64,000 nucleotides of DNA from positions 62,001-126,000 of the forward strand of contig JADFDQ010000004.1 in the NCBI GenBank assembly GCA_018262705.1. The letters run 5' to 3'. The notes beneath the pieces were generated by a model that saw nothing but the letters and a program-made list of their open reading frames with translations, made no database searches and was not told the origin of the DNA. How positions within the stretch are numbered: position 1 is the stretch's first letter; each line of letters opens with the position of its first letter. The stretch is from Xanthomonas sp. (GTDB lineage Bacteria > Pseudomonadota > Gammaproteobacteria > Xanthomonadales > Xanthomonadaceae). Below are positions 1 to 64,000 of the stretch, piece after piece. A program made the translations under genes and the position numbers.

Positions 1-736
1 CAGCGCCCGCGTGGAACTCATTGGTACCGCGCTTGATGATCTGATTGATCACGCCGCCGGTGGAACGACCGAATTCGGCGCCGTAGCCGCCGGTCTTGAC
101 CTGCTGTTCGGAGATCGCTTCGAACGGCACCTGGGTGAAGCTCAGGTTGTTGAAGGTATTGGTGACGTTGAAGCCGTTCACGTAATACTGGTTTTCTGCA
201 ACCGACGAACCACCGAACGAGGCGAGGTTGCCAAAGCGGCTGTCGCCGCGCACGGTGCCCGGCGCCAGCAGCGCGACTGCCGTCGTGTTGGTCGCCACCG
301 GAATGTGACGAATCTGCTCCGCTGTCAAAATCGTGGAGGATTCAACCGAGGAGACGTCGATCGGGTTGATGTTGCCCGAGCCAATGACGGTGACGCCACC
401 GAGGGTCGTGGCATCGCCACTGGCCGAAACAAAATCGATCGAGGTCGCGCCACCCACGCTCACACGAGCGCCGCGTGCGCCTTCGCCGTTCCGAGTGACC
501 TGATAGTCGCCCGTTGGGAGCTGCGAGAAGCGGTAGGTACCGCTGGCATCAACCGTAACCGTGCGGGTAAAGCCCGTTGCCGGATTGGTGATGGTGATGG
601 TGTCGCCAGAAGCAGCTCGGCCGATCACGGAGCCGGCCGTATTACTCTGCGCCTGCACACCGCCGATGAAGCACAGACCCAGAGCAACTGCGAGCGCGCT
701 CCGCTTCAGGCCATTGGCAAGGTAGTTGGAAGCCAT
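1..736 (-). CDS. TonB-dependent receptor, Oar-like (N-terminal part; runs off the window)
   Basis: Outer-membrane beta-barrel receptor taking up large substrates with TonB energy. Only the first 245 codons are present because the gene continues past base 1. Residues 1-30 are a signal peptide ending at VQAQ. A carboxypeptidase-regulatory-like (beta-sandwich) domain follows at about 35-110, as in the Oar family of Xanthomonadaceae. The plug domain then starts, recognisable by GGSSVAENQYYVNGFN and the TGGYGAEFGRSTGGVIN stretch near residues 215-232. The ATG at 736 is preceded by a strong AAGGGGG ribosome site. A minus-strand promoter fits upstream (TTGTTA, 18 bases, TATAGT). The substrate cannot be told from this part; peptides or complex sugars are usual for the family. 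Confidence 0.93.
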   Translation of the reverse strand, partial: MASNYLANGLKRSALAVALGLCFIGGVQAQSNTAGSVIGRAASGDTITITNPATGFTRTVTVDASGTYRFSQLPTGDYQVTRNGEGARGARVSVGGATSIDFVSASGDATTLGGVTVIGSGNINPIDVSSVESSTILTAEQIRHIPVATNTTAVALLAPGTVRGDSRFGNLASFGGSSVAENQYYVNGFNVTNTFNNLSFTQVPFEAISEQQVKTGGYGAEFGRSTGGVINQIIKRGTNEFHAGA

Positions 737-826
737 TGTGTGTAACCCCCTTAGGGACGAAGTGACTAGAAGAAGTGACTGAAAAGGTGTACCAGTACGC
801 CCGACCTGAGACGGCCTGACCTGCCG

Positions 827-856
827 ACTATAGACCAGACAACAATTCTTTAACAA
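827..856 (-). promoter_or_regulatory. Candidate sigma-70 promoter of the TonB receptor
   Basis: On the minus strand a -35-like TTGTTA (851-856) lies 18 bases from a -10-like TATAGT (827-832), about 90 bases before the receptor ATG. This is read by eye only. Confidence 0.45.
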
Positions 857-912
857 GCCCCTTATCGCGCATTCACAAATATTTGCCGTATTCAGCTTGC
901 ATCCAGCCTGTC

Positions 913-2706
913 TCAGGCAATCAATTGCGCGGAAATCAGCCGTTGCTCGGCCGCCAGCGCCTCGGGCAGGCGCTCGCCATAGCTGGCCAGGTACGCGCCG
1001 AAGTCGTCAAATTCGGCCTGCCAGCCTTCGCGTTCGAAGCCGAACAAGGTGGCGCGCGCTTCCTCGCTCAGATCCAGCCCGGCCAGATCCATCTCGGCCT
1101 CGATCGGGAGCAGGCCGATAGGGGTCTCCACCGCGCCGGCCTTGCCTTCCACCCGCGCCAGAATCCACTCCAGCACGCGCAGGTTGTCGCCGAAACCCGG
1201 CCACAGGAATTTGCCGTCCTTGCCCTTGCGGAACCAGTTGACGTGGAAGACTTTCGGCAGCTGCATGCCTGGTTTGTCGAAGCTGAGCCAGTGGCCGAAA
1301 TAGTCGGCGAAGTTGTAGCCGCAGAACGGCTTCATCGCCATCGGATCGCGGCGCAGCACGCCGACCGCGCCGGTCGCCGCCGCGGTGGTTTCCGAGCCCA
1401 TCGCCGCGCCGACCAGCACGCCGTGCGTCCAGTCCCTTGCTTCAAACACCAACGGCACCAGCGAAGCGCGGCGGCCACCGAAGACGATCGCCGAGATCGG
1501 CACGCCGCGCGGGTCTTCGGTCATCGGCGAATACGACGGACACTGTCTGGCGCTCACCGTGAAGCGCGAGTTGGGATGCGCGGCCGGGCGCACGGCGGGG
1601 TCGTACGGCTGGCCCTGCCAATCCGTCACCGGCGTCTGCCCGTTGTCGATCCCTTCCCACCACGGCTGGCTGTCGTTGGTCACGCCGACGTTGGTGAAGA
1701 TCGTGTTGGACTGGATCGTGGCTAGCGCGTTGGGATTGGATTTTTTCGAGGTGCCGGGCGCGACGCCGAAGAAGCCGGACTCGGGGTTGATCGCGTACAG
1801 TCGGCCGTCTTCGCCCGGACGCATCCAGCAGATGTCGTCGCCGACGGTCCAGATCTTCCAGCCCTGCGCGAGGTAGCCTTCGGGCGGAATCAGCATGGCG
1901 AGGTTGGTCTTGCCGCAGGCCGAGGGGAACGCGGCGGCGATGTAGCGCGTTTCCCCCTGCGGGTTTTCGACGCCGAGGATCAGCATGTGTTCGGCCAGCC
2001 AGCCTTCCGCGCGCGCCTGGTGGCTGGCGATGCGCAGCGCGTGGCATTTCTTGCCCAGCAGGGCGTTGCCGCCGTAGCCCGAGCCGTAGGACTTGATGGT
2101 CAGCTCTTCGGGGAAATGCATGATGAAGCGGCGGTTCGGGTCAAGCTCGCCGACCGAATGCAGCCCTTTGACGAAGCCTGCCTCGCGCTCGATCCGCGCC
2201 AGCGCCGGCGCGCCCATGCGGGTCATGATCCGCATGTTGGCCACCACGTACGGCGAATCGGTGATCTCGACGCCGCAGCGCGACAGCGGCGAGTCGATCG
2301 GCCCCATGCAATAGGGAACGACGTACAGCGTGCGTCCGCGCATGCAGCCGTCGAACAGCGCATCGATCTTCGCGTGCGCCTCGGCCGGCGCCATCCAGTG
2401 GTTGTTCGGACCGGCGTCGTCGCGCTCGGGCGTGCAGATGAAGGTCAGGTGTTCGACCCGCGCCACGTCCTCGGGATCGGAGCGGTGCAGCCAGCAATCC
2501 GGATGGGTTTGCGGGTTGAGCGGAATCAGCGTGCCGTCGGATTGCATCTGCGCGTTGAGCGCCGCGCTTTCTTCCACGCTGCCGTCGCACCAGTGGATCG
2601 TCGCCGGACGGGTCAACGCGGCCACCTCATTCACCCAGTCGGACAGCGACTTGAGCGAGGTGCCGGTGCCGAGGACGGTGGGATGCAGCTCTGGTGCAGC
2701 GGACAT
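913..2706 (-). CDS. pckG: Phosphoenolpyruvate carboxykinase (GTP)
   Basis: Converts oxaloacetate plus GTP to phosphoenolpyruvate, CO2 and GDP, the first committed step of gluconeogenesis; cytosolic monomer. The 597-residue length matches the GTP-type family. The kinase-1 loop with its hallmark cysteine is present as AAFPSACGKTNLAML, followed by the metal/GTP motif WTVGDDICWM. The ATG at 2706 is chosen over an upstream in-frame start because GGAGG lies 8 bases before it. The preceding gene on the same strand is a TetR regulator ending 84 bases away, with a G-tract repeat in the gap. The neighbouring fatty-acid oxidation gene makes metabolic sense, since acetate-derived carbon must pass through this enzyme. 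Confidence 0.97.
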   Translation of the reverse strand: MSAAPELHPTVLGTGTSLKSLSDWVNEVAALTRPATIHWCDGSVEESAALNAQMQSDGTLIPLNPQTHPDCWLHRSDPEDVARVEHLTFICTPERDDAGPNNHWMAPAEAHAKIDALFDGCMRGRTLYVVPYCMGPIDSPLSRCGVEITDSPYVVANMRIMTRMGAPALARIEREAGFVKGLHSVGELDPNRRFIMHFPEELTIKSYGSGYGGNALLGKKCHALRIASHQARAEGWLAEHMLILGVENPQGETRYIAAAFPSACGKTNLAMLIPPEGYLAQGWKIWTVGDDICWMRPGEDGRLYAINPESGFFGVAPGTSKKSNPNALATIQSNTIFTNVGVTNDSQPWWEGIDNGQTPVTDWQGQPYDPAVRPAAHPNSRFTVSARQCPSYSPMTEDPRGVPISAIVFGGRRASLVPLVFEARDWTHGVLVGAAMGSETTAAATGAVGVLRRDPMAMKPFCGYNFADYFGHWLSFDKPGMQLPKVFHVNWFRKGKDGKFLWPGFGDNLRVLEWILARVEGKAGAVETPIGLLPIEAEMDLAGLDLSEEARATLFGFEREGWQAEFDDFGAYLASYGERLPEALAAEQRLISAQLIA

Positions 2707-2739
2707 AAATCTTGCCTCCGCCCGAATGGGCACGGTGAT

Positions 2740-2771
2740 GGGATGGGATGGAATGGGATGGGTTGGGTTGG
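2740..2771. repeat. GGGAT/GGGTT short tandem repeat (G-tract array) in pckG leader
   Basis: Five GGG tracts and two GG tracts are separated by AT, AAT or TT on the plus strand, giving a pentanucleotide-like array. It falls between the end of the TetR gene and the pckG ribosome site, so the pckG transcript would carry the C-rich strand. The spacing fits a potential G-quadruplex in DNA. Confidence 0.75.
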
Positions 2772-2790
2772 CGTGCAGCGAAGACAGACT

Positions 2791-3366
2791 TCAGTTGCGC
2801 GGGATCAGCGTTGTCATGATGTGGTCGATGTAGGCCGCGAAATCCTCGCTCTGCTCGCGCTCGCGGAACCTGTGCAGTTCCAGCTGCAGAAATCCAACGT
2901 ACACCGCGTAGGTCATCCGCGCCCGCTGCAGCGCATCACGCGGATTCATCCCGGCCTGCTTGAAGGAAGCGAACAAAAAGCCGATGCGGCGTTCGAGCAC
3001 GTTGTCGAGGACGGCGCGAATCGCCGGATGCTCGGCCGCCTTGAGCAATTCGGAATAGATGACGTGGGTCTTGGTATGGATGCGGATCATGTTGAACAAC
3101 GTGCGCAGCCGCTCGGCGGCGTCGCTGATCGACTGCAGCGCGCCGTAGGCGGCCTGCTCGTCGCGCTCCCAGCGCTCCAGCGCCGCCTGCAGCAGCGCAT
3201 CGCGCGACGGGAAGTGCCAGTAGAAGCTGCCTTTGGTGACGCCGAGGCGGCGCGCCAGCGGCTCGACCGCGACCGAGGCCACGCCATGCTCGGCGATCTG
3301 GTCGAGCGCCTCGCGGGTCCAATCGTCCACGCTCAGGCGCGAATTGCGGAGTGCATTGTCGGTCAT
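2791..3366 (-). CDS. TetR/AcrR family transcriptional regulator
   Basis: A 191-residue one-component repressor. The N-terminal helix-turn-helix is typical of TetR: ASVAVEPLARRLGVTKG followed by SFYWHFPSRDALLQAAL at about residues 26-60. The rest is an all-helical ligand/dimer domain with no diagnostic motif. The start at 3366 (MTDNALRN) has a GGGA just upstream; an alternative ATG lies at 3381. It is divergent from the acyl-CoA dehydrogenase gene at 3535, and the 168-base gap contains a CATAC-N6-GTATG inverted repeat. The simplest reading is a repressor of the fatty-acid oxidation gene and of itself, with an acyl-CoA-type ligand, but this is inferred from position only. Confidence 0.9.
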   Translation of the reverse strand: MTDNALRNSRLSVDDWTREALDQIAEHGVASVAVEPLARRLGVTKGSFYWHFPSRDALLQAALERWERDEQAAYGALQSISDAAERLRTLFNMIRIHTKTHVIYSELLKAAEHPAIRAVLDNVLERRIGFLFASFKQAGMNPRDALQRARMTYAVYVGFLQLELHRFREREQSEDFAAYIDHIMTTLIPRN

Positions 3367-3453
3367 TGATCCCGGTTCCATACGAAATTGCGGCGAACGG
3401 TATGCTGAGCCTTTGCTCGACTGGCGTGCGTTAGATAGTTCGCATCCAAATCA

Positions 3454-3469
3454 CATACGTTCAAGTATG
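3454..3469. promoter_or_regulatory. Inverted repeat, candidate TetR operator
   Basis: CATACGTTCAAGTATG has perfect 5-bp arms around a 6-bp spacer. It lies between the divergent TetR and fadE-like genes, 65 bases before the fadE start. Size and position suit a TetR dimer site. Confidence 0.5.
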
Positions 3470-3534
3470 GTATCCGCGGGTGGGTAGCGTCGCAAACGCA
3501 TCCGCGCGGCCCACACCGCCACTGGAGCCCCGAC

Positions 3535-6021
3535 ATGAGCCCCGTTCTCAGCGCTTCCCTGCCCTTCCTCGCCGTTTTCGCGATCGCCGCGTTCTGCGCC
3601 TACCACCGCCTGCGGTTGGCGGTCTGGGCCGCGATCACCGCCACCGCGCTGCTCGCCTGCTGGCTGCTCGGCGCCAATCAGCTCGCCATCTGGATTGCCG
3701 CCATCTTCGTGGCTGTGGTCGCCGTGCCGCTGCTGATTCCGCCGCTGCGCAAGCCGCTGCTGTCGGCTCCGGCGCTGGGCTTCCTGCGCAATGCGCTGCC
3801 GCCGCTGTCGCAAACCGAGAAGATCGCGCTGGAAACCGGCTCAGTGGGGTTTGAAGGCGATTTGTTCAGCGGCAAGCCGGACTGGAACAAGCTGCTGAAC
3901 CACCCCAAGCCGCAGCTGAGCGCCGAAGAACAAGCCTTCCTCGACGGCCCGGTGGAAACGCTGTGCACGATGATCGACGACTGGGACATCACCCACGTCC
4001 GCGCCGATCTGTCGCCGGAGGTCTGGGACTACATGAAGCAGCAGCGTTTCTTCGGGATGATCATTCCGAAGGAGTACGGCGGCTTGGGATTTTCCGCGCT
4101 GGCCCACCACAAGGTGATCCAAAAGGTCGCCTCGATCAGCTCGGTCGCCAGCGCCACCGTCGGCGTGCCCAATTCGCTCGGCCCGGGCGAGCTGATCCAC
4201 CGCTACGGCACGCAAGAACAGAAAGACTACTACCTGCCGCGACTGGCCTGCGGCCAGGACGTGCCCTGCTTCGGCCTGACCGGCCCGTTCGCCGGCTCCG
4301 ACGCCACCTCCATTCCCGATTTCGGCATCGTCTGCAAGGGGGCGTGGAACGGCGCCAACGTGCTGGGCCTGAAGCTCACCTTCGACAAGCGCTACATCAC
4401 GCTGGCGCCGGTGGCGAGCCTGATCGGCCTGGCCTTCCGCATGTACGACCCGGATCACCTGCTGAGCGACACCCGCGACATCGGCATCACGCTGGCGCTG
4501 CTGCCGGCCGACACGCCGGGGGTCGAAGTCGGACGCCGCCACTTCCCGCTGAATTCGCCGTTCCAGAACGGGCCGATCCACGGCAAGGAAGTCTTCATCC
4601 CGCTCAACCAGCTGATCGGCGGCGTGGACATGGCCGGCAAGGGCTGGAACATGCTCAACGAATGCCTCGCGGTGGGGCGCTCGATCACCCTGCCCTCCAC
4701 CGCCAGCGGCGGCGCCAAGGCCGGCGCGGTCGTCACCGGCGCCTACGCGCGCATCCGCAAGCAGTTCGGGCTGTCGGTGGGTCGTTTTGAAGGCGTGGAA
4801 GAAGCGCTGGCGCGGATCGGCGGCAAGGCCTACGCAATCAGCGCGTTGTCGCAGGCCACCGCCGCAGCGGTGGATCGCGGCGACGTGCCTTCGGTGCCGT
4901 CGGCGATCGCCAAGTACCACTGCACCACCGCCGGCCGCGACATCGCCAAGGACATCATGGATGTGATCGGCGGCAAGGGCATTATCCTGGGCCCGCACAA
5001 TTTCGCCGGACGCTCGTGGCAGGCCGCGCCGATTGCCATCACGGTGGAAGGCGCCAACATCATGACCCGCAGCCTGCTGATCTTCGGCCAGGGCTCGATC
5101 CTGTGCCATCCGTACATCCTCAAGGAAATGCGCGCAGCGCAGGACCCGGACGCCAAGGCCGGACTGGCGGCGCTGGATGCGGCGCTGTATCCGCACATCG
5201 GCGGGGCGATCTCCAACGCGGTGCGCTCGCTGTGGTTCGGGCTGACCGGATCGCGCCTGCAGTCCGTGGCCGGCGATGACTACACCCGGAAGTTCTTCCG
5301 CAAGCTCAATCGCTACGCCGCCAATCTCGCGTTGCTCACCGACGTCTCGCTGGGCGCGCTTGGCGGCCGGCTGAAGTTCAAGGAATCGCTGTCGGGGCGG
5401 CTGGGCGATGTGCTCAGCCATCTGTACATGATGGGCGCGGTGCTCAAGCGCTATCACGACGAGGGTAGCCCGGAGGCCGACAAGCCGCTGCTGGCCTGGG
5501 CCTTCCACAACAGCGCCTATGAAATCGAACTGGCGCTGTCGCAGGCGCTGCGCAACTTCCCGATCAAGCCGCTGGGCTGGCTGCTGTGGCCGCTGGTGTT
5601 CCCCTACGGACGCCGTGCGGTGGCGCCGGGCGACCGCCTGTCGCACCGCGTGGCCAGCCTGTTGATGAACCCCAACGAAGCCCGCGAGCGGCTGGCGCAG
5701 GGCGTGTTCCTCACCCCCGGCGCGCACAATCCGGGCGGACGCATCAACAGCTATCTGGAAAAGGCGATCGCCGCCGAACCGGTGGAACGCAAGTTCCTCA
5801 AGGCGCTCAAGACCAAGGACATCGAGGCACTGGACTTTGCCTCGCAGCTCGACGAAGGCGTGCGCGAGGGCTGGATCACCCAGGATGAGCGCAAGCAACT
5901 GGAAGAGCTGCGCGTGTTGACGCTGGACACCATCACGGTGGACGACTTCGACCCGCACGAGCTGCGCGCGGCGAGCTATTACGACCTGCAAGCGCCGCGC
6001 GAACGGCGCGCGGTGGCCTGA
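3535..6021 (+). CDS. fadE: Acyl-CoA dehydrogenase, FadE type
   Basis: FAD-dependent first step of fatty-acid beta-oxidation, making trans-2-enoyl-CoA. At 828 residues it has the long FadE layout. Two or three hydrophobic segments (about 1-65) anchor it to the membrane. A standard acyl-CoA dehydrogenase core runs from about 110 to 500 (IIPKEYGGLGFSALAHHK; CFGLTGPFAGSDA; VIGGKGI). The extra C-terminal domain typical of FadE (DUF1974) ends with PGDRLSHRVASLLMNP and a long helical tail. GGAG precedes the ATG. The next gene starts 3 bases after the stop and is an acyl-thioesterase-like protein, so the two are probably co-transcribed. Confidence 0.95.
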   Translation: MSPVLSASLPFLAVFAIAAFCAYHRLRLAVWAAITATALLACWLLGANQLAIWIAAIFVAVVAVPLLIPPLRKPLLSAPALGFLRNALPPLSQTEKIALETGSVGFEGDLFSGKPDWNKLLNHPKPQLSAEEQAFLDGPVETLCTMIDDWDITHVRADLSPEVWDYMKQQRFFGMIIPKEYGGLGFSALAHHKVIQKVASISSVASATVGVPNSLGPGELIHRYGTQEQKDYYLPRLACGQDVPCFGLTGPFAGSDATSIPDFGIVCKGAWNGANVLGLKLTFDKRYITLAPVASLIGLAFRMYDPDHLLSDTRDIGITLALLPADTPGVEVGRRHFPLNSPFQNGPIHGKEVFIPLNQLIGGVDMAGKGWNMLNECLAVGRSITLPSTASGGAKAGAVVTGAYARIRKQFGLSVGRFEGVEEALARIGGKAYAISALSQATAAAVDRGDVPSVPSAIAKYHCTTAGRDIAKDIMDVIGGKGIILGPHNFAGRSWQAAPIAITVEGANIMTRSLLIFGQGSILCHPYILKEMRAAQDPDAKAGLAALDAALYPHIGGAISNAVRSLWFGLTGSRLQSVAGDDYTRKFFRKLNRYAANLALLTDVSLGALGGRLKFKESLSGRLGDVLSHLYMMGAVLKRYHDEGSPEADKPLLAWAFHNSAYEIELALSQALRNFPIKPLGWLLWPLVFPYGRRAVAPGDRLSHRVASLLMNPNEARERLAQGVFLTPGAHNPGGRINSYLEKAIAAEPVERKFLKALKTKDIEALDFASQLDEGVREGWITQDERKQLEELRVLTLDTITVDDFDPHELRAASYYDLQAPRERRAVA

Positions 6022-6024
6022 CCG

Positions 6025-6489
6025 ATGCCCTCCGTGCTCGCCCTGTACCGACGTCTCGCCGGCTGGCCGGCGGGGCGCTGGCTGTTCTCGCGGCTGGTCT
6101 GCCTGAAAGCGCCGTATTTTTCCAGCATCGCGCCGCGCATCGTGACGCTGGAACCGGGCCGCGGCATCGCCACCCTGCGCCACCGGCGCGCCGTCACCAA
6201 CCACATCGGCACCGTGCACGCGATCGCCCTGTGCAACCTGGCCGAATTTGTCGGCGGCCTGACCTGCGATGTCAGCCTGCCGGCGTCGATGCGCTGGATC
6301 CCCAAGGGCATGACCGTGGCCTACCTGAAGAAAGCGGCCGGCACGATGCGCGCCACCGCCACCCCGGCGTTCCCGCCGCGTGAGGCGAAGGAAGGCTACG
6401 ACTTGCCATTCGAGGTGGTGGTCGAAAACCCGGCCGGCGAGGCGGTGTTCAAGGCCAGTATTGCGATGTGGGTGACGCCGAAAGCCTGA
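6025..6489 (+). CDS. Hotdog-fold protein, DUF4442-type putative acyl-CoA thioesterase
   Basis: A 154-residue single-domain hotdog protein. The central helix is visible as NHIGTVHAIALCNLAEFVGGL (about residues 55-75), followed by the strand-rich half GMTVAYLKKAAGTMRATA. Proteins of this group (PaaI/DUF4442) hydrolyse or bind acyl-CoA. It begins 3 bases after the fadE stop, which supports a role releasing CoA during beta-oxidation. The exact substrate is unknown. Confidence 0.82.
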   Translation: MPSVLALYRRLAGWPAGRWLFSRLVCLKAPYFSSIAPRIVTLEPGRGIATLRHRRAVTNHIGTVHAIALCNLAEFVGGLTCDVSLPASMRWIPKGMTVAYLKKAAGTMRATATPAFPPREAKEGYDLPFEVVVENPAGEAVFKASIAMWVTPKA

Positions 6490-6843
6490 TCAGGCCCAGC
6501 ACAACGCCGCCAGCGCCGCCAGCGCCGGCACGCCCTGGACGAAGAAAATCCGCCGGTTGACGCTGTGCGCGCCGTACAGTGCGGCGACCACCACGCAGCC
6601 GAGGAAGAACAGCGCCAGATCGTGCCGCGCGCTCACGGCGGCCCAGACCAGGCCGGCGGCAAGGAAGCCGTTGTACAGGCCTTGGTTGGCCGCCAGCACG
6701 CGGGTGATCTCGGCCTTCTCCGGGGAGTTGCGGAAGGTCTTCAGGCCCAGTGGCCGGGTCCACAGGAACATCTCCAGCACCAAGAAATACAGGTGTAGCA
6801 GCGCCACAACGGCCAGCAGGCCCATTGCCAACATCGACATCAT
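6490..6843 (-). CDS. DUF1304 family small membrane protein
   Basis: A 117-residue protein with four hydrophobic segments (about 3-22, 47-67, 73-90, 98-116). The family pattern is visible in LEMFLWTRPLGLKTF near residue 23 and ANQGLYNGFLAAGLVW near 50. Function is not established for the family. The ATG at 6843 overlaps the TGA of the upstream transporter (ATGA), and ACCGGAG lies just before it, so it is translationally coupled to that gene. Confidence 0.85.
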   Translation of the reverse strand: MMSMLAMGLLAVVALLHLYFLVLEMFLWTRPLGLKTFRNSPEKAEITRVLAANQGLYNGFLAAGLVWAAVSARHDLALFFLGCVVVAALYGAHSVNRRIFFVQGVPALAALAALCWA

Positions 6844-8204
6844 CCATTCTCCGGTTGGGTGCGCCCGTTCGGCAGTTTCTTCGCTTCGCCCACCACCTTC
6901 CAGGCACCCAGGGTCATGCCGACGGCGACCAGCAGCCCGGCGCCGAACACGACCTGGGATCCGAAGCTCGACAGCAGTTTGTGCAGCCAGACAAAGGTCA
7001 GGTCGCCGCCGCGGTAAACCACGGTGTCGATCGCCGCGCCGGCCTTGTAGCGCCACTCGCGCGCGACCCGCGTGTAGATGGTCTCGCGCGCCGGCTTGGA
7101 CAGACTGAACTCACTGCCACGGGTGACAACCTGCACCACGGCCACCAGCAGCGGCAGCGGTGAGGCGGCCAGCGCGGCATAGCCGAGGATGATCGCGCAG
7201 GCCGGAATCAGCAGCGCTGGGGCGATGCCGAAGCGGGACAGCAGCGTGCGGGTGACGAACAGCTGCACCAGCAGGGTCAGCGCGTTGACTGCCAGATCGA
7301 TATTGGCGTAGTACGCGGTCGCCTGCTGCGGATCGGGATAGAACTGTCGCACGATGGCCGCCTGTTCGTTGTACAGCAGCGTCCCCACGCCGACGCCGAA
7401 CACGGTCAGCAGCGCCATCCACCGCAGCAGCGGTTCGTGCGCCAGCAACTTGAGTCCCGCCAGCACGGTTCCGCCCATCGGCGTTTCACCACTGGCGAGC
7501 TGGTGCCGCTGTTCGCGCTGCACGGCATGGTGGCGCAGTCGCAGCAAGCAGATGATGCACAGCACCAGAAAACCGGCCGACACCAGCATCAGGTGGGCGA
7601 TACCGATGCGTTCCACCAGCGTCCGCGTCAGGATCGGACCGAGGATCGCGCCCAGCGTGCCGGCGGCACCGATGTAGCCGTAGCAGCGGCGCGCTTCGAC
7701 GTCGCTGAACAGATCGGCCATGAAGCTCCAGAACACCGCTACCGCGAACAGGTTGAACACCGTCACCCACAGGAAGAACGCCATCCCGCGCCCCGGCACG
7801 CGGCTGTCGAACAGCAAAAAAAACAGAAGCAGGGTGGCGATGAAAAAGCCGTAGACCACCGGCAGGAACACCCGCCGCGGCCAGCGGCTGACCAGCCAGC
7901 CGTACACCGGCTGCAGCGCCAGCATGATCAGGAAGGTGCATGTGAAAAGTACCTGCAGCTGCAACTCCTTGAGCGCCACGCCACGATCGGCGAAGAGGGC
8001 GATCATCGCCGGCGGGAACAGCGCGCTGACGTCGCTGGAGGCGCCCATCGCTTCGCGCACCGGCCGCAGCACGTAATAGCCGGTGAGCAGGCAGAAGAAA
8101 TACAGGAACGACCATAGCAGCGGCGGGAAGTCGCCCAGCGCGGCTTTGAAGCGGCCGATTCGACCGGATCCGGCAGTGCTGTCGATCATGTGCGCTTGGG
8201 TCAC
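6840..8204 (-). CDS. MFS-fold transporter related to NTP/NDP exchangers
   Basis: An integral membrane protein of 454 residues with about twelve hydrophobic helices. The N-terminal signature SFLYFFCLLTGYYVLRPVREAMG (about residues 31-53) is typical of proteobacterial proteins annotated as MFS or Tlc-like nucleotide exchangers. The charged loop SKPARETIYTRV near residue 370 is another recurrent feature. The substrate is unknown; nucleotide exchange is known for the plastid and intracellular-parasite branch but cannot be assumed here. The start is uncertain: GTG at 8204 or ATG at 8189, neither with a clear ribosome site. It overlaps the DUF1304 gene by 4 bases. Confidence 0.85.
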   Translation of the reverse strand: MTQAHMIDSTAGSGRIGRFKAALGDFPPLLWSFLYFFCLLTGYYVLRPVREAMGASSDVSALFPPAMIALFADRGVALKELQLQVLFTCTFLIMLALQPVYGWLVSRWPRRVFLPVVYGFFIATLLLFFLLFDSRVPGRGMAFFLWVTVFNLFAVAVFWSFMADLFSDVEARRCYGYIGAAGTLGAILGPILTRTLVERIGIAHLMLVSAGFLVLCIICLLRLRHHAVQREQRHQLASGETPMGGTVLAGLKLLAHEPLLRWMALLTVFGVGVGTLLYNEQAAIVRQFYPDPQQATAYYANIDLAVNALTLLVQLFVTRTLLSRFGIAPALLIPACAIILGYAALAASPLPLLVAVVQVVTRGSEFSLSKPARETIYTRVAREWRYKAGAAIDTVVYRGGDLTFVWLHKLLSSFGSQVVFGAGLLVAVGMTLGAWKVVGEAKKLPNGRTQPENG

Positions 8205-8465
8205 GGCATGCGGGAAGGCGACACGTTAACCGCAGGCGCGCATCGGCACCAGCGCTTTTGCAGGGCACGGCGCAATCTTGCGGTGTCCATAGCCAAGGAC
8301 GACGCACCCGAAAGTCGAACCTGCACCTGCCTTCGACGGGAACCCATCCAGGCCGCTGCCGGCCGGGAGAATGTCGGACGCGTCGTTCGTCGCAGCCATT
8401 CCCGAGCATTTGCTCTAACCGCTGCGCATAGGTTCAAGATTGGCTCCACGATCAGGGCGGCAACA

Positions 8466-10055
8466 TTGGCCACGGCCTACGACTACATCATCATCGGCGC
8501 CGGTTCGGCCGGCTGCGTGCTCGCCCATCGCCTTAGTGAAGACCCGCAGGTCAAGGTGCTGCTGCTGGAAGCCGGCGGCCGCGACTGGCATCCCTTCGTG
8601 CACATGCCGGCCGGGCTGGCCAGGATCGCCGGCCTGAAATCGATCAACTGGAACTTCGACACCGTCCCGCAGGCGCAGCTCGGTGGACGCACGCTGTGGT
8701 GCCCGCGCGGCAAGCTGCTGGGCGGCTCCAGTTCGATCAACGCGATGTGCTACATCCGCGGCGTCGGCGCCGACTACGACGAATGGGCAGAACGCGGCGC
8801 CGAAGGCTGGCACTGGGACAATGTGCTGCCGTACTTCCGCAAATCCGAGGGCAACACCCGCTTTGATGACGCATTCCACGGCGCCGACGGCCCGCTGTCG
8901 GTGTCCGATCTGCGCTACGTCAACCCGCTCAGCCGGGTCTTCATCGAGGCATCGCGGCAGACAGGTCTGATCGCAAATCCCGACTTCAACGGCGCCGCGC
9001 AGCAGGGCGTGGGCCTGTATCAAGTGACCCAGCGCGACGGCGCGCGCTGTTCGGCCGCGGTCGCCTACCTGGATCCGGTGAAGTCACGGCCAAACCTGAC
9101 CGTGACCACCGCGGCCTTCGTCGACCACATCACCTTCGACGGCCACCGCGCCAGCGGCGTGGCCTGTTTGCAGGGCGCAAGCGCAGTCCGATTCACGGCG
9201 CAGCGCGAAGTGCTGCTGTGCGGCGGCTCGATCAACTCGCCGCAGCTGCTGATGCTGTCCGGCATCGGCCCGGCCGACGCGCTGCGCGGGCTCGACATCG
9301 ACGTCCGCATCGACGCGCCGGGCGTGGGCGCGAACCTGCAGGATCACCTCGATGTGACAACGCTGCAGCACTGCACCCAGCGGGTCAGCTACGACCGCGT
9401 CAGCGAGGTCAAGACCGCGTTCGAATACTTCCTCGGCGGCCACCGCGGTCCGGGCACCAGCAACATCGCCGAGGGCGGTGCGTTCTGGCGTTCGCCGCTG
9501 GCCGAAGACGCGCGCGCCGACATCCAGCTGCACTTCATCCCGGCGATGATCGACGACCACGGCCGCAACCGCCTGTCCGGCGATGGCTACACCCTGCACG
9601 CCTGCTTCCTGCGCCCGCACAGCCGCGGCAGCCTGTCCCTGGCCAGCAATCGTGCCACCGACAAACCGCGGATCGATCCGAACTACCTCGGCGATCCGGA
9701 CGGCTTCGACCTCAAGGTGATGGTCGAATGCGCGAAACTGTCGCTGGAAATCTTCGGCCAGAAGGCATTCGATCCGTACCGCGGCGATTTGATTTTCCCG
9801 AGCCAGATGCCGCGCAGCGAAGCCGAGTGGATCGACTTCGTGCGCACTCGCGCGGAAACCGTCTACCACCCGGTCGGCACCTGCCGGATGGGCAGCGACG
9901 ACGACGCCGTGCTCGACCCGCAGCTGCGCGTGCGCGGCGTCGAAGGCCTGCGCGTGGTCGACGCCTCGGTGATGCCCAACCTGCCCGGTGGCAATACCAA
10001 TGCGCCGACCATCATGATCGCCGAGCGGGCCGCGGATTTGATCCTTGGGGAGTAA
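8466..10055 (+). CDS. GMC-family FAD-dependent oxidoreductase (choline dehydrogenase-like)
   Basis: A flavoenzyme of the glucose-methanol-choline family that oxidises an alcohol. The N-terminal Rossmann motif is YDYIIIGAGSAGCVLAHRLS. GMC signature one appears as GGSSSINAMCYIRG, and the C-terminal catalytic histidine/asparagine pair as YHPVGTCRMG and GGNTNAPT. The start is taken as TTG at 8466, giving 529 residues with AGGGCGG upstream, because the FAD motif begins almost at once; longer in-frame extensions look non-coding. No betaine genes are nearby, so choline is only one possible substrate. Confidence 0.9.
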   Translation: MATAYDYIIIGAGSAGCVLAHRLSEDPQVKVLLLEAGGRDWHPFVHMPAGLARIAGLKSINWNFDTVPQAQLGGRTLWCPRGKLLGGSSSINAMCYIRGVGADYDEWAERGAEGWHWDNVLPYFRKSEGNTRFDDAFHGADGPLSVSDLRYVNPLSRVFIEASRQTGLIANPDFNGAAQQGVGLYQVTQRDGARCSAAVAYLDPVKSRPNLTVTTAAFVDHITFDGHRASGVACLQGASAVRFTAQREVLLCGGSINSPQLLMLSGIGPADALRGLDIDVRIDAPGVGANLQDHLDVTTLQHCTQRVSYDRVSEVKTAFEYFLGGHRGPGTSNIAEGGAFWRSPLAEDARADIQLHFIPAMIDDHGRNRLSGDGYTLHACFLRPHSRGSLSLASNRATDKPRIDPNYLGDPDGFDLKVMVECAKLSLEIFGQKAFDPYRGDLIFPSQMPRSEAEWIDFVRTRAETVYHPVGTCRMGSDDDAVLDPQLRVRGVEGLRVVDASVMPNLPGGNTNAPTIMIAERAADLILGE

Positions 10056-10064
10056 GTCAATCCA

Positions 10065-10223
10065 TTAAGGATGGTCTGAACAACTCCATCCTGGAGTTTC
10101 ATCCCGCGTCGAGTCCGGTACAGGCCCGCACTCGGCTCACACGAATCAATCACTTGCGTGATCGATTCGTCGTCGTCCATCCATGGCCGACAGGAAGTTC
10201 TGAATTGTTCAGAGCTTCCCTAA
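10065..10223. mobile_element. MITE-like element with 21-bp imperfect terminal inverted repeats
   Basis: The ends 10065-10085 and 10203-10223 are inverted copies matching at 17 of 21 positions, both containing TCTGAACAA. TTA/TAA lie at the extremities. Inside are further stem-loops: GGATGG/CCATCC at the left, a 13-bp stem (12 of 13 paired) at 10141-10170 and a 12-bp stem (11 of 12) at 10193-10219. There is no open frame of note. The size (159 bp) and ends suggest a non-autonomous insertion element, perhaps of IS5-type parentage; that parentage is inference. The right end supplies the stop codon of the methyltransferase gene. Confidence 0.55.
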
Positions 10224-11632
10224 ACCGCCAACGCCAACTGTGCTTGCTCCGTTTCCTTCCGTGCCTGCGCCCAGTCCAAATGACTGGTTCCCTTGTATCG
10301 TGAATAGGCAAACCCTGCCGGCACACGCAGGGTCTTGCCCGCCAAACGTGCCATCACCAAGCGCCCCACCGCCGCGCCCAAATCCACTGGAACGGCATTG
10401 CCAATTTGTCGATATTTATCGAGCAGCGCACCTGCAAAACGCCAGTCGTCCGGGAACTGCTGCACGCGTGCGTACTCCTGCACGCTCAATGGGCGATCCA
10501 GCTGTGGATGACACAGGTCGGTAGCCGGCATCGCCGGATGCGTCACCAAGGTTGGGGCCGGCTTGTCCCAAGCCAAGCGACGCAGGAACCCGGTCTTGCC
10601 GCCACCGGCGTTGAAGGATTTTCCAAGCGCCTTGCGCTGCAAGGCTTCGGGAAGATTCCGCCAATTCTGTCCAGCCTCCAGCTGACGGTAGAACACCAAA
10701 CGTTTCTCAGGAAAACGCACGTAGTCCTGATCAGCCTCACCCATCCCGTGTACAGCTTCGCGGAATGTGCGCCATTGCAGCAGTCCACCACTGCCGAATT
10801 GGTCATGCGTCGGCGCAAGAAATGGTGCACGGGTGCCATCCCGGCTAGCCACCAAAATGACGCGCTCACGACATTGCGGGGCACCAAAATTAGCGGCGTT
10901 GTAAAGATTGAAACTGACGCCGTAGCCTTCCGCCTCCAGCAGATCAATCACATAGCGCAGCGCGCCACCGGGTTGCTCGGCTTCGCTCAGCGAAGAGAAG
11001 CCGTTGCCGCGCTGTTCGTGTGGCCGATGCTTGAGCGGAGCCGACAGCAAGCCGCGTACGTTCTCGATCACCAAAATACGCGGACGCAACTGCATCGACA
11101 GCTCGATGTACTTCAAGAACACATTGCCACGTGCATCCTCGAAGCCACGCCGCTGCCCAGCGGAACTGAACGCTTGGCACGGCGGCCCACCCGCGATCAG
11201 GTCGATCGACTGTCGTTTGCCCAAGCCCGCCGCCTCACGCACCTGCGCGGCATCATAGGCATTGATGTCGCCAAGCAACGCGATTTCAGGGCGGTTGTCT
11301 TGGATGGTGGCGCGGCAGGCCTTTTCAAACTCGCAGGCCAGCACCGGCGCAATGCCAGCTCGCTCCAACCCAAGATCCAATCCCATCGCGCCGCTGAAGA
11401 AACTCAGCGCAACAACACCTTCGCGTTGCTTGCGCAGCACCGGGTGATCAACCACCGTCTGCATGGGCGCGAGCTGCTCGCTTTGGTAGGCCTCCAGTGC
11501 AGATTCCCGCACCGCCCAAGCCGCGCCCACGCGCTCTGCCGCAATGCGGCCTTCACGCATCAATTTGCGCGCGTATTGCTCCGAACATTGGAGCCGGACG
11601 GCAACATCCATCGCAGAAAGCAGATCGCTCAA
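10220..11632 (-). CDS. DNA cytosine-5 methyltransferase with N-terminal helix-turn-helix
   Basis: Transfers a methyl group from SAM to C5 of cytosine in DNA. Residues 1-50 look like an excisionase-type DNA-binding module (MDVAVRLQCSEQYARKLMREG). The catalytic domain follows with motif I LSFFSGAMGLDLGLERAG (about 77-93), motif IV GGPPCQAFSSAG with the nucleophilic cysteine, motif VI ENVRGL, motif VIII PQCRERVILV and motif X IGNAVP. No restriction gene adjoins it, so it looks like an orphan. GC content is lower than the surroundings (32 of 60 bases in 10861-10920), a sign of transfer. The TTG start at 11632 is preferred (GGGG upstream); ATG at 11611 is possible. The stop lies inside a MITE-like end, so the natural C-terminus may have changed. 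Confidence 0.92.
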   Translation of the reverse strand: MSDLLSAMDVAVRLQCSEQYARKLMREGRIAAERVGAAWAVRESALEAYQSEQLAPMQTVVDHPVLRKQREGVVALSFFSGAMGLDLGLERAGIAPVLACEFEKACRATIQDNRPEIALLGDINAYDAAQVREAAGLGKRQSIDLIAGGPPCQAFSSAGQRRGFEDARGNVFLKYIELSMQLRPRILVIENVRGLLSAPLKHRPHEQRGNGFSSLSEAEQPGGALRYVIDLLEAEGYGVSFNLYNAANFGAPQCRERVILVASRDGTRAPFLAPTHDQFGSGGLLQWRTFREAVHGMGEADQDYVRFPEKRLVFYRQLEAGQNWRNLPEALQRKALGKSFNAGGGKTGFLRRLAWDKPAPTLVTHPAMPATDLCHPQLDRPLSVQEYARVQQFPDDWRFAGALLDKYRQIGNAVPVDLGAAVGRLVMARLAGKTLRVPAGFAYSRYKGTSHLDWAQARKETEQAQLALAV

Positions 11633-11664
11633 AGTTTCGACCCCGAAACAGATTCAAGTACCGC

Positions 11665-11691
11665 GTTATGATGCACATTTCATGATGTCAA
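11665..11691 (-). promoter_or_regulatory. Candidate promoter of the cytosine methyltransferase
   Basis: A perfect TTGACA (11686-11691) sits 15 bases from CATAAC (11665-11670) on the minus strand, about 35 bases before the TTG start. ATGCAC and GTGCAT (11670-11675 and 11691-11696) form a short inverted repeat around it. Confidence 0.4.
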
Positions 11692-11760
11692 GTGCATAGC
11701 GAAGTCACCATGGATGTAGAGATGCGCCCGCTATCGGTCGACACCTGATTCAAAGGAAAC

Positions 11761-11807
11761 TGAGCGCACTTCGGATTGCTGAGCGCACTACGGATTGCTG
11801 AGCGAGC
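11761..11807. repeat. 19-bp tandem repeat, about 2.5 copies
   Basis: The unit TGAGCGCACTTCGGATTGC (11761-11779) is repeated with one change (11780-11798) and then partly (from 11799). It lies in the 211-base gap between the methyltransferase and the M48 protease gene. No coding sense was seen. Confidence 0.8.
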
Positions 11808-11843
11808 CAACGCGAAGGTGCGGTATCAAAGCAATTGCCGCGC

Positions 11844-13802
11844 CTACTCCTCCAGCATCACCGGCAGCGGGCAGTGCAGGACGCCGCAGATGGTGCGCAG
11901 CAGTTCGGCTTCGGCCACAGTCACGTTGCCGTCGCTGCTGATCGCCTCGGTAATCGCTTCGACCATGACCTGCTTGGCCAACGGGTCGAGGGCGTCCAGC
12001 GGACCCCAAACCGACTCCAGCGCCGTGGCCCCGCGCGCCGGCGGCGCGTACGGCAGGACGTCGCGCGGCAGCACCCTCTGCATGCCGGCCAAGTAGGCAC
12101 GTCTGGCGGCGGCATCGTCCTCGTTGCCACAGCGGGCGACCACCGCCAGCAAGGTGGCGAATTCCTGTCGCACCGCGCCCGGCTTCCTGCGCCCGAACTG
12201 GGCGTAGCGCCCCGGGTCGAGCGCTTCGCGCACCTGCACGGTCAGCAGCTTGCCGAGGCAATATTCGAACAGCGACTGTTGCTCGTCGGCGTCGGTCAGT
12301 GCCTGCACGGCAGCGAGGAAGGCATCGAGCTGCGGGCGCGGGCGCAGCCGCAGCGCGGGGAAAGCCAACGCGGCCAAAGGCAGGCGCAGCATGGGATGCA
12401 GATCCTGCAACTGCTGGTCGCGTAGCGCCCCAGCCTGTTCGACGAACCGCTGGCCCAGTCGCATGTCCACCTCGGCCAATTGACGTGCCCGCACTTGCGC
12501 ATCGTCATCGAGCAGCAGCGCCAGCAGCAGCGCGATCACCGTCTCGCGGTCACACGCAAGCGCACGCAGAGACTCGGGCATCGCCGCCACGATCGCAGCG
12601 GCACGGCGATGGTCGTCGTCGTCCGGGGTGGCGACCTTGGCGGCGACCTTGGCGGCCACGTCAGCGCCGGCAAGACACAGCTGCGCCCCGGATCCGGGCA
12701 GCGGCGGCGGGCCGGCAGCCGCTCGAACCATCGCCGGCAACGGCGGCGGACCCACGCCCGTCCGCAGCGTCACCGCCTCGCCTTCGACAACCAGCCCGAA
12801 CTGCACGTCCTCGCTCAAGCCATTCGGCGGCGTCAGCGTCCAGCGCGCTTTCAGTTCGTCCAAGGCATCGGTGCTGAAATTCGGTTCAAGCGCACGGATC
12901 CGTTCCAGCAGCGGGGGGTGGGTGGCAAACAGTCCGCCGAACCCGAGTCCTTCCCCGAACAGCATGTGACTGACTTCTTCGGCTTTGCTGCGCTGGTCGA
13001 AACGCGAGCCTTCGGCCACGCCGGCGATTTTCTTCAGCGCGCCGGCCAGCCCCGCAGTCTGGCGGGTGAATTGCACCGCGCTGGCGTCGGCCAGCCGCTC
13101 GCGCGAACGGCTGATGCCGGCCTTGATCATCCGGGCGAAGAACAGCCCGAGATAGCCGACCAGCATCATGGTCAGCGTCACCAGCAGGAAGAGCAATGCT
13201 CCCGACCCGCGGAAGCGGCCGAATTCGAGAACCTTGCGGGCGACCAGGCCCACCATCAGGATTCCGAACAGCACCCCGATCATGCGCAGGTTCAGCCGCA
13301 TGTCGCCGTTGAGGATGTGGCTGAACTCGTGCGCGATCACGCCCTGCAGTTCATCGCGATTGAGTCGGTCCAACGCGCCGCGCGTCACCGCCACCGCGGC
13401 GTCGGCCGGCGTGAAGCCGGCGGCGAAGGCGTTGATGCCAGCCTCATCTTCCAGCACGTACAGGCGCGGCACCGGCAGCGCCGAAGCAATGGCAATCTCC
13501 TCGACCACGTTGCGCAGCCGCCGCAGCGACGGGTCGCGGACGTCGAGGGGCACCTCGGTGGCGCCCATCTGCTCGGCCACCACCCTGCCGCCACCGCCCA
13601 GACTGCTGATCCGCCAAGCCGAGCCCGCGCCGATCACCAGCAACACCAGCAGGCTGGCCAACACCAGCACGGCCGGCTGCGGCAGAAACAGAAACACGAC
13701 CGCGTCGACCGCCGCCACGATCGCGGCGACTGCCAAGGCAAACAGCAAGACCAGTCGCGCCGAACTCTTGCGCGCCCGTGCCTGTTGTTCGAAGAAGTTC
13801 AT
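11844..13802 (-). CDS. M48 family membrane metalloprotease (HtpX-like) with TerB-like C-terminal domain
   Basis: A zinc endopeptidase of 652 residues acting at the inner membrane. Two transmembrane helices lie at about 17-60. The active-site helix GVIAHEFSHILNGDM carries HExxH near residue 155. Another pair of hydrophobic helices lies at about 175-215. Unlike the roughly 300-residue HtpX of E. coli, a long C-terminal half follows, ending in a helical stretch (ISSDGNVTVAEAELLRTICG) that resembles TerB-like domains. LemA is encoded 129 bases upstream on the same strand, a recurrent pairing. Probable role: membrane protein quality control. Confidence 0.88.
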   Translation of the reverse strand: MNFFEQQARARKSSARLVLLFALAVAAIVAAVDAVVFLFLPQPAVLVLASLLVLLVIGAGSAWRISSLGGGGRVVAEQMGATEVPLDVRDPSLRRLRNVVEEIAIASALPVPRLYVLEDEAGINAFAAGFTPADAAVAVTRGALDRLNRDELQGVIAHEFSHILNGDMRLNLRMIGVLFGILMVGLVARKVLEFGRFRGSGALLFLLVTLTMMLVGYLGLFFARMIKAGISRSRERLADASAVQFTRQTAGLAGALKKIAGVAEGSRFDQRSKAEEVSHMLFGEGLGFGGLFATHPPLLERIRALEPNFSTDALDELKARWTLTPPNGLSEDVQFGLVVEGEAVTLRTGVGPPPLPAMVRAAAGPPPLPGSGAQLCLAGADVAAKVAAKVATPDDDDHRRAAAIVAAMPESLRALACDRETVIALLLALLLDDDAQVRARQLAEVDMRLGQRFVEQAGALRDQQLQDLHPMLRLPLAALAFPALRLRPRPQLDAFLAAVQALTDADEQQSLFEYCLGKLLTVQVREALDPGRYAQFGRRKPGAVRQEFATLLAVVARCGNEDDAAARRAYLAGMQRVLPRDVLPYAPPARGATALESVWGPLDALDPLAKQVMVEAITEAISSDGNVTVAEAELLRTICGVLHCPLPVMLEE

Positions 13803-13931
13803 GTCGTTGCGCAGGGTCGAAGGTCAGGGTAATGGTGTGGCGTCACGCCATGAAACCTGCGCGCAGGATGCAAAAGGACAAATGACGAACATCCAGGCTC
13901 GCAACTGCTCTTCCCGGCCTCCGGCCTCTGA

Positions 13932-14531
13932 CTAAAACTCCACCTTCGGCGCAGCCCGAACCTGCTCCTGCTTCTCGGCGGGGATTTCCAGCAGCGCCGC
14001 CGGCTGAAAGCCGAACATGCCGGCAACAAAGCTGCTCGGGAACACTTCGCGCTTGTTGTTGTAGCTCATGACCGAATCGTTGAATGCTTGCCGCGCGAAG
14101 GCGACCTTGTTCTCGGTGCTGGTCAGCTCTTCGGTGAGCTGCATCATGTTCTGGTTTGCCTTCAGATCCGGGTAGGCTTCGGCCACCATCATCAACCGTC
14201 CCAGCACTCCATTGAGCTGGCCCTGGGTCGCGGCCAGACCGGCCATCGCTTCGGGATCGCCGGGGTTGGCCTTGGCAGCCGCCAATCCGCTCTGCGCGGC
14301 CGAGCGCGCCGCGACCACTGCCTCCAGCGTCTCGCGCTCGTGGGCCATGTATTTCTTGGCGACTTCGACCAGATTCGGGATCAGGTCGAAACGCCGCTGC
14401 AGCTGCACGTCAATTTGCGCGAACGCGTTCTTGAACGCATTGCGGGCGACGATCAGACCGTTGTAGATCCCGACCATCCACAGCACGATGCCGCCAATGA
14501 TCGCGAATAAAACAACCATTCCAGTGAACAT
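13932..14531 (-). CDS. lemA: LemA family membrane protein
   Basis: A 199-residue protein with one N-terminal membrane helix (about 5-20, VVLFAIIGGIVLWMVGIYNG), then a four-helix bundle. Family motifs are clear: VARNAFKNAFAQIDVQLQRRFDLIPNLV and, near the C-terminus, YNNKREVFPSSFVAGMFGF. The molecular function is unsettled. It is encoded just upstream of the M48 protease gene, matching the recurrent lemA-htpX arrangement, and probably works with it at the membrane. Confidence 0.95.
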   Translation of the reverse strand: MFTGMVVLFAIIGGIVLWMVGIYNGLIVARNAFKNAFAQIDVQLQRRFDLIPNLVEVAKKYMAHERETLEAVVAARSAAQSGLAAAKANPGDPEAMAGLAATQGQLNGVLGRLMMVAEAYPDLKANQNMMQLTEELTSTENKVAFARQAFNDSVMSYNNKREVFPSSFVAGMFGFQPAALLEIPAEKQEQVRAAPKVEF

Positions 14532-14637
14532 GGCATCACCCTCGAAGTGCGGGAATCATGAATGCGCGCGCCGGTTCCGTGCCGGGAAACCGCGCTAGAA
14601 TCGAACCGTCGTCGCAGCATACCTGAAGGCGGAACCG

Positions 14638-15963
14638 ATGAAAGATCGCATCTTTCGGCACGTCTGGCGCATCGGTCTGGTCGCCGGTCTATTGCCCGTG
14701 GCGCTGGGTTCCTCGGCGCAATCTTCACCGCAGTGGAACGGCAGAACCCTTGCCATGCGGCCAGCCGCTGCGCCAACTGCCGGCACCCCGACACTACTCG
14801 ACATCCCCGCCTACGAAGCCATCGCCGCGGCAATGACGGCCGACGGCAAGGTTCCCGGCATGGCCATGGCGATCGTGCAGGGCGGCAAGGTCGTGAGCGC
14901 GCGCGGCTATGGCATCACCGATGTCAGCAATCCGCAACCGGTGGACGCGCACACCGTGTTTCGTCTCGCCTCCCTGTCCAAGGCGTTCGCGGCTGCGGTG
15001 ACCGGGCTGCTGGTGAACGACGGCGCACTGCGCTGGGACAGCCACATCACCGACTTCGCGCCCAGCTTCCGGATGTCCACGCCCGGCGCCGCCGAGCAGC
15101 TGACCGTGGCCGACATCCTCAGCCATCGCACCGGGCTGACCCGCAATGCATTCGATCGCGACATCGAGCGCAATGCGGACTACCACGCGCTGGTTGCCAA
15201 AATGGCTGACGCGCCGATGGATTGCACGCCAGGCAACTGCTATGCCTACCAGAACGTGGCGTTCAGCCTGATCGGCGACATCGTGTTCGCGACCACCGGG
15301 CATTTCTACGGCGAAGCCCTGGCCAGCCGCGTCTTCAAGCCGCTGGGCATGAACGACGCCAGCACCGGGCTGGAAGGCATCCTCGCCAGCGCGCGCTGGG
15401 CGCATCCGCACGTCCGCAGCGGGAGCGGCTGGACGTCGCTGACGCCCAAGCCGACCTACTACCGGCTCACCCCCGCCGCCGGCGTCAACGCCAGCATCAG
15501 CGACATGGCGCAATGGCTGCTGGCACAAACCGGACACCGCTCAGACGTCCTGCCTGCGCCATTGCTAGCCTCCTTGCACGCCCCGCTGATCTCCACGCCC
15601 GGCGAAACCCAGGTCGCATCGTGGCGTCGATCGCGACTGAATTCGGCGAGCTACGCATTGGGCTGGCGCGATTACAACTATGCCGGACACGACGTCGTGT
15701 TCCACGGCGGCGCCGTGCAGGGCTATCGCGGCGTGATCGCCCTGCTCCCGGATAAGGACATGGGCGTGGTGATCCTGTGGAACTCGGAAAGCGCCATGCC
15801 CAGCGGCCTGTTGCCGACCATCCTCGATGATGCCTTCGGCATCGCAGGCGGCCAGTGGCTGGACGATCCGTCGTTCGGCCTGCCTTCGGGCTTGCTGTAC
15901 ACCCGGCGCACCACTCCGCCAGCCGGCGCCGACGCAACCTCCGCCAAGGCTTCACCGCCCTGA
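14638..15963 (+). CDS. Serine hydrolase, beta-lactamase/penicillin-binding-like (class C fold), exported
   Basis: 441 residues with a signal peptide (about 1-28, ending SSAQ). The three active-site elements of the beta-lactamase/CubicO superfamily are present: SLSK (SxxK) near residue 113, YQN (YxN) near 205 and HGG near 358. Substrates of the family include beta-lactams, D-amino-acid peptides and esters; none can be assigned here. GGCGGAACCG lies ahead of the ATG. It is divergent from lemA. Confidence 0.88.
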   Translation: MKDRIFRHVWRIGLVAGLLPVALGSSAQSSPQWNGRTLAMRPAAAPTAGTPTLLDIPAYEAIAAAMTADGKVPGMAMAIVQGGKVVSARGYGITDVSNPQPVDAHTVFRLASLSKAFAAAVTGLLVNDGALRWDSHITDFAPSFRMSTPGAAEQLTVADILSHRTGLTRNAFDRDIERNADYHALVAKMADAPMDCTPGNCYAYQNVAFSLIGDIVFATTGHFYGEALASRVFKPLGMNDASTGLEGILASARWAHPHVRSGSGWTSLTPKPTYYRLTPAAGVNASISDMAQWLLAQTGHRSDVLPAPLLASLHAPLISTPGETQVASWRRSRLNSASYALGWRDYNYAGHDVVFHGGAVQGYRGVIALLPDKDMGVVILWNSESAMPSGLLPTILDDAFGIAGGQWLDDPSFGLPSGLLYTRRTTPPAGADATSAKASPP

Positions 15964-16005
15964 GGCAGCGCGCACTGCGGCAGCGGCCGGATACGAAAGC
16001 ACCGA

Positions 16006-16042
16006 TAAAAAGAAGCCCCTCCCGCCTGGGCAACGGGAAGGG
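16006..16042 (-). terminator. Rho-independent terminator of the histone-like gene
   Basis: On the minus strand a 9-bp stem (CCCTTCCCG with CGGGAGGGG, one G-T pair) closes a 9-base loop and is followed by CTTCTTTTT. It lies 57 bases after the histone-like stop. Confidence 0.8.
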
Positions 16043-16063
16043 TCTGTCAGGGTGTTGCAGACG

Positions 16064-16088
16064 CCGGATCCGGGCATGCCGGATCCGG
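16064..16088. repeat. Duplicated 10-bp palindrome
   Basis: CCGGATCCGG, itself a perfect palindrome, occurs twice (16064-16073 and 16079-16088) separated by GCATG. The two copies can also pair with each other as one long hairpin. It sits between the histone-like stop codon and its terminator. Confidence 0.75.
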
Positions 16089-16098
16089 TCGTAAGTAC

Positions 16099-16494
16099 TT
16101 ACAGCGACGAGACCGGAGCAGACGCCGGCATCGGCTTTTTCGCAGCAGGCTTCCTGGCAGCGGGCTTTCTGGCAGCCGGCTTCTTGGCAGCAGCCTTCTT
16201 CGCCGCCGGCTTCTTGGCAGCAGCCTTCTTCGCCGCCGGCTTCTTGGCAACGGCCTTCTTCGCCGCCGGCTTCTTGGCAGCGGCCTTCTTCGCTGCCGGC
16301 TTCTTGGCAGCGGCCTTCTTCGCCGCCGGCTTCTTGGCAACGGCCTTCTTCGCCGCCGGCTTCTTGGCAACAGCTTTCTTCGCCGCCGGCTTCTTGGCGG
16401 CAGCTTTCTTCGCCGCCGGTTTCTTGGCAGCGGCTTTCTTCGCCGCCGGCTTCTTGGCGGCGGGTTTCTTTGCAGCAGCTTTCTTAACGGCCAT
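16099..16494 (-). CDS. Histone H1-like lysine/alanine/proline repeat protein
   Basis: A very basic 131-residue protein made almost wholly of [19 protein letters not shown]-type repeats, ending [11 protein letters not shown]. Such proteins (AlgP/HctB/histone H1-like) bind DNA without sequence preference and compact or organise the nucleoid. The ATG at 16494 is chosen because GAGGAG lies 8 bases upstream and the repeat begins at once. The nearly identical 12-mer coding repeats make the gene prone to length change by slippage. A long structured leader and a strong terminator flank it. Confidence 0.9.
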
Positions 16495-16651
16495 GGTATG
16501 GCTCCTCGTCATTGGGAAAATCGGTAACGCCCAGTAGCGAATGACACCGCGGGTATCGGACCCGCGATCGACCGCCGGCGCGCAACGCGCCGGAACGGAT
16601 GCTGCACCGGCGCGCATGCGCGACCGGAAAACCCCCAACACCGCGCCCATG

Positions 16652-16681
16652 AAAAAACCTGCGCCGCGGCGGCTGCAGGTT
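16652..16681 (-). terminator. Rho-independent terminator inside the leader region upstream of the histone-like gene
   Basis: Minus-strand AACCTGC pairs with GCAGGTT around a GC-rich inner arm (GCCGC/GCGGC) and is followed by six Ts. It lies about 160 bases before the histone-like start and about 440 bases after the gcvH terminator, so it must end a transcript that begins inside the gap. Confidence 0.6.
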
Positions 16682-16832
16682 GTGGCGCATTCCACTTCGG
16701 AGTTTCGGAGCGACATTTTTTCGAGTGACGGTCGAGCGGCGCCCACCTTGCGATGCTGCAGGTGTTGGCGCGTTTGTTGTCGATTGCCGTCGCGTCGTGT
16801 CTGTCCACTCTTATCCGCAGTGATCGTCTGCT
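16652..16832 (-). ncRNA. Candidate small RNA or attenuated leader (about 180 nt)
   Basis: A minus-strand promoter (16839-16867) and an intrinsic terminator (16652-16681) frame a stretch of about 180 nt with no convincing reading frame. It could be an independent small RNA, or the 5' leader of the histone-like mRNA with the terminator as attenuator. It matches no RNA family I recognise (not tmRNA, RNase P RNA or SRP RNA by their conserved cores). Confidence 0.35.
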
Positions 16833-16838
16833 GGACGA

Positions 16839-16867
16839 AACCTAATCACCGTGATTTCACGTGTCAA
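16839..16867 (-). promoter_or_regulatory. Candidate promoter with operator-like palindrome in the spacer
   Basis: Perfect TTGACA (16862-16867), a 17-base spacer and TAGGTT (16839-16844) on the minus strand. The spacer holds the palindrome CGTGATTTCACG (16850-16861), placed where a repressor would block RNA polymerase. Confidence 0.5.
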
Positions 16868-17208
16868 CAACTTTGCGAAAAGATTTTTTTTGCGCATCGG
16901 CGCTGCAGGAACGAAACGCGCGCATTCGTCAGCTTGCGCATGCGCGTATGGCACATGCGCCGCGCGCGAGTGCAACCACGTGCAGAGCTGCACGCAAGCG
17001 TTGGCGCGGCTTTCATCAGATGGATGCAATTCTTTCGCTGCACGATGCGAATGATCGCATCGCTGCGGCCGCAGCGTGCAACGACAGCATCGACATGCGA
17101 ACGCGAACTCCGATCGAGACGCGCAATCTCGCGCTGCACAAGCAACTTTGCGCGAACATTGCGCGAACTTCGGACGCTTCGCGCACCACGTTTCAACTTC
17201 GGATGCAC
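16868..17208. other. Unassigned 340-base stretch rich in TTGCGC/GCGCAA-type words
   Basis: Between the gcvH terminator and the candidate small-RNA promoter no credible gene is seen. Open frames exist on both strands (about 114 codons on minus, 156 on plus) but neither shows the strong third-position GC of neighbours, nor a good ribosome site or recognisable protein. The sequence is crowded with short self-complementary words (GCGCATGCGC, CACATGCGCC, TTGCGCGAACATTGCGCGAAC) and contains a run of eight Ts at 16884-16891. Confidence 0.5.
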
Positions 17209-17243
17209 AAAAACAAAAACCCGCGACGCTGCCGTCGCGGGTT
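17209..17243 (-). terminator. Rho-independent terminator of gcvH
   Basis: On the minus strand AACCCGCGACG pairs perfectly with CGTCGCGGGTT around a 4-base loop and is followed by TTTGTTTTTG. It begins 24 bases after the gcvH stop. Confidence 0.93.
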
Positions 17244-17267
17244 CATCGGCAACGATGGAACGTCGCT

Positions 17268-17663
17268 TCAGTGCTCGTCTTCTTCAAGCAGTTCTTCGTA
17301 CCCATCGGGATCAAGCAAATCGTTGAGCTGATCGGCATCCTCGAGTTCGACCACGAACATCCAGCCGTCGCCGTAAGCGTCTTCGTTGATGGTCTCGGGC
17401 TTGTCGGCCAGCGCCGCGTTGACCTCGACCACCTTGCCGCTGACCGGCGCATAGACGTCGGACGCCGCCTTCACCGATTCGACCACCGCACAGGCAGCGC
17501 CGGCTTCGATGCGATCGCCAACGGCGGGCAGCTCCACGTACACCAGATCGCCAAGCAGGCCCTGGGCATGGTCGGAAATGCCGATCGTGGCCTTGCCGCT
17601 GTCTTCCACGCGCACCCACTCGTGAGACTTGTGGAATTTGAGGTCGCCGGGGATCTCGCTCAT
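17268..17663 (-). CDS. gcvH: Glycine cleavage system H protein
   Basis: A lipoyl-carrying shuttle protein of 131 residues that moves the aminomethyl group between the P, T and L proteins of glycine cleavage. The lipoylated lysine lies in [14 protein letters not shown] near residue 65. The N-terminal HEWV motif and the family length agree. The acidic tail ELLEEDEH is usual. It follows gcvT by 59 bases on the same strand and ends at a strong terminator. No P-protein gene is in the window. Confidence 0.97.
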
Positions 17664-17722
17664 GGGACGTGCTCCTGTCGAACGCTGCCTGGGGGATATG
17701 GGTGGGAAGTCTAGCGGAACTT

Positions 17723-18823
17723 TCAGATGCCGGGCTGCACCACATTCTCGCGAACGAACGGGAATTTGACCACGCGCACCGGCACCTCGCGGCCGCGAAT
17801 ATCCACCCGCACCGCGCCCGGCTCGCCTGTGGGCACGCGCGCGAACGCGATCGCCTTGCCAATCGTGGGCGAGAACGTGCCCGAGAGGATTTCACCCGAA
17901 CCGATAGCGGTCAGCACCTTCTGGCCGTGACGCAAGACGCCCTTCTCGTCCATCACCAGACCGATCATCCGGCGCGGCACGCCGGCCGCCTTCTGCGCTT
18001 CAAGCGCAGCGCGGCCGATGAAGTCGCGACCTTCGTCGAGGGCGACGGTCCAACCAAGCGCGGCTTCCAGCGGCGAAACCGTTTCGTCCATGTCCTGGCC
18101 GTACAGATTCATGCCGGCCTCCAGCCGCAGGGTGTCGCGCGCGCCGAGGCCGGCCGGCTTCACGCCGACCTCCAGCAATGCGTTCCAGAACGCGGTGATG
18201 TCGGCTTCCGGAATCACGATTTCAAAACCGTCCTCACCGGTGTAGCCGGTGCGGGCGACGAACAGCTCGGCCCCAGCCGCCGATTTCGACTGCCTTGCGG
18301 AAAACCGCGCCAGCTTCATGATCGGTTCGCGTTCGCCTTCCGCCAGCAGCCCGGCCACGCGCTCGCGCGCGTTCGGCCCCTGCACCGCGACGATCCCCAG
18401 CTCCGGGCGCTCGCGCACGTGGACATCGAAGGCGCGCGCCTGCGCGTTCAGCCACGCCAGATCCTTGTCGTGGGTTGCCGCATTGACCACGAGACGGAAC
18501 CAGGATTCGGTCATGAAATAGACGATCAGGTCGTCGATCACGCCGCCGTGCGGATCAAGCATGCACGAATACAGCGCCTTGCCGGGCTTTTGCAGCTTGT
18601 CGATGGAATTGGCCAGCAGATGACGCAGGAAAGCGCGCGCGCGCGGGCCGGCCAGATCGACCACGGTCATGTGGCTGACGTCGAACATCCCGGCATCGCG
18701 GCGCACCTGATGGTGCTCGTCGATCTGCGAGCCGTAGTGGATCGGCATGTCCCAGCCGCCGAAGTCGACCATCTTGGCGCCGAGCGCGCGGTGGATCGGA
18801 TTGAGGGCGGTGTGCTGGGTCAT
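17723..18823 (-). CDS. gcvT: Glycine cleavage system T protein (aminomethyltransferase)
   Basis: Transfers the methylene group from H-protein-bound aminomethyl to tetrahydrofolate, releasing ammonia. 366 residues. Family motifs: [20 protein letters not shown] near the N-terminus, DVSHM (about 50), YTGEDGFEI near the middle and [16 protein letters not shown]. The ATG at 18823 begins [14 protein letters not shown], the usual N-terminus; an in-frame extension to 18883 is not conserved-looking. No glycine riboswitch is seen in the 56 bases before the NfeD gene. Confidence 0.96.
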
Positions 18824-18879
18824 GGCGGATCCGATGGCGTGGTAGCCGGGTATTTTACGGTGCCGCGCTCCCGCAGGGC

Positions 18880-19311
18880 TCAAACCGGTTCGACCTGCAG
18901 CGTCATGGCGTCGCCGCCGACGATCCGCACCGAGGTTCCTGCGGGCAATTCGGGGCCGGTGACATCCCAGTAGGCATCGGCGATCTGCACCCGGCCGCGG
19001 CCCTCGACGATCGCGCTCTGCAGCGGCACCACGCGCCCGATCAGCGCCGCCGTGCGCCGGTTCAGCGCGGGCTGGTCGCTCGGGCGCTCACGCTTGCGAA
19101 ACCAGCGTTGGTAGGCCTGGATCGACAGGAAGCTCAGGGCCACGAACAGGCCAGCCTGCACCAGCAGCGGGACGCCCGGAGCCAGCAGGACGACAAGAAA
19201 CACCACCGCCGCCGCGAATCCGAGCCACAGCATGAACGCACCGGGCGCCATCGCCTCGGCCGCGAACAACAGCAGCGCCACCGCCGCCCAGGAAAACACG
19301 TCCCAGCGCAT
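18880..19311 (-). CDS. NfeD-like membrane protein
   Basis: 143 residues: two or three transmembrane helices (about 7-26, 28-48 and 49-66), then a C-terminal OB-fold domain (about 85-143, [28 protein letters not shown]). NfeD proteins act as partners of SPFH/stomatin proteins in membrane microdomains. It starts 3 bases after the SPFH gene, the usual two-gene unit. Confidence 0.92.
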
Positions 19312-19314
19312 GGA

Positions 19315-20259
19315 TCAGTTCCCCTGCTTGAGCGCCGGCGGCCGCACCGCCTGCCGCTCCATCGCTTCCTTGGCCAGTTCGGCAATCCCGCCGATCGAGC
19401 CGATGATGCCGGACGACTCCATCGGCATCATCACGAACTTCTGGTTCGGCGCTTCGGCCAGCGCCTTGAACGCCTCGATGTATTTCTGCGCGACGAAGTA
19501 GTTGATCGCCTGCACGTTGCCGCCGGCGATCGCGTCGGACACCAGTTGGGTGGCCTTGGCCTCGGCTTCGGCCAAACGCTCGCGCGCTTCGGCGGCACGG
19601 AATGCGGCCTCCTTGCTGCCCTCGGCCTCCAGGATCACCGACTGCTTCTCGCCCTCGGCCTTGAGGATCGCGGCCTGGCGGAAGCCTTCGGCTTCGAGGA
19701 TGTTGGCGCGCTTTTCGCGCTCGGCCTTCATCTGCCGCGCCATCGAATCGACGAGGTCGCGCGGCGGCTGGATGTCCTTCAATTCGATGCGGTTGACCTT
19801 GATGCCCCAGGGATGGGTGGCTTCATCGACCGCGTGCAGCACCTTGGTGTTGATCTCGTCGCGCTTGGACAGCGATTCGTCGAGGTCCATCGAACCGATC
19901 GCGGTGCGGATATTGGTCATCACCAGGTTGAGGATGGCGACCTCAAGCTGGGCGACTTCATACGCCGCCTTGGCCGCGTCCAGCACCTGGAAGTAGACCA
20001 CGCCGTCGACCTTGACCACAGCGTTGTCTTTGGTGATGACGTCCTGGCTGGGCACGTCCATCACCTGTTCCATCATGTTGATCTTGCGGCCGACGCCGTA
20101 CATCACCGGCATCAGAAAGTGCAGGCCCGGACTCATGGTGTGGGTGTAGCGGCCGAAGCGCTCGACCGTCCATTCGTAGCCCTGCGGCACCATGCGCACG
20201 GTCTTGAACAGCAGGATGACGCCGGCCAGCAGCAGGATGAGTGTGAGAAAGGGAATCAT
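19315..20259 (-). CDS. SPFH/stomatin-family protein (QmcA-like)
   Basis: 314 residues with one N-terminal membrane helix (about 2-20), the SPFH/band-7 domain (about 22-190; VPQGYEWTVERFGRY, FLMPVMYGVGRKINMMEQV) and a long coiled-coil rich in AEAxR/EAE repeats (about 190-260). It scaffolds membrane microdomains and modulates membrane proteases. CGGAG lies before the ATG at 20259. Longer in-frame extension to 20895 would cross the divergent riboswitch region and is rejected. It pairs with the downstream NfeD gene. Confidence 0.94.
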   Translation of the reverse strand: MIPFLTLILLLAGVILLFKTVRMVPQGYEWTVERFGRYTHTMSPGLHFLMPVMYGVGRKINMMEQVMDVPSQDVITKDNAVVKVDGVVYFQVLDAAKAAYEVAQLEVAILNLVMTNIRTAIGSMDLDESLSKRDEINTKVLHAVDEATHPWGIKVNRIELKDIQPPRDLVDSMARQMKAEREKRANILEAEGFRQAAILKAEGEKQSVILEAEGSKEAAFRAAEARERLAEAEAKATQLVSDAIAGGNVQAINYFVAQKYIEAFKALAEAPNQKFVMMPMESSGIIGSIGGIAELAKEAMERQAVRPPALKQGN

Positions 20260-20306
20260 CGGGGGTCTCCGGTGGATCGACGAAGTATAAGCCGAGTCGC
20301 CTCGGG

Positions 20307-20312
20307 TACAAT
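20307..20312 (+). promoter_or_regulatory. -10 element of the riboswitch-led transcript
   Basis: TACAAT (5 of 6 to consensus) lies just upstream of the manganese-riboswitch-like leader. No good -35 is seen 16-18 bases before it. Confidence 0.45.
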
Positions 20313-20317
20313 GCGCG

Positions 20318-20455
20318 CCTCCTCCGGGGAGTAGCCCGTCGCAGCCGCAGCGCCGCGACCCGCGCGTCAACATGCTTGGCCCACTGGCCATGGCGCGCGA
20401 CACCGCGATTCTGGACCGGTTCCACGAATTGCGTTGCGGGCAAGACCGAAGGCAG
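20318..20455 (+). promoter_or_regulatory. yybP-ykoY-type manganese riboswitch
   Basis: The 5' leader of the GDT1-family gene carries the conserved pieces of the yybP-ykoY aptamer in order: GGGGAGTAGC (20326-20335), GTCAACATGCTTGGC (20366-20380) and GCAAGACCG with a closing AAGGC (20440-20453). GCC/GGC ends could form P1. Mn2+ binding to this aptamer switches on exporter genes. A nested hairpin follows (GGCCGGGCG 20469-20477 with CGCCCGGCC 20511-20519, and CGCGG/CCGCG inside) and ends 11 bases before the ATG, with no T-run, so translational control is more likely than termination. Confidence 0.82.
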
Positions 20456-20530
20456 ACGACGCGCACCCGGCCGGGCGACGCGGCGTTTGCCTTCGCGTCA
20501 TCCGCGAATGCGCCCGGCCCGGGTTCTTCA

Positions 20531-21097
20531 ATGTTCGACGCATTCTTCGTTTCCACCGGCACCGTGGCGCTGGCGGAAATCGGCGACAAGACCCAGCTGC
20601 TGGCATTGCTGTTGTCGGCACGTTTCCGCCGGCCCTGGCCGATCGTGGCCGGCATTCTCGCTTCGACCCTGCTCAACCATGCACTGGCCGGCGCTGCCGG
20701 AGCGCTGGCGGCAAGCTGGATGACGCCGCAGACGCTGCGCTGGATCGTCGCCGCAAGCTTCATCGGCATCGCCCTGTGGACACTGATTCCCGACCAGCTC
20801 GACGAAAACGAGAAACTGCCCGCGCGCGGTGCTTTTATCGCCACCGTCATCGCGTTCTTCCTAGCCGAAATGGGCGACAAGACCCAGATCGCCACCGTGC
20901 TGCTGGCGGCGAACTACCACCCGCTGTGGCAGGTGGTCGCCGGCACCACGATCGGCATGCTGCTCGCCAACGGCCCGGTGGTCGCACTGGGCAACCGGTT
21001 CGCCGAGCGCTTGCCGCTGCGCGCCGCCAACGTCACCGCAGCCTGCCTCTTCCTCGCGCTGGGACTGTGGGTAGCCTTCAACGGCATCCGAGGATGA
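20531..21097 (+). CDS. TMEM165/GDT1 (UPF0016) family Mn2+ exporter
   Basis: 188 residues with six hydrophobic helices. The two hallmark repeats of the family are present: ALAEIGDKTQLLALLL near the N-terminus and LAEMGDKTQIATVLL in the second half, each supplying an acidic metal-binding motif (E-x-G-D-K-T). Bacterial members export Mn2+. The manganese-type riboswitch in its leader independently supports this. The start at 20531 has no strong ribosome site, in keeping with a masked, regulated initiation region. Confidence 0.93.
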   Translation: MFDAFFVSTGTVALAEIGDKTQLLALLLSARFRRPWPIVAGILASTLLNHALAGAAGALAASWMTPQTLRWIVAASFIGIALWTLIPDQLDENEKLPARGAFIATVIAFFLAEMGDKTQIATVLLAANYHPLWQVVAGTTIGMLLANGPVVALGNRFAERLPLRAANVTAACLFLALGLWVAFNGIRG

Positions 21098-21234
21098 AAA
21101 CAGATCGGCGCCGCCGCGCGCCGGCGCTGGTGCGCTCGTGGAGCACACATACAAGCGTTGATCCAGCGCGAACCTGAAGTCCATTTGAGTCGATCTTCAC
21201 CGCAGCCTATGCTGCTGGAGTGACGGGGGGACAC

Positions 21235-22374
21235 GTGGACGGCATTGGATCCGACTTGCGGGATTTCTGGAGGCGCCTGCGCACGCCGCCGGACGCATTG
21301 ATGCTCGAAGTGGGCGCCGGCGGCGAACTGCTGGTTGCCAAACTGCGCGCCGGCCTGTCGCTGGCGCTGCTGTTGCTTCCGCTGGCCAGCATTGCCGCCG
21401 ACGAATACACGCCGGCCGAGGGGATCGCTGGCGTGTTCGGGGTGATCCTGACGGTGCTGGCTGCCCAGCTGCTGCTGATGCTGGCACGGCAGAAGCGACG
21501 CTTTCGCTGGCTGCCGTGGCTGACGACCAGTTACGACATCACCCTGACCACGCTGGTGCTGGCGCTGCTCGCTCGCGGAACCTTCGCCGGCAGCCTGAAC
21601 AGCATGGTGGTGTGGGCGTTCTATCTGATCGCCATCGCCATGACCGCACTGCGCAACGAGGGCCGCCTGACCGTGTACGCGGGCGCGTTGGCCATCCTTC
21701 AATACGGCGCGCTCGCGGTGATCCTGATCAACCTGGCGCAAACGCCGGAACAACTGGCTTCCGCCGACTACGGCACCGTCCGGATCTCCAACATCATTCA
21801 GCGGCTGCTGCTGATCGCCATCACCACCATGGTCATGGCAGTGGTGGTGTACCGCATGCAGCGTCTGGTCGAACTGTCCGGCACCGACGGGCTGACCGGC
21901 CTGCCCAACCGCACCCTGCTCTCCTACCGCTTTCCGGCACTGGCCGACGCTGCCGGTGAAGCGGGCCTGTCGCTGTCGGTCTGTTTGATCGACCTCGACT
22001 ATTTTCGACGGATCAACGACGAACTCGGCCACAGCGCCGGCGACAGCGCGCTGCGACACGTGGTCGACGTCCTGCGCGCCGGTCTCGAAGACAAGGACTG
22101 GCTGGTGCGCCTTGGCGGCGAGGAATTCGCGCTGGTGATGCAGGTGCCGACCGGCCGCGCCTGGGAGCGGCTGGAAACCCTGCGCCGCAGCGTCGCCGCC
22201 AAGCCCTTCGTGGACAGCCCCGGGGAAACGCCGATCCGGATGACCTTCAGCGCCGGGATTTCCGGCTGGCCGCAGGACGGCGGCGAACTGGCGCAACTGC
22301 TGCGCCGCGCCGACCTGCGCCTGCGCCAGGCCAAGCTCACCGGACGCAATCGCGTGGTGGCGCGGGAGAATTGA
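21235..22374 (+). CDS. Membrane-bound diguanylate cyclase (GGDEF domain)
   Basis: Makes cyclic di-GMP from two GTP. 379 residues: about six transmembrane helices (roughly 35-200), then a GGDEF domain (about 215-375) with DGLTGLPNRTLL, the active-site loop RLGGEEFALV and FSAGIS. The usual inhibitory RxxD five residues ahead of the active site is absent (EDKD instead), so product inhibition is probably lacking. The GTG at 21235 is preferred because GGGGGG precedes it; a GTG at 21220 is also open. Confidence 0.93.
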   Translation: MDGIGSDLRDFWRRLRTPPDALMLEVGAGGELLVAKLRAGLSLALLLLPLASIAADEYTPAEGIAGVFGVILTVLAAQLLLMLARQKRRFRWLPWLTTSYDITLTTLVLALLARGTFAGSLNSMVVWAFYLIAIAMTALRNEGRLTVYAGALAILQYGALAVILINLAQTPEQLASADYGTVRISNIIQRLLLIAITTMVMAVVVYRMQRLVELSGTDGLTGLPNRTLLSYRFPALADAAGEAGLSLSVCLIDLDYFRRINDELGHSAGDSALRHVVDVLRAGLEDKDWLVRLGGEEFALVMQVPTGRAWERLETLRRSVAAKPFVDSPGETPIRMTFSAGISGWPQDGGELAQLLRRADLRLRQAKLTGRNRVVAREN

Positions 22375-22492
22375 GCCAGCGGCCCGCTAGCCGCCGAATC
22401 ACGCTTGCAACGCAATCCGCTTGCCGCCGCCAACGGCGATGACTAACCTGCGCCATTGACCACGCCGCCACAGGCGCACCGCTGGAGTTCAC

Positions 22493-23773
22493 GTGAATCT
22501 GAAACTGCGCCTCGTCCTGATGAACTTCCTGCAGTTCTTCATCTGGGGGGCGTGGCTGATCACCATCGGCGCTTACTGGTTCCAGTACAAACAGTGGTCG
22601 GGAACGAGCTTCGGCGCGATCTTTTCGACCATGGGCATCAGCGCGCTGTTCATGCCGGCGCTGATGGGCGTGGTCGCCGACAAGTGGATCAGCGCGCAGA
22701 AGCTCTACGGCCTGCTGCATCTGGCCGGCGCGGTCATGCTGTTCTTCGTGCCGCAAGTGAACGACCCGCACACCATGTTCTGGGTGATGCTGGCCACCAT
22801 GATTTTCTACATGCCGACGATCTCGCTGGCGATCGCGGTGGCCTACAACGCGCTCAAGCGCGACGGCCTGGACGTGGTGCGCGATTTCCCGCCGATCCGG
22901 GTCTGGGGCACGGTCGGCTTCATCGCCGCGCTATGGGCCACCAGCCTGCTCAAGCTGGAAACCTCGCCCGGCCAGTTCTACATCGCTTCGGCGGCGTCGC
23001 TGGTGCTGGGACTGTACGCCTTTACCCTGCCGCCCTGCCCACCCGCACTCGGCAAAAGCGCTGGCAGCCGCAGTCTGGTGGACGTGCTGGGACTGACCTC
23101 GTTCCGGCTGTTCAAGGACCGCAACATGGCGGTGTTCTTCGTGTTCGCGATGCTGCTGGGCGCGGCGCTGCAGTTGACCAACGCTTACGGAGACACCTTC
23201 CTGCACGACTTCGCCAACGTCGATGCCTACAAGGGCACGCTGACGGTTAAGTATCCCGCGATCATCATGTCGATCTCGCAGATCAGCGAAACCCTGTTCA
23301 TCCTCACCATCCCGTTTTTCCTCAAGCGCTTCGGCATCAAGATCGTGATGACGATCAGCATGCTGGCCTGGTTCCTGCGCTTCGGCCTGTTCGCCTACGG
23401 CGATCCGGGCCCGGGTCTGTGGATGATCGTGCTGTCCTGCATCGTCTACGGGATGGCGTTTGATTTCTTCAACATTTCCGGCAGCCTGTTCGTCGAACAG
23501 CAGGCCGACCCCAAGATCCGCGCCAGCGCGCAGGGCCTGTTCATGCTGATGACCAACGGCATCGGCGCGATCTTCGGCAGCGCGGTCAGCGGTTGGATGA
23601 TCGACCGCTTCTTCACCGATGCCGACGGCGCCAAGGACTGGCACGGCATCTGGACCACCTTCGCGTTGTATTCTCTGGCGATGGCGATCGCGTTCGTGCC
23701 CCTGTTCAAGCACCGTCACGATCGTGGCGCGACGGTTCCGGTTCACGGCGCGCTTGATCTCGAGAATCCCTGA
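22493..23773 (+). CDS. Nucleoside:H+ symporter (NupG/XapB family of MFS)
   Basis: 426 residues with twelve hydrophobic helices. The N-terminus (RLVLMNFLQFFIWGAWLITIGAYW) and the segment PPIRVWGTVGFIAALW are typical of nucleoside permeases of the NHS family, which import nucleosides with protons. GGAG lies before the GTG start. The ribokinase gene begins 3 bases after its stop, suggesting an operon that imports nucleosides and phosphorylates released ribose. Confidence 0.9.
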   Translation: MNLKLRLVLMNFLQFFIWGAWLITIGAYWFQYKQWSGTSFGAIFSTMGISALFMPALMGVVADKWISAQKLYGLLHLAGAVMLFFVPQVNDPHTMFWVMLATMIFYMPTISLAIAVAYNALKRDGLDVVRDFPPIRVWGTVGFIAALWATSLLKLETSPGQFYIASAASLVLGLYAFTLPPCPPALGKSAGSRSLVDVLGLTSFRLFKDRNMAVFFVFAMLLGAALQLTNAYGDTFLHDFANVDAYKGTLTVKYPAIIMSISQISETLFILTIPFFLKRFGIKIVMTISMLAWFLRFGLFAYGDPGPGLWMIVLSCIVYGMAFDFFNISGSLFVEQQADPKIRASAQGLFMLMTNGIGAIFGSAVSGWMIDRFFTDADGAKDWHGIWTTFALYSLAMAIAFVPLFKHRHDRGATVPVHGALDLENP

Positions 23774-23776
23774 CCC

Positions 23777-24724
23777 ATGCCACGCGTTTTCGTCATCGGT
23801 TCGTTCAACGTCGACCACGTCTGGCACGTGTCCGCGTTGCCCGCGCCGGGCGCCACGCTGAACGGACGCTACGCCAGCTCGCCTGGCGGCAAGGGCTTCA
23901 ATCAGGCCATTGCCGCCCGCCGCTCCGGGGCCGACGTGCGTTTCACCTGCGCGCTGGGCGACGACGCCGTTGCCGAGCTCGCGCGCAAGATTTGCGCCAG
24001 CGACGGCATCGACCTGCGCCAAGCAACTTCCGACTTGCCCAGCGGGGCCGCGGGCATTTTCGTCGATGCGTCGGGCCGCAACAGCATCGCCGTCGGCGCC
24101 GGCGCCAACGCCAGCCTCACCGTCGATTTCGTGGCCGATGCACTGCAAGGCATCGGCGCCGACGACATCGCCCTGTGCCAGCTCGAATCGCCGCCGGCAG
24201 CGGTGGCGCAGGCGCTGACGCTGGCGCGTGCGAACGCGGCGACGACCGTGCTCAATCCGGGCCCGGCCAACGGCACGCTGGACTGGGCACTGCTCGACCA
24301 GGTCGACCTGCTCACGCCCAACGAAACCGAATTCGCCACCCTGCTGGCTCGCGTCGTCGGTGCCCGGCTCGAACCCGACACCGTCGACGGCATCGACCAG
24401 CACACCCTGCACGCACTCTGCCGCGACCTGCTGCCGATCGGCACCGTCATCGTCACCCTTGGCGGCAGCGGTTGTTTCGTTTCGCACCCGGAGGATGATC
24501 TGCGCGGCGATCTCCACGCCTTCTACCGCATCCCCGCCGAGGCGGTGAAGGTGGTGGACACCACGGGTGCCGGCGACGCTTTCAGCGGTGCCCTGGTGGC
24601 CGCGCTGTCGCAACACCCGGATCGGGCCTTCATCGAACAGGTTCGGTTCGCCAATCGCTATGCCGCGCGTTCCACCGAACAAACCGGCGCCGCGCTGGCG
24701 ATGCCGTACCTGCCGGCGAAGTGA
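23777..24724 (+). CDS. rbsK: PfkB-family sugar kinase, ribokinase-like
   Basis: 315 residues. Phosphorylates ribose (or a related pentose/nucleoside) with ATP. The N-terminal substrate motif is SSPGGKGFNQAIAARR and the C-terminal PfkB signature DTTGAGDAFSGALVAAL carries the catalytic aspartate. ATP-site motif TLGGSGCFV and NPGPA are also present. Tight linkage to the nucleoside permease supports a role in nucleoside-derived ribose use. No nucleoside hydrolase is in the window. Confidence 0.9.
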   Translation: MPRVFVIGSFNVDHVWHVSALPAPGATLNGRYASSPGGKGFNQAIAARRSGADVRFTCALGDDAVAELARKICASDGIDLRQATSDLPSGAAGIFVDASGRNSIAVGAGANASLTVDFVADALQGIGADDIALCQLESPPAAVAQALTLARANAATTVLNPGPANGTLDWALLDQVDLLTPNETEFATLLARVVGARLEPDTVDGIDQHTLHALCRDLLPIGTVIVTLGGSGCFVSHPEDDLRGDLHAFYRIPAEAVKVVDTTGAGDAFSGALVAALSQHPDRAFIEQVRFANRYAARSTEQTGAALAMPYLPAK

Positions 24725-24796
24725 ACCGCAGCACGGCAATTCCGCTGCGTCATTGGCGTGCAGCGGCACACTGCGCCGACCCGCGTTCCTGATCGA

Positions 24797-26608
24797 ATGG
24801 AATCCCCCGCCCTCGCCCAGCTTCGCCGCACCTTCGGCTATGCCAGCTTCCGTGGCGAACAGGGCGCCATCGTCGAACACGTGACGACCGGCGGCGACGC
24901 GCTGGTGCTGATGCCCACCGGCGGCGGCAAGTCGCTGTGCTACCAGCTTCCGGCGCTGCTGCGCGCGGGTACCGCCATCGTCATCTCGCCGCTGATCGCG
25001 CTGATGCAGGATCAGGTCGAAGCGCTGCGCCAGCTCGGCGTGCGCGCCGCCTTCCTCAACTCCAGCCTCGATGCCGCCGGCAGCGCGCAGGTGGAGCACG
25101 AGCTTGTCGCCGGCGCGTTCGACCTGCTCTACGTGGCGCCGGAACGCCTGCTGACGCCGCGCTTCCTGGCACTGCTGGAGCAAGCAAAGATCGCCCTGTT
25201 CGCGATCGACGAAGCCCACTGCGTCTCGCAGTGGGGCCACGATTTCCGCCCGGAATACCGCCAACTCAGCCTGCTGCACGAACGCTGGCCGCAGGTGCCG
25301 CGGATCGCGCTGACCGCCACCGCCGACGCGCCGACCCGCAGCGAGATCGTCGAACGCCTGGCGCTGGGCGACGCCCGCCAGTTCATCAGCTCGTTCGACC
25401 GCCCCAACATCCGCTACAACGTCGTTGCCAAGGACAACGGACGCCGCCAGCTGCTGGACTTTCTCGTAGGCCATCGCGGCCAGGCCGGGATCGTCTATTG
25501 CCTGTCGCGGCGCAAGGTGGAGGCGGTCGCCCAGTTGCTGGTCGAACGCGGTTTTCATGCGCTGCCCTACCACGCCGGATTGAGCGCCGGCGTGCGCGCC
25601 CAGCACCAGCGCCGCTTCCTGCGCGAGGATGGCGTGGTGATGGTCGCGACGATTGCCTTTGGCATGGGCATCGACAAGCCCGACGTGCGCTTCGTCGCCC
25701 ACCTCGACCTGCCCAAGTCGATTGAAGGCTATTACCAGGAAACCGGGCGCGCCGGCCGCGACGGCGACCCGGCCGAAGCATGGCTGGCCTATGGCCTGGG
25801 CGACGCGGTGCTGCTGCGCCGGATGATCGCCGAAGGCGAAGCCGGCGAGGAGCGCAAGCGGCTGGAGCACGCCAAGCTCGACGCCCTGATCGGCTATTGC
25901 GAATCCACCGCCTGCCGCCGCCAAAGCCTGCTGGCGTGGTTCGGCGAAGCCCATCCCGGCACCTGCGGCCACTGCGACAACTGCCTGCAGCCGCCGCAGA
26001 CCTGGGACGCCACCGAGGCCGCGCGCAAGGCGCTGTCCTGCGCCTACCGCACCGGCCAGCGCTTCGGCGCCGCGCACCTGATCGACGTGCTGCGCGGCGC
26101 CGATACCGCCAAGGTTCGCCAATTCGGCCACCAGTCCCTGAGCACCTTCGGCATCGGCGCCGAACTAGACGCCAAGCGCTGGCGCGGGGTGTTCCGACAG
26201 CTGGTCGCGGCCGGCCATCTGGACGCCGACGTCGCGCGCTTCGGCGCGCTGCGCCTGACCGCCAGCGCCAGCGCGCTGCTGCGCGGCGAGCAATCCCTGC
26301 ACCTACGCCTCGACGCCGCCAAGCCCAAACGCGAACGCGAACGCAGCCGCAGCGCCGGCCTCACGCCCACCGCCGAACTGCCCCCCGAAGCCAGCGCCCG
26401 CTTCGACGCCCTGCGCCAGTGGCGCAGCGACACCGCGAAAACGCAGAACGTCCCCGCCTACGTGATCTTCCACGATGCCACCCTGCGCGGCATCGCGCTG
26501 GAACAGCCCCGCGACCTGGACGCACTGGCCGCCATCGGCGGCGTCGGCGTCGGCAAACTGGAGCGCTACGGCGAAGCGGTGTTGGCGGTGCTTCGCTCCA
26601 GCGCTTGA
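24797..26608 (+). CDS. recQ: ATP-dependent DNA helicase RecQ
   Basis: 3'-5' helicase of 603 residues in recombinational repair. Walker A is [16 protein letters not shown], motif [21 protein letters not shown], motif [14 protein letters not shown]. The zinc-binding cysteines of the RecQ-C region are in CESTACRRQ and CGHCDNC. A winged-helix and then the HRDC domain (about 520-600) complete the standard order. The ATG at 24797 begins just before the helicase core; an upstream GTG at 24758 is less likely. Confidence 0.97.
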
Positions 26609-26639
26609 ACGCGATCAGCCGCGGGCGCGGGCGTCCGGC

Positions 26640-28988
26640 TCAACCCACGTTGACCGGTACCAGCGTCATGCTGTCGTTGCCGAAGATGTCCACCACCTTG
26701 ACCGCCACGATGTAACGCCCCGGCCGGTCGTAGCTGTGCTCGGCGGTGGTCAATTCGAGTTCGCGGTTCTTGCGGGTGCGAAAGCTCTGCCATTCGTTCT
26801 CGAAGATGTAACCGCCGGTCCAGCGTTCCTCGAACTCCAGTGGCATGTCCTGCTGGCCGTGTTCGAAGCCGGGCAGCACCGCCACCTCGCCGTGCGCCAG
26901 ATGGGTGGGCACCTTGATGATTTCCTTGCGGTTCTGGTAATCGAAGTCCACCGCCCAGTAATCCACCCAGTCGGTCCAGTGTTTGGTCAGCACATCACGC
27001 TTGACCGCGCCGTCCTTGTTCTTGCTGATCTTGAGCAGTTGTCCGGCATCGCAGATCACCGCGCTCTTGCCATCCTTGAGCGCGGCAATCGCCGCCTCGG
27101 CCGCACCCTGGGTGTAGTAGACGGAAAAATCGGTGAGTTCGATGGCGACGCGCAACTTGTCTTTCGCCGACCTGCCCTTGGCGTAGCGCGGGGTGGCCTC
27201 GACGAAGGAAATGTCGTGGAAGACCACTTGCCCCTTGTCCACCGCGCGCTTGTCGAATACCTCGGCCGGGATGTACTTGGGGGTCAGGTCGATGCCCTTG
27301 CCCTTGGCCTCCTCCAGCACCGCCGGGAACAGGCCCATCTCGAACTCGAACGCGAGTACATCGACGCGGGTGGCGCCGCGCTTGCGGCACTCGGTGATGA
27401 CCTCCTCGACGAACAACCGCCCGACCGGCAGGTTGATCGGACCTATCACGACCAGCCGGCCGCCGTGCTTGCCGTGGAAAAAGCCGTCGTTAGCCAGCGG
27501 CTCGCCCTTGTAGGCGCGCAGGATCAGCTCGCGGAATTCAGCTTCCTTCGCGAGCAGCGCCTGTTCGCGCTGTTCGGGCGACAGCCGCCCGCCGACGTTG
27601 AGGTAGGCCTGGCGCTCGTAGCGGCCGAGGTTGAGCACTTCGAAGGCGCGGAAGGGCTTGTCGGCGGCTTTCAACTCGCGCTGCACGCCGATCAGGCGCT
27701 TGCGGGTGGTGTGGATGCCGAACTTGCCAAGATCGGTGGCGATCCACCTGCGGCCGAGCTTTTCGGCGACGGCGGCGGTGGTGCCGGAGCCGCAGAAGAA
27801 ATCGGCGACGAGGTCGCCTTCGTTGCTGCTTAGCTTGATGATCCGTTCAAGCAAAGCTTCCGGCTTTTGGGTTGCATAGCTCACCGCCTCTTTTGCTTGC
27901 GAGTTCACCGCGTTCAAGTCATCCCAAATATCTTGGACTGGGACACCAGGCATCTCATCAAGATATCGCTTGTAGCGCGGCACAGCTCCTTCACTCGGCT
28001 GGACAATTCGGCCCTCCTGATACAACCGTTCCATCGTTTCGCGCGAGTAGCGCCAAAAGCGTGTGACTCCCAAAAACTCGTAACTTGGGTTGCCTTTGGC
28101 CGAACCACCCGGACCAATGATGTTGTCCAGCTCATAGCGTCGTCCGCTCGCGGGCTCGATCTTCTTGTAGTGGGTCTTCAGGTACTCGCCAGAGTAGGAG
28201 CCGTATTGCATATTCCACGGATACTGATCGCCCTTTGCGTAAAGCAGAATCACATCATGTAGCCGGCCCAGATGCTCAGAACCCTGGCCACTGTCGCTAT
28301 GTGCGGTCTGTCGCTTCCAGATGATTTCGTTGACGGCGCGTTGCTTGCCGAACACTTCATCAAGCAGGCCACGCACGTAGTGGGACACTGCCCAACCCAT
28401 GTGCACATAGATGCTTCCTTCCGGATGCATCAAATCCCGCATCAAAATCAACCGCTCATAGATCATGCTGATAAAACTATCCGCCCCGCGCCCCCAGGTA
28501 TCGCGGTAGGCAATCTGCTCCAAGAGATTCGGCTGCTTGTGGAAGGTCTCGCCGCCGATCTCGATATCCATCGAAAAATCCGCGCCGACATCGAACGGCG
28601 GGTCGATGTAGATCAGCTTCAGGCCACCGGCATCCTCGATCTGGCGGCGCAGCGCACCGGCCTTCAACGACGACAAGATCAGCTTGTTGTCGCCCCAGAT
28701 CAGCTTGTTGGTCCAGCCCTGGGTCTGCCGGCCGCGCGCATCGAACAGTTCGGCTTGCGCGCGCGTCTCCTCGCGCGGTTCGTCCACATGTTCCAGGGTC
28801 TGAAACGGCAGCACCGCCGTGCAGACATCGGCGCTCTTGCCGTTCCACACCAGCTCCACCTCGCGCTTGTCCTCGAACAGCAGGAAGCGGTACTTCTCCG
28901 GCAGCGGCTTGCCGGTGCGAATCAATTCGGTGAGGTCGCGCTTTTCGGCGTCGGACAGCTCGTAGGCGGGCTTGGCGGGTTTGCTCAT
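26640..28988 (-). CDS. mod: Type III restriction-modification system DNA methyltransferase (Mod)
   Basis: N6-adenine methyltransferase of the beta class that also gives the Mod-Res complex its DNA specificity. 782 residues. Catalytic motif IV is DPPF (129-132). The variable target-recognition region spans about 225-370. Motif I follows as FFCGSGTT (397-404), the circular order expected for type III Mod. The target-recognition stretch is visibly poorer in GC (31 of 60 bases in 27841-27900) than the C-terminal half (39 of 60 in 27301-27360), suggesting an exchanged cassette. The ATG overlaps the Fic gene stop by 4 bases. Transcription runs res, fic, mod. Confidence 0.95.
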   Translation of the reverse strand: MSKPAKPAYELSDAEKRDLTELIRTGKPLPEKYRFLLFEDKREVELVWNGKSADVCTAVLPFQTLEHVDEPREETRAQAELFDARGRQTQGWTNKLIWGDNKLILSSLKAGALRRQIEDAGGLKLIYIDPPFDVGADFSMDIEIGGETFHKQPNLLEQIAYRDTWGRGADSFISMIYERLILMRDLMHPEGSIYVHMGWAVSHYVRGLLDEVFGKQRAVNEIIWKRQTAHSDSGQGSEHLGRLHDVILLYAKGDQYPWNMQYGSYSGEYLKTHYKKIEPASGRRYELDNIIGPGGSAKGNPSYEFLGVTRFWRYSRETMERLYQEGRIVQPSEGAVPRYKRYLDEMPGVPVQDIWDDLNAVNSQAKEAVSYATQKPEALLERIIKLSSNEGDLVADFFCGSGTTAAVAEKLGRRWIATDLGKFGIHTTRKRLIGVQRELKAADKPFRAFEVLNLGRYERQAYLNVGGRLSPEQREQALLAKEAEFRELILRAYKGEPLANDGFFHGKHGGRLVVIGPINLPVGRLFVEEVITECRKRGATRVDVLAFEFEMGLFPAVLEEAKGKGIDLTPKYIPAEVFDKRAVDKGQVVFHDISFVEATPRYAKGRSAKDKLRVAIELTDFSVYYTQGAAEAAIAALKDGKSAVICDAGQLLKISKNKDGAVKRDVLTKHWTDWVDYWAVDFDYQNRKEIIKVPTHLAHGEVAVLPGFEHGQQDMPLEFEERWTGGYIFENEWQSFRTRKNRELELTTAEHSYDRPGRYIVAVKVVDIFGNDSMTLVPVNVG

Positions 28989-30181
28989 GCCGGGTTCTCG
29001 TGGGTCGGCTCACCGAACAGGTCGATATACGCCTGGTATCGAAACACGCGGTTGCGGCGGTAGCCGGTCGCTTCCCGCAGGATGCCCTGCTCCACCAGCC
29101 GTGCAACCAGTTTGTTGGCGGCCGTGTAGGTGGTCGCGGTCAGGGCTTGCACGTCGGCCACCGCCATGATCGGGCGCTGGTAGAGGTTCTCCAGCACCTT
29201 GTGGCCATTGCCGGCAGCGCGCCCGAGACCTTCCGTCACCCGCGCTCGGTGATCCTCGCGCAGGGCGAGAATGCACCGCGCGGTGTCGGTGGCCTCGCGG
29301 CTGACGAAGGCCACGCCGCGTAGGAAGAAGGCCAGCCAGCCTTCCCAGTCGCCGTGATCGCGTACCGCTTGCAGGCGCTCGTAGTATTCGGCGCGATGGC
29401 GCTTGAAGAAGTGCGACAGGTACAGCACCGGTTTGCCCAGGATGTCCCGCTGGCAGAGCAGGAAGGTGATCAGCAGGCGGCCGACGCGGCCGTTGCCGTC
29501 CAGGAAGGGATGGATGGTTTCGAATTGCGCATGCGCGAGGCCGATCTGGATCAACTGCGGCAATTCGCTGTCGGCGTGCAGGAATGTTTCCAGCGCGCCG
29601 AGCGCCGATGGCACCTCGTGCGGCGGCGGCGGCACATAGGTCGCTTCGTTCAAGCTGCAGCCGGCCGGGCCGATCCAGTTCTGCGTGCGGCGCAGTTCCC
29701 CGGGCGTCAGCCGCGCGCCGCGCACGCCTTGCAGCAGGCGTTCGTGAATTTCGCGAATCAGCCGGACCGAGACCGGCAGCTCGCTCAGCCGCGCCAGGCC
29801 GTGGTTCATGGCGGCGACGTAATTGATGACCTCGACAACGTCACGCGGGCGATCCGGTGCCAGCACATGCGCCTCGGCGGCGAGCACATCCTGCAGCGAG
29901 CTCTGCGTGCCCTCGATCTGGCTGGACAGCACCGCTTCCTTGCGCACGTACATGAACACGAACAAGTCCGGATTGGGGAGGGTCTGGATCGAGCCATCCA
30001 GACGTCCCAATGCGCGATCCGCCTGCGACAGCAGGGTTTGCAGCTCGCCTTCGATCCGCACGGGCGGCCGCGGCGGCAGTGGCGAGGGCTGGAACGCCCG
30101 GTAGCCGGTGGGCTGGGCGATATAACGGCCGGCACGGTGCTGCAACGACCCGTCACGGGTGTGCGGATCCGGGGCGCTCAT
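28985..30181 (-). CDS. Fic family protein with C-terminal winged helix (type III R-M associated)
   Basis: 398 residues. Fic enzymes attach AMP (or another phosphate-linked group) to hydroxyl side chains of target proteins. The active-site loop HPFLDGNGR is complete at 224-232. An N-terminal inhibitory helix motif SSQIEG (86-91) matches the class II S/TxxxE(G/N) pattern, so the enzyme should be self-inhibited. Residues about 330-395 look like a winged helix (VADVQALTATTYTAANKLVARLVEQGIL). The gene sits between res and mod and its stop overlaps the mod start (ATGA), so translation is coupled. It has its own promoter with operator-like repeats. Target unknown; a regulatory or toxic role in the defence cassette is inference. 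Confidence 0.93.
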   Translation of the reverse strand: MSAPDPHTRDGSLQHRAGRYIAQPTGYRAFQPSPLPPRPPVRIEGELQTLLSQADRALGRLDGSIQTLPNPDLFVFMYVRKEAVLSSQIEGTQSSLQDVLAAEAHVLAPDRPRDVVEVINYVAAMNHGLARLSELPVSVRLIREIHERLLQGVRGARLTPGELRRTQNWIGPAGCSLNEATYVPPPPHEVPSALGALETFLHADSELPQLIQIGLAHAQFETIHPFLDGNGRVGRLLITFLLCQRDILGKPVLYLSHFFKRHRAEYYERLQAVRDHGDWEGWLAFFLRGVAFVSREATDTARCILALREDHRARVTEGLGRAAGNGHKVLENLYQRPIMAVADVQALTATTYTAANKLVARLVEQGILREATGYRRNRVFRYQAYIDLFGEPTHENPA

Positions 30182-30219
30182 GGAAGGCTGCCTTGCATAT
30201 GGCCTGAATTCCCTTTCAT
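30178..30219 (-). CDS. Possible 13-codon leader peptide overlapping the fic start
   Basis: The first ATG after the predicted transcription start (30219) opens a 13-codon frame, MKGNSGHMQGSLP, whose TGA overlaps the fic ATG as ATGA. Only a weak GAG lies 7 bases upstream. It may couple translation into fic or be chance. Confidence 0.2.
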   Translation of the reverse strand: MKGNSGHMQGSLP

Positions 30220-30222
30220 GTG

Positions 30223-30235
30223 AAACTCAGAGTTT
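30223..30235. promoter_or_regulatory. 13-bp palindrome at the fic transcription start
   Basis: AAACTCAGAGTTT is a perfect 6-bp inverted repeat around one base. It abuts the -10 element, so a bound dimer would cover the start point. Confidence 0.6.
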
Positions 30236-30265
30236 AATATAGGGCCCGTTTGTATCCATATGCAA
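30236..30265 (-). promoter_or_regulatory. Promoter of fic-mod
   Basis: Minus-strand TTGCAT (30260-30265), 18-base spacer and TATATT (30236-30241), about 50 bases before the fic ATG. It lies in the 153-base gap after res, so fic and mod can be expressed apart from res. Confidence 0.6.
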
Positions 30266-30334
30266 GGCAACCTGCAGGGTCGCCGTCGCGGTGCCAGCGG
30301 GTGCGCGCGACGCGTGCGGCCCGGTCGAGCGCGT

Positions 30335-33085
30335 TCACGTCTGGTATTCGGTGAAACCGGCGATGAGCGCCGCAAACGAGGCAGGCCGGTGGCTCTCGAA
30401 GCCGCGCTGGTCGACATAGGCGAAGCGGTAGGCGGGGCCACCCGCGTCCTTCAAGGCCGCGGTGGCTTCCTCGCACCACTGGCGCAGGCGCGCCATCTTC
30501 TGCGGCAGGTCAAGTTCCTCGCGGCCCTTGGTCTCGACGACCCAAACTGTTCCGTCCGGCGTTTTCACCAGGAAATCCGGCACGTAGTTGCTCAGATCGC
30601 CGTTGGCGCGCACGTAGTCGATCTTGAAGCCCACCGCGAGGTAGTTCTTGGCGAAGCTCGCCACGTCCGGGGCTTCGTCGAGGAACTTGCCGAAGCGCAG
30701 CTCGAAGCCGCCGCCGGTGGCCTCGGGCACCATCTTGTTGAAGATCGACTTCTTCGCCGGCAGGTACTCGCGGTTCTGCATGCGGAACGGCCGGGTGTTG
30801 CGCAGGCGGATGGTGTCCTCGATCCGGGAACTGCCGCCGTCCTTGACCGTGAGCGCATTGATCGCGGCCTTGAAGCGGTCGAACACGAGTTTGCCCGCCT
30901 CCGGTTCCGCCAGATTGCGCAGCACCACCGGAGCGTCGAGGTCGACCGGGGCGGCGACGAACAGATGGTTGCGCAGGAAGTCGCGCACCTTGGGATACAG
31001 CAGCTCGTAGCCACCGACCAGCCGGAGTTCCTTCAGCAGTTGCCGCGAAAAAAAGCCGACAACCGAGCGATGATCGGCCGGTCCCAGCCCGTCAAGCTGG
31101 ATGGTATGGTGGATTTCGCCATCGAGCATGGTCTTGAACACGATTTCCCGCGTTTCCTCGGGCGTGAACGGCTTGAGCGGCAGCGGCGCGTTGCCGAACG
31201 TGGACGGATCGAGGTCGGCCAAGTCCTTGTACTCGCGGTTGAAGCGGCGGCTGAGCTTTGGAATGGCGATGTCCAGCGCATCGAGGTCCTTGTCTTGGTT
31301 TTCGGCATCCACTTCCACCACCAGCGACTGTTCGCGACCGATGGCGCCCTTGCCCATCGGCTTGCGCTCGAACTCCACGCCTTCGCTCTGGATAGTCTGG
31401 ACGAACTCCATGAACGCATGGGTGCCCATCACCGACACGTACTCGGGCTGATCGCTGCCGCCGCCCGCGGCCTCGGCTGCGGGCGAGAAAAAGGGATACA
31501 TGCGGCGCAGGCCGCGGCCGAGGGTCTGCTCGGGCAGGATGTTGCTCTTTGACGTGTAGGCGCGCAGGCCGACGATGGTGGTGACGTTGCGCACGTCCCA
31601 GCCTTCTTTCAGCATCAGCACCGAGACGATGGCGCGGTAGCGGCTGTCCCAGCCGTCGATGGCGTTGGAGGCATTGCGCAGGACTTCCAGCTCTTCTTTC
31701 TTCTTGCCACTGGCGGCTTCCGAAATCTCGCCGTTTTGTTTGGTGTGGATCACCAGCACCTTGCGTTCCAGTTCCGGCGCGGCACGTTCGAGGTAGGCGC
31801 CCACCTGGTCGCAGTTTTTGGTGTCGTCCACCATCACGAACAGCACCGCCTTCTTGCCGGTCGTTTCGTGCTCGGTATAATTCTTGCGCCACTCCTCGAT
31901 GCCGAGATTGAGGTAATCGACGTAGCGCTCTTCGAAAATGGCGCTCGGTTGTTCCTGCAAACGCGCGATGCTGGCTTCGTCTGGCAACGTCGGATGCTTG
32001 ACCACGTTCTGAAAGATCGCTTCGACCAGCGGGTAGTCGGAGACGGTCTGGACGAAGATCGCGCCGTTGTCGTGCTTGGGCGTGGCGGTGACATCGATCT
32101 GCAGCGAGAGTCGGCCATCCTTCTGCAGCATCCGGTGATGGATGTCCTGGATCGACTTGAACCACGCCATGCGTTCGTCGTGAACGTGGTGGGCCTCGTC
32201 GTTGAAGACCGCCAGCTCGTCGATCTCGCGCACGATCTCGCCCAAATCGGTCTGGCTGTCGGTGGTCTTGCCGACCGGCTTCGGGCCAAACGGACTGAGA
32301 AAGTAATCGCGCAGGTCGTCATCGTCCGGCGACGGCTCCTTCACATCGCCCAGATAGACGCGATGGATGTTGGTCAGGAACAGGTTGCCGACCGGGCGCA
32401 CGATGCGCACCTCGTCCTGAATGTGCAGTGTGATCTGGAAGTCGTCGCGCCAGTTGCGGCCGTCGAAGCCGTTGTCGGGCAGCACCGGATCGTTGAAGAA
32501 GATCTTCAGGCCATCGAAGTCGGCGCGCAGGCGGTCGAGCACGATGATGTTGGGCGCGATCAACAGCATGTTGCGCGCAAGCGTGGAATCGGGTTCGTAG
32601 AGCTTGTGGAAATAGCTCCAAGCGATCAGCAGCGACAGCACCTTGGTCTTGCCGGTGCCGGTCGCCATCTTGGACACATAGCGCGGCCAGTCCTCCGGGA
32701 ACATGCCCGCCGACACCGCGCCGGAGGCATCGAAGCGCATCAGGTCGAATTTGTCGCGGGCCTTGCGAACGTCGTGCAGCCAGATGACGGTCTCGACGGC
32801 CTCGCGCTGGGCGAAGTAGTACCGGAATTCGGACAGGCTGCGGTCGGCCTGTTCGACCATGTGCTCGGTCTGGAACCACCAGCGCAAAAGCGCCAGTGAC
32901 GTGGCTGACGAGCCGGGATAGCCGGTTTCGCGCCAGGCGTCGACTTCCTCCCGGATATTGGCAACCAACGGCGGCAGCAGCTTCTCGTAGGCGATGCTGC
33001 GCAGGGCCTCGTCGGCGGGAAACCAACGCTGCTCCGGATGCGGAATTACGTACGGCGATGACGGAAAATCTGGATGCAGTGCCAT
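30335..33085 (-). CDS. res: Type III restriction enzyme Res subunit (DEAD/DEAH helicase-nuclease)
   Basis: ATP-driven translocase and nuclease partner of Mod that cuts when two unmethylated sites communicate. 916 residues. Helicase motifs: ATGTGKT (141-147), NDEAHH, TATPK and QTLGRGLRR. A C-terminal PD-(D/E)xK nuclease core is seen as VPDFLVKTPDG followed by VVETKG near residues 855-880. GAGGACAGGGG precedes the ATG. It is the promoter-proximal gene here, the reverse of the common mod-res order, and starts 62 bases after a tRNA-like fragment beside tRNA-Lys. Confidence 0.95.
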   Translation of the reverse strand: MALHPDFPSSPYVIPHPEQRWFPADEALRSIAYEKLLPPLVANIREEVDAWRETGYPGSSATSLALLRWWFQTEHMVEQADRSLSEFRYYFAQREAVETVIWLHDVRKARDKFDLMRFDASGAVSAGMFPEDWPRYVSKMATGTGKTKVLSLLIAWSYFHKLYEPDSTLARNMLLIAPNIIVLDRLRADFDGLKIFFNDPVLPDNGFDGRNWRDDFQITLHIQDEVRIVRPVGNLFLTNIHRVYLGDVKEPSPDDDDLRDYFLSPFGPKPVGKTTDSQTDLGEIVREIDELAVFNDEAHHVHDERMAWFKSIQDIHHRMLQKDGRLSLQIDVTATPKHDNGAIFVQTVSDYPLVEAIFQNVVKHPTLPDEASIARLQEQPSAIFEERYVDYLNLGIEEWRKNYTEHETTGKKAVLFVMVDDTKNCDQVGAYLERAAPELERKVLVIHTKQNGEISEAASGKKKEELEVLRNASNAIDGWDSRYRAIVSVLMLKEGWDVRNVTTIVGLRAYTSKSNILPEQTLGRGLRRMYPFFSPAAEAAGGGSDQPEYVSVMGTHAFMEFVQTIQSEGVEFERKPMGKGAIGREQSLVVEVDAENQDKDLDALDIAIPKLSRRFNREYKDLADLDPSTFGNAPLPLKPFTPEETREIVFKTMLDGEIHHTIQLDGLGPADHRSVVGFFSRQLLKELRLVGGYELLYPKVRDFLRNHLFVAAPVDLDAPVVLRNLAEPEAGKLVFDRFKAAINALTVKDGGSSRIEDTIRLRNTRPFRMQNREYLPAKKSIFNKMVPEATGGGFELRFGKFLDEAPDVASFAKNYLAVGFKIDYVRANGDLSNYVPDFLVKTPDGTVWVVETKGREELDLPQKMARLRQWCEEATAALKDAGGPAYRFAYVDQRGFESHRPASFAALIAGFTEYQT

Positions 33086-33146
33086 TGTCCCCTGTCCTCA
33101 AGACACTCACGGGCAAACAAGCTCGACTGTCGGATAGTACCTGCGG

Positions 33147-33218
33147 TGGTGGCTTGGCTGGGAATCGAACCCAGGACCAGCGGGTTGAGTCCGATTCGGA
33201 GACCGACTGCGGCCTGAG
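33147..33218 (-). pseudogene. Degenerate tRNA copy (3' half intact) next to tRNA-Lys
   Basis: Directly after the CCA end of tRNA-Lys lies a second tRNA-like sequence on the same strand. Its 3' half aligns closely with tRNA-Lys and keeps a perfect T stem (CTGGG/CCCAG), an acceptor 3' strand and CCA. Its 5' half still aligns in patches (CAGTCGGTCT, ATCGGACT) but the acceptor 5' strand and anticodon stem no longer pair. I read it as a decayed tandem duplicate or a recombination scar. Confidence 0.65.
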
Positions 33219-33294
33219 TGGTGGGTTGGGTGGGAATCGAACCCACGACCAGCGGATTAAAAGTCCGATGCTCTGCCGACTGAGCTACCAACCC
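33219..33294 (-). tRNA. tRNA-Lys (anticodon TTT)
   Basis: A 76-base cloverleaf: acceptor GGGTTGG/CCAACCC, anticodon stem TCGGA/TCCGC... around loop CTTTTAA, T arm GTGGG TTCGAAT CCCAC, discriminator A and an encoded CCA. It reads lysine AAA/AAG codons. Confidence 0.96.
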
Positions 33295-33332
33295 GTTGCA
33301 GCTGTGCCCGGCGTTGCGCCGGGGCGCGCAGT

Positions 33333-34028
33333 TTAACCGATGACGCCCGCTGCGTAGCGCGTGGGATCGGAAACGCCGGCGTCCGCGAATCCCTGCGCGC
33401 GCAGGCGACAGGCGTCGCAGTGGCCGCAGGCGCGACCTTCGGCATCGGCCTGATAGCAGCTCACCGTTTGCGAAAAATCGACCGCAAGGCGCAGCCCTTC
33501 GCGCACGATGTCGGCTTTCGACAGCGACAGCAGCGGCGCGTGGACGCGGAAGCGGCTGCCCTCGACGCCGGCCTTGGTGGCAAGGTTGGCCAAGGTTTCG
33601 AACGCGGCAATGAACTCGGGGCGGCAATCCGGATAGCCGGAATAGTCCACCGCGTTGACGCCGCAGAACAGATCGGTTGCGCCCAGCACTTCGGCCCAGC
33701 CCAAGGCGAGCGAGAGCATGATGGTGTTGCGCGCAGGCACGTAGGTCGAAGGGATTTCCCCGCCGATCTGGTGGCCGTCGGCATCGGTGGGAACCGCGAT
33801 ATCGGCGGTCAGCGCGGAACCGCCAAAGCTGCGCAGGTCCACGTTCACCGTCTTGTGTTCGATCGCGCCGAGCACGCCGGCGACGCGCAACGCGGCGTCC
33901 AGTTCCGACGTGTGGCGCTGGCCGTAGCGCACGCTCAGGGCGTGGGCGTCGAAGCCGCGCTCGCGGGCGATGGCGAGAACGACGGCGGAATCCATGCCAC
34001 CGGAAACGAGGACGACTGCTTTTTTCAT
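33333..34028 (-). CDS. queC: 7-cyano-7-deazaguanine synthase QueC
   Basis: ATP-dependent conversion of 7-carboxy-7-deazaguanine plus ammonia to preQ0 in queuosine synthesis. 231 residues. PP-loop [14 protein letters not shown] at the N-terminus, [19 protein letters not shown] in the middle and the zinc site near residues 190-205 ([17 protein letters not shown]). The ATG at 34028 begins [11 protein letters not shown]. It follows queE by 31 bases on the same strand. A 7-bp GC hairpin (33307-33323) lies between its stop and tRNA-Lys, without a clear T-run. Confidence 0.97.
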
Positions 34029-34059
34029 GGTGTGTTCGGTAGAACCTTTTGTTTGAGCC

Positions 34060-34746
34060 TCAGCGACCCGGCTCATCGTTCCACAACACTTTGTGGAGCT
34101 GGAGCTGGAACCGTACCGGCAGGCGTTCGGCCAGAATCCAGTCGGCCAGATCGCGCGGCGCGACCTGCCCGTGGCTGGGCGAGAACAACACCTCGCAGAT
34201 CGCCGGCAGCCGGTGCTGTTCGAGGATGCCCTTGGCCCAGTCGAAATCCTCGCGCGAACAGATCACGAACTTGACCTGATCGTGCGCGGTGAGCGCAGCG
34301 ATATTGCTCCACAGATTGCGCGCCACTTCGCCAGACCCCGGAGTCTTGATGTCCATGACCCGGGAGACGCGTGGATCGACGGCAGAAATATCCAGCGCGC
34401 CCGAGGTTTCCAGCGACACCCGATAGCCGGCCTCGCACAGCCGCGCCAGCAGGGCGATGCACGCTTTCTGCGCCAGCGGCTCGCCGCCGGTCACGCAAAC
34501 GTGGTTCACGCCGAACGCGGCCACCTTGTCGAGAATCGCATCCAGCGTCCACCACTGGCCACCGTGGAAAGCGTACGTGGTATCGCAATACTGGCAGCGC
34601 AGCGGGCAGCCGGTCAGGCGCACGAACACGGTCGGCAGGCCGACCTCGCGCGCTTCGCCCTGCAGCGACAGGAATATTTCGGTGAGCTTGAGCCGCCCGG
34701 ACGACGCGGTCGCCGACGCGGTGGCCGCTTCGGCGCCTGCGTTCAT
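34060..34746 (-). CDS. queE: 7-carboxy-7-deazaguanine synthase QueE
   Basis: Radical SAM enzyme of queuosine synthesis making CDG from 6-carboxy-tetrahydropterin. 228 residues. The cluster motif CPLRCQYC (CxxxCxxC) is near residue 47, preceded by [21 protein letters not shown], and the SAM motif is TGGEPL. The first 16 residues are low-complexity Ala/Ser/Thr. There is no strong ribosome site; a 15-bp repeat array lies just upstream. Confidence 0.95.
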
Positions 34747-34760
34747 CTGCGTATTCTAAC

Positions 34761-34850
34761 GTTTGCGACGCTGGCGTTTGCGACGCTGGCGTTTGCGACG
34801 CTGGCGTTTGCGCCGCTGGTGTTTGCGCAGCTGGTGATTGCCCGCTAGCG
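34761..34850. repeat. 15-bp minisatellite, about six units
   Basis: GTTTGCGACGCTGGC is repeated exactly three times (34761-34805), then with growing changes in three more units to 34850. It fills the gap between cpoB and queE and reaches into the last two codons of cpoB. 15 bp is a multiple of three, and the cpoB-frame peptide of a unit reads like QTPAS, but the array lies after the cpoB stop. Confidence 0.88.
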
Positions 34851-35603
34851 GTTGCCCGCGAGCTGCATCGCCCGCAGGCGGTCGTCGGCGATCCGCGCGA
34901 CGTCGGTTCCCGGATAGCGGCGAACCACCGCGCGCAGGGTGGCATCGGCCGCGTCGTATTGCTTCAGCCCGTACTGCGACAGCCCGAGCTTGAGCAGCGC
35001 GCCGGAGGCTTTGTCGTGGCTCGGATAGCGATCAAGCAGTGTGCGGAACTGTTCGCCGGCCAGCGTGTAGTTCTGGGTGACGTAGTAGCTTTCGCCGAGC
35101 CAGTACAGCGCATTGGGCGCCAACTGCCCGTCCGGATAAGCATCGAGAAAATCGCGCAATCGCCGCGCCGCTTCCACGTAATCGCCGTTTTTCAGGGCGT
35201 CGAAAGCGTTGTCGTAGCTGCCTTGTTCGTCGCGGCCCGCAGGTGCCGACGCCGTGCTCGCTGGCGTTGGCGCAACCGGCGCAGGCGCGACGCTCGCGCT
35301 CGCGGATCCGGCGCCGGCGCCGCCTTCCAGCCGATCCAGCCGTCCGCTGAGATCAAGATATTGCGCGCGCTGGCTCTGCTTGGCCTGTTCGAGCTGCTGT
35401 TGCAGTTCCTCGATCTGACCGCGCAGGGACTGCACCTCGGCGGTGAGCTGGGTGACCTGATTGACCAGATCGGTGGCGTTCTGCTCACCTGCGGAACGCG
35501 CTTCCAGCGCCGCCACGCGGTCGGCGAGGCTGGCGCGTTGCGCAATCGCCAGCGGCGATGCCATCAGCATCGCCACCAGCAGGGTGAAGCCCGCGGCTCT
35601 CAC
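34845..35603 (-). CDS. cpoB: Cell division coordinator CpoB (YbgF), periplasmic TPR protein
   Basis: Links PBP1B activity with Tol-driven outer-membrane constriction. 252 residues: signal peptide (about 1-19), trimerising coiled coil (about 22-95, rich in Q/E/L), a Pro/Ala linker, then TPR repeats (about 130-250; ALKNGDYVEAARRLRDFL, NALYWLGESYYVTQNYTLA). The GTG start at 35603 overlaps the pal stop as GTGA, which decides the start. Part of the tol-pal operon. Confidence 0.95.
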   Translation of the reverse strand: MRAAGFTLLVAMLMASPLAIAQRASLADRVAALEARSAGEQNATDLVNQVTQLTAEVQSLRGQIEELQQQLEQAKQSQRAQYLDLSGRLDRLEGGAGAGSASASVAPAPVAPTPASTASAPAGRDEQGSYDNAFDALKNGDYVEAARRLRDFLDAYPDGQLAPNALYWLGESYYVTQNYTLAGEQFRTLLDRYPSHDKASGALLKLGLSQYGLKQYDAADATLRAVVRRYPGTDVARIADDRLRAMQLAGNR

Positions 35604-36130
35604 TTGTCGGTGTAGATCAGTTCGACCCGGCGGTTCTGCGACCAGCAGCCCTCGTTGGACTCGGCACACACCGGACGCTCTTCGCCGTAGCTGATCACGG
35701 TCATCAGCTGGGTGCGGCTGCCGCCGTTGGCTTGCAGCGCATTGGACACCGAATTGCCGCGGCGCTCGCCCAGGCCCATGTTGTATTCGCGGCTTCCGCG
35801 CTCGTCGGCGTTGCCTTCCAGCCGCAGGCGGGCGCTCGGGCGGTCGCGCAGGTACTTGGCGTGGCAGGCCACGATGGCCTGAAACTCGGGCTTGATCAGA
35901 TCGCGGTCAAGATCGAAGTACACGACCCGCGTGCGCAGGCAGGCGTCGGTGTCGAGATCGGCCGGGGTGTAGGCGCCGGCGACCGGGGTTTCATACGTCT
36001 GCGTCGGAGTTTCAACAGCCGACTGTGTGGGCGGCGTCTCCTTGACCTTCTTGCTGCAGCCCACGGCCACGGCGGAGGCGAGTACCGCAATCGTCAGAAT
36101 GCGGACGCTGGATTGGATGGATGGACGCAT
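35600..36130 (-). CDS. pal: Peptidoglycan-associated lipoprotein Pal
   Basis: Outer-membrane lipoprotein binding peptidoglycan and TolB. 176 residues. The lipobox is AVAVGC with the lipidated cysteine at 25. The OmpA-like domain (about 65-176) contains FDLDRDLIKPEF, GNADERGSREYNMGLGERR with the diaminopimelate-binding residues, and the C-terminal RRVELIY. It overlaps cpoB by 4 bases. Confidence 0.97.
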   Translation of the reverse strand: MRPSIQSSVRILTIAVLASAVAVGCSKKVKETPPTQSAVETPTQTYETPVAGAYTPADLDTDACLRTRVVYFDLDRDLIKPEFQAIVACHAKYLRDRPSARLRLEGNADERGSREYNMGLGERRGNSVSNALQANGGSRTQLMTVISYGEERPVCAESNEGCWSQNRRVELIYTDK

Positions 36131-36217
36131 GGCATGAACCCCTTCTGGACTCGATGGTATGAACGAAAATCCCGAAACGCACCGGTCATTCTGCGACCGG
36201 CCATGGCAACGGCCTCT

Positions 36218-37522
36218 TCACCTTGCGCGATACGGCGACCACGCCGGTTCGCGTACGTCGCCCGCGGTCTGGGTCTGCAGCCGCTGGCGCACACTGCCAT
36301 TGGCCGACACCACGTACAAAACGCCGCGACGGCCTTCGCGCGCCGCATAGACCAGCATCGAGCCGTTCGGCGCGAAGCTCGGCGATTCGTCGAGCGAGCC
36401 GGGTGAAAGCATGTTCCAGCGCGGGCTGCCGGTGCTGCGATCCATCAGCGCAATCCGGTAGACGTTGCCGGCGCCCTGCGCGGTGGCAATCTTCTTGCCG
36501 TCGAAGGACACGCTCGGGCTGGCGTTGTAGCTGCCGTCAAAGCTGATCCGCGTTGCCGCGCCGCCGCTGGCGGACACCTGATAGACCTGCGGGCGGCCAC
36601 CGCGGTCGGAAGTGAAATACAGGCTGGCGCCGTCCGCGCTCCAGGTCGGCTCGGTGTCGATGCCGAGCTGGTTGGTGATCTGCGTGAGATGGCGGCTGCC
36701 CAGATCCATCACGTAGATGTCGGGATTGCCGCCTTTGGACAGGGTCATCGCCAGCCGGGTGCCGTCCGGCGAGAAGCTGGGCGCGCCGTTGATGCCGCGA
36801 AAATTGGTCAGCTTCTCGCGCGCAGCGGAGGCCACGTCCTGGATCCAGATCCCAGAATTGCCGCCTTCGAAACTGACGTAGGCGAGCCGGCGCCCGTCCG
36901 GGCTCCACGACGGCGACAGCAGCGGTTCGTTCGAGGTGACCACGGTGTGCGGGTTGTAGCCATCGGCATCGGCCACGTTCAGCGTGTAGCGGGAGTCGCG
37001 CCCCAGTCCGGTGGCGGAAACATAGGCAATCCGGGTCCAGAACGCGCCGCGAACGCCGAGGATTTTCTCGTACACGGCATCGCTGATCTGGTGCGCCACG
37101 TCGCGCATGGCCGGCGACTGCGCGGTCAGCGCAAGGCCGAGCAGTCGCTGCTGCTTGGCAACATCGAACAATTCGTACTCGGTGCGCACGCCGGTCAGCG
37201 ACGGCACGCAGCGGCCCACCAGCAGGTAGTCTTGGCGCAGCATCCGCCAGCTCGGATAGGCGACCTCGTTGCCGCTGGTCGGGCGTTCCGGCATCGCGCC
37301 TGGATCCATGGTGCGGAACTGGCCGGAACGGTCAAGATCGGCGCGCACCACGCCGCTGACGTCGGTGCCGCCGCAGTCGCCGCCGAACGGCACCACCGCG
37401 ATCGGCAGCGCCGCGGCATTGCCGCCGACGATGTCGATTTCCAGTCCGCTGCGCGATTGTGCGTGCGCGGCGCCCAGCGGCAGCAGCAAAGCGGCGATCA
37501 GGCCGCAAACGAAAGATTTCAT
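36218..37522 (-). CDS. tolB: Tol-Pal system protein TolB
   Basis: Periplasmic beta-propeller linking TolA and Pal. 434 residues: signal peptide (1-22, ending AHAQ), an N-terminal alpha/beta domain (about 25-160), then propeller blades with recurring SPDGTRLA, SPSWSPDGRRLAYVS and PTWSADGASLYFTSDRGG motifs. The ATG at 37522 begins MKSFVCGL; a longer frame to 37603 lacks sense. It lies 87 bases before pal and 103 bases after tolA. Confidence 0.97.
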   Translation of the reverse strand: MKSFVCGLIAALLLPLGAAHAQSRSGLEIDIVGGNAAALPIAVVPFGGDCGGTDVSGVVRADLDRSGQFRTMDPGAMPERPTSGNEVAYPSWRMLRQDYLLVGRCVPSLTGVRTEYELFDVAKQQRLLGLALTAQSPAMRDVAHQISDAVYEKILGVRGAFWTRIAYVSATGLGRDSRYTLNVADADGYNPHTVVTSNEPLLSPSWSPDGRRLAYVSFEGGNSGIWIQDVASAAREKLTNFRGINGAPSFSPDGTRLAMTLSKGGNPDIYVMDLGSRHLTQITNQLGIDTEPTWSADGASLYFTSDRGGRPQVYQVSASGGAATRISFDGSYNASPSVSFDGKKIATAQGAGNVYRIALMDRSTGSPRWNMLSPGSLDESPSFAPNGSMLVYAAREGRRGVLYVVSANGSVRQRLQTQTAGDVREPAWSPYRAR

Positions 37523-37625
37523 GCCGACTCGTTGAATGACCAACCGGAACAGGGTCGCCGATTTTGCGCCGCGAGGATGAACGAAAGCGGACTGGCACAG
37601 CAATGATCGCGCAACCGACGTGAAA

Positions 37626-38525
37626 TCAGCGGTCGGCCGCTTCGAAATTCAGCTCCAGATTGCGGTTGAACACCGCCTCAAAGCCGGCATAGGGCAGCGG
37701 CGCGGCTTTGAGCACCGCCGCTTCGACCGAACGCCGGCCCTGCGCGTCATACGGACAGGACGGGCTGACTTCGACGCTGATGACATCGCCGCCGGGAAGC
37801 TGGCGGATCGAAATTCGGCAGCGCTGGCCCAGCGACACCGAATCCGGTCGCGTCCATTGGCCGACGATGGCACGCTGCAACGCATCGCGATAACGGGCAA
37901 GCAGCCCCGGATCGGTGCCGCCGCCACCGAGCATGGGCTGGGCACGATTGGGCGTCGGGCTCGGATTGCTTGCACCGCGGGCATCAGCAAGCTGCTGGGC
38001 GCGCTGTTCAGCCATGCTGGCATCGCGCGCGGCCTTTTCGCGCAACCTGCGCAACTCCTCGATCTGCCGCTGGCGCTGGCGCTCCATTTCGCTTTGCCGC
38101 TGCGCGTTCAATTCGGCCTGCGGCGGCGCGCGGCGCTGCTGTTCCTGCTCGCGCTTGACCTCGGGAACCGGCGGCAGCGCGGCATCGCGCTGGACGCGGG
38201 GTCGTTCGACCGGAGCCGGTTCCGGAACCGGCGGCGGCAGCTCGCGCGGTTTGGGCGTCGTTGGCACGTCCTCGGGCAGCGGCTCGGGCAGCGGCTTGGA
38301 TTGCGCCGGCTTCGATTCCACCGGCGTGCGCTTGAGCGCGCGCTGCATCGCCGAACTGAGATCGCTGGCATCGATCAGTTCGGCCTCGATCGGCTCGCCC
38401 TGCGACGCTTCGGGCAGGGAATTGCTTGACCAGCGCAGGCCCACCAGCAGCAGCGCCAGCAGCGCCGCGTGCAGGAGCAACGCCTGCGCGACCGCCAGTC
38501 CGGTATCGGCGCGCGTTTGCTTCAT
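37626..38525 (-). CDS. tolA: Tol-Pal system protein TolA
   Basis: Inner-membrane anchored, trans-periplasmic energy transducer. 299 residues: one membrane helix (about 12-30), a proline-rich then highly charged helical domain with Q/R/E repeats (about 70-205), and a C-terminal domain (about 215-299) with GQWTRPDSV and PYDAQGRRSVEAAVL. The ATG at 38525 lies 10 bases after tolR. It is shorter than E. coli TolA, chiefly in the helical linker. Confidence 0.95.
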   Translation of the reverse strand: MKQTRADTGLAVAQALLLHAALLALLLVGLRWSSNSLPEASQGEPIEAELIDASDLSSAMQRALKRTPVESKPAQSKPLPEPLPEDVPTTPKPRELPPPVPEPAPVERPRVQRDAALPPVPEVKREQEQQRRAPPQAELNAQRQSEMERQRQRQIEELRRLREKAARDASMAEQRAQQLADARGASNPSPTPNRAQPMLGGGGTDPGLLARYRDALQRAIVGQWTRPDSVSLGQRCRISIRQLPGGDVISVEVSPSCPYDAQGRRSVEAAVLKAAPLPYAGFEAVFNRNLELNFEAADR

Positions 38526-38535
38526 CGTCGGTCGG

Positions 38536-38997
38536 TCACTTCCGCGATGACGCCGGCGGATCCGGCTTGTCGCCCAACAGGCCCGCACGCGGCACGCCGG
38601 CCTCGCGTTGCAGCAGCGAGAGCACCGCGAAAACGGACTGATAGCTGACCTCGCGATCACCGGCCACGTACACCGGCACGTTCGGATCGGCTGCGACGAA
38701 GGCCTTCACCTTGGCGACCAGTTCGGTTGCATCGACCGCCTGCGGACGATTCAGGCCTTCGTAGGTCAGCGCCAATGTTCCGTCCTTGCCGACATTGACG
38801 ATGATCGGCTGTTTGCGCCCCTGTTCGAGTGCGTGCGCGTCGGCCTGCGGAAGATTCACGTCGACGCCGACGTTGAGCAGCGGCGCTGTCACCATGAAAA
38901 TGATCAGCAGCACCAGCATCACGTCGATGTAGGGCACGACGTTGATGTCGGATTGCAGCTTGCGCTTGCGCGATCGACGTCCGGTTCTGCTGGCCAT
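38536..38997 (-). CDS. tolR: Tol-Pal system protein TolR (ExbD family)
   Basis: Partner of TolQ in the proton-driven motor. 153 residues: a basic N-terminus, one membrane helix (INVVPYIDVMLVLLIIFMV, about 18-40) with the conserved protonated aspartate, then the periplasmic domain. GAGG precedes the ATG at 38997. The gene starts 7 bases after tolQ. Confidence 0.96.
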   Translation of the reverse strand: MASRTGRRSRKRKLQSDINVVPYIDVMLVLLIIFMVTAPLLNVGVDVNLPQADAHALEQGRKQPIIVNVGKDGTLALTYEGLNRPQAVDATELVAKVKAFVAADPNVPVYVAGDREVSYQSVFAVLSLLQREAGVPRAGLLGDKPDPPASSRK

Positions 38998-39004
38998 GGT
39001 CGCC

Positions 39005-39793
39005 TCAGCCGCCCGCGTTGGCCTGACGTTGCAGGATCGAGGCGAACTCCTCGCTGAACGCCTCGAAACGCACCGCCATCCGGTCGGCGCGGGTGGCGAA
39101 GCGGTTGTAGGCCCACACCGCCGGGATCGCCGCGAACAGGCCCATCGCGGTCGCCACCAGCGCTTCGGAAATGCCGGGCGCGACCGAGGCGATGGTCGCA
39201 TCCTTGAGATTGGCCAGGCCCTGGAAGGCGATCATGATCCCCCAGACGGTGCCGAACAGGCCGACGTAGGGGCTGATCGAGCCGACGTTGGCAAGAAATT
39301 CGAGATTGCGTTCGAGCCCATCGAGTTCGCGCGAGGAGGTCGCGCGCATGCCGCGCTGGGCGCCTTCGACCTGCATCCGCGGATCCACGCCGCGGCGTTG
39401 GCCAACCCGATTGAATTCACGCATGCCGCTTTCGAAGATCGCTTCCAGGCCTTCGATGCCGCGGTGGCGCTCGGTGGCTGTCGCGTACAGTTTCGACAGA
39501 TCGGTTCCCGACCAGAACGCGCCTTCGAACTGTTCGGCTTCACGCTCGGCCCGATCCAGCAGCCGCTTCTTGCGCAGGATGATGACCCACGAAGCGATCG
39601 ACGCCAGCAACAGCAGCAGCAGCACGAATTGCACCGGCAGGCTGGCGTGCAGCACCAGACCGAGGATGTCCAGCCCCTTGTCGGCGTGCGCGCCGGCGGC
39701 CGACGTGGCCGCATCGGTGAGCGCGACCGCAGCGACCGGCGCGGCATCGGGCAGCGCCTGCGGCACCGGTTGCAGAAAACTCAGCGCAAACAT
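39005..39793 (-). CDS. tolQ: Tol-Pal system protein TolQ (ExbB/MotA family)
   Basis: Membrane channel subunit of the Tol motor. 262 residues with three helices (about 50-72, 170-190, 205-225). The family core is SISPYVGLFGTVWGIM and ISEALVATAMGLFAAIPAV. The start is taken as ATG 39793, which overlaps the ybgC stop (TGATG), so the two are coupled. Confidence 0.97.
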   Translation of the reverse strand: MFALSFLQPVPQALPDAAPVAAVALTDAATSAAGAHADKGLDILGLVLHASLPVQFVLLLLLLASIASWVIILRKKRLLDRAEREAEQFEGAFWSGTDLSKLYATATERHRGIEGLEAIFESGMREFNRVGQRRGVDPRMQVEGAQRGMRATSSRELDGLERNLEFLANVGSISPYVGLFGTVWGIMIAFQGLANLKDATIASVAPGISEALVATAMGLFAAIPAVWAYNRFATRADRMAVRFEAFSEEFASILQRQANAGG

Positions 39794-40209
39794 CAAGACA
39801 ACTCCTGTTGCGGCCGCAGCCGCGCAAGCAAAGCATCCACCATTGGCATTGGCCGAAAATCGGAGGCGCGCACCGCCGCGATCCGCACTTCCGCTTCAAC
39901 CAGCACCGCACCGTCGCGTTCAATTCTCTGCGCCAGCGTGAAACTGGCACCTCGGCATTCAAGCAGATCGACGCTGACCGAAAGCTGATCGTCCAGCCGC
40001 GCCGGGGCGCGAAAATCCAGATTCATCGCGCGCACGACGAACACCTGGTCGTCGCGCGTGCGCAGTTTGGTCTGATCGAAGCCCAAGGCCCGTAGCCACT
40101 CGCTGCGGGCGCGCTCCATGAAGGCCAGATACTGGGCGTGGTAGACCACGCCGCCGGCATCGGTGTCTTCCCAGTAGACGCGGACGGGGAAGGAAAACGG
40201 CTCAGCCAT
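39793..40209 (-). CDS. ybgC: Tol-Pal associated acyl-CoA thioesterase YbgC
   Basis: Hotdog thioesterase of 138 residues. The catalytic aspartate lies in [23 protein letters not shown] near residue 16. The ATG at 40209 overlaps the end of ruvB by 8 bases. Standard first gene of the tol-pal operon. Confidence 0.95.
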
Positions 40210-41236
40210 CGCCAGCCTCGAACAGCCCCGGCGTCGGCGCCTTCGGCTTGAAGCCAAGATGCCGGTAGGCCTTGGGCGTCGCCATCCGGCCGCGCGCAGT
40301 GCGCATGAGGAAGCCTTGCTGGATCAGATAAGGTTCGATCACGTCTTCCAGCGTGCCGCGTTCTTCCGACAGCGCCGCCGCCAGCGACTCCACGCCCACC
40401 GGCCCACCGTCGAAAGCATCGATGATGATGCCGAGCATGCGCCGGTCGAGTTCGTCGAAACCTTCCGGATCGACTTTGAGCATGTCCATCGCGGCCTTGG
40501 CGACGACGGCGTCGATGCGGCCATCGCCCTTCACCTGCGCAAAGTCGCGCACCCGCCGCAGCAGGCGATTGGCAATGCGCGGCGTACCGCGCGAACGCCG
40601 CGCAACTTCGATTGCACCGTCGGCATCGCAGGCAATCGCCAGAATCTGCGCGGAACGACGGACGATCCGGGTCAACTCGTCGGGCGAGTAGAACTCCAGC
40701 CGCTGGACGATACCGAAGCGGTCGCGCAGCGGCGCGGTCAACAGACCGGCGCGAGTGGTCGCGCCGACCAGCGTGAACGGCGGCAAATCGAGCTTGATCG
40801 AACGCGCCGCCGGCCCTTCGCCGATCATGATGTCGATCTGGAAGTCCTCCATCGCCGGGTAGAGGATTTCCTCGACAACCGGCGAAAGGCGATGGATTTC
40901 GTCGATAAACAGCACATCAAACGGCTGCAGGTTGGTCAGCAGCGCGGCCAGGTCGCCAGCCCTCTCGATCACCGGCCCCGAAGTGACCCGCAGGCTCACG
41001 CCAAGTTCGTTGGCGATCACGTGCGAAAGCGTGGTCTTGCCCAGCCCCGGCGGACCGAAGATCAGCACGTGGTCGAGCGCCTCGCCGCGGCCCTTGGCCG
41101 CTTCGATAAAGATCCGCATCTGTTCGCGCACCGGCTGCTGGCCGAGGTATTCGTCCAGCGTGCGCGGGCGGATGTTGGCTTCGACGGTCTCATCGTCGAA
41201 GCTGGCGGCAGGGGCAACGAGGCGATCGCTGTTCAT
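40202..41236 (-). CDS. ruvB: Holliday junction branch migration ATPase RuvB
   Basis: AAA+ motor that drives Holliday-junction branch migration with RuvA. 344 residues. N-terminus [21 protein letters not shown] is typical; Walker A is [10 protein letters not shown], Walker [10 protein letters not shown], sensor GATTRAG, and a C-terminal winged helix ends [19 protein letters not shown] 41236 begins MNSDRL. Separated from ruvA by kup and a structured repeat region. Confidence 0.97.
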
Positions 41237-41263
41237 CGATTGATTATCGCCGCTTTTGCCTGC

Positions 41264-41421
41264 CCCCGCGGCAGGATGCCCGATGGTTCGACGACCCGGG
41301 CGACAGCCCGCGGCACAGGGACGTGCCGCCGCCGGACGCATGTCCGGCGTGAGCACGTTGCGGATTCACTTCGCAACGTGCGTGTCGAACCCCGCGGCAG
41401 GAGGCCCGATGGTTCGACGAC
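41264..41421. repeat. Structured intergenic element: 32-bp direct repeats flanking consecutive hairpins
   Basis: Two direct repeats (41264-41295 and 41390-41421) agree at 31 of 32 positions and contain GCCCGATGGTTCGACGAC. Between and around them lie stem-loops: 41259-41275 (6 bp), 41297-41310 (5 bp), 41310-41329 (7 bp), 41331-41348 (7 bp) and 41353-41381 (10 bp perfect, GCACGTTGCG/CGCAACGTGC). No reading frame of note. It fills nearly the whole kup-ruvB gap and may be a repeat family member or an RNA. Confidence 0.7.
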
Positions 41422-41424
41422 AAG

Positions 41425-43347
41425 CTAGATCTCCACCTGCGCACCCAGCTCGACCAGCCGATTTCCCGGAATACGGAAGAAATTGGTGGCCGGTGCCGCG
41501 TTGCGGTGCATGAACGCAAACAGCCGATCGCGCCAGACCGGCATCCCGCGGCGACGTCCGGAGACCACGTTTTCGCGGCTGACGAAGAAGGTGGTGTCCA
41601 TCGGATTGAAAATCAGATCGCACTGGTCGCAGCTGCCCATCAGCGCCACCGGCACGTCCGGCGTTTCCATGAACCCATAGCGCACGATCGCACGATAAAA
41701 ATCTTCACCGCTGATCGAATCGATCTGCAAACGTTTGCCAGCCGGCACATACGGCACGTTGAGCGTTTCCACGGTCAAAAACACGTTGCTCTCGTGCAGC
41801 ACCTTGTTGTGCTTGAGGTTGTGCAGCAGCGCGTGCGGAACCACTTCGGTACTGGCGGTCAGGAACACCGCCGTTCCCGGCACCCGCACCGGCGGCGCCA
41901 GCATCAGGCCGGGCAGAAAGGTGCCAAGCTGGATGCCTTCCTTGTTGCTCTCCTCCTGCAACAACTGCCGGCCACGCCGCCAGGTGCGCATCATTACGAA
42001 CAAAATGATGCCCAGCGCCACCGGGAACCACCCGCCACGGGCAATCTTGACGATATTCGCAACAACGAAGTTGATGTCGGCGCAGAGGAAAACGCCGCAC
42101 AACCCAAGTATCCAGTACTTCGCACGCGGCCACAGCGCACGCGCCACCAGCGCCAGCAGCAGGGTGTCGATCAGCATCGTTGCCGAGACCGACACGCCAT
42201 AGGCAACCGCAAGGTTGCCCGAATTCTGGAACGCCAGCACCAAGCCGAACACCAGCACCGCCACCCCCCAGTTGATGCCCGGGATGTAAACCTGCCCGAT
42301 GGTGTCGTGCGAGGTGTGCTTGATCCGCATGCGCGGGATGTAGCCAAGCTGCATCGCCTGCCGGGAAATCGAAAATGCCCCGGTAATCACCGACTGGCTT
42401 GCAATGACCGCTGCCATCGTCGCCAGCACGATCATCGGATACAGCGCCCAACCAGGCACAGCTTCGAAAAACGGGTTGCCCACCGACTGCGGATGCCGCA
42501 GCACCAGCGCGCCCTGACCGAGGTAATTCAGCATCAAACTTGGCAAAACGAAGAAATACCAGGCCTTGCGAATGGGCCGTGGCCCGAAATGGCCCATGTC
42601 GGTGTACAGCGCCTCGCCGCCGGTGATTGCCAGCACCACCGCGCCGAGGATGAAGACCCCGGGACCTTCATTCTCGGTAAAAAAATGAATCGCCCACCAC
42701 GGATTGACCGCCTTGAGCACTTCCGGCGCGCGGATCACGTTCCACAGCCCGATCGATGCCAACGACAGGAACCACAACGCCATCACCGGCCCGAACACTT
42801 TGCCGACTTTCTCGGTTCCGAAGCGCTGCGCGGAAAACAGCAGCGCCAATACAAACAGCGCGATCGGCACGATGAAGTGGTCAAGTCCGGGAGCCGCCAC
42901 TTCCAGGCCTTCGACCGCGCCCAGTACGGAAATCGCCGGGGTGATCACGCCGTCGCCGAAAAACAGCGACGCTCCGAAAATGCCGAGAATCCCGACCACG
43001 TAAGCGGTGCGCGAGCCGCGCCGAAGCGTGCGCTGCGCCAACGCCATCAACGCCATGATGCCGCCTTCGCCGTTGTTGTCGGCGCGCATGATGATGGTGA
43101 CGTACTTGAGCGTCACCACGATATTGAGCGCCCAGAACACCAGCGACAGCACGCCCAGCACGGTGTCGTGGTTGTTGCCGAGCCCGTAATGCGGAGAAAA
43201 CACTTCCTTGAGCGTGTACAGCGGGCTGGTACCGATGTCGCCAAAGACGACGCCGACGGCCGCAAGCACCAGGCTCAGCGGCGCGGCACCGCCATCTCTG
43301 GCCGGACGCTCGGCCGTTGGCGCATGGTGCTGGTGGCTGGCGGACAT
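41425..43347 (-). CDS. kup: Low-affinity potassium transporter Kup
   Basis: K+/H+ symporter of 640 residues with about twelve helices and a C-terminal cytosolic domain. The signature [19 protein letters not shown] is near residue 28; [15 protein letters not shown] and the [10 protein letters not shown]-terminal motif also match. GAGGAAAA precedes ATG 43347. It lies between ruvA (upstream, 23 bases) and ruvB on the same strand. Confidence 0.97.
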
Positions 43348-43370
43348 CGGTTGTTTTCCTCGACTGGGGC

Positions 43371-43958
43371 TCAACGCAGCGCCGCCTGCAGCGCCTTGCG
43401 GATGATGGCCGGAGCTTCGTCGCCTTCGGCCGCCGCCTTCCTGGCCATGCGCTCGGCCTCGGCCGGCTTGTAGCCCAGCGCCTGCAGCGCGGTGATCGCT
43501 TCGGACAAGGGATCGCCCGGCAGGCCAGCCGCACCTGGCACCGACGCCTTCCCGAGTTCGCTGGCGCGATCGCGCAGCTCGATCACCATGCGTTCGGCGG
43601 TCTTCTTGCCGATCCCGGGAATCCTGGTCAGCGCCGCCACATCATTGGTCTGAACGAGTCGTGCAAACGCATCCACCGACACGCCGGACAGCACCGCAAG
43701 CGCGATCTTCGCGCCGACGCCGGACACTTTTTGCAGGTCGCGGAACAGCTGCCGTTCGGATTCGGTCAGAAATCCGTACAACGCGACGCTGTCTTCCTTC
43801 TGCGCGTAGTGGGTGAACAGGAACACCTCGCGACCCGCTTCGGGCAGGTCGTAGAAAGTGTTCATCGGCGCCAGCAGCTCGTAGCCGACGCCGTGGACGT
43901 CGATCACCAGATGCGGCGGCGCCTTGTGAATCAAAATGCCCTTCAGTCGTCCGATCAT
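43371..43958 (-). CDS. ruvA: Holliday junction DNA helicase RuvA
   Basis: Tetrameric junction-binding protein of 195 residues that loads RuvB. OB fold (1-62, [12 protein letters not shown]), two helix-hairpin-helix motifs ([24 protein letters not shown]) and the C-terminal RuvB-binding domain (about 150-195). AGGGGG precedes ATG 43958, which overlaps ruvC by 4 bases. Confidence 0.97.
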
Positions 43959-44533
43959 CGTCGCCCCCTGCCTTTGCGTCCCCACGCCGCGCGTACCGCC
44001 ACGCCCATGCGGTCGGCGCTGGCGCGGACATGCGCGTGGGTGATGGCCACTGCCAGCGCGTCGGCCGCGTCCGCCTGCAGCTTGCCCGAAAGCCCAAGCA
44101 TCACGCCGACCATGTGCTGAACCTGCTTCTTGTCGGCGCCGCCGCTGCCGACCAGCCCCAGCTTGATTTCCTTGGCCGCATATTCACTCACCGGCAGGTC
44201 GCGCGCCACGCAGGCGGCGATCGCAGCGCCGCGCGCCTGCCCGAGTTTGAGCGCGCTCATCGCGTTGTTCGACAGGAACACCTGCTCCACGGCCACTTCG
44301 TCGGGCGTGTATTCCTCGATCAAGGCCCACAAGCCATCCAGCAACAAACGCAGGCGCAGCGGAAAGGTTTCCGCATCCAGCAACACCAACGGCCGATGAT
44401 GCACATGGCTCACTTTGCCGGCGGCATCGACGTCGATGATGCCGACCCCGGTGCGCTGCGAACCCGGATCGATGCCGAGCACCCGGACGAGGCCGGCTGC
44501 AGATGGGTTGAAAGTGGGTGTATCCGAAGGCAT
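43955..44533 (-). CDS. ruvC: Crossover junction endodeoxyribonuclease RuvC
   Basis: Resolves Holliday junctions. 192 residues. Catalytic acidic residues are in [22 protein letters not shown] and [14 protein letters not shown]. An N-terminal extension of about 18 residues precedes the usual start; ATG 44533 is the most plausible though without a strong ribosome site. It follows yebC by 28 bases, the common yebC-ruvC-ruvA order. Confidence 0.96.
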
Positions 44534-44561
44534 GGCGTTCGCCGATGCGCCGGCGGCCGTC

Positions 44562-45281
44562 TCAGCCGAGACCGACCGCGTTGGAATAGACGTTTTGCAC
44601 GTCGTCCAACTCTTGCAGCCAGTGCAGGAGCTTTTCCACCTGCTCGGCGGTTTCACCCTCGACCGCGGTATCGTTGTCGGCGCGCATCGTCACCTCGGCA
44701 AAATCCGGCGCCAGCCCCGCGACCGCGATGGCGGCCTTCACTTCGGAAAATGCCTCCGGTGAAGTCAGCACGTCGATCGCGCCATCCTCGGGATACACGA
44801 CGATGTCGTCGGCTCCGGCCTCAATCGCCGCCTCGGTGATCTTGTCCTCATCCGCGCCGGCGCCATAGCTGAGCACGCCCAGCTTGTGGAACATGAAGGC
44901 GACCGAACCCTCAGTCCCGAGATTGCCGCCGAACTTGCCGAACGCATGGCGCACGTCGGCCACGGTGCGCACGCGGTTGTCGGTCAGGCAATCGACAATC
45001 ATCGCCACGCCGCCCGCGCCGTAACCTTCATAGCGGATTTCCTCGTAGGTGACGCCTTCCAGCTCGCCGGTCGCCTTCTTGATGGCGCGCTCGATCACGT
45101 CCTTGGTCATATTGGCCGCCAGGCCCTTGTCGATCGCCGCCCGCAGCCGCGGGTTGCTGTGCGGATCGCCGCCGCTGGCGCGCGCCGCGACCGAAATTTC
45201 GCGTATCACCTTGGTGAAGATCTTGCCACGCTGCGCGTCTTGCGCATTCTTGCGGGCTTCAATGGAAGGACCACGTCCCAT
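44562..45281 (-). CDS. YebC/PmpR family protein (transcription/translation factor)
   Basis: 239 residues. Family hallmarks: [37 protein letters not shown] and [18 protein letters not shown]. The N-terminus [12 protein letters not shown] differs from the common MAGHSKW form. Members bind DNA as regulators and some act on stalled ribosomes. First gene of the ruv cluster. Confidence 0.95.
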
Positions 45282-45314
45282 GGGGGTATCCGGTCGCTGA
45301 AAGCAAGCCTGTCA

Positions 45315-45950
45315 TTATACGACTTTGTCTTTTGTCGCGTGCCGGAACCGCCCCTCGCGCAGGAACCGTGACGCCTGTCGCGCTGTGTCCCTGGAGAACA
45401 CCAGCCCGGTGTGGCTGGCATGGACGATGCAATGATCGGCCAAACCCGGCAATCGTGTTTCATCCACCGCCACGGTGCCGTCCGAACTTGCGTCAAACCG
45501 CACGAACAGCCGCCCCGCGCCACGCGCACGGTCGCCGGCGATCATCCCCACTTCGGCCTTGCCATTCCAGGGCATGACGCCGCGTTCAAGAAATTCAGCA
45601 CTGCGCCCAAGCACGGCGCGCCCCCACGCGGTCTGCGCAAGCCGCGCCGCCGCTGCGCTGCCTTGCAGCGGGGATCCAAGGCAAACGGCGCGCCGAAGCA
45701 CAGATTGGGGTAAATCGCGAAGTGCTTCCAGCAACAGCAGCCCGCCAAGACTGTGTCCGACGGCCGCATCGAAGCCACCGGAAGACAGCCTTTCACGCAG
45801 TTCCGGAAGCGCCTTGCGCGGACCGCCAGTGACGCTGGCGTAGCCAAACAGTTGTGTCGCGAAGCCTTCCTGCCGGAGCCGCAGCGCCAGCGGAAGCAAC
45901 CACCAGCGTGCATTGAGGACGCCGTGTACAAGAAGAATGCGCTTGATCAT
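45315..45950 (-). CDS. Alpha/beta hydrolase
   Basis: 211 residues. N-terminal strand ILLVHGVL with the oxyanion segment, nucleophile elbow GHSLGG (serine near residue 64), acid and base residues expected in the C-terminal half (VDETRLPG; HASHTGLVF). Resembles lipase-like or PGAP1-like hydrolases. Substrate unknown. The ATG overlaps the preceding acetyltransferase stop by 4 bases (ATGA), so they are coupled. Confidence 0.85.
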   Translation of the reverse strand: MIKRILLVHGVLNARWWLLPLALRLRQEGFATQLFGYASVTGGPRKALPELRERLSSGGFDAAVGHSLGGLLLLEALRDLPQSVLRRAVCLGSPLQGSAAAARLAQTAWGRAVLGRSAEFLERGVMPWNGKAEVGMIAGDRARGAGRLFVRFDASSDGTVAVDETRLPGLADHCIVHASHTGLVFSRDTARQASRFLREGRFRHATKDKVV

Positions 45951-46474
45951 GAAGAAGCTGGAAATCGTCGATACATGAATTCGCGGTCGTGCTGTTGGCC
46001 CACGATAAAATGGTATTCGCCGGCAAAATCGAAGCCGTAGCGCGCATAGAAGCGCTGCGCGCCGATGTTCTCCGAATACACGCTCACCCACAGCGTGCGT
46101 GGGCCATCGCGCAGCAGCCAGGCCATCGCCGCATCCATCAGGTCGGCGCCGATGCCCGCGTTTTGCGCCTCGTGCCGCAGATACAGGCGCTTGATTTCGC
46201 CGTCCTCCGGCCGCACGTCGGCGTGCGGCAGCCCGCAGGAACCGGCCTGCGCATAGCCCAACGCCAGGCCGTCGCGCTCGGCAATCCACAGGGCATACGG
46301 CCAATTCTCCGTGAGCAGCGCTGCGTAGGCTGACTCGCCGTGGCTTTCGTCGAGAAACGCCTGCAAATCTTCCGGCATGTACAGATGGCCGAAGGATTCG
46401 ATGAAGGTTGCCACACCCAGCGCAGCCAGTGTGGCGGCGTCTGCGGGTGTGGCGCGGCGGATCAAAGCGTTCAT
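45947..46474 (-). CDS. GNAT family N-acetyltransferase
   Basis: 175 residues. GNAT core with the acetyl-CoA loop QNAGIGADLMDAAMAW (Q/RxxGxG/A) at about 108-124, preceded by GEIKRLYLRHEA and followed by VYSENIGAQRFYARYGF. Substrate unknown. Upstream lies an inverted-repeat element; downstream it is coupled to the hydrolase gene. Confidence 0.92.
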   Translation of the reverse strand: MNALIRRATPADAATLAALGVATFIESFGHLYMPEDLQAFLDESHGESAYAALLTENWPYALWIAERDGLALGYAQAGSCGLPHADVRPEDGEIKRLYLRHEAQNAGIGADLMDAAMAWLLRDGPRTLWVSVYSENIGAQRFYARYGFDFAGEYHFIVGQQHDREFMYRRFPASS

Positions 46475-46487
46475 TCCATTCTCGAAG

Positions 46488-46569
46488 CCGTCATTCCGGC
46501 GAACGCCGGAATCCAGCTTTTTCGTGCCCTATGGTGAGAGCTGGATCCCGGCGTTCGCCGGAATGACGG
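46488..46569. repeat. Inverted-repeat intergenic element (31-bp arms)
   Basis: Arms 46488-46518 and 46539-46569 are inverted copies matching at 30 of 31 positions, each with TCATTCCGGCGAACGCCGGA inside, around a 20-base loop. This is the style of the REP/MITE-like 'GTCATTCC' repeats widespread in proteobacteria. It lies between aspS and the acetyltransferase gene and would form a strong hairpin in either transcript. Confidence 0.88.
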
Positions 46570-46574
46570 AGTCC

Positions 46575-48338
46575 TCAACCTTCCTTGGCGCGCACCTGCA
46601 CATGCACTTCCGCCAATTGCGCATCGGCAATCGGTGACGGCGCACCGGTCATCAGGCACTGAGCGCCGGTGGTTTTGGGGAAGGCGATCACGTCGCGGAT
46701 GGAGTCGCTGCCGGCCATCAGCGCGGCGATGCGGTCGATGCCGAAGGCAATCCCGCCGTGTGGCGGTGCGCCGTATTTGAGGGCGTCCAGCAGGAAGCCG
46801 AACTTGCCGCGCTGTTCTTCCTCGCCGATGCCCAGCAATTCAAACACCGCGCTTTGCAGCTTTGAATTGTGGATGCGGATCGAGCCGCCGCCAATTTCAT
46901 TCCCGTTGAGCACCATGTCGTAGCCACGGCTCACCGCGGTCTTGGCGTGGGCGCGCAAATCGTCGATGGAATCCACCGCCGGCGCGGTGAAGGGATGATG
47001 CAGGGCGACGTAGCGCTGCGCCTCGTCATCCCATTCGAACATCGGGAAATCGGTCACCCACAGCGGCGCCCAGCCGTCGGCAATCCGGTTGAAATCCTTG
47101 CCGGCCTTCAGACGCACCGCGCCCATGAAGTCGGACACTTTGCCGTAGGCGCCGGCACCGAAAAACACGATGTCGCCGTTGCCTGCGCCGACGTGCTTGA
47201 GCACGGCATCGAACGCGCCCTCGGCAAAGAATTTGGCCACCGGCGAATTGACCGCGCCGGCCTCGTCGATCTTGGCGTAGGCCAATCCTTTCGCGCCGAA
47301 TTTGGCGGCGTGCGCGGCGTAGTCGTCAATTTGTTTGCGCGACAATGCCGCGCCACCGGGAATGCGCAACGCGGCCACGCGGCCATCGGCATCATTGGCG
47401 GCGGTGGTGAACACCGCAAACTCGCACTGCTTCACCAGATCGGCGACATCGACCAGTTCCAGATCGATGCGCAGATCGGGCTTGTCGGAACCGTAGCGGC
47501 GCATGGCTTCGGCATAGGGCATGCGCGGGAACTGCGCGGCCAACTCCGCACCCACAACTTCGCGGAACACATGCCGCACCATGTCTTCGGTGAGGTCTTG
47601 CACATCGCGCTCGGACACCCACGCAAACTCCATGTCGAGCTGGGTGAATTCCAACTGGCGGTCGGCGCGCAGCGCTTCGTCGCGGAAGCAGCGCGCGATT
47701 TGGTAATAGCGATCAAACCCCGCAATCATCAAAATCTGCTTGAATAACTGCGGGCTTTGCGGCAGCGCGTAGAACTCACCGGGGTGCATGCGCGCCGGCA
47801 CCAGGAAGTCACGCGCACCTTCCGGCGTGGCCTTGGTGAGGATGGGGGTTTCGATGTCCTGGAAACCGCGTGCATCCAAGTAATGGCGCAGCGCCGACAC
47901 CAGCTTGGTCCGCGTGCGCATCTTGCGCTGCATGTCCGGGCTGCGCAGATCCAGATAGCGGTACTTCAGGCGCACGTCTTCGCCAGGGTTTTCGTGGTGG
48001 TGGAACGGCAGCGGCTCGGCTTTGTTCAGCACCTCGATCGTCTGCGCAACCACCTCGACCTGGCCAGTGGGAATCTTCGGATTGACGTTTTCGCGCTGGC
48101 GCACGACGCCAGTAACGCGCAGGCAATCCTCGTAGCCGACCTTGCCGGCGGTCGCCGATACCTCGGCGTTGCCGGCCGTCTCCGACGGCTCGGCCACCAC
48201 CTGCACGATGCCTTCGTGGTCGCGCAGGTCGATGAACACGATCTGGCCCATGTTGCGGGCAACGTCGGCCCAGCCGCAGAGGGTGACGGTTTGGCCGATC
48301 AACGTCGCGTCGATCAGGCCGCAAAAATGGGTACGCAT
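46575..48338 (-). CDS. aspS: Aspartyl-tRNA synthetase
   Basis: Class II synthetase of 587 residues, bacterial form. N-terminal OB-fold anticodon domain (1-105), catalytic core with motif 2 [18 protein letters not shown] and motif 3 GIDRIAALM, and the bacterial GAD insertion (about 285-415). CGGAG precedes ATG 48338; a longer open frame upstream overlaps FmdB and is rejected. Confidence 0.97.
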
Positions 48339-48396
48339 GGAGACTCCGGGGAAATTCGGGCCGGCGGGCACCGGCAAGCCAATCATTTTAACGGGT

Positions 48397-48702
48397 TCAG
48401 TCGGCAGGCTTGGCTGCGGGTTTGGCAGCTTCTGGCTTGGTTTCCGGTTTTGCCGGCTCAGGCTTGGCGTCGGCAGGCTTGGCGGCATCGCCGGCCAGAT
48501 TGCTTTTCTTTTCGCCGTCTTTCTTGAAATCGGTTTCGTACCAGCCACCACCGGCCAGCCGGAACTGCGGTGCGGTCAATTGCCGGTGGATGCCGCCGTC
48601 TTTGCCGCACTGCGGGCAGACGCTGGGGTCGGCGTCGGAGAGTTTCTGCAATTTGTCGAAGTGATGCCCGCAGAATTCGCAGGCGAAGGCGTAGATGGGC
48701 AT
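48397..48702 (-). CDS. FmdB-family zinc ribbon protein
   Basis: 101 residues. The zinc ribbon [16 protein letters not shown]...CPQCGK has two CxxC pairs (8/11 and 29/32). The C-terminal half is a low-complexity Ala/Lys/Pro/Glu tail ([20 protein letters not shown]). Putative regulatory protein of unknown role. It sits 58 bases before aspS on the same strand, as in many relatives. Confidence 0.92.
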
Positions 48703-48768
48703 GGCGCTACCAACAACTCAAGTGTGTAAGAACAAATGCGGCACATGGCCACGGTTTCAAGGCGAAGC

Positions 48769-50625
48769 TTATTCGTACAAGCCCAGCAACTCGATTTCCG
48801 CCAATTCCAATTCGCTGCGCAGTTGCAACTGCGTGCGCCCCAAATCAGCCACTTTGCCGGCATCGGCATACACCGTCGGGTCGGCCAGTTGGGCATCGCA
48901 CTCGGCCAGTTTGCCTTCCAGGCGCGCCACGCGCTCTTCGGCTTTTTGCAGCTTGTGCGGGTTGATCTTGGCTGCGGGTTTTTTGGGCTCCGGCGGCGTT
49001 GCGGGCAATGTAGGTTCGGCTTTCGGTGCCGGTGTTTTGGGGTTGTCACTGCCCGGGCGGGTACGCAGCCACGCGGCGTATTCGTCCAGATCACCGTCGA
49101 ACGGCTCGACCTTGCCGCCGGCCACGCGCCAATAGTTGTCGCAGACCAGACCGATCAAATGGCGGTCATGGCTGACCATCACGATGGCGCCATCGAAATC
49201 ACTCAGCGCTTCGGCCAGCGCTTCGCGCATATCAAGATCAAGGTGGTTGGTGGGCTCGTCCAGCAACAGCACGTTGGGCCGGCGATAGGCGATCAGTGCC
49301 AGCGCCAGCCGCGCTTTTTCGCCACCGCTGAAGGTGTCGATGACTTCAAACGCACGGTCGCCGGGGAAATTCCATTTGCCCAGAAAATCACGCAGCACCT
49401 GATTGGCCGAATCGGGATCGAGCTTGCGCAAGTGATCCAGCGGCGAGGTGCCGGCCACCAGCGACTCCACCGTGTGCTGGGCAAAGTAGCCGATGCGCAA
49501 ATCCGGGTGCGCTTTGCGCTCGCCGGTCAGCGGCGCCAGCTCGCCCACCAGGGTTTTCACCAAGGTTGATTTGCCCGCGCCATTGGGACCCAGCAAACCG
49601 ATGCGGTCGCCGGCTTCCAGGCCGAAGCTGGCGTTGTGCAGGATTTTGGCGTCCACGCCGTAGCCACAATCGCAATCGTGCAGCGACAGCAGCGAGTTGG
49701 GCAGCCGCAGCGGCTCGGGGAAATCGATATGCAGCGCACGCTCGGCGCGTACCGCTTCGGTGCCGGCCAGTTTGGCCAGCCGCTTCATCCGTGACTGCGC
49801 CTGCTTGGCCTTGCTGGCCTTGGCCTTGAAGCGGTCGATGAAGGACTGCAGGTGGGCGCGTTCGGCCTGCTCTTTCAGGTGGGTGATCTGTTGCAGCCGC
49901 AGATGTTCGGCGCGCTGGCGCTCGAAATCGGTGTAATTGCCCGAATACAGCTTCGCGGTGCCATCGTGCAGATGCAGGATGTGGGTCGTCACGTTGTCGA
50001 GAAATTCGCGGTCGTGCGAAATCACCAGCAACGTGCCGTCATAGCGTTTGAGCCATTCTTCCAGCCACACCACCGCATCCAGATCCAAATGGTTGGTGGG
50101 TTCGTCGAGCAACAGCAAATCGGAGGGCGTCATCAGCGCACGCGCCACGTTCAGGCGCACGCGCCAGCCACCGGAGAAATCCGAGACCGCTTTTTCATGC
50201 ACCTCGGCCGGAAACCCCAGCCCATGCAGCAACCGGCCGGCACGCGCGGTGCCGTCGTAGCCGTTCACTTCTTCCAGCAACTGATGCGCCTCGGCGACCG
50301 CTTCCCAATCCTCGTTGGCAAACGCATTGGCCTCCATCTGGATGGCCGCGTGCACGGCGCTATCGCCCGACAGCACGAAATCGATCGCCGGGTCCGGCAG
50401 ATGCGGAGTTTCCTGCGCCACCGACGCAATCCGCGCCTTGCCGGGCAGCTCCAGATCGCCCTTGTCGGGCTCGTGTTCGCCCATCAGGGCACCAAACAGC
50501 GACGACTTGCCAGCACCATTGCGCCCGATCACGCCCACCCGCCAGCCGGCGTGCAGGGTCAGGTCGATATTGGACAGCAACAGGCGTTCGCCCCTGCGCA
50601 GGGCGAAATTGCGGAAGGAAATCAT
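48769..50625 (-). CDS. ABC-F family ATP-binding protein (YheS/Uup type)
   Basis: 618 residues with two ABC domains and no membrane part. Walker A motifs GRNGAGKSSL (about 35) and GPNGAGKSTL (about 345); signatures SGGWRVRLNVARAL and SGGEKARLALALI; Walker B LLLDEPTNHLDL twice. The linker between domains is the arginine/lysine-rich P-site tRNA-interaction segment (FKAKASKAKQAQSRMKRL). A C-terminal coiled coil ends the protein. Such proteins act on the ribosome. Confidence 0.94.
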   Translation of the reverse strand: MISFRNFALRRGERLLLSNIDLTLHAGWRVGVIGRNGAGKSSLFGALMGEHEPDKGDLELPGKARIASVAQETPHLPDPAIDFVLSGDSAVHAAIQMEANAFANEDWEAVAEAHQLLEEVNGYDGTARAGRLLHGLGFPAEVHEKAVSDFSGGWRVRLNVARALMTPSDLLLLDEPTNHLDLDAVVWLEEWLKRYDGTLLVISHDREFLDNVTTHILHLHDGTAKLYSGNYTDFERQRAEHLRLQQITHLKEQAERAHLQSFIDRFKAKASKAKQAQSRMKRLAKLAGTEAVRAERALHIDFPEPLRLPNSLLSLHDCDCGYGVDAKILHNASFGLEAGDRIGLLGPNGAGKSTLVKTLVGELAPLTGERKAHPDLRIGYFAQHTVESLVAGTSPLDHLRKLDPDSANQVLRDFLGKWNFPGDRAFEVIDTFSGGEKARLALALIAYRRPNVLLLDEPTNHLDLDMREALAEALSDFDGAIVMVSHDRHLIGLVCDNYWRVAGGKVEPFDGDLDEYAAWLRTRPGSDNPKTPAPKAEPTLPATPPEPKKPAAKINPHKLQKAEERVARLEGKLAECDAQLADPTVYADAGKVADLGRTQLQLRSELELAEIELLGLYE

Positions 50626-50686
50626 GGTCGGATTTTACGCTGCCAGCCCACTTTCCTGCGCCTGACGACCCGATCACTGTCCGGAT

Positions 50687-52327
50687 TCAGTGCCCGGGTT
50701 CGAGCTCCAGGACCGGCAGCTTGGCCGGCACCGTCGCACCCGGCCTGGCCAGCTTGTACATCTCCCAGGCGATGATGCGCGTCATGGCATGCCGATCCTC
50801 GCCGACGGTTCCCAGATCGAAATGGTTGCGCCCCGGCACGAAGCGGAACTTGGTCTGCGCCCCGACCGCGCGCATCGCCGCTTCGAGGCGGCGTGCGCCG
50901 CCATCGAGGTAGAACGTGTCGGCGGTGCCGACGATCAGGTGGATCTTGCCGTCCAAGTCCGGCTTCAACGTGTTCCAGTCGCGGGTGATGATGTGCGCGA
51001 TGTCGTAATGCTCGCGCCAATAGGCGGCCACCTGCGGATCCACCGCGCCGGTGCGGCGATCGAACATCGGCATCGGCCGGCCGTCCGCCCCGCGCGGCGA
51101 GAACACCCATTCGAACGAGGCCATCTGCCCGCCGAAGGGGCCGGTCACGTCCTCGATCCTGGCGTACTGCTCAAACGTCGACACCACCTTGCCGTTCATG
51201 CGCACCAGCGGAATTTCGGTTCCGTCGGCATGCCGATAGACATTGGCGTTCGGCGCGTACAGGTCGGCGCCGGTGAAGTCGTGGAAGTCGCCGGAATCCG
51301 GCGCGGTCGGCCAACTGCCGCCAAACAGCTTCGGATAGCGCACTTGCAGCCACAGCGCCGCCCAGCCGCCGGAGGAATGCCCGGTGACGAATCGCGACGC
51401 CGGGGTTCCATCGGTGCGGTAGTCGCGATCGATCTGCGGGATCAGTTCCTCGGTCAGCGCTGCGCCCCAAGGCCCGTTGTTGACCGAATCGGCGAATTCG
51501 TGGGTGCCGGTCGGACTGGATTCGTCCAGCATGACCCAGAGCATCGGCGGCAAACCGCCCTTCGCCATTCCGTTCCAGTAGGCGACTGCGGTGTACATGG
51601 AATTGCGCAGGTTGCCGCCGAATCCGTGCGTCCAATACACCACCGGATAACGCGCGGTCGTGCTGTCATAGCCGGGTGGCAGCACCACCCAGCCGCGCAC
51701 GTGGATCGGCCTGCCCCAGAAAGCGCTGAGTTTCGGGCTCACGAAATCGAATTGCCTGGTATACGGTTTGGCGGCCGCAAACTGCGCACGTACCGAGTCC
51801 GACATCTCCGGCGGCAGCGTCCACATATCGCCAGGCTCCGGCGAACGCTGATCCAGCACCAGCAGCGGCAGATCGCGTCCATCGCCCAGAGCGATCTTCA
51901 CCGGAACGCTGGAAATGTCGTCGTCGCTGCTTCCGCCGTAGTTGTTGTCGCGCGCGGTATCCAGCACCGCCTGCAGGTAGTACTCGCCGGCCGGCAGCGT
52001 CGACAGCCCGGATGGCCAAGCCTGGGTTTCGGAGTCGACGACAAGCGGTTTGCCTGGCGCCAGATCCGGCACGTCCATGCCGATCAGTGCGCCGCTGGCA
52101 CCGCCGAACGCACTGACCGACACCCTGCGCACCGCTTTGCCTTGCGCCTCCCGTTCGGCCGCCTGGGCCGGCACCAGGCTGACCAACAGGCGCCCGGAGG
52201 CATGCGCACTGCCAGCGGGCACCGCAACCCGCAGCGGAATCGCCACCTGCTCGGCACCAGCCTGCACGGCAGGCAGGGCACACAGGAGGGCGACCACCAG
52301 CACACGGCGCAAGCAAGGCATGAACAT
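50687..52327 (-). CDS. Exported esterase of the alpha/beta hydrolase (esterase D/feruloyl-esterase-like) family
   Basis: 546 residues with a signal peptide (about 1-25). The catalytic part (about 200-540) has YPVVYWTHGFGGN as oxyanion strand, the nucleophile elbow TGHSSGGWAAL and a late GRNHFDLG that may hold the catalytic histidine. CGGAG precedes ATG 52327. Substrate unknown; secreted ester or peptide hydrolysis is likely. It is divergent from the antiporter gene. Confidence 0.85.
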   Translation of the reverse strand: MFMPCLRRVLVVALLCALPAVQAGAEQVAIPLRVAVPAGSAHASGRLLVSLVPAQAAEREAQGKAVRRVSVSAFGGASGALIGMDVPDLAPGKPLVVDSETQAWPSGLSTLPAGEYYLQAVLDTARDNNYGGSSDDDISSVPVKIALGDGRDLPLLVLDQRSPEPGDMWTLPPEMSDSVRAQFAAAKPYTRQFDFVSPKLSAFWGRPIHVRGWVVLPPGYDSTTARYPVVYWTHGFGGNLRNSMYTAVAYWNGMAKGGLPPMLWVMLDESSPTGTHEFADSVNNGPWGAALTEELIPQIDRDYRTDGTPASRFVTGHSSGGWAALWLQVRYPKLFGGSWPTAPDSGDFHDFTGADLYAPNANVYRHADGTEIPLVRMNGKVVSTFEQYARIEDVTGPFGGQMASFEWVFSPRGADGRPMPMFDRRTGAVDPQVAAYWREHYDIAHIITRDWNTLKPDLDGKIHLIVGTADTFYLDGGARRLEAAMRAVGAQTKFRFVPGRNHFDLGTVGEDRHAMTRIIAWEMYKLARPGATVPAKLPVLELEPGH

Positions 52328-52478
52328 GGCGATCTCCGGATGAGGATGCGCCGAGTATGGCATTGCACCGGGCCCGCATGCGCCGTGCATTCGAACCACA
52401 GGTTCGGGCCGTGCGGGTCGATGCCTGTTCCTGCCGAAAGCCGTGCGAAAATGGCAGTTGCACCACTCGGGAAGTCGC

Positions 52479-54176
52479 ATGCCGCATTACACCTCGCTGA
52501 TCACGATCCTTGTCTACGGTTTCGTGCTGGCCTTCGCGTTGGGCGCGCTGGCCAACCGCCTGCGGCTTTCGCCGCTGGTGGGCTATCTGGTCGCAGGGAT
52601 TGTCGTTGGCCCCTACACGCCCGGATTCGTCGGCGACGCCGAGCTGGCTCCGCAGTTGGCGGAAATCGGCGTGATCCTGCTGATGTTCGGGGTTGGGCTG
52701 CACTTCTCGCTGCGCGACCTGATGTCGGTGAAGAACATCGCCATCCCCGGCGCGATCGCCCAGACCGCCGTGGCCACCGGACTCGGTTGGGGCCTGGCCG
52801 AATTGATGGGTTGGCGGCATATCGAAGGCGTCATTTTCGGATTCTCACTGGCCACGGCCAGCACCGTGGTGCTGCTGCGCGCGATGGAGGAACGCCGGCT
52901 GCTGGACACCCGCCGCGGCAAGATCGCGGTTGGTTGGCTGATCGTGGAGGATCTGGCCTGCGTGGTGGCGCTGGTGCTGATCCCGGCGCTGGGCGACGCG
53001 CTGGGCACCGACGCGACGTTCGACGCCGGCGGCGTGGTGAAGGCGCTGGCGATCACCTTCGGCAAGGTCGCGGCATTCGTGGCGTTCATGCTGATCGTCG
53101 GCCGCAAGGCGATCCCGTGGGTGCTGGAACGGGTGGCCGGCACCGGCTCGCGCGAGCTGTTCACGCTGGCGGTGCTGTCGATCGCGATGGGCGTGGCGTT
53201 CGGCTCGGCGGAACTGTTCGGCGTGAGCTTCGCGCTGGGCGCGTTCTTCGCCGGCATGTTGCTCAACGAATCCGAATTCAGCCATGATGCCGCGAACGAT
53301 TCCCTGCCGATGCGCGATGCGTTCGCGGTGCTGTTTTTCGTCTCCGTCGGCATGCTGTTCGACCCGCACATCCTGGTCGAACATCCGCTGCAGGTGCTGG
53401 CAACGACGCTGATCATCGTGTTCGGAAAGTCGGCAGCCGCCTATGCCATCGTGCGCCTGTTCGGCCATCCCACCGCCACCGCGCTCACGATCTCGACCAG
53501 CCTTGCGCAGATCGGCGAATTCGCCTTCATCATCGCCGGCCTCGGCCTGTCGCTAAAGATCCTGCCCAAGGACGGCCACGATCTGGTGCTGGCCGGCGCG
53601 CTGATCACGATCATGCTCAATCCGTTGCTGTTCATGATCCTCGACCGCTGGCAGGCGCGGCAGAAGGCGACCTCCGCCGGCAAACCCGACGCGGATGCCG
53701 ATCCGCTCGCCGAACCGGTGACGGTCAGCGACCACATCATCGTGGTCGGCTATGGCCGGGTCGGGCGCCAGCTGGCGCACCTGCTGCACGACCGCGGCCT
53801 GCTGGTGGTGGTGGTGGAACGCGACGCCGACCGCGTGACCGCCGCGCGCGCAAGCGGCCTGACCACCGTGCGCGGCAACGTCGCCAACGAGCGGGTGATG
53901 CACGACGCAGCGCCGGAACGCGCCAAACTGGCGATTTTCGCGATGCCGCAGGCGCTGGAGGCCGGCGAGACCATCGAGCGACTCAAGGCCATCAATCCCG
54001 ACATCAGCGTGCTCTCACGCGCACACAGCGAGGCTGAGGTCAAGCACCTGCTGGCGCACGGCGCGGATGCGGCGGTGCTGGCCGAACGTGAGCTGGCCTA
54101 CGCGCTACGCGACATGGTGCTGGCGATGCCGCCGTGGCGAAATCTGCGCACCCTTCCGGGCGTGCAGCCGGTCTGA
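52479..54176 (+). CDS. CPA2-family K+/H+ antiporter, YbaL/KefB-like
   Basis: 565 residues: about twelve helices (1-395) of the monovalent cation:proton antiporter-2 fold (LVGYLVAGIVVGPYTPGFVG; GFSLATASTVVLLRAMEE; SLAQIGEFAFIIAGLG), then a TrkA-N/RCK nucleotide-binding domain (HIIVVGYGRVGRQLAHLL, about 425-540). Exports K+ or related cations under ligand control. ATG 52479 follows GGGAAG. Confidence 0.93.
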   Translation: MPHYTSLITILVYGFVLAFALGALANRLRLSPLVGYLVAGIVVGPYTPGFVGDAELAPQLAEIGVILLMFGVGLHFSLRDLMSVKNIAIPGAIAQTAVATGLGWGLAELMGWRHIEGVIFGFSLATASTVVLLRAMEERRLLDTRRGKIAVGWLIVEDLACVVALVLIPALGDALGTDATFDAGGVVKALAITFGKVAAFVAFMLIVGRKAIPWVLERVAGTGSRELFTLAVLSIAMGVAFGSAELFGVSFALGAFFAGMLLNESEFSHDAANDSLPMRDAFAVLFFVSVGMLFDPHILVEHPLQVLATTLIIVFGKSAAAYAIVRLFGHPTATALTISTSLAQIGEFAFIIAGLGLSLKILPKDGHDLVLAGALITIMLNPLLFMILDRWQARQKATSAGKPDADADPLAEPVTVSDHIIVVGYGRVGRQLAHLLHDRGLLVVVVERDADRVTAARASGLTTVRGNVANERVMHDAAPERAKLAIFAMPQALEAGETIERLKAINPDISVLSRAHSEAEVKHLLAHGADAAVLAERELAYALRDMVLAMPPWRNLRTLPGVQPV

Positions 54177-54315
54177 GCCGCCTTCCAGGGCATGGCGACA
54201 TTGCCGATCTTCACCAGCAAGGCGGCTCCATCCGGCATTTCAAGGGCTACAGTGACAACCACCTTCGCCACGTCGGCCGGCAAACAGCGCCGGCTGCACA
54301 CTTTCGAGATTCGAC

Positions 54316-55587
54316 ATGAAACGCGAAACCATCGCCGTCCACGGCGGCTTTGCCGGCGACCCGCAGACCCATTCGGTTGCAGTACCCATTTACCAGACCA
54401 CCAGCTTCTATTTCGACGACACCCAGCACGGCGCGGATCTGTTCGACCTGAAGGTGGCGGGCAACATCTACACCCGCATCATGAACCCGACCACCGACGT
54501 GCTCGAACAGCGCGTCGCCCAACTCGAAGGCGGGCTGGCGGGGTTGGCATTCGCCTCGGGCATGGCTGCCATCACCGCCACCATCACGACGCTGGCCAAG
54601 GCCGGTGAAAACATCATCGCCACCGCACAGGTCTATGGCGGCACCTACACCTTGTTCAAGCACGCGCTGGCCGACCTCGGGATCGAAGCCCGGCTCGTCG
54701 ATGCCCGCGATCCGGACGCATTCGCCAAAGCCGTCGACGCCAAAACCCGGCTGATTTACTGCGAATCGGTGGGCAACCCGGCCGGCAACGTGGTCGACAT
54801 CGCCGCACTGGCGAAGGTGGCGCACGACCACGGCCTGCCGCTGGTGGTGGACAACACCGTGCCCTCGCCGGCGCTGTGCCGGCCGATCGAACACGGCGCC
54901 GACATCGTGGTGCACGCGCTGACCAAATACCTCGGCGGCCACGGCACCAGCATCGGCGGCATCATCATCGATTCCGGCAAGTTTCCGTGGAAAGGCAATC
55001 CGCGTTTCCCGCAGTTCAGCACGCCGGAAGCGGCCTACCACGGCGTGGTCTATACCGACGCCTTCGGCGAAGCCGCCTTCATCGCCCGCGCGCGCACCGT
55101 CGCGCTGCGCAACACCGGCGCGGCGATATCGCCGTTCAACGCCTTCCTGATCCTGCAAGGGATCGAAACCCTGACTCTGCGCATGGAGCGCCACTGCAGC
55201 AACGCACTGGCGATCGCCCGATATTTGCAGAAGCATCCAAAGGTGGGATGGGTGAATTTTGCCGGCCTTGCAGGCGACCGCGACTACGCGCTGGCGCAGA
55301 AATACATGGACGGCGGCATCCCGTCCTCGCTGTTCAATTTCGGCATCAAGGGCGATCTGACCGCCTGCGCGCGTTTCATGGATCGGCTGCAGATCGTCAA
55401 GCGGCTGGTGAACATCGGCGACGCCAAATCGCTGGCCTGCCACCCGGCCACCACCACCCATCGTCAGCTCAACGACGAAGAACTTGCGACCGCGGGCGTG
55501 AGCAAGGATCTGGTGCGGCTGTGCATCGGCATCGAACACGTCGACGATCTGATCGCCGACATCGAACAGGCGCTGGAAGCTGTGTAA
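54316..55587 (+). CDS. O-acetylhomoserine aminocarboxypropyltransferase / Cys-Met metabolism PLP enzyme
   Basis: Joins O-acetyl- (or O-succinyl-) homoserine with sulfide or methanethiol to make homocysteine or methionine. 423 residues. PLP-lysine motif HALTKYLGGHG near residue 205, and FASGMAAITATI, VDNTVPSP, FNAFLILQGIETLTLRMERH, SLACHPATTTH. Fits the MetY-like long form. No SAM riboswitch is recognisable in the 139-base upstream gap. Convergent with the next gene, 9 bases apart. Confidence 0.93.
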   Translation: MKRETIAVHGGFAGDPQTHSVAVPIYQTTSFYFDDTQHGADLFDLKVAGNIYTRIMNPTTDVLEQRVAQLEGGLAGLAFASGMAAITATITTLAKAGENIIATAQVYGGTYTLFKHALADLGIEARLVDARDPDAFAKAVDAKTRLIYCESVGNPAGNVVDIAALAKVAHDHGLPLVVDNTVPSPALCRPIEHGADIVVHALTKYLGGHGTSIGGIIIDSGKFPWKGNPRFPQFSTPEAAYHGVVYTDAFGEAAFIARARTVALRNTGAAISPFNAFLILQGIETLTLRMERHCSNALAIARYLQKHPKVGWVNFAGLAGDRDYALAQKYMDGGIPSSLFNFGIKGDLTACARFMDRLQIVKRLVNIGDAKSLACHPATTTHRQLNDEELATAGVSKDLVRLCIGIEHVDDLIADIEQALEAV

Positions 55588-55596
55588 GCCGGAGGC

Positions 55597-56367
55597 TCAC
55601 CCGGCTGCGGCGATATGGTCCCGCAGCCGGCGGTAGCCTTCGACCAGACGCGGGCCGGGACGACCGAGGCAGGCTTCGGAAATCGGATGGATACGGTCGC
55701 AGACGACCGCCGGGACAGCAGCCCAGCCTTCGCGTCCGCGCACCACGTCGCTGCGGTAGTTTTCTTCCTTCACCCCGCACCAGCTCATCACGATCACATC
55801 GGGTTTCGCCGCTGCCGCAGCCGCGTTGTCCAGCGGCAAGCTTTTGACGTCTTCCCCGGCCCACGGATTGCGGCCGCCGGCGCGCTGGATCATGTCGGTC
55901 ACCCACGAGCGTCGGCCCGGCGCAATGACCGGCTTGGGCCACCACTCCACCAGCACCCCGGGACGCACGCCCGACGCAACCACTTCCGGCATCGCCGCCT
56001 CCATTTCGGCAACCAGCGCTTCGCCGCGCTCCGGCACATCCAACGCCCGCGCAATCTCGCAGATGTTGGAATACACATCGGCCAGCGACTGCGGATCGCT
56101 GACCAGCACCGTCAACCCGGTCTGTCGCAGCGCAGCCACGACCTTTTCATGCCCCGGCACCGTCAGCGAAGTCAGCACCAGATCCGGACGCAGCGCGAGC
56201 ACTTCGCCCACATCAAGATTCAGGTCGCGCCCGGTTTTAGGCAGCCCCGCCACCACCTCCGGCGGATAGTCGGAATCGGCATCCACGCCCACCAGCAGCG
56301 ACCCACAGCCCAGCCCGCAGACGATTTCGGTATTGGAACAGGTGTGGGAAAACAGACGCAAAGACAC
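55597..56367 (-). CDS. Cobalamin-binding-protein-like (BtuF/FecB-type periplasmic-binding fold)
   Basis: 256 residues of the class III substrate-binding fold: EIVCGLGCGSLLVGVDADSDYPP, NLDVGEVLALRPDLVLT and PDVIVMSWCGVKEENYR. In related BtuF proteins this fold binds vitamin B12 or siderophores. No signal peptide is visible from the GTG start at 56367 (MSLRLFSHTCSNTE), and no ABC permease is near, so it may be cytosolic or start-misread. Confidence 0.85.
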   Translation of the reverse strand: MSLRLFSHTCSNTEIVCGLGCGSLLVGVDADSDYPPEVVAGLPKTGRDLNLDVGEVLALRPDLVLTSLTVPGHEKVVAALRQTGLTVLVSDPQSLADVYSNICEIARALDVPERGEALVAEMEAAMPEVVASGVRPGVLVEWWPKPVIAPGRRSWVTDMIQRAGGRNPWAGEDVKSLPLDNAAAAAAKPDVIVMSWCGVKEENYRSDVVRGREGWAAVPAVVCDRIHPISEACLGRPGPRLVEGYRRLRDHIAAAG

Positions 56368-56427
56368 GGCGTGCGCTCGGAAGAACCGGACGATCAGGAT
56401 ACCGCCGCAGCTCCATGGGCTACAGCA

Positions 56428-57021
56428 TCAAGGCTCCCCGATCAGCTTGCAGTGCAGCTGGATCGGTTTGCTGGCCGCCATCGAAACAGCGTCCTCGAAA
56501 AAGTCGCAATCGATCAGGTTGTTTTCCGACGAGTGCCGCCCGGAATAGACGTTGATGTTCACCTGTGGCTCGCCCTGAATCAGGTTCATGCGGTCGCTCT
56601 CGAACCCGTCGCCGTCAAAGGCAATCGTGCCCGCCTGCGCCAGCTCGTGATCCGAATTGCCCAGATGCAGCTGCCCCATTTCATCGGCTTCCTTCTCGCC
56701 GGCCTTGTTCGGCGTGCCGTAGAAATAGGCCGCGACCATGATCGTTTCCTTGCCGCGTTCCAGCATTGCCTGCGCCTTCGGCGACATGGTGATTTCGACG
56801 CTGAAATTTTCGAATCCGGGCTTTGCGGCTGGTTTCGCTTCGGTTGCAGGCTGCGCTTGTGGCGCCTGCGCTTCAACTGCGGAGGGAGAAGACGACGCAG
56901 GCTCGGCAGACGCCGCAGGGGGCTGGATTTCAGTTCCTGCCGCTTCATTCGCCGGCTGCTTTCCGCAGCCTGCCAGGGCAAACACGATCAACGTAAAAGC
57001 AATCCGGATGGAACGTGTCAT
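56428..57021 (-). CDS. Putative lipoprotein of unknown function
   Basis: 197 residues. Signal peptide with lipobox ALAGC (cysteine at 19), then a low-complexity Ala/Pro/Glu/Gln linker (20-70), then a folded domain of about 125 residues (FENFSVEITMSPKAQAMLERGKETIMVAAYFYGTP...). GAGAGGG lies ahead of ATG 57021. I do not recognise the domain. Confidence 0.82.
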   Translation of the reverse strand: MTRSIRIAFTLIVFALAGCGKQPANEAAGTEIQPPAASAEPASSSPSAVEAQAPQAQPATEAKPAAKPGFENFSVEITMSPKAQAMLERGKETIMVAAYFYGTPNKAGEKEADEMGQLHLGNSDHELAQAGTIAFDGDGFESDRMNLIQGEPQVNINVYSGRHSSENNLIDCDFFEDAVSMAASKPIQLHCKLIGEP

Positions 57022-57207
57022 GAGCCCTCTCCCAGGCCGCATCCGCAGCTCATCGACTGTATGCGATTTTGCGGCGGGCATGTCAACGCAAACAGTTTTT
57101 CTCGACGCGCACGGCCTCCGGTGCCGGCGGTTAGCCCGTCTCCTCAACACCCGCTCGGCAAGCTCTTGTATGGCAGCTTCAGGGCTGGAATGCCGAAGAT
57201 CGTCAGT

Positions 57208-57855
57208 TCAGTCGTTGTCAGCATGCGCCGGGATAGTCATGGTGGTCGATGTCCCAATGATCTCCATCAGCAATTCCGGCCCTGCGTCGTACAGCTGAAC
57301 AACGCCCGATTGCGCCAACGGCACCCTTTTCACCAGCTTTCCATCCAGCCGGGTGCCGTTGCGGCTGCCCATGTCCACCAGCCACCAGCGCCCCTGTTCG
57401 TAGCGCACTTCGACATGCCGGCGGCTGATGTGCGGGTCGTCCAGCATCAGTTCGCAAGGCGTTTCGCGGCCAATGGCGAAATCGCTGAAGAAACTGCGCT
57501 CATGTTCGCCCAAGGCATCCTGCCAATGCACCCGGATGCCGGCGTTGGCGAAAGCCAGGGTGGTGTTGCCTTCACCGGAAGACGCCTGCGCCATGGGTAC
57601 GCCCGGATCGCGGACGATACCGCGTGTGGTGACCTCATACAGCCGAGCCAGCACCGCCACGATCGGCAGCCCCAGCGCGGCACATACGATGAACGCACGG
57701 ACCGTCCACGCCGGCGCCCCAAAGGCCGGAAGCAAATCGGTCGCCGCCAGCGAAGCACCCCAGGCGATGACCGCATAGGCAGCCACCGCCTTGAATACGC
57801 CGCGGCGCTTGAACTCCCCGATCAGCAATCCGATACGCTTGACTTGTTCCGGCAT
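57208..57855 (-). CDS. FHA-domain membrane protein
   Basis: 215 residues: a short cytosolic N-terminus, two membrane helices (about 22-45, 50-72), then an FHA phosphothreonine-binding domain (about 125-200) with FAIGRETPCEL, PHISRRHVEVR and DMGSRNGTRLDG, the conserved GR, SxxH and N residues. Divergent from the ECF sigma factor gene (43 bases apart), which adjoins a Ser/Thr kinase. It may read out the kinase's phosphorylation; that is inference. Confidence 0.9.
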   Translation of the reverse strand: MPEQVKRIGLLIGEFKRRGVFKAVAAYAVIAWGASLAATDLLPAFGAPAWTVRAFIVCAALGLPIVAVLARLYEVTTRGIVRDPGVPMAQASSGEGNTTLAFANAGIRVHWQDALGEHERSFFSDFAIGRETPCELMLDDPHISRRHVEVRYEQGRWWLVDMGSRNGTRLDGKLVKRVPLAQSGVVQLYDAGPELLMEIIGTSTTMTIPAHADND

Positions 57856-57898
57856 TCCGACGCGCCCAAAAACCCGACCGGCAAAACGCTATCACAGC

Positions 57899-58564
57899 AT
57901 GGCTCGATTTCCCGACACGCAGTGGAGCCTGATTCGTCGCAGCGGCGAAAGCCCGTCCGCGCAATATGCGGCGTTCTCCGAACTGGCGCGTGCCTACCGC
58001 CCGGCCATCCTTGCTTTCTTCCGCGCTCGCTTGCCCGCCGCCGATGCCGACGACGCCACTCAATCGTTCCTGGCCGCCAGCTTCGAACACCGCTGGTGGG
58101 CTCGCGCCGACGCCGGTATCGGCAGTTTTCGCGGCTTCCTGCGGGTACTGCTGCGTCGGCACCTGGGGCACCTGCGCGACGCACAGTCACCGCCAGGGTT
58201 CAGTGATGCACTGGATCACCTGCCCGACCCGGCACCCGACGCCGAACGCCAGTTCGATGCCCGCTTTGTCCTGCTGCTCACCCAACACGCGCTGACCCAC
58301 CTGCGCGCGCACTACCGACAGCATGGCCGGGAGCCCCTGTTCGATGGCTTGCTGCCGCTGCTGGGCTCCCCACCTGCACACGGCGAATTGCAGGACATTG
58401 CTTCCCGACTTGGCCTGCGCCCCAACACGCTGACGGTCGAACGCAAGCGCTTGCGCGAGCGCCTGCGTGACGCCCTGCGCGAAGAATTGCGGCAGCTGTG
58501 CGCGGATGAAGCCGCCCTCGATGCCGAATGGGCTGATCTGCAATCCCTGTTGGGTGCCGAGTAG
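57899..58564 (+). CDS. ECF-type RNA polymerase sigma factor, planctomycete-like, kinase-associated
   Basis: 221 residues. Region 2 near the N-terminus (FPDTQWSLIRRSG; AYRPAILAFFRARLPAADADDATQSFLA) and region 4 near the C-terminus (GELQDIASRLGLRPNTLTVERKRLRERLRDAL). The layout matches ECF groups encoded beside Ser/Thr kinases instead of anti-sigma factors. The kinase starts 62 bases downstream. ATG 57899 begins MARFPDTQW. Regulation by phosphorylation is likely by analogy with ECF/kinase pairs but not shown here. Confidence 0.92.
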   Translation: MARFPDTQWSLIRRSGESPSAQYAAFSELARAYRPAILAFFRARLPAADADDATQSFLAASFEHRWWARADAGIGSFRGFLRVLLRRHLGHLRDAQSPPGFSDALDHLPDPAPDAERQFDARFVLLLTQHALTHLRAHYRQHGREPLFDGLLPLLGSPPAHGELQDIASRLGLRPNTLTVERKRLRERLRDALREELRQLCADEAALDAEWADLQSLLGAE

Positions 58565-58626
58565 TCCGCTGTCACATTTGCCGCACCCGCCGTAATTCCA
58601 TGGAAACAGCCCGAGGAAGCTGCGCC

Positions 58627-61056
58627 ATGACCAGTTCCGAACAAACCCACGCCGCCCCGAATCCGTCCGACTCGGTGCTCTATACCTTGGCCCGCGCCGC
58701 GATGGGTGCCGACGTGGCGCCCGGCGAAGCCACCTGGCCCCGGCTGGACCTGGACGACCCCGCGCAGCGCGCCTTCGGCGACTACGAGCTGCTGGAAGAA
58801 ATCGGCCGCGGCGGCATGGGCGTGGTGTATCGCGCGCACCAGCACAGCCTGGACCGGGAAGTGGCGATCAAATTCATCGCCGCCGGCATCGAAGACAGCT
58901 TCAACGTCGCCCGCTTTCTGGCCGAAGCACGCGCTGCGGCCAAGCTGATGCACCCGAACATCGTGCCGGTGCATGAAGTCGATTCGATCGACGGGTTGCA
59001 TTATTTTTCGATGCCGCTGGTGCGCGGCCACTCGCTCGCGACCCAGCTCAACGCCGGGCCACTGGCTCCCGCCCAAGCTACCGCGCTGCTGTTGAAACTG
59101 TGCGAGGCGATCGATTACGCACATCGCCTCGGCCTGCTGCATCTCGACCTGAAACCCGCCAACATTCTGCTGGACGAACGCAACGAACCGCTGATCGCCG
59201 ATTTTGGGCTGGCTCGGCACATGGACAACAGCGGCGGTGTGGACGCGCAGGAGGTGTCTGGCACGCCGGCGTTCATGGCACCGGAGCAGATTCTCATCAA
59301 ACAATACCGGCTGACCCCGGCCACCGACATCTACGCGCTTGGCGCGATCTTGTATCGCTGCCTGACCGGCGCTTCGCCGCACGGCGAGGGCAAGCCCGAC
59401 GATGTGATCCGCCGCGCCGCCGCCGGTCGCGTGCGCCCGCCGCGCGAACTGAATGCAGCGATCCCGCGCGACCTCGACGCGATCTGCATGAAGTGTCTGG
59501 AACTGCAGCCTACCGACCGCTATGCGAGCGTCGCCACACTGGCCGACGATCTGCGCCGGGTGCGTGATGGCCTGGCCGTAAGCGTGCGGCGGATCGGTCT
59601 GGCCGAGCGCACACAGCGCTGGTTCCAGCGTGAACCCAAGCTGGCGTTCGCCACCACCACCGCCGTCGCGGCGCTGATGCTGGGCGGAACGGCAACGACT
59701 TGGCAATGGCGCGAAGCCAGCGCGCAGCGCGATACTGCGGTCGCGCAGCGAGATGCCGCCAACAGCGCGCGCAAGGAAGCCGAACAACAGCGCGATCTGG
59801 CGCAGGGAATGGCTGAGTTGGGGGCGTGGCTTTATTCCGACACCATGAGCATCGATGCAAGCACGACACAAGCGAAGCGAGAGATCCAAGATGTTGCGGC
59901 TCGCATGCTGGAGTGGATGCGTGCGCGCTATCCCGGCGACGAACACCGGCAGGCGGTGGTGCTGACCGCATTCGCAAAAGCTACCGAGAATCAGGACAAG
60001 GACAATTTCGAAACCAAATCCTTGCTGCTTCCGGTCGTGCGCGTGATGGGTCGGACATACCGCGAGCAAATGATCGCGGCGCTGATTGCCGGCAAGGAGC
60101 CGAATCGGTACCTGCTGGCCGCGCAACTGGCACTGAACACCGAGTGGGATACAAGCCCGACAAATGGCGAGCGCGATACATCTGTCGGTGATAACCCCTA
60201 CAGTTATGCCCATCTGCTGGACAAGGCCACGACCACCCAGCCCGACAGCCCCGACGCATGGGGACTCATGGCGATCAATTGTGCATGGAGCGACATGCAC
60301 TGCCGCCCGGAGGTGCTAAACAACCTGATCCGCCTCGACCCGGACAACGCCTTCCCGTGGTTGTTGCGGATGATGAAATCCGAAGGCGACGCAGCGCGCG
60401 CGGCCTTGCACGAAGCCGCGCAACGCAGCAGCTTCGACGACAGGTTCCGCGCCAACTTCGCTCGCTACACGGAAGCGGTCAAGAAGGCAAACGTGCCTGC
60501 CCCGGAACTGCTGGCAGAGCCGTCTCGCGTTCTGGCACCCAACACCCCCCCCGAGCTCGCCATCGCCGCCATTGAGAGCTGGGGAACGCAATTTCCCGAG
60601 TGGAAGCTGTTCCACCAGCGCTGCAACCCGGCCAATGGCTATTTCAAGGACGCCACAGCCTACGACGACTGCAGGACCGTAGGCGCGATGATGGCGCGAA
60701 CACAAACCAATCTTTTTGCACGCATGATTGGAGCAACCGTGGCACGCAGGCTGGCGAGAGGCACGCCGCTGGAGCAGGAAATGCTCGAACTCTCCCGCCG
60801 CTGGCGCTATTCACAGGAAGCCAACCGCCGACTTACCCCAGCCCAGTTCAAGAATTATCCATTCCTGAATTTTTTCAAGGACACCATGACGCTGGGCGAA
60901 CTTGAATCTTGGGAAGCCCGCATCGCCTATTTCGGCATTCCCGCCCGTCCGCCCAGAGACTGGCAGCCATCGGAGGGGCCTTGCTTGCTGGAACTTCTGG
61001 AAAACCTCGCCGCCTGCCAAGCGGCACATCCGCCGCCGCCTCAGGACACGCACTGA
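58627..61056 (+). CDS. Membrane Ser/Thr protein kinase with C-terminal sensor-like region
   Basis: 809 residues. Kinase domain (about 53-320) with IGRGGMG (59-65), the ATP lysine in VAIKF (82), DFG (192-194) and APE. The catalytic loop reads HLDLKPAN (172-179), so the usual HRD arginine is a leucine: a non-RD kinase not expected to need activation-loop phosphorylation. A membrane helix follows (about 335-355), then a coiled stretch and a 430-residue C-terminal part without recognised domain. GAGGAAG sets the start at 58627 over an ATG at 58600. Partner of the upstream sigma factor. Confidence 0.93.
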   Translation: MTSSEQTHAAPNPSDSVLYTLARAAMGADVAPGEATWPRLDLDDPAQRAFGDYELLEEIGRGGMGVVYRAHQHSLDREVAIKFIAAGIEDSFNVARFLAEARAAAKLMHPNIVPVHEVDSIDGLHYFSMPLVRGHSLATQLNAGPLAPAQATALLLKLCEAIDYAHRLGLLHLDLKPANILLDERNEPLIADFGLARHMDNSGGVDAQEVSGTPAFMAPEQILIKQYRLTPATDIYALGAILYRCLTGASPHGEGKPDDVIRRAAAGRVRPPRELNAAIPRDLDAICMKCLELQPTDRYASVATLADDLRRVRDGLAVSVRRIGLAERTQRWFQREPKLAFATTTAVAALMLGGTATTWQWREASAQRDTAVAQRDAANSARKEAEQQRDLAQGMAELGAWLYSDTMSIDASTTQAKREIQDVAARMLEWMRARYPGDEHRQAVVLTAFAKATENQDKDNFETKSLLLPVVRVMGRTYREQMIAALIAGKEPNRYLLAAQLALNTEWDTSPTNGERDTSVGDNPYSYAHLLDKATTTQPDSPDAWGLMAINCAWSDMHCRPEVLNNLIRLDPDNAFPWLLRMMKSEGDAARAALHEAAQRSSFDDRFRANFARYTEAVKKANVPAPELLAEPSRVLAPNTPPELAIAAIESWGTQFPEWKLFHQRCNPANGYFKDATAYDDCRTVGAMMARTQTNLFARMIGATVARRLARGTPLEQEMLELSRRWRYSQEANRRLTPAQFKNYPFLNFFKDTMTLGELESWEARIAYFGIPARPPRDWQPSEGPCLLELLENLAACQAAHPPPPQDTH

Positions 61057-61096
61057 CAGCCGCATCCGCCCCTCACCCTGCCTCGCTGCACGTGAC

Positions 61097-61194
61097 TTTC
61101 CCTCTCCCCGTGCGACGGGGAGAGGGAAAACCACCCGCACCGCGCGGCAACGCTTTTTCTTCTCCCCGCCTGCGGGGAGAAGGTGCCCCGCAGG
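61097..61194. repeat. Cluster of strong hairpins between convergent kinase and clpB genes
   Basis: A perfect 15-bp stem with 3-base loop (61097-61129), an 11-bp stem with 2-base loop (61157-61180) and GCCCC/GGGGC (61182-61194). The sequences (CCTCTCCCC/GGGGAGAGG) are of a widespread intergenic repeat style. No clear T-runs, so they are not textbook terminators, though they may stop or protect both transcripts. Confidence 0.8.
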
Positions 61195-61207
61195 GGCGGA
61201 TGGGGCA

Positions 61208-63793
<2,586 letters not shown>

Positions 63794-63842
63794 GGTTGGG
63801 TTCTCCCGATCCGATCCGGCGCCGGCGCCGGCAATATCCAGA

Positions 63843-63870
63843 AAATGCGGCCAGATTCCGAAGTTCCAAG
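63843..63870 (-). promoter_or_regulatory. Sigma-32 (heat-shock) type promoter of clpB
   Basis: Minus-strand CTTGGAA (63864-63870), 13-base spacer, CCGCATTT (63843-63850). This matches the heat-shock consensus CTTGAAA / CCCCATNT at 6 of 7 and 7 of 8 positions. Confidence 0.7.
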
Positions 63871-63967
63871 TGGCCCAGGCAGCGCTCGTTCATTTCGGAT
63901 GTCCGCTTTTGATCCGCTTGGGCGTCTACCTCTGTACAGTCACGATTGCCCCTGCGCAGGGATCACC

Positions 63968-64000
63968 ATGCACCAACCCCGTGTTGCCGTCGCCATGCTG
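63968..64000 (+). CDS. Start of a further gene (first 11 codons; runs off the window)
   Basis: ATG at 63968 is preceded by AGGGATCACC and opens MHQPRVAVAML, divergent from clpB. Too short to identify. Confidence 0.4.
   Translation, partial: MHQPRVAVAML

Follow-up and report, generated by a model that had tools for sequence, protein, structure and literature searches.

Why does a gene for a Fic-domain protein lie between the two genes of a restriction-modification (R-M) system, and does it belong to that system, control it or merely lodge there? The question is raised by a locus in a 64,000-nucleotide stretch of a Xanthomonas sp. genome (contig JADFDQ010000004.1, positions 62,001 to 126,000; the whole stretch is hereafter the window). 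A preliminary description of this locus took the Fic protein to be part of the defence unit and suggested three roles for it, namely a back-up abortive defence, a switch of Mod/Res activity or a regulator.

Results

Gene content of the locus

The open reading frames form an array on the minus strand that reads res (30335-33085), fic (28985-30181) and mod (26640-28988). Open reading frames, Pfam and PADLOC all bore out the earlier account of a complete Res and Mod pair around a fic gene, and the ATGA overlap of the fic stop with the mod start was found as described, with 28985-28988 (minus strand) as the shared bases. Between res and fic lie 153 bp (30182-30334, minus strand), so these two genes are not contiguous, and the gap carries a conserved control region. 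The gene order had been called reversed. This is correct only relative to classical type III operons, in which mod precedes res; in the relatives of this family that were compared, res usually precedes mod (70 of the 75 loci with both genes).

Res (916 aa) combines an SF2 helicase with a putative C-terminal TnsA-like, PD-(D/E)XK-like region. Its ResIII domain exceeds the Pfam cut-off, the TnsA-like match (aa 806-873, about 30467-30670) scores 23.3 bits and falls below its Pfam cut-off of 26.5, and a PD...ETK motif of a putative nuclease was also seen by eye. Res scored 73 bits with PADLOC REase_III and 257 of the 800 bits set as cut-off for the NCBIfam equivalog BPTD_3080, and a search of the PDB by sequence gave no match at E values up to 0.1. 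Mod (782 aa) is a DNA adenine methyltransferase with the beta-type motif order (DPPF before FFCGSGTT). It exceeds the Pfam cut-off for N6_N4_Mtase, scores 382 bits with PADLOC MTase_III and, in a search by sequence, finds type III Mod chains including that of EcoP15I; as expected of type III enzymes, this beta-type adenine methyltransferase has an internal target-recognition region. We provisionally assign the pair to type III on PADLOC, Pfam and architecture, with none of Res, Fic and Mod reaching its NCBIfam equivalog.

The 398-aa Fic protein is a SoFic-type class II Fic AMPylase with a C-terminal winged-helix-like domain, the latter seen in a structure model; Pfam Fic_N and Fic are both above their cut-offs. 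The class II catalytic motif HPFx(D/E)GN(G/K)R is present as HPFLDGNGR (Fic aa 224-232; 29486-29512, minus strand), and the blocking glutamate lies in the N-terminal inhibitory motif SSQIEG (aa 86-91; 29909-29926, minus strand). An alignment of 24 sequences, that of the window among them, shows no variation at H224, P225, D228-R232, E90 or G91. This agrees with the earlier claim of a complete active site accompanied by its own inhibitory motif; judged from these residues, Fic is intact and self-inhibited in design. PADLOC SoFic matched it at 409.6 bits (E = 3.4e-123), with a model broad enough to give 137 bits for a short Fic discussed below (locus L095). Because it scores 160 of 550 bits with the NCBIfam equivalog ProtAdlyltaseSoFic and misses that cut-off, the protein is, as far as such profiles tell, of the wider SoFic type and outside the narrow equivalog. 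For EcSofic, a relative of this type, excerpts of one report describe a single-gene phage defence whose toxicity in E. coli depends on the catalytic histidine and on the C-terminal domain (PMC12249575). SoFic (Sofic) is known as a class II Fic that acts as a single-gene anti-phage system, whereas the window's Fic, which falls below the SoFic equivalog, is encoded within a res-mod operon with an ATGA overlap to mod. We identified no AS1-like antitoxin and saw no AS1-like gene downstream of fic. Elsewhere in the window's genome (contig C3, L002), a second Fic-domain gene above the Pfam cut-off is a short open frame of 145 aa; tblastn with the window's Fic gave no match to it.

Genomic site and nearest relative

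The R-M island is flanked by tRNA-Lys(TTT) (33219-33294, minus strand, upstream of res) and queC on one side and by recQ on the other. Among 17 same-genus genomes for which the recQ region was fetched, eight have tRNA-Lys and queC beside recQ, and in the recQ-side stretch of all 17 no res, fic or mod was found. The R-M system was therefore probably acquired at the tRNA-Lys/recQ site.

Behind tRNA-Lys(TTT), between it and res, the 3' half of the tRNA occurs a second time (33147-33218, minus strand). In island-free genomes of the genus this half-copy occurs once in L229 (6717-7004) and as an array in L235 (1195-1602; TRF score of 5.5 copies of a 74-bp unit), reminiscent of the rtT repeats behind E. 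coli tyrT. We rejected an att duplication from integration at tRNA-Lys, since the partial copy is also present in L229 and L235; the tRNA-half copies are uninformative about how the island entered, because island-free genomes carry them too.

Among the relatives compared, the nearest by framework appears to be L174, from the same family, because its Mod is 83-100% identical to the window's outside aa 180-360 (60-aa steps) and its Res 76-96% identical. Within aa 180-360 Mod identity is 36-59%; this target-recognition region (27909-28451, minus strand, approximate in its limits) has been replaced relative to L174. The junction of L174 holds no insert. Its res ends in CAGGAGTCTTGA, and mod, preceded by AGGAG, starts 2 bp past the res stop. 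In the window res ends in CAGACGTGA, AGGAG is gone and the mod start lies inside the fic stop codon. With AGGAG lost from the res end and the mod start moved into the fic stop, we infer that mod would now be translated mainly by re-initiation behind fic, and that Mod synthesis therefore probably depends on translation through fic; a weak GAGAA shortly before the mod start makes independent initiation possible. In another same-family genome (G280; L193, 6117-6506), a piece of Mod (aa 566-695, 85% identical) with an in-frame stop lies near a contig end and is either a relic or an assembly-cut copy.

Control region in front of fic

The fic-proximal ~90 bp of the intergenic region are 83-88% identical to the region before fic in five relatives (L155-L159), and they are alike in all six despite different genes further upstream. 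Two palindromes stand out in 20 sequences. They take the form AACGC-T-GCGTT or AAGGC-T-GCCTT, have their centres at -88 and -48 from the fic ATG, and show mean pairing of 3.30 and 3.10 of 5 against 1.28 (sd 0.47) over 129 centres. The window's copies (given without a strand) are the operator-like site A (30264-30274; centre -88), which is imperfect with 3 of 5 pairs, and site B (30224-30234; AACTC T GAGTT, centre -48), with 5 of 5. Site A overlaps a weak -35-like TTGCAT (30260-30265), and 18 nt past it, between the two palindromes, alignments place a -10-like box, TATATT (30236-30241, minus strand). A third palindrome, AAGGC A GCCTT (30184-30194, no strand; centre -8), is poorly kept in the wider set (mean 2.25 of 5 pairs in 16 sequences).

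Covariation was counted in 19 sequences, L167 being left out because its alignment is uncertain there. Palindrome cells paired in 72.6% of cases against 66.3% when shuffled, 17 cells had changed on both sides against 10.4, and the covariation measure was 0.282 against 0.196 (each 4/500 shuffles as high) and at most 0.086 when the sites were slid. Weaker were the number of pairs changed on both sides (33/500) and of pair types (100/500). These values come from a tool that admits G-U pairs, which are meaningless for a DNA site, and relatedness among the sequences can itself lift values above those of shuffles; the clear covariation consists of G-C to C-G swaps, in five sequences at each site.

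Two other candidates were discarded. A sigma-70 promoter was not found by a consensus scan of the minus strand across 26400-33400, which did not call the TATATT box either. A single long inverted repeat before fic (17 of 18 positions in the window) is lost in most relatives; it can be explained by site A together with the third palindrome next to the start codon, and the region is better read as repeated short palindromes. We conclude that fic travels with a putative operator region of its own, because the ~90 bp are conserved in front of it despite differing upstream genes and the palindromes covary. That Fic itself binds the palindromes would be a guess.

Neighbourhoods of related Fic genes

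Strong Fic relatives (E up to 1e-70) were present in 65 of 398 genomes in a sample of the order and in 46 of 398 in a sample of the phylum, the window's own genome being in both. We inspected 64 of the 119 other listed places, mostly the better-scoring ones, with flanks mostly of 1.5 kb and of 6-7 kb where re-fetched. By search with R-M query proteins, 16 of them have a type I gene no more than 500 bp away (L116 and L146 on weak matches), one lies by a type III pair and 47 showed no R-M gene nearby with these queries, which makes the R-M share a lower bound. In all 17 R-M-adjacent cases the R-M genes are on the same strand as fic. The earlier remark that Fic genes occur near type I systems thus holds for SoFic-type Fics, which recur beside R-M genes (17/64, 16 of them type I). 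The type III case, L191 (5896-11334), has a SoFic 45-49% identical to the window's at the head of a mod-res pair, 14 bp before mod; Pfam supports this pair, and PADLOC gave it 614 bits for MTase_III and 735 bits for REase_III. Type I genes tested from L155 and L166 were supported by Pfam and PADLOC, those of L168 by Pfam.

The closest Fics (83-88% identical) lie in hsdM-fic-hsdS-hsdR operons in L155 and L156 and away from R-M genes in L157-L159. Those of L155 and L156 (86-88%) overlap hsdS of a type I system by ATGA, and the same overlap of fic with the next R-M gene is found in L164 and L166; it appears to be how such Fic guests sit. Because the L155 and L156 Fics overlap hsdS identically, an ATGA overlap is not proof of a dedicated partnership. 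On a Fic tree, genomic context requires 11 changes, where the least possible is 2 and shuffled labels need 16.4 (0/200 as low). On the Synechocystis plasmid pSYSX a SoFic-like gene lies inside a type I locus on the strand opposite to hsdS, and the gene tables of three other plasmids with Fic matches list no R-M gene beside Fic. In L167 (6555-8158) a SoFic gene overlaps by 4 bases a gene judged by eye to encode a putative MazG-type nucleotide pyrophosphohydrolase.

The res-mod junction as a cargo slot

We searched genome contigs with Mod and used the best 80 of 555 relatives. Both genes are present in 75 of these, 70 of them res-first and five mod-first, and five have no res match in the compared stretch. 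Measuring from where the Res match ends to where the Mod match begins and subtracting the stop, we found the junction short (4-33 bp) in 26 of the 70 res-first loci and filled with 0.46-5.8 kb in the other 44 (one duplicate, L060 = L061 over the operon, is within the counts). Viral contigs searched with Res gave one locus only, L268, with an empty slot. On plasmids, only two records each for Res and Mod contained 80% or more of the query at a single place; one of these, from Aminobacter, has the order mod-res with an ATPase gene in front. A class-wide Res search gave eight further loci, six without a Mod match and two (L262 and L263) with Mod before res within 1.5-kb flanks; these stand outside the slot counts.

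The inserts are diverse. We scanned 30 insert ORFs with Pfam and ten of these with PADLOC. The commonest guest carries SLFN_AlbA_2 and HATPase_c_4 (assigned to 18 loci by clustering, of which two duplicate each other). Bro-N guests fill four loci by clustering, one of them Pfam-positive and one scanned without a match, and DUF3800 guests were Pfam-positive in two loci, assigned by clustering in one and, in L072, seen by eye without a match. RhuM (two loci), an AAA_15/AriA-OLD-like ATPase (two), ParA beside AlbA_2 (three) and PIN (two) also occur, as do 23S-IVP, a nucleotidyltransferase with an HTH, DUF1828, an IetS-like peptidase S8, AAA_16 and DUF1016. Seven of the 30 ORFs had no Pfam match, no Pfam domain common to the scanned guests was found, and the slots of L023, L038 and L044 showed no convincing gene.

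In the gaps of the other 75 two-gene loci, tblastn (E up to 1e-5) detected no close relative of the window's Fic; in L059 a 27% Fic match lies behind mod, outside the slot. A short Fic of 354 aa, 26-27% identical to the window's, is the guest in three Nitrospira loci, L031 (6529-7832), L050 and L095 (6504-7807), each time preceded by an 80-aa fragment of a second Fic, and L073 (6688-7437) and L032 (3062-3430) hold shortened Fic frames without a Fic domain by Pfam. Four Nitrospira loci group together on the Res tree. We rejected the idea that the 80-aa ORF and its longer kin in L073 and L032 are a new antitoxin family: all five candidate ORFs match the short Fic and are fragments or internally shortened Fic frames. 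Slot guests therefore appear to be replaced by kin and to decay in place. The preliminary description had raised the point of whether Fic occurs in the slot only here, which is true of the window's Fic and untrue of Fic as such, which recurs in three short and two decayed forms. In L032 (3521-7905) res is followed by two mod-like stretches, perhaps because mod was duplicated or replaced in part; the second of them makes the slot boundary uncertain.

Guests tend to fit closely behind res. A same-strand slot ORF of 60 aa or more is present in 42 loci. The first start lies within 20 bp of the res stop or overlaps it in 31 of them, by 4 bases in 19 of these, and the last slot ORF ends within 20 bp of mod in ten of the 42, the kind to which the window's Fic belongs; these counts are rough, being based on longest-ORF starts with some ORFs that may be chance or relics.

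The preliminary description had argued from the ATGA overlap that Fic is part of the defence unit, but the junction of the nearest framework relative is empty, the other 75 two-gene loci hold no close Fic, and 44 of 70 junctions hold inserts that are mostly other genes. We therefore rejected Fic as a fixed part of the R-M unit.

Turnover of slot contents

On a quick Mod tree of 72 sequences, the cargo labels require 35 changes, where 14 is the least possible and the shuffled mean is 40.9 (1/200 as low), and on a Res tree of 64 sequences they need 26 (least 13, shuffled 35.7, 0/200). These labels were merged after the Fic-fragment check; the first labelling gave 37 and 27 changes. The empty or filled state is clustered, needing 13 changes on the Mod tree (21.9 when shuffled) and 10 on the Res tree (20.5), whereas AlbA_2 guests are spread over the Mod tree as if at random (16 changes against 16.1). 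The Mod tree, which places the window beside L016, partly reflects the target-recognition region. Cargo thus changes very often, yet not at random; turnover is not free, because the empty and filled states cluster.

Discussion

We consider it moderately probable that fic is an exchangeable guest in a res-mod cargo slot, most likely a back-up abortive-infection effector. This reading draws on the slot and its varied contents, the empty junction of L174, the intact Fic motifs, the conserved upstream palindromes and the ATGA overlap, and back-up abortive defence appears the likeliest of the three roles suggested at the outset. Under this reading, fic would have arrived together with its control region and become coupled to mod, so that Mod and Fic are made together, Mod synthesis probably depending on translation through fic. 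In a healthy cell Fic would be held low by operator-based repression, perhaps through its own C-terminal winged-helix domain, and be restrained further by the inhibitory glutamate. A phage that blocks or outruns restriction would release Fic, which would then AMPylate an essential host protein and stop growth. How Fic fires is inferred at every one of these steps.

Several results tell against a back-up effector. SoFic does not need an R-M system, as the 47 of 64 relatives that show none nearby with the queries used indicate; two slots contain Fic relics that have decayed, and in three others an intact short Fic follows a Fic fragment; empty and filled junctions are clustered on the trees; and three slots (L023, L038, L044) seem gene-less. 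The missing AS1-like antitoxin, the missing sigma-70 consensus promoter with its weak -35, and the GAGAA that allows mod to initiate independently point the same way. An alternative is a SoFic that provides defence or addiction by itself, has landed where the operon tolerates it and is functionally unlinked to Res and Mod. In its favour, fic has a conserved upstream region of its own, its close kin in L157-L159 live without an R-M gene nearby, the nearest res-mod relatives manage without Fic, and Fic guests have decayed in other slots. We nevertheless regard such an unlinked passenger as rather unlikely, given that 17 of 64 Fic relatives lie beside R-M genes, in all 17 on the same strand, that the 4-base overlap recurs with unrelated R-M partners and that 44 of 70 junctions among the best 80 of 555 relatives are filled.

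The winged-helix-like C-terminus in the model, the covarying palindromes flanking the -10-like box, and the position of mod downstream of that region and overlapping fic could also be taken to mean that Fic regulates transcription of fic and mod, and hence the ratio of modification to restriction; a winged-helix Fic of another organism binds DNA and is stimulated by it, according to excerpts of its report (PMC10628234). This seems improbable, however, since relatives with an empty slot do without any such regulator, the scanned guests share no Pfam domain and the fully kept catalytic motif would be superfluous in a mere regulator. For EcSofic, moreover, the accessible text explains the need for the C-terminal domain in toxicity by its contact with the AMPylase domain, an explanation that does not require DNA (PMC12249575). 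That Fic instead AMPylates Mod or Res and so switches restriction on or off is highly improbable: adjacency and overlap are all that speak for it, and the same Fic type occurs beside type I genes, beside type III genes and with no R-M gene at all, which makes a dedicated R-M target unlikely.

The back-up effector reading has precedents. Fic/Doc and RhuM toxins that add layers of defence to R-M operons were described in 2013 (PMC3710099, in part), and in the available portions of two reports PrrC in the type IC system EcoprrI is the worked case of an R-M-embedded toxin (PMC3710099, PMC12707154). The likeness is that a toxin gene, proposed as a further line of defence, lies in an R-M operon (PMC3710099, excerpt), and fic is likewise an effector gene inside an R-M operon on the same strand. 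PrrC, as described in part, is a HEPN nuclease of a type IC locus, whereas here one fixed type III-like junction takes interchangeable guests. DarTG2 between hsdS and hsdR is likewise a toxin system in an R-M operon with palindromic operators, under the repressor RptR, but excerpts describe a separate repressor gene, a type I system and a toxin-antitoxin pair, in contrast to the single Fic here (PMC12255303). Back-up effectors of BREX, in the available part of the report, include a Schlafen RNase with a minimal histidine kinase and a wHTH (PMC12839542), to be compared with the SLFN_AlbA_2 and HATPase_c_4 of the commonest slot guest; the host system here is instead a two-gene type III-like R-M system. 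In pneumococci, type I genes lie around phd-doc, a pair whose toxin Doc contains a Fic domain (PMC4257102, excerpt). The principle of back-up effectors is thus already in print for type I R-M and BREX, going by these partial texts. In the open-access literature searched, no account was found of an exchangeable res-mod slot in a type III-like family with SoFic within it, and one may exist elsewhere; the slot looks like a new variation on a known principle.

More broadly, and tentatively, for we put this short of an even chance, the res-mod junction may be a standing socket for interchangeable suicide effectors from a dozen unrelated toxin-like families, stop-start-coupled to Res or Mod, so that one chassis is repeatedly re-armed. 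The SoFic version would bring a palindrome-controlled promoter and take over the translation start of mod, such that no protecting methyltransferase is made without the toxin.

These results shift the question from the role of one Fic to a testable rule, that one position in an R-M family collects back-up effectors, with contents that change far more often than one origin per guest family requires. The slot supplies candidate anti-phage effectors, several of which have no known family, for side-by-side tests on a common chassis with empty-slot relatives as natural controls. It would also put sharply to the test a long-standing proposal, namely that R-M systems hold a further defence in reserve for the case that restriction is blocked.
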